Positions 1 through 11,425 of a DNA stretch of 11,425 nucleotides are shown in pieces. Both the position numbers and the translations under genes were made by a program. Source of the stretch: a bacterium (lineage in GTDB: Bacteria > KSB1 > UBA2214); the NCBI GenBank assembly GCA_029560815.1, contig JAKQKF010000071.1:1-11425 (forward strand). The letters run 5' to 3'. Each line of letters begins with the position of its first letter. Position 1 is the stretch's first letter. Under the pieces are notes generated by a model, which was not told the origin of the DNA, searched no databases, and saw only the letters and a list, made by a program, of their open reading frames with translations.

Positions 1-1391
1 GCCAGGGGCTCGCCTGCGTGCAGGGCACCTACGGATTGGCGATTATCGACGCGGAGAATCCCGACACCCTGGTGGCGGCGCGCAACGGCTCTCCCCTGGT
101 GATCGGCCACGGCGAGGGGGAGTTCTTTCTCGCATCGGACGCCGCCCCGCTGGTGGGGGTGATCAAGAGCGTCACCTATCTCGATGACGGCGAGCTGGCG
201 GTGCTGACCCGCAGCGGCATGACGGTCCGCACCATTGAAAATTGCCCCGTCGACAAGATGGCCGAGCCCATCGATCTCGATCTTCAGCAGATCGAAAAGA
301 CGGGCTATGCCCATTTCATGCTCAAGGAGATCATGGAGCAGCCCAGCACCATCGCCGACACCCTGCGCGGCCGGCTGCTGTGGGAGGAGGGCACCGCCCG
401 CCTCGGCGGCATCGAACACGATTTCGAGTCGCTGCTCTACGCCCGCCGGATCGTCCTGACCGCGTGCGGCACCTCCTGGCACTCGGCCCTGATCGGCGAA
501 TTCATGTTCGAGGAGATGCTAGGGATCCCGGTCGAGGTGGAGTATGCCTCGGAATTCCGCTACCGCAATCCTATCGTCAATGACGACTCGGCGGTCATCG
601 CCATCAGCCAGTCCGGCGAGACCGCCGACACGCTGGCGGCGATTCGCGAGGCGAAGCGCAAGCACTGCAAAGTCTATGGCATCTGCAATGTGGTGGGCTC
701 GAGCATAGCCCGGGAAACCGATGCGGGGGTCTACCTTCACGCCGGTCCGGAAATCGGCGTCGCCTCGACCAAGGCCTTCACCTCGCAGGTGACGGTCCTG
801 GCCCTCATCACCCTGCTTCTGGGGCGGATGCGCTCGATCTCCTCGGCGCGCGGCCGCGAGCTGGTCAGCGAGCTGCAGGCGATTCCGGGCAAGATCCGCA
901 AGATCCTCGAACAGCATGAGCAGATCCGCCAGATCGCCGAAATGCACCAATATGTGCGCAACTGCCTCTATCTGGGCAGGGGATACAACTACCCGGTCGC
1001 CCTTGAGGGAGCGCTCAAGCTCAAGGAGATCGCCTATGTGCATGCCGAGGGCTATCCGGCCGCGGAGATCAAGCACGGGCCCATCGCTTTAATCGACAAT
1101 CAGATGCCGGTGATGGTCATCGCCACCCGCGACTCCATCTATGAAAAGATCCTCAGCAATATCGAGGAGGTGCGGGCGCGCAGCGGCCGGGTCATCGCCA
1201 TCGCCACCGAGGGGGATCAGGAAATAAAAAAACACGCACAATATGTTATCTATGTACCGCAAACTATCGAAATGCTTTCGCCTTTGCTGACGATAATCCC
1301 CTTGCAGCTATTCGCATACTACATGGCTATCCTGCGCAACTGCGACGTGGATCAGCCGCGAAATCTGGCCAAAAGCGTTACTGTTGAATAG
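1..1391 (+). CDS. glmS: Glutamine--fructose-6-phosphate aminotransferase (isomerizing), 3' part
   Basis: This enzyme makes glucosamine-6-phosphate from fructose-6-phosphate and glutamine, the first step towards UDP-GlcNAc for peptidoglycan and LPS; it is cytoplasmic. The gene is cut by the window start. The reading frame is open from base 3, so GTG at 18 is only an internal codon. About 462 residues are visible against roughly 609 in E. coli, so the N-terminal nucleophile Cys and most of the glutaminase domain lie outside. Seen here are the end of the glutaminase domain (GTYGLAIID, ARNGSPLVIG, FFLASD), the first SIS domain from about fragment residue 148 (TACGTSWHSA, ISQSGETADT, GVASTKAFTSQ) and the second SIS domain (LEGALKLKEIAY, EIKHGPIALI). 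The C-terminus DQPRNLAKSVTVE carries the Lys that forms the sugar Schiff base in E. coli. The next gene starts 22 bases downstream, so co-transcription is likely. Identity is secure. Confidence 0.97.
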   Translation, partial: QGLACVQGTYGLAIIDAENPDTLVAARNGSPLVIGHGEGEFFLASDAAPLVGVIKSVTYLDDGELAVLTRSGMTVRTIENCPVDKMAEPIDLDLQQIEKTGYAHFMLKEIMEQPSTIADTLRGRLLWEEGTARLGGIEHDFESLLYARRIVLTACGTSWHSALIGEFMFEEMLGIPVEVEYASEFRYRNPIVNDDSAVIAISQSGETADTLAAIREAKRKHCKVYGICNVVGSSIARETDAGVYLHAGPEIGVASTKAFTSQVTVLALITLLLGRMRSISSARGRELVSELQAIPGKIRKILEQHEQIRQIAEMHQYVRNCLYLGRGYNYPVALEGALKLKEIAYVHAEGYPAAEIKHGPIALIDNQMPVMVIATRDSIYEKILSNIEEVRARSGRVIAIATEGDQEIKKHAQYVIYVPQTIEMLSPLLTIIPLQLFAYYMAILRNCDVDQPRNLAKSVTVE

Positions 1392-1413
1392 AGAACACAC
1401 GAAGGAGTTCACC

Positions 1414-3285
1414 TTGCCCCTAACGATCCGGCCCGCCGGCGCGCCTCATGGCATGACGAACTTGCGCCTGCTTATCCTCTCTCTTCTGCTCACGGCGATG
1501 CTGTGGCTGACGCCGCTGCCGGCTGACGCCCAGACCGGCAGCACCAGGGCCATTCTGGACCAGAGCCTGATCCTCTACCGGAACGGCTCCTGCGATCAGG
1601 CCAGGACCCTGCTCTTGGAGGCCCTGGACAAGCCCGCGAGCGCGCCGCACCTCAGCAAAATCTACCTGCTGCTCAGCGCAGTCCATGACAGGCTGGGCGA
1701 TACCGACAAATCGCGCTACTATGCCCTCAAGCTGATCCGGCATTTTCCGGAGAGCCGCTACCGCGATGCTGCTGAATTCGCTCTTGCGCGCGCCAGCTAC
1801 CGTGCTCAGGAGCCCGTGCCCGCCCTGGTTCATCTCCTCACCATCATCGACCGCAACCGGGATCCGGGTCTGGTCGCTACCGCCAAAATGACCGGCAGCC
1901 GCATCGTCAGTCAGGGGCTGCACGAAAGCGGGCTGGAGAGATATCTGGGCGAATTCCAGCGCGCCGCCAGCCGCAACTGGCTGCTTTACTGGCTGGCCAG
2001 GCAGGAATTCGGCCTCGGCCATCGCAGCGAGGGTGAGCTTTGGCTGCAGCGGCTGCAGATGAACGGCCCGGAGGCGCGCCTGCAGCAGCTGGCCCAGGAG
2101 ATCAGGAGCCGGCCCGCCGGGGAGCTGCTCTACAACCTGCGCATCGGCATCATTCTTCCCCTGAGCGGCTTCGAAGCGGCGAACGGGCTTGATTTTCTGC
2201 GCGGCGTGGCGCTGGCGCTGCAGGATCAACCCAGGGGCGTCGAACTGGTGCTCAAGGACTCCGGGAGCCGGATGCAGCAGGGCATCCGGGCGATGCAGGA
2301 GCTGCTCGACAGCCAGGTCGATCTGGTCATCGGTGAACTCGCCGGCGACCGCAGCGCCGCCATGGCTGCACTGGCCTCCGAACGCCGCATTCCGATGCTC
2401 GTGCCGGTCTCCTCGGACAACGGCATCGCCGCCATCGGTCCCGGCATCTATCAGATGACCAGCGACCTCGAGAGCCGCGGCGCCGCACTGGCGCGCTATG
2501 CCTATAACACTCTTGGCCTGCGCACCTTCGTCTCCCTCGCCCCCGCCGATGACTATGGCCAGGCGATGAGCGATGCCTTCGCCAACGCTATCGACAAGCT
2601 GGGCGGGACCATCATCGCGCAGCAGTGGTATTTTCCGGGTACAGGAGATGTCTCCCGCCAGTTCAGCGCCATCCGCGCATCGGCCGCTCATTTCACACCC
2701 GCCGAGCCCGGCGGCCAGAACGCCATGGAGCCGGGCGTGAGCGGAGAATACAGCTACAGCCGTCCCTCCAGCCGGCCGGCGGTTCCGGCGGACGAAGACG
2801 TGGACATCCCGCAGCTCTTCTCGATCGATGGCTTTTTCATGCCGGCTTATGCGGAAGATATTTCGATCATCGGCCCACAGTTCAGTCTCGCCCATATTAA
2901 GGCCGTCCCGCTCGGTGGAGACGACTGGCTCCACGGCTCGGCTCTCAAGAGCCAGCGGCGCTACCTGAATGGAGCGGTTTTTTGTGCCGGATCCTTTTCA
3001 GATGAGACCGCCATGGAATATATCCAGTTCAGGAATCGTTTTAGATTGACGACAGGAACAACCGGCGGCCAGTTGGCCATCGCCGGCTACGACCTCACCC
3101 ATCTGATCACCACCGCCCTCAATGCGGGCAACCGCACGGCGGCCGGAGTGATGGACTGGCTAAGCAAACCCCAAAAGCGCAGCGGATTGGCCAATGGCTA
3201 TTCCTTTGCGCCGGGCGTGAGGGTAAATCGCGAAGTGATGATACTGCAGTACAAGGATGGCAATATCACACGCTTGCCTGATTGA
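1414..3285 (+). CDS. Exported LpoA/LppC-like type I periplasmic binding-fold protein with helical-repeat N-terminus
   Basis: I place the start at TTG 1414 because AAGGAG (1402-1407) lies 6 bases before it; ATG 1453 is in frame but has no ribosome binding site. The product is about 623 residues. A hydrophobic export signal (from MTNLRLLILS to PLPADAQ, about residues 14-40) has no lipobox Cys, so a soluble periplasmic protein is expected. Residues of about 40-240 are helical and TPR-like (KIYLLLSAVHDRLGDTDKS, then FPESRYRDAAEFALARASY). From about residue 242 comes a Leu/Ile/Val-binding-protein-like domain (LRIGIILPLSGFEAANGLDF, then DLVIGELAGDRSAAMA and RIPMLVPVSSD). This two-part layout is that of LpoA/LppC proteins, which activate penicillin-binding protein 1A in gammaproteobacteria; ordinary ABC solute-binding proteins lack the helical part. 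No permease genes are adjacent, and the neighbour glmS feeds peptidoglycan synthesis, so a cell-wall role is plausible but inferred. A ligand-sensing role is the alternative. Confidence 0.8.
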   Translation: MPLTIRPAGAPHGMTNLRLLILSLLLTAMLWLTPLPADAQTGSTRAILDQSLILYRNGSCDQARTLLLEALDKPASAPHLSKIYLLLSAVHDRLGDTDKSRYYALKLIRHFPESRYRDAAEFALARASYRAQEPVPALVHLLTIIDRNRDPGLVATAKMTGSRIVSQGLHESGLERYLGEFQRAASRNWLLYWLARQEFGLGHRSEGELWLQRLQMNGPEARLQQLAQEIRSRPAGELLYNLRIGIILPLSGFEAANGLDFLRGVALALQDQPRGVELVLKDSGSRMQQGIRAMQELLDSQVDLVIGELAGDRSAAMAALASERRIPMLVPVSSDNGIAAIGPGIYQMTSDLESRGAALARYAYNTLGLRTFVSLAPADDYGQAMSDAFANAIDKLGGTIIAQQWYFPGTGDVSRQFSAIRASAAHFTPAEPGGQNAMEPGVSGEYSYSRPSSRPAVPADEDVDIPQLFSIDGFFMPAYAEDISIIGPQFSLAHIKAVPLGGDDWLHGSALKSQRRYLNGAVFCAGSFSDETAMEYIQFRNRFRLTTGTTGGQLAIAGYDLTHLITTALNAGNRTAAGVMDWLSKPQKRSGLANGYSFAPGVRVNREVMILQYKDGNITRLPD

Positions 3286-3334
3286 GCCGGAACCAGTGCA
3301 GGCCACTTTAACAGGACCAAAAAGGAGGCATCAA

Positions 3335-3658
3335 ATGGATGATGTTCTGAAAAAGGCCATGATGGCCGGTTTGGGCATTTTTTCGACGACCAAAGAAAAG
3401 ATCGAAGAATTCGTCGAAGATATGATCCAGAAGGGCGAATTGGAGCAGGGCGACAAAGCCCAGGTCGTCCAGGAAACCATGGACAAGGTTGAAGCCCGCG
3501 CCTCTGAAGCCAAACAATGGGTCAGCAAGCAGGTCGAAGAGACCTGGGAGAAGATGAAACCCAAGGCACAGGCCCAGATCGATGAGCTGCAGGAAAAGCT
3601 GGCCGGCCTCTCCAAAGAGCTCGAAGAGATGAAAGCCAAAATGGGCCCGAAGGAATAA
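3335..3658 (+). CDS. Small phasin-like coiled-coil protein
   Basis: The start is ATG 3335, with AAGGAGG at 3322-3328 six bases upstream; an open frame further 5' overlaps the preceding gene and lacks a ribosome binding site. The product has 107 residues. It opens with a short hydrophobic-leaning segment (MDDVLKKAMMAGLGIFSTTK) followed by a long charged amphipathic helix rich in Glu, Lys, Gln and Ala that is almost certainly coiled coil (from EKIEEFVEDMIQKGEL to the end MKAKMGPKE). There is no signal peptide and no Cys. The pattern AGLG-(9 residues)-EEFVEDMIQKGEL resembles small proteins annotated as 'phasin family' or 'polyhydroxyalkanoate synthesis regulator'. No PHA synthase gene is in view, so a granule role is unproven. 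It lies 49 bases after the binding-fold gene and 50 bases before the beta-barrel gene. Confidence 0.75.
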   Translation: MDDVLKKAMMAGLGIFSTTKEKIEEFVEDMIQKGELEQGDKAQVVQETMDKVEARASEAKQWVSKQVEETWEKMKPKAQAQIDELQEKLAGLSKELEEMKAKMGPKE

Positions 3659-3708
3659 CAAGCAGTTGACCAATCAGTACACACAAGACGAACGAAGGAG
3701 GAAGTACA

Positions 3709-4473
3709 ATGAAAAAGCTATTGGTGGTGGTTTTCTGCATGCTGGTCCCCTTTACCATGGCCTTTGCGCAGAAAACGGATGGTGTGCATCTGTTCCAGAA
3801 TTTTTTCAATGATGCCGTGGTCGCCGGCAATCCCTACGGCGAAGCCGGACTGACCTATGGCAGCTATGACGGCTTCAGCACGATCACCGGCGGTGTCCAG
3901 GGCGGACTGCCCATCGGCGAGAAGCTCGAACTCAACGTCGGTGTCCATTACCTGAACTGGAGCTATGACGACAATGATGTCGATTCCCAGGGCGGTTTGG
4001 CCGACCCCTATGTCGGTCTGCGCTATGAGCTGACGCCCGGCCCGACCCGCTTTGCAGTCGGCGGCTATGCCACCCTTCCGGTGGGCAGCGAGGACATCGG
4101 CCAGGGGCACCTGAATTTCGGCGCCTTCGGAGCCGTCCGTCACAAACTCGAGGCCTTCACCCTGACCGGGACCGTCGGCATCAATTTCTACGAGTATACC
4201 GATTATGAGCTGGATATGGATACCTTCGAGGTGGAAGAAACGACCGAACACGACAATTATCTCACGCTCGGTGCCGGTCTGATCTACCCGATGAACAAGA
4301 ACCTGGCTCTCGTCGGCGAATGGGTCCTCAAGACCGAGATGGACTATATGATGCTTAGCGGCGGTGTGGATTACAACATGGGCAACGTCCGCTACCGCGG
4401 CGGCCTGGGCCTCGGCCTGGATGACGGCGCGCCCGATCTCATGATCATGGCCAGCTATCTGCTCCAGTTCTAG
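3709..4473 (+). CDS. Outer-membrane beta-barrel protein
   Basis: The 254-residue product starts at ATG 3709 with a strong AAGGAGGAA ribosome binding site just upstream. A classical signal peptide (MKKLLVVVFCMLVPFTMAFA, cleavage before Q21) is followed by alternating hydrophobic/polar beta strands broken by Gly and Asp/Asn turns (AGLTYGSYDGFSTITGGVQG, LELNVGVHYLNWSYDDND, TRFAVGGYATLPVGSED, GNVRYRGGLGLGLDDGAPDL). The chain ends MIMASYLLQF; a terminal Phe preceded by alternating hydrophobics is the usual BAM recognition signal of outer-membrane proteins. Length and strand content fit a barrel of about 10-12 strands. There is no conserved catalytic motif I can name, so pore, adhesion or structural roles are all possible. 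It is the last gene before a strong terminator and its dense ribosome binding site suggests high expression. Confidence 0.85.
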   Translation: MKKLLVVVFCMLVPFTMAFAQKTDGVHLFQNFFNDAVVAGNPYGEAGLTYGSYDGFSTITGGVQGGLPIGEKLELNVGVHYLNWSYDDNDVDSQGGLADPYVGLRYELTPGPTRFAVGGYATLPVGSEDIGQGHLNFGAFGAVRHKLEAFTLTGTVGINFYEYTDYELDMDTFEVEETTEHDNYLTLGAGLIYPMNKNLALVGEWVLKTEMDYMMLSGGVDYNMGNVRYRGGLGLGLDDGAPDLMIMASYLLQF

Positions 4474-4490
4474 ATTCATTCCCCTTTACC

Positions 4491-4521
4491 CGAAAAAGGC
4501 CCTCGATGAGGGCCTTTTTCG
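4491..4521. terminator. Rho-independent terminator, probably usable on both strands
   Basis: A perfect 14-bp stem (4491-4504 with 4508-4521) closes a 3-base GAT loop. The core GGCCCTC/GAGGGCC is flanked by five A on the left and five T on the right, so it has the form of an intrinsic terminator on either strand. It lies 17 bases after the beta-barrel gene stop and separates the first gene block from uppP. Confidence 0.93.
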
Positions 4522-4532
4522 TTATATATCCC

Positions 4533-4568
4533 TTGAATCTCTGCTTTTTTTTCGCTAAACTATATAAT
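4533..4568 (+). promoter_or_regulatory. Probable sigma-70-type promoter for uppP operon
   Basis: TTGAAT (4533-4538) is followed after 17 bases by TAAACT (4556-4561), running into TATATAAT (4561-4568). A perfect TATAAT sits at 4563-4568 but would give a 24-base spacer, so the exact -10 is uncertain. The site directly follows the terminator and precedes the uppP leader. A closely similar arrangement lies at 10143-10177 before the zinc-ribbon gene, which supports it being a real promoter. Confidence 0.6.
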
Positions 4569-4576
4569 TGATTGAT

Positions 4577-4653
4577 CCGGGTGCCCGGCCCGGGATATTT
4601 GCAGGGCCGGATGTGGTCCGGAGACCGGCTTCACCTGCCTAAGGCGGGGCCGG
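4577..4653 (+). promoter_or_regulatory. Structured GC-rich 5' leader of uppP
   Basis: Between the predicted promoter and the uppP start lie about 115 bases that can fold strongly as RNA. CCGGCCC (4585-4591) pairs perfectly with GGGCCGG (4604-4610) around a 12-base loop. A second hairpin joins CCGGC (4625-4629) to GCCGG (4649-4653) and continues, after a 4-base bulge, with CCTGCC (4634-4639) paired to GGCGGG (4643-4648) over a TAA loop. A third pairing, CCGGA (4607-4611) with TCCGG (4617-4621), overlaps the first and would exclude it. There is no T run after these stems, so they are not an intrinsic terminator. I do not recognise a named riboswitch; a cis-acting leader is an inference. Confidence 0.4.
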
Positions 4654-4684
4654 AGATGACACCTATTGGATGACGGGAGGCGCA

Positions 4685-5494
4685 GTGACGCTGTTCAATT
4701 CGATCATACTCGGGATCGTACAAGGACTGACCGAGTTTCTGCCGGTTTCCAGCTCCGGACACCTGGTGCTCTTCAGCCATTTCCTCGGCGTCGAAGACGC
4801 CGGCATCACCTTTGAAGTCCTGCTCCATTTCGGCACCTTTCTGGCGGTACTGGTCGCCTTTCGCAGGGATATCGGCCACCTTTTCGCCTCCTTCTTCAGC
4901 CTCTTTCGCGGCGGCAAGAACCTCCGGGAGCGCTATCGCGAAGAGAGCGATCTGCGCCTGCTCGTCTATATCGTTGTCGCCACCCTTCCCGCGGTCATCA
5001 TCGGCCTGGCGTTCAAGGATACGCTCGAAGCGGCTTTTGACCATCCACGCTTCGTCGCCTGGGCCCTGATCATCACCGGCGTGCTGCTCGGGCTCACCCG
5101 GTTCGCCTCCGCGGGCAAAAAGGAGCTTTCATTCCTCAATACCCTGGTCATGGGCCTGGCTCAGGCCATCGCCATTCTGCCGGGAATTTCGCGGTCGGGT
5201 TCAACCATCAGCTTCGGCCTCTTCTCCGGCGTGCGCGGTGAGCAGGCCGCCCGCTTTTCCTTTCTGCTCTCCCTGCCAGCGGTGCTGGGCGCCACCCTGC
5301 TCAAGATCGGGGAAATGTCCTCCGCACCCGTCGGCCAGAGCAAACTGACGATCATGATCATCGGCGCCGCTGTCGCTTTTTTCACCGGCTGGCTCGCGAT
5401 CGAAGCCATGCTGCGCATCCTGCGCCGGGGCAAGCTCTTCTGGTTCGCCCCCTACTGTCTGCTGCTGGGCATAATCATGCTGTTTATTCTGTAG
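4685..5494 (+). CDS. uppP: Undecaprenyl-diphosphate phosphatase (UppP/BacA)
   Basis: This integral membrane enzyme dephosphorylates undecaprenyl diphosphate to recycle the lipid carrier for peptidoglycan and surface polysaccharides, and its overexpression gives bacitracin resistance in other bacteria. I prefer GTG 4685 as the start: GGGAGG at 4675-4680 precedes it and the product then opens MTLFNSIILGIVQGLTEF, as family members typically do. ATG 4670 is in frame but poorly served by a ribosome binding site. The product has 269 residues, a normal family length. Both signature motifs are present: GLTEFLPVSSSGHL near the N-terminus (Glu17, Ser22-24, His26) and PGISRSGST at 166-174 with the essential Arg170. 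The rest is a series of hydrophobic helices ending FAPYCLLLGIIMLFIL. It is the first gene of a tight run with peptidase C26 and holA. Confidence 0.96.
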   Translation: MTLFNSIILGIVQGLTEFLPVSSSGHLVLFSHFLGVEDAGITFEVLLHFGTFLAVLVAFRRDIGHLFASFFSLFRGGKNLRERYREESDLRLLVYIVVATLPAVIIGLAFKDTLEAAFDHPRFVAWALIITGVLLGLTRFASAGKKELSFLNTLVMGLAQAIAILPGISRSGSTISFGLFSGVRGEQAARFSFLLSLPAVLGATLLKIGEMSSAPVGQSKLTIMIIGAAVAFFTGWLAIEAMLRILRRGKLFWFAPYCLLLGIIMLFIL

Positions 5495-5503
5495 GCCAAA
5501 GCC

Positions 5504-6250
5504 ATGCAGCCCCCGCTCATCGCCTTTACCATGGACCAGAGCCCGGCCGCGGATGTGCGCCCCTTCGCGCGCGGCCGGGACCTCTATTTCATCAACGCGG
5601 CGTATGTCCGCTATCTCGAGAGCGCCGACTGCCTGCCTCTGGCCCTGCCGACTCTGCTCGATCACAGCCGCATCCCGGCCCTGATCGCCGCGATCGACGG
5701 CCTGCTCCTCACCGGCGGTGACGACGTCTACGCCGGGGCCTATGGCGAGGAGGTCATCGCCGGACAGTGGCGCATCGATCCCCCCCGCACCTTTTTCGAG
5801 ATCGAGCTCATCCGTGAAGCGCTGCGGCAACGCAAGCCCCTCTTTGGTATCTGCCGCGGCTGTCAGATGATCAATGTCGCCCTCGGCGGATCGCTTTGGC
5901 AGGATATCGCCTCCCAGGTGGCGGGAGCGCAGCAGCACCGCTCGCCCCAGTCGCCCGTTCTGACCTACCACCCGGCGGCAATTGCGCCGGGCAGCCGCCT
6001 GCACGGTATCATCGGCAGTGAGACCCTGACGGTCAACAGCTCCCATCATCAGGCGATAAACAAGCTCGCCGAGCCGCTGCAGATAACCGCCCGCGCGGAG
6101 GACGGCATTATCGAGGGCGTCGAGCTGGCCGGCGAGGAGTTTGTGCTCGGGGTGCAGTGGCATCCCGAGACCATGGCGGATATGAGCAGCAGCAGCGCCC
6201 TGCTCGAGGCTTTTCTGGCCCGCTGCCGGGACAAAAACAGGGAACGATGA
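5504..6250 (+). CDS. Class I glutamine amidotransferase-like hydrolase (peptidase C26, PuuD-like)
   Basis: The 248-residue cytoplasmic protein belongs to the gamma-glutamyl hydrolase / gamma-glutamyl-GABA hydrolase family, which cleaves gamma-glutamyl amide bonds. The motifs are in order: LLLTGGDDVYAGAYGEE, the nucleophile elbow FGICRGCQMINVALGG with Cys117, the SSHHQAI loop, and GVQWHPET supplying His220 and Glu222. The Cys-His-Glu triad is therefore intact. The start ATG 5504 lies 9 bases after the uppP stop with no clear ribosome binding site, so translation is probably coupled; its stop overlaps the holA start as ATGA. PuuD belongs to putrescine breakdown in E. coli, but no other polyamine genes are present here, so the true substrate is unknown. 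Confidence 0.9.
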   Translation: MQPPLIAFTMDQSPAADVRPFARGRDLYFINAAYVRYLESADCLPLALPTLLDHSRIPALIAAIDGLLLTGGDDVYAGAYGEEVIAGQWRIDPPRTFFEIELIREALRQRKPLFGICRGCQMINVALGGSLWQDIASQVAGAQQHRSPQSPVLTYHPAAIAPGSRLHGIIGSETLTVNSSHHQAINKLAEPLQITARAEDGIIEGVELAGEEFVLGVQWHPETMADMSSSSALLEAFLARCRDKNRER

Positions 6251-7248
6251 AAACCTCCGTTGAACAGCTGCAGAAAGAGTGGAGCGCGGGCAAATTCAGT
6301 CCGCTCTACCTCTTTTACGGCCAGGACGATTTCCAGATTGATCTCGCCTGTGAGGCCCTCGTGCGCAAGGCTGTCGAGCCCGGCAGCGAGGATTTCAACT
6401 TTGACCAGCTTTACGGCAATGAGAGCGACGGCGCGGGCATCGTCAATATCGCCACCTCCTATCCGATGATGGCGGCGCGGCGGGTGGTTCTGGTCAAGAA
6501 TCTCCATCAGCTGCCGGCGGCAGGGCTCGAAATGATCGTCAATTACGCCAAAAGCCCCCTGCAGAGCACATGTCTGATCCTCACCGCAGCCAAAATCGAT
6601 GCGCGCCGTTCGGTCTGGCAGCAGCTCATCCAGAGCTGCAGCGCTGTCGAGTTCAAGCCCCTCTATGATAACCAGGTGCCGGAATGGCTGCAGAGACGCG
6701 TCAGCCAGTCCGGTCTCACCATCAGCACCGAGGCGATCCGTATGCTGCAGGGGCTCACCGGCAGCAGTCTGCGCCAGCTCGACAGCGAGATTGAAAAAAT
6801 CCGCATCAATCTCGGAGAGAGCCGTGAGATCGGGGTGACCGATGTGGAGCGCGTGGTCGGTTCCTCGCGCCAGTTCTCGGTCTTTGAGCTCTGTGACGCG
6901 GTTGGCCAGGGCAAGATCAGCGCCGGTCTTGCCATCCTGCACCACATGCTCACCCAGGGGGAGCAGCCGACCGGCATACTCGCCATGCTCGCGCGCCATT
7001 TTCTCATCCTGGCCAAGCTGCACAGCATGCGGAGCCGGCGCCTTCCCGAAGAGGGGCTGGCCAAAGCACTGAAAATCCAGCCTTTCTTTCTCAAAAACTA
7101 TGCCGCCCAGGCCGCCGCCTTTTCAGGCGTCCAGCTGAGCGCCGCACTTGGCCATCTCCTTGAAGCCGACGCCCAGCTTAAACGCAGCTACCAAAAACCG
7201 GCCCTGGTGCTCGAACTTTTACTTTTTAAATTGCGCTATGTCCTTTGA
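6247..7248 (+). CDS. holA: DNA polymerase III subunit delta
   Basis: The delta subunit opens the sliding-clamp ring as part of the clamp loader in chromosome replication. The start at ATG 6247 overlaps the preceding stop (ATGA) and gives 333 residues, a normal length; an open frame running further upstream is read-through inside the previous gene. Family features are the N-terminal SPLYLFYGQDDFQID segment, which corresponds to the degenerate nucleotide-binding start of delta, then RRVVLVKNLHQLP and CLILTAAKIDARR. The middle region (LQGLTGSSLRQLDSEIEKI, then SSRQFSVFELCDAVGQG) is the lid and linker part. The helical C-terminal collar domain ends LLEADAQLKRSYQKPALVLE. As usual for delta, there is no proper Walker A motif. 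It shares the uppP transcript. Confidence 0.93.
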   Translation: MKTSVEQLQKEWSAGKFSPLYLFYGQDDFQIDLACEALVRKAVEPGSEDFNFDQLYGNESDGAGIVNIATSYPMMAARRVVLVKNLHQLPAAGLEMIVNYAKSPLQSTCLILTAAKIDARRSVWQQLIQSCSAVEFKPLYDNQVPEWLQRRVSQSGLTISTEAIRMLQGLTGSSLRQLDSEIEKIRINLGESREIGVTDVERVVGSSRQFSVFELCDAVGQGKISAGLAILHHMLTQGEQPTGILAMLARHFLILAKLHSMRSRRLPEEGLAKALKIQPFFLKNYAAQAAAFSGVQLSAALGHLLEADAQLKRSYQKPALVLELLLFKLRYVL

Positions 7249-7372
7249 GATCAGCTCCGCAACCCGCGGCCTGATCGGGGCAGCCTTCCGTCCATGGAAA
7301 ATAAACCATTGCCATCGGGTGGAGATCGTCGGGAACTTTTACCGCCTCAGGCGGTTTCAAGACTAGAACCGG
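7249..7372. other. Intergenic spacer with two inverted repeats
   Basis: The 124 bases between holA and the sigma gene hold two hairpins. GATCAG (7249-7254) pairs with CTGATC (7271-7276), with an inner CCGC/GCGG stem at 7257-7260 and 7266-7269. ACCGCC (7341-7346) pairs with GGCGGT (7350-7355) over TCA and is followed by TTTC. Either may attenuate transcription out of holA, but neither has a full T tract. I see no convincing promoter before the sigma gene. Confidence 0.35.
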
Positions 7373-7969
7373 ATGAATAAAGAGAATTCCAAACTCTCCC
7401 AACTCAGCGACGAAGAGCTCATCCAGCGATTTCAGGAGGGTGATCAATACGCCTTTGACCTGATCGTGCATCGCTACAAAGATGCACTGTTCAATTTCAC
7501 CTATCGCTATCTGGGCAACTCGCAGGAGGCCGAGGATGTGGTCCAGGAGACATTCCTGCGCATCTTCCGCAACCGGTTCGCCTATCGTCAGATTGCCAAA
7601 TTCTCCACCTGGATCTATACGATCGCCGGCAATCTGGCCAAGACCGAGCTGCGCAAGCGCAAACGCCGCCGGCAGGTTTACACCTCGGATATGGGATTCG
7701 ACGACAAGGAATTCGAGATTGTGGACACCAAGGCCGATACGGAGCGCGAAGTTGACAGCATGCTGACCGAAAAGCTTATTCAGGCGGCGATCGACAAGCT
7801 GCCGGAGCGGTTCCGCAAGGTGATTCTGCTGGTGGATGTCCAGGAACTTTCCTACGAGGAAGTCAGTAAAATCATGCGTGTGCCACTTGGCACGGTCAAA
7901 TCGCGCGTCAACCGGGCCAGGCTTAAACTGCAGGGCATGCTTCAGGAGCTGTTCGATGCGCAGCGATGA
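7373..7969 (+). CDS. ECF-type RNA polymerase sigma factor
   Basis: The 198-residue protein has region 2 at about 28-95 (AFDLIVHRYKDALFNFTYRY, AEDVVQETFLRIFRN, FSTWIYTIAGNLAKTELRKR) and region 4 at about 135-190 (KLPERFRKVILLVDVQELSY, EEVSKIMRVPLGTVKSRVNR). Regions 1 and 3 are absent, as in extracytoplasmic-function sigma factors. Start ATG 7373 is the only reasonable choice because an in-frame stop lies at 7364-7366; the ribosome binding site is weak. The adjacent gene encodes a membrane zinc-finger anti-sigma factor, so activity is probably set by release from it upon an envelope signal. ECF factors usually activate their own operon, but I could not identify an autoregulated promoter in the spacer. 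The target regulon is unknown. Confidence 0.95.
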   Translation: MNKENSKLSQLSDEELIQRFQEGDQYAFDLIVHRYKDALFNFTYRYLGNSQEAEDVVQETFLRIFRNRFAYRQIAKFSTWIYTIAGNLAKTELRKRKRRRQVYTSDMGFDDKEFEIVDTKADTEREVDSMLTEKLIQAAIDKLPERFRKVILLVDVQELSYEEVSKIMRVPLGTVKSRVNRARLKLQGMLQELFDAQR

Positions 7970-8020
7970 TCGCCGCAGCATGGCGAACACGAGGGCAGTG
8001 GAACCAATGATGAGGTATCG

Positions 8021-8782
8021 ATGAAAAGTTGCGACAGAATAAAAAGGAACGCCAACCACTATCTGGATGGAACGCTCTCTCCGCGTGAAAAGCAGGAAAT
8101 AGAGGCCCATCTTCAGAGCTGCCCCGGCTGTGCAGAGTCCTTTGCCTGGGCCAGGCGGTCGCGCCAGATGCTGCGCACCCTGCCGCGGCATACCCCATCG
8201 TCCAACTTTGATGTCGTGCTGCACGCCCGGATGCGGCATGCCGAATACGAGCGCCGCAGTTTCTGGCCGCTGACCATGCCGGACTGGATTTGGCAGGCCC
8301 CGGCCTATGGAGCCGCGGCCCTGCTTCTGATCGGCGCGGGAATAGTCATCGACCGGCAGTTTGATCTCGGCCCCTCCCATCCTGTCGCTGCGCAAATGAC
8401 CACCATGGACAGCGGTGCCGCCCCGGCCGCCGCTTCACCCGCCCTCGAAGAGCCGATGAACGCCCCGGTGACGGGAAGAGCCTCCGCCCCGGCCGCCGGC
8501 CTGGTGCAGGGCCGTTTCGCCGCGAACGTTGCAGAGTCAGCCCCGGCCGATGCCGGGGAACTCGCCTCCGCCCGGCTGGAGCAGACCCAGGCGCAGACGA
8601 AACGTTATGTCATGCAGAAATTTTCCATGCAGAGTCTGATCCGGGAAAACCGCAAGGCCATCGGCAATCGCCAGGCGGCTCTCGAACAATTAGCCTTTGA
8701 TACCATGCTGGTGCGCGAAACCGCCAACCGCAGCCGCAACCTGCCCGGTATCCGCGCAGTTAATGCCTCGGTGCAATTTTGA
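8021..8782 (+). CDS. Membrane-anchored zinc-finger anti-sigma factor
   Basis: The 253-residue protein starts at ATG 8021 with GAGGT just upstream, 51 bases after the sigma gene. The N-terminal cytoplasmic part is a zinc-containing anti-sigma (ZAS) domain: Cys4, then His30-x3-Cys34-x2-Cys37 in EAHLQSCPGCAESF. This fold holds the partner ECF sigma inactive. One membrane segment follows at about 94-110 (APAYGAAALLLIGAGIVI). The outer part is an Ala/Pro-rich linker (about 125-175) and a helical tail rich in Gln and Arg (EQTQAQTKRYVMQKFSMQSL to the end). The stop overlaps the start of the HtrA-like gene (TGATG), so sigma, anti-sigma and HtrA-like protein are almost certainly one transcript. The periplasmic tail is the likely sensing or docking part; this is inferred from layout. 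Confidence 0.9.
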   Translation: MKSCDRIKRNANHYLDGTLSPREKQEIEAHLQSCPGCAESFAWARRSRQMLRTLPRHTPSSNFDVVLHARMRHAEYERRSFWPLTMPDWIWQAPAYGAAALLLIGAGIVIDRQFDLGPSHPVAAQMTTMDSGAAPAAASPALEEPMNAPVTGRASAPAAGLVQGRFAANVAESAPADAGELASARLEQTQAQTKRYVMQKFSMQSLIRENRKAIGNRQAALEQLAFDTMLVRETANRSRNLPGIRAVNASVQF

Positions 8783-9966
8783 TGCGTAGAATTCTCCCTC
8801 TCATCGCTTTGGGATTAGTCCCTCTCTCGCTTCTTGCTCAGGACGGCTCCGTTCTGATGCGCTTCGAGCAGGAGATGCGCACGCTGGTCGATAAAGTCAA
8901 ACCCTCGGTGGTGACGGTATCCGCCCAGGTCCCGCTGCTGGAGCTCATCAACGGCACCGGCCATGAGGATGAGCAGTTCGTCCCCGAAGATGTCATGATC
9001 ACCAATATCGGCTCCGGCATCATCTTTGACACGCTGCATGTCATCACGCACGTCAGCGTGGTGCTGAACAGTAAAAACATCACCATTACCACCCAGGATG
9101 GGCGCGAACTGCCCGTCTCCCTGCTCGGCGTCGACAACGAGTATGGTATTGCCGTGCTGCGCAGCCGAGTCCGGCTGCATCATCCCGCCCCCCTGACCCA
9201 GGCGGGCACTCTCATCCCCGGCAGCCATGTCACCGTGATCGGGAACGCCATGGGGGTCTCGTCCGCGGTCTCCTGGGGCATCGTCAACGCCATTCGCCAG
9301 GACGGCCTGATCCAGGTGGCGGCCAATGTGGCTGCGGGCAGCGTCGGCGGACCGGTATTTGACAGCAGGGGACGCCTGGCCGGCATGCTCGCCGGACTGA
9401 TCGTGGCCAATGACCAGACGGCCGCCACGGATTCCCGGGGTGACGCTGCGCTGGTTTATCCGATGCATGAAATCGCGGCCAATGCGCGCGAGATCATCGG
9501 CACCGGCCGCTCCGAAGCCGGCTGGGTCGGCGTGACCGCCGAAGATTGGCCCGGCGGGAGAGGCTGGGTTCACATCAGCAATGTGCGCCCCGGCAGCCCG
9601 GCCCATGAAGCCGGCCTGCGCATGGGCGATATCATCGTCAGCCTGAACGGCAGCAGCATCCACAGCTCCCTCGAGCTGGCACAGTTCGTCCGGCACAATC
9701 ATCCGGGCCGCGTCATGGCCCTGGGCGTGCTCAGAGGCGACAGCACCAAAACCTTCCAGGTCAAGATCGGCTCCAACAGCATCCGGCCGGACCCCCGCAT
9801 GCAGGAGCAGTACCGGACCGCCGTGAGAAGAGCCAAAGCGGTTCCGCAGAACAAGGTCGGCCTTCGCGCCATGCAGGAGAACGCGCGGGAGCAGGAAAAG
9901 CTCATCAAGCGCATCGAAGCCCTGGAAAAGGAACTGACCGAACTGCGCAGCAAGGTCAAGGATTAG
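8782..9966 (+). CDS. Exported HtrA/DegP-like protein with one PDZ domain; catalytic triad lost (predicted pseudoprotease)
   Basis: The start ATG 8782 overlaps the anti-sigma stop and gives 394 residues. A signal peptide (MRRILPLIALGLVPLSLLAQ) is followed by a trypsin-like HtrA domain (about 25-235), a PDZ domain (about 247-335, from GWVGVTAED through VRPGSPAHEAGLRMGDIIVS) and a short C-terminal coiled coil (KLIKRIEALEKELTELRSKV). The fold markers are clear: GSGIIFD, GVDNEYGIAVLR, VIGNAMG, and GSVGGPVFD. Aligned without gaps to the usual motifs, TNNHVV becomes THVSVV with Ser92 at the His position, DxxxDLAVL becomes DNEYGIAVL with Gly122 at the Asp position, and NPGNSGGP becomes AAGSVGGP with Val188 at the Ser position. 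Nearby His90 and Ser187 are displaced by two and one residues. Proteolysis by the normal mechanism is therefore unlikely; peptide binding, chaperoning or signal sensing for the adjacent anti-sigma factor is plausible. Fold confidence is high, inactivity fairly high, role unknown. Confidence 0.9.
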   Translation: MRRILPLIALGLVPLSLLAQDGSVLMRFEQEMRTLVDKVKPSVVTVSAQVPLLELINGTGHEDEQFVPEDVMITNIGSGIIFDTLHVITHVSVVLNSKNITITTQDGRELPVSLLGVDNEYGIAVLRSRVRLHHPAPLTQAGTLIPGSHVTVIGNAMGVSSAVSWGIVNAIRQDGLIQVAANVAAGSVGGPVFDSRGRLAGMLAGLIVANDQTAATDSRGDAALVYPMHEIAANAREIIGTGRSEAGWVGVTAEDWPGGRGWVHISNVRPGSPAHEAGLRMGDIIVSLNGSSIHSSLELAQFVRHNHPGRVMALGVLRGDSTKTFQVKIGSNSIRPDPRMQEQYRTAVRRAKAVPQNKVGLRAMQENAREQEKLIKRIEALEKELTELRSKVKD

Positions 9967-10011
9967 ACCAACTGTGCTTCAGAGGCCGGGTTAGCACGTA
10001 TTTTCGGTTGG

Positions 10012-10047
10012 TCGTTCGATCAGTCGATCGTTCGATCAGTCGATCAG
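10012..10047. repeat. Exact 16-bp tandem duplication, GATC-rich
   Basis: The unit TCGTTCGATCAGTCGA occurs twice in direct succession (10012-10027 and 10028-10043), followed by TCAG. The unit contains TCGATC/GATCGA-like self-complementary pieces, so small hairpins can form across the junction. It lies in the 259-base spacer after the HtrA-like gene; apart from this repeat and the promoter at 10143, I see nothing else in that spacer and no clear terminator. Confidence 0.8.
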
Positions 10048-10142
10048 CTTGAGAACGCGCTGCGGCACTCCTCTTCCGCCCCAGCGAGCCGGTCCACACT
10101 TTCGCCCCTCCCCCTCTTTCCCAGCGGTTCCGATAATCTCTA

Positions 10143-10177
10143 TTGACTTTTTCCATAATTTTGCTAAATTATATATT
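10143..10177 (+). promoter_or_regulatory. Probable sigma-70-type promoter for zinc-ribbon gene and rdgB
   Basis: TTGACT (10143-10148), one base from the TTGACA consensus, is followed after 16 bases by TAAATT (10165-10170) and then ATATATT. The stretch GCTAAATTATATATT closely matches GCTAAACTATATAAT before uppP at 4554-4568. The surrounding DNA is strikingly AT-rich against a GC-rich background, and the zinc-ribbon start follows about 50 bases later. Confidence 0.65.
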
Positions 10178-10225
10178 CTATTTTCGTATGCATAAACAAT
10201 GCCTTTATTACAGGAGATTCTGTTC

Positions 10226-10435
10226 ATGGCCAAAGATCGCAGTTTTGCAGGCAAGACCGCCAAGGTCGCCAAGGGCGGCTCCCTGACCCACGCCAAAATC
10301 TGCCCGGTATGCGGTGAGACGATTGTCACTTTTAAGCATATCAGCCTGGTGCCCAACGAAGAGAAAAAGAGCATGCGGTTCAATGACCGCTTCATCGGCG
10401 TCTGCAAGTGCAATGCGCATGAGATTGTAGGCTGA
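10226..10435 (+). CDS. Small zinc-ribbon protein of unknown function
   Basis: The start ATG 10226 has AGGAG at 10212-10216 with a 9-base spacer; an in-frame ATG at 10199 has no ribosome binding site. The product is only 69 residues, basic at the N-terminus (MAKDRSFAGKTAKVAKGG) and carrying two Cys pairs: Cys26-x2-Cys29 (KICPVCGE) and Cys60-x-Cys62 (GVCKCNAHE), with His65 close by. This is the layout of a single zinc ribbon, 30 residues between knuckles. There is no signal or membrane segment, so it is cytoplasmic and may bind nucleic acid or a ribosomal or polymerase partner. I do not recognise the family. It has its own promoter and lies 5 bases before rdgB, so the two are probably co-expressed. 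Confidence 0.8.
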   Translation: MAKDRSFAGKTAKVAKGGSLTHAKICPVCGETIVTFKHISLVPNEEKKSMRFNDRFIGVCKCNAHEIVG

Positions 10436-10440
10436 TAAAA

Positions 10441-11049
10441 ATGGCTTCAGCCCGCCCCCGACTGCTGCTGGCCACCCGCAACCGGGACAAGGTCGAGGAG
10501 ATACGTGAAGCCCTGGCCGGGCTGGAGATCGATCTGCTCACCGTCGATGAACTCGGCCCCCTTCCCGAGGTGATCGAGGATCAGGAGACGCTCAAGGGCA
10601 ATGCCATCAAAAAGGCGGCTACGCTCGCCAGTCTCTCCGGCCTGCTTTCGCTCGCGGATGACACGGGGCTGGAGGTTGATGCGCTCAATGGCGCCCCCGG
10701 GGTTTATTCCAGCCGCTACAGCGGCGAAAACGCCACCTACGCTGAAAACGTCACCCGGCTTCTCCGTGAACTAGAGGGAGTTCTTCCCGCGGAGCGCACT
10801 GCGCGCTTCCGATGCGTCATCGCCATCGCCGATGCCAGGGGAGTGGAGACTGTTGATGGTGTTTGTGAGGGCCTCATCATTGATGAACCACGCGGCACCG
10901 GCGGTTTCGGCTACGATCCGGTTTTCATGGTGCCGGATACCGGCAAGACCATGGCCGAGCTGAGCATGGCGGAAAAGAACCGGATCAGCCATCGCGGCCG
11001 GGCGCTGGCCAGGATGCGGGTTGTCTTGGAAAAGAGGCTTGGACGGTGA
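10441..11049 (+). CDS. rdgB: XTP/dITP pyrophosphatase (RdgB/HAM1 family)
   Basis: This cytoplasmic housecleaning enzyme hydrolyses non-canonical purine triphosphates (ITP, dITP, XTP) to monophosphate and pyrophosphate, keeping deaminated purines out of DNA and RNA. The 202-residue product has all family signatures: the N-terminal LLLATRNRDKVEEIREAL phosphate-binding segment (Thr12, Asn14, Lys17), SLADDTGLEVDALNGAPGVY with the catalytic Asp73/Asp74 pair, RFRCVIAIAD, GTGGFGYDPVF at 152-162 and the nucleobase-contacting ISHRGRAL (Ser183-His184-Arg185). Length is normal. The start ATG 10441 lies 5 bases after the zinc-ribbon stop with little ribosome binding site, so translation is probably coupled. 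Confidence 0.96.
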   Translation: MASARPRLLLATRNRDKVEEIREALAGLEIDLLTVDELGPLPEVIEDQETLKGNAIKKAATLASLSGLLSLADDTGLEVDALNGAPGVYSSRYSGENATYAENVTRLLRELEGVLPAERTARFRCVIAIADARGVETVDGVCEGLIIDEPRGTGGFGYDPVFMVPDTGKTMAELSMAEKNRISHRGRALARMRVVLEKRLGR

Positions 11050-11091
11050 AGCTGATGCCAGTCGACATGGTTGATCAGGAAGGCGATCCAG

Positions 11092-11166
11092 CGGGGCGTA
11101 GCGCAGTCCGGTTAGCGCGCCTGCTTTGGGAGCAGGAGGTCCTGAGTTCAAATCTCAGCGCCCCGA
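11092..11166 (+). tRNA. tRNA-Pro (anticodon TGG)
   Basis: The cloverleaf is complete: acceptor CGGGGCG (11092-11098) with CGCCCCG (11159-11165), D stem GCGC/GCGC around AGTCCGGTTA, anticodon stem CCTGC/GCAGG with loop TTTGGGA giving anticodon TGG at 11127-11129, variable loop AGGTC, and T arm CTGAG-TTCAAAT-CTCAG. The discriminator base is A11166. The 3' CCA is not encoded and would be added by tRNA nucleotidyltransferase. It lies 42 bases after rdgB. Confidence 0.97.
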
Positions 11167-11178
11167 CAGCTTTAACTT

Positions 11179-11213
11179 AAGCCAATACAATAGATTATTG
11201 CATTGGCTTTTTT
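11179..11213 (+). terminator. Rho-independent terminator after tRNA-Pro
   Basis: AAGCCAATACAATA (11179-11192) pairs with TATTGCATTGGCTT (11196-11209) around a GAT loop, with a single A-C mismatch in 14 positions, and runs into six T (11208-11213). It sits 12 bases after the tRNA and should end the rdgB-tRNA transcript. The GAT loop and 14-position stem are the same design as the terminator at 4491-4521, with a different stem sequence. Confidence 0.88.
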
Positions 11214-11240
11214 CATGTCTGGATCCTCTCATAAGCCACT

Positions 11241-11266
11241 GCAACAGAATTGCAACAAAATTCTGT
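11241..11266. repeat. Short tandem repeat and inverted repeat
   Basis: GCAACAGAATT (11241-11251) is followed at once by GCAACAAAATT (11252-11262), an 11-base direct repeat with one difference. The same bases hold an inverted repeat, ACAGAATT (11244-11251) and AATTCTGT (11259-11266), with a 7-base loop. It lies between the tRNA terminator and the end of the converging gene. There is no T tract for the minus strand, so a terminator is doubtful. Confidence 0.5.
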
Positions 11267-11299
11267 CTGCAGATATGGCCAAGGAGGCAGCCCGTTACC

Positions 11300-11425
11300 C
11301 TAATCCTTGACACAGCGGACGGAAAATCCGTAGTGTTTGTTGTTGGCATGAGCACCGAGGCTTGCAGTTGTGTTGGAAAGGGCTCTGTACCATGCGCTGG
11401 TTCCACTGAATTCTGTGGCTGTCCA
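11300..11425 (-). CDS. C-terminal fragment of a Fibrobacter major paralogous domain (FISUMP) protein
   Basis: Reading the minus strand from the window edge gives 41 codons and a TAG stop at 11300-11302; the 5' part lies beyond the window. The peptide begins WTATEFSGTSAWYRAL and ends NNKHYGFSVRCVKD. The pattern W-(S/T)-x-T-E-(F/Y)-S, a central AWYR-L, an Asn-rich stretch and a terminal GFSVRCV(K/R)D is the characteristic end of FISUMP domains, which occur in surface or secreted proteins, often with lipoprotein or sorting signals, in Fibrobacter, Bacteroidota and relatives. It has no start codon in the window. It converges on the tRNA-Pro transcription unit. Confidence 0.8.
   Translation of the reverse strand, partial: WTATEFSGTSAWYRALSNTTASLGAHANNKHYGFSVRCVKD

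What the first reader, a model, noticed from the sequence alone, without database searches (positions are those of the whole stretch)
8782..9966. HtrA/DegP-like protein with all three catalytic residues replaced
The fold markers and PDZ domain are well kept, yet a gapless alignment to the HtrA consensus puts Ser92, Gly122 and Val188 at the His, Asp and Ser positions. Losing all three while keeping the surrounding framework (GSGIIF, G-x-D-x3-G-I-A-V-L, GGPVFD) suggests selection for a binding role, not decay. The Asp of the usual TDAA segment before the Ser is also replaced (Ala180). Some pseudo-HtrA proteins are known in other settings; one encoded in a sigma/anti-sigma operon would be a distinct use.
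Basis: partly seen in the sequence, partly recalled or inferred. Interest (0 to 1): 0.75.

Follow-up and report, generated by a model that had tools for sequence, protein, structure and literature searches.

The report
Dead HtrA protease in sigma-factor operon
A relative of the bacterial quality-control protease HtrA that has lost its cutting residues is kept beside a sigma factor and its anti-sigma factor across most genomes read of one little-known bacterial phylum, and that anti-sigma factor ends in an aromatic residue of the kind HtrA PDZ domains grip, which suggests a binding switch in place of a protease.

Summary
The 394-aa protein at 8782-9966 has a trypsin-like domain, a PDZ domain and a coiled-coil-like end; Ser92, Gly122 and Val188 stand at the His, Asp and Ser positions. 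It is no lone decayed gene: in 65 loci (window plus 64 genomes of the phylum of a KSB1 genome) the catalytic His is never present, Asp in 3, Ser in 6, never two together. Nine of ten genomes checked also hold an HtrA with the full triad. The gene follows an ECF sigma factor and a membrane anti-sigma factor in 63 of 65 loci, with a conserved promoter-like box in 40 of 63. New here: the anti-sigma factor ends in Phe or Tyr in 73 of 73 loci, V-x-F in 43, against 2 of 27 other zf-HC2 proteins. This resembles the outer-membrane-protein tail that DegS-type PDZ domains read. I propose that the dead HtrA caps this tail through its PDZ domain. Against exclusivity: two genomes lack the gene yet keep an aromatic tail. 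Nothing biochemical is shown. Nine literature searches showed no account of it.

The parts
8782..9966 (+). non-catalytic HtrA homologue (pseudo-HtrA), 394 aa, signal-peptide-like N-terminus
   Evidence: signal peptide judged by eye
9010..9387 (+). trypsin-like (Trypsin_2) domain, residues 77-202, without His/Asp/Ser and with the stretch before IQ (activation loop LD, name recalled) shortened
9055..9057 (+). Ser92 codon at the catalytic His position (Ser in 53 of 65 loci)
9145..9147 (+). Gly122 codon at the catalytic Asp position (Gly in 51 of 65 loci)
9343..9345 (+). Val188 codon at the catalytic Ser position (Asn 24, Ala 12, Val 7, Ile 7, Ser 6, other 9 of 65 loci)
9514..9768 (+). PDZ domain with G-W-V-G-V loop (residues 247-251)
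9865..9960 (+). C-terminal helix (residues 362-393), coiled-coil-like by eye
   Evidence: model; E382 and L388 invariant in 42 rows
8021..8782 (+). anti-sigma factor: zf-HC2 domain, one predicted membrane segment (about residues 93-111), C-terminal linker
   Evidence: zf-HC2 E 3.2e-11; hydropathy
8768..8779 (+). anti-sigma C-terminal SVQF, candidate PDZ ligand
   Evidence: control
7373..7969 (+). ECF sigma factor
7332..7360 (+). promoter-like box GGAACTTTT-N12-GGTTTCAA upstream of the sigma gene, candidate autoregulatory promoter

Best explanation
A catalytically dead HtrA, kept across most of a phylum, that works as a PDZ-carrying adaptor of a membrane anti-sigma factor. Shown by sequence: the triad is absent throughout the family, the activation-loop stretch is trimmed, the PDZ domain with its carboxylate-binding-type loop is kept, the gene order sigma / anti-sigma / pseudo-HtrA is kept, and the anti-sigma factor ends in Phe or Tyr. 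Inferred: the anti-sigma factor spans the inner membrane with its C-terminus in the periplasm; the pseudo-HtrA is secreted to the periplasm and its PDZ domain holds the anti-sigma tail, capping it against the active HtrA proteases and the RseP-type protease that the same genomes encode. When unfolded outer-membrane proteins with similar tails accumulate they compete for the PDZ domain, the anti-sigma tail is freed and cut, and sigma is released to transcribe its own operon. It would combine the shielding job of RseB with the tail-reading job of DegS in a dead protease. That the protein is non-catalytic I hold at about 0.95; the confidence below is for the tail-capping mechanism.
For: Triad: His 0, Asp 3, Ser 6 of 65 loci, at most one of the three in any; 41 of 41 nearest homologous clusters without His; 7 of 7 further divergent copies without His. 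In a quick tree 38 non-catalytic sequences are one side of a branch against 28 His-bearing HtrAs (one of them, L154, with Glu for Asp), support 100 (triad columns were left in). PDZ: 42 of 42 rows of A2 match PDZ_2; G250 in 64 of 65, W248 in 60 of 65. Operon: sigma upstream on the same strand in 63 of 65; in the other 2 no sigma was found because the contig begins shortly before. Tail: F 63, Y 10 of 73; third residue from the end one of VILMFYWA in 62 of 73; last position 3.75 bits, third from the end 2.13, positions 6 to 19 from the end under 0.9 each; V-x-F in 43 of 73. Control: 2 of 27 other zf-HC2 proteins of ten of these genomes end in F and none in Y; Fisher p 1.4e-21, not corrected for kinship. 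In L183 (G045) no Trypsin_2 match is left at E 0.01 while PDZ (E 3.5e-11) and the tail YQF stay. Fold search hits include DegS with bound YQF and YRF peptides. RseP family above cut-off in 9 of 10 genomes; 18 of 18 HtrA paralogues that cover all three positions keep the triad, of 20 found, in 9 of 10 genomes.
Against: In G022 and G023 the same locus holds sigma, anti-sigma and then a GAF-domain gene instead of pseudo-HtrA, yet the tails are still aromatic, TVSY and AVNY; the other HtrA matches of these two genomes at E 1e-30 keep the triad, and the two lie inside a clade that has the gene. So something else must be able to read the tail, or the loss is recent. No binding, topology or expression was measured; secretion and orientation are inferred from sequence. 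A relaxed promoter pattern gave no excess over the backward control (counted from the listing and the count columns), so no envelope-stress regulon was found. Contact between PDZ and tail was not modelled (single-chain prediction only).
Confidence: 0.5

Rival explanations
1. The pseudo-HtrA is an allosteric partner of an active HtrA, as reported for MamO with MamE: it joins or touches the active protease and switches its cleavage of the anti-sigma factor on or off. The anti-sigma tail would be read by the active enzyme.
For: MamO, a dead HtrA, promotes MamE-dependent proteolysis (PMC4794232, abstract and passages). Active HtrAs of about 400-425 aa and of about 500 aa occur in the same genomes. 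The N-terminal segment residues 40-45 is among the best kept parts. Tail kept where the pseudo-HtrA is lost.
Against: The pseudo-HtrA gene lies next to the anti-sigma gene in the loci read, not next to an active HtrA gene. The PDZ domain outlasts the protease-like domain in L183.
Confidence: 0.2
2. The pseudo-HtrA is a periplasmic chaperone or holdase produced as output of the stress operon, and the anti-sigma tail is a ligand for other PDZ proteins only (active DegS-like HtrA, RseP or a C-terminal processing protease).
For: Tail persists without the gene in 2 of 2 genomes with the full locus. HtrA proteins are described as chaperone and protease (PMC12826053, start of abstract in the listing).
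Against: Pairing with this one anti-sigma gene in 72 of 82 genomes would be unexplained; other zf-HC2 proteins of ten of these genomes mostly lack such a tail.
Confidence: 0.25
3. The protein is still a protease with displaced catalytic residues.
For: Seven of 65 loci have a His two residues before the His position and 20 of 65 a Ser one before the Ser position.
Against: Neither is conserved; the activation-loop stretch is missing in the 65 aligned loci.
Confidence: 0.02
4. A decaying pseudogene.
For: Absent or not found in 10 of 82 genomes; the most diverged copy has lost the recognisable protease domain.
Against: dN/dS about 0.11 for the gene and 0.08 for the protease part against L001; long open frames across the phylum, 61 of 64 matches without a stop inside.
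Confidence: 0.01

Closest known systems
DegS / AlgW (PDZ-regulated site-1 proteases of the RpoE / AlgU pathways)
   Same: HtrA fold, PDZ domain, setting of an ECF sigma and a membrane anti-sigma factor; the DegS PDZ domain binds a YxF signature (PMC8545111, passages; DegS-YQF structures among fold hits).
   Different: No catalytic residues, shortened activation-loop stretch; a signal-peptide-like rather than anchor-like N-terminus (by eye); here the V-x-F-type tail is on the anti-sigma factor itself.
RseB / MucB (periplasmic shield of the anti-sigma factor)
   Same: Proposed job; MucB/RseB form a complex with MucA/RseA and suppress site-1 cleavage (PMC8545111, passages). Operon position recalled.
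   Different: Different fold: Pfam gives only Trypsin_2, PDZ families and two weak matches below cut-off.
MucD (HtrA of the Pseudomonas algU operon; operon and activity recalled, from no call)
   Same: An HtrA in an ECF sigma operon.
   Different: MucD is an active protease (recalled).
MamO and other magnetosome HtrA pseudoproteases
   Same: HtrA that lost its active site and kept non-catalytic jobs (PMC4794232, abstract and passages).
   Different: Magnetosome setting, metal-binding di-histidine, independent origins in three taxa; here one family tied to a sigma operon across a phylum.
RsgI9 of Clostridium thermocellum
   Same: Protease-like S1C domain in sigma/anti-sigma signalling, with polysaccharide binding reported (PMC12203970, passages; chain 7sjy matches by sequence, E 5.7e-11).
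   Different: [quoted passage not shown] no PDZ-tail arrangement appears in the passages read.

Membership tests
HtrA / S1C serine protease | trypsin-like domain followed by PDZ | tested here: met
   (42 of 42 rows of A2)
HtrA / S1C serine protease | His-Asp-Ser catalytic triad | tested here: not met
   His 0 of 65
HtrA / S1C serine protease | score above NCBIfam cut-off (TIGR02037, 416.2 bits) | tested here: not met
   121.5 bits
HtrA / S1C serine protease | HtrA fold | tested here: met
   model pLDDT 76, pTM 0.59; Foldseek E 5e-23 to DegQ, TM-scores 0.44-0.59 by query length in the 50 rows shown
HtrA / S1C serine protease | proteolytic activity | not testable with these tools
   needs purified protein
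DegS | score above NCBIfam cut-off, with triad | tested here: not met
   triad absent; 89.5 bits against cut-off 422.95
RseB / MucB | RseB-type fold | tested here: not met
   no RseB-type Pfam match; the 50 fold hits shown are HtrAs
RseB / MucB (as function) | binds the anti-sigma periplasmic domain | not testable with these tools
   only the conserved tail and gene pairing speak for it
MamO-type pseudoprotease | magnetosome gene setting | tested here: not met
   sigma operon between DNA-polymerase-III-delta and Ham1-family genes in the window

The most novel reading that the evidence does not exclude
An envelope-stress switch without an active protease at its sensor: a dead HtrA whose PDZ domain is kept occupied by the anti-sigma factor's own outer-membrane-protein-like C-terminus and is titrated away by real unfolded outer-membrane proteins, serving as a main transmembrane stress pathway of the KSB1 phylum.
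Probability: 0.35. Interest if true: 0.85.

Novelty: new variant of a known kind. Interest (0 to 1): 0.68.

Why it matters
Pseudoproteases are known but seldom come with an identifiable ligand (recalled). Here the candidate ligand is encoded one gene upstream, ends in Phe or Tyr in 73 of 73 loci, and can be tested with a short peptide. If right, it shows that the DegS/RseB logic of envelope stress can be rebuilt from a dead HtrA, in a phylum with no cultured model that I know of (recalled), and gives catalytically dead HtrAs a use in sigma control.

Tried and rejected
Own-genome search: no whole genome is held for the window. Alternative dyad His90/Ser187: not conserved. Lone decay: rejected. 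A clean score gap for the family: in the profile search (best 120 of 534 hits listed) the closest members score 364 bits or more and the next row 276, but the gap does not separate all: P0101 (220 bits) and P0135 (703 aa, 180 bits) below it also lack the triad, and diverged copies in this operon score 188-225 bits, among ordinary HtrAs; 59 of 78 P rows aligned there had His-Asp-Ser. Second phylum (reached through L011, a Neomarinimicrobiota record): 3 of 149 genomes, drawn from a larger group, passed E 1e-72 and all 3 hold His-Asp-Ser; that threshold would miss diverged copies. A regulon from the promoter box: the strict pattern gave 10 matches in 10 genomes, 9 at this operon and one elsewhere (G057:C19), backward control 2; the relaxed pattern gave fewer matches than its backward control overall, so no regulon is claimed. 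Of 82 genomes, 72 have a non-catalytic copy (64, 7, 1), 2 have the locus without it, 2 have contigs that end before it and 6 gave no sigma match at E 1e-40. These are draft genomes whose completeness is not told. A recurrent Y-x-hydrophobic-D/E/Q stretch in the anti-sigma linker was seen in many but not all loci and not followed. The tail control used the 30 loci returned of 89 zf-HC2 matches in ten genomes, 3 dropped as members of this operon. On re-checking the draft of this report I fetched and read three HtrA matches of G023 and G074 that I had not read before; the two that cover all three positions have the full triad, the third is cut off before the Ser.

Full report
What is there. The window carries, on the + strand, an ECF sigma factor (7373-7969), a zf-HC2 anti-sigma factor with one predicted membrane segment (8021-8782) and the HtrA homologue (8782-9966), the last two genes overlapping by one base. 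The HtrA homologue has a trypsin-like domain and one PDZ domain, an N-terminus that reads like a signal peptide (by eye) and a C-terminal helix that looks like a coiled coil.

Not a lone copy. A protein search returned 64 homologues at E 1e-10; the 41 nearest clusters lack the His, the 23 farther ones have His-Asp-Ser. In those 41, Asp is present in one and Ser in four. The 41 also lack the stretch that precedes IQTDA in ordinary HtrAs and that corresponds to the activation loop LD (name recalled). A scan of genome contigs gave ten such loci in MAGs titled candidate division KSB1 bacterium or bacterium. In the phylum of one of them 64 of 82 genomes have one match each at E 1e-60; I read all 64 with the window: His 0 of 65, Asp 3, Ser 6, never two together. 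Eight of the remaining 18 genomes have more diverged copies. One of them, L183, no longer matches Trypsin_2 at E 0.01 but keeps PDZ.

The family as a whole. A quick tree of 38 non-catalytic and 28 His-bearing sequences (27 with the full triad, one with Glu for Asp) separates the two by one branch with support 100; some branches are long and the triad columns were not removed. In a profile search of 5.8 billion proteins (7,998 candidates scored, best 120 of 534 listed) the close members stand at 364 bits or more and the next row at 276; two rows below the gap (P0101, P0135) also lack the triad, so the family's far edge is not settled. Names given by sources for family members are KSB1 or 'bacterium' and one 'Cytophagia bacterium' row; many rows have no name. 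In a second phylum 3 of 149 genomes passed E 1e-72 and all three hits have the triad. Of the ten genomes behind L001-L010, nine also hold an HtrA with the full triad; the tenth (G002) shows fragments only. In all, 18 of 18 paralogues that cover the three positions keep it, of 20 found. So the non-catalytic gene is a specialised extra copy. It is under purifying selection (window against L001: dN/dS about 0.11 for the gene, 0.08 for the protease part, 0.05 for PDZ).

The operon. Sigma lies upstream on the same strand in 63 of 65 loci with the anti-sigma gene between; in L073 and L083 the contig starts too late. GGAACTT, usually as GGAACTTTT, lies just upstream of the sigma coding start in 40 of 63 loci, often followed after 12-13 bases by GGTTNAA or a variant of it (GGTTTCAA in the window); 23 of 63 lack it in the stretch scanned. 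GAACTT occurs in 41 of 62 upstream stretches against 181 of 3,100 random stretches of the same loci. GGAACTT is also the -35 element of the E. coli sigma-E promoter (recalled). The strict box occurs 10 times in 10 genomes, 9 times at this operon: the sigma factor looks autoregulated. No wider regulon was found.

The tail. The last residue of the anti-sigma factor is Phe (63) or Tyr (10) in 73 of 73 loci, and the third from the end is hydrophobic in 62, while the residues before are poorly conserved. V-x-F is found in 43. Eleven of 61 anti-sigma proteins have no HxxxCxxC motif and still keep the tail. Other zf-HC2 proteins of ten of these genomes end in Phe in 2 of 27 cases and in Tyr in none. 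V-x-F is close to the YxF signature that the DegS PDZ domain binds (PMC8545111, passages), and the window's own predicted outer-membrane protein (3709-4473) ends in LLQF. The pseudo-HtrA PDZ keeps a G-W-(L/I/V)-G-(V/I) loop, which in HtrA PDZ domains is the carboxylate-binding loop (recalled). The AlphaFold2 model is fair (pLDDT 76, pTM 0.59) and matches DegQ, DegP and DegS, including DegS structures with YQF and YRF peptides.

How it most likely works. The pieces fit a capping switch: PDZ holds the anti-sigma tail; competing outer-membrane-protein tails free it; an active HtrA and the RseP-type protease (family above cut-off in 9 of 10 genomes) then cut the anti-sigma factor. Gene pairing, tail and PDZ are shown; periplasmic location, binding, competition and cleavage are inferred. 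The strongest result against an exclusive pair: in G022 and G023 the gene is missing from the locus, a GAF-domain gene follows instead, and the tails are still TVSY and AVNY. The other HtrA matches of these genomes at E 1e-30 have the triad, and both genomes lie inside a sigma-tree clade that has the gene, so a loss is likely. Some other reader of the tail must then exist, plausibly the active HtrA itself. That fits a model in which the dead copy competes with a live one, but also the rival that the tail never binds the dead copy.

What is known. Dead HtrAs exist (MamO; PMC4794232, abstract and passages), and an S1C-like domain sits in the anti-sigma factor RsgI9 (PMC12203970, passages). Searches for HtrA with pseudoprotease and anti-sigma, RsgI9 or S1C peptidase, HtrA with catalytic triad, anti-sigma factor, PDZ domain and inactive, MamO, KSB1 with HtrA, pseudoprotease with DegS, anti-sigma factor with HtrA and 'lacks the catalytic', phrase variants of inactive HtrA (15 of 49 listed) and anti-sigma factor with C-terminal phenylalanine and PDZ domain showed no account of this family in their listings. 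Only open-licence papers are held; three papers were opened for passages, the rest seen as listings.

Noticed in passing
L201, L202 (G023, G022): At the same locus the pseudo-HtrA gene is absent and a gene with two GAF-domain matches follows the anti-sigma gene.
   Followed up: partly
L154, L170, L172, L173, L175: Some otherwise ordinary HtrAs of this phylum show Glu at the catalytic Asp column (HES) in the alignment.
   Followed up: no
L042, L043, L045-L047, L167, L169, L176-L182, L191, L194: A second, shorter active HtrA of about 390-430 aa; L191 and L194 tested with Pfam have one PDZ region and lie beside a transaldolase-like gene (by eye). A candidate site-1 protease.
   Followed up: partly
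L183:3417-4520: Pseudo-HtrA whose trypsin-like domain Pfam no longer recognises while PDZ and (by eye) the C-terminal coiled coil remain.
   Followed up: partly
window about 8603-8617 and other anti-sigma linkers: Recurrent Y-x-hydrophobic-(D/E/Q) stretch in the linker of many anti-sigma proteins; a possible second binding site.
   Followed up: no
P0101, P0135: Two further HtrA-like proteins without the triad below the family's score gap; their gene context is unknown.
   Followed up: no
window 3335-3658: Phasin-like protein above the Pfam gathering score (31.2 against 28.8 bits).
   Followed up: no
window 1384-3285: Periplasmic-binding-protein-like protein of 633 aa (Peripla_BP_6) with a weak TPR-like match before it.
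   Followed up: no
window 11092-11167: tRNA-Pro (TGG) gene.
   Followed up: yes
L081: Anti-sigma gene lies in two overlapping frames; frameshift or sequencing error not decided.
   Followed up: no
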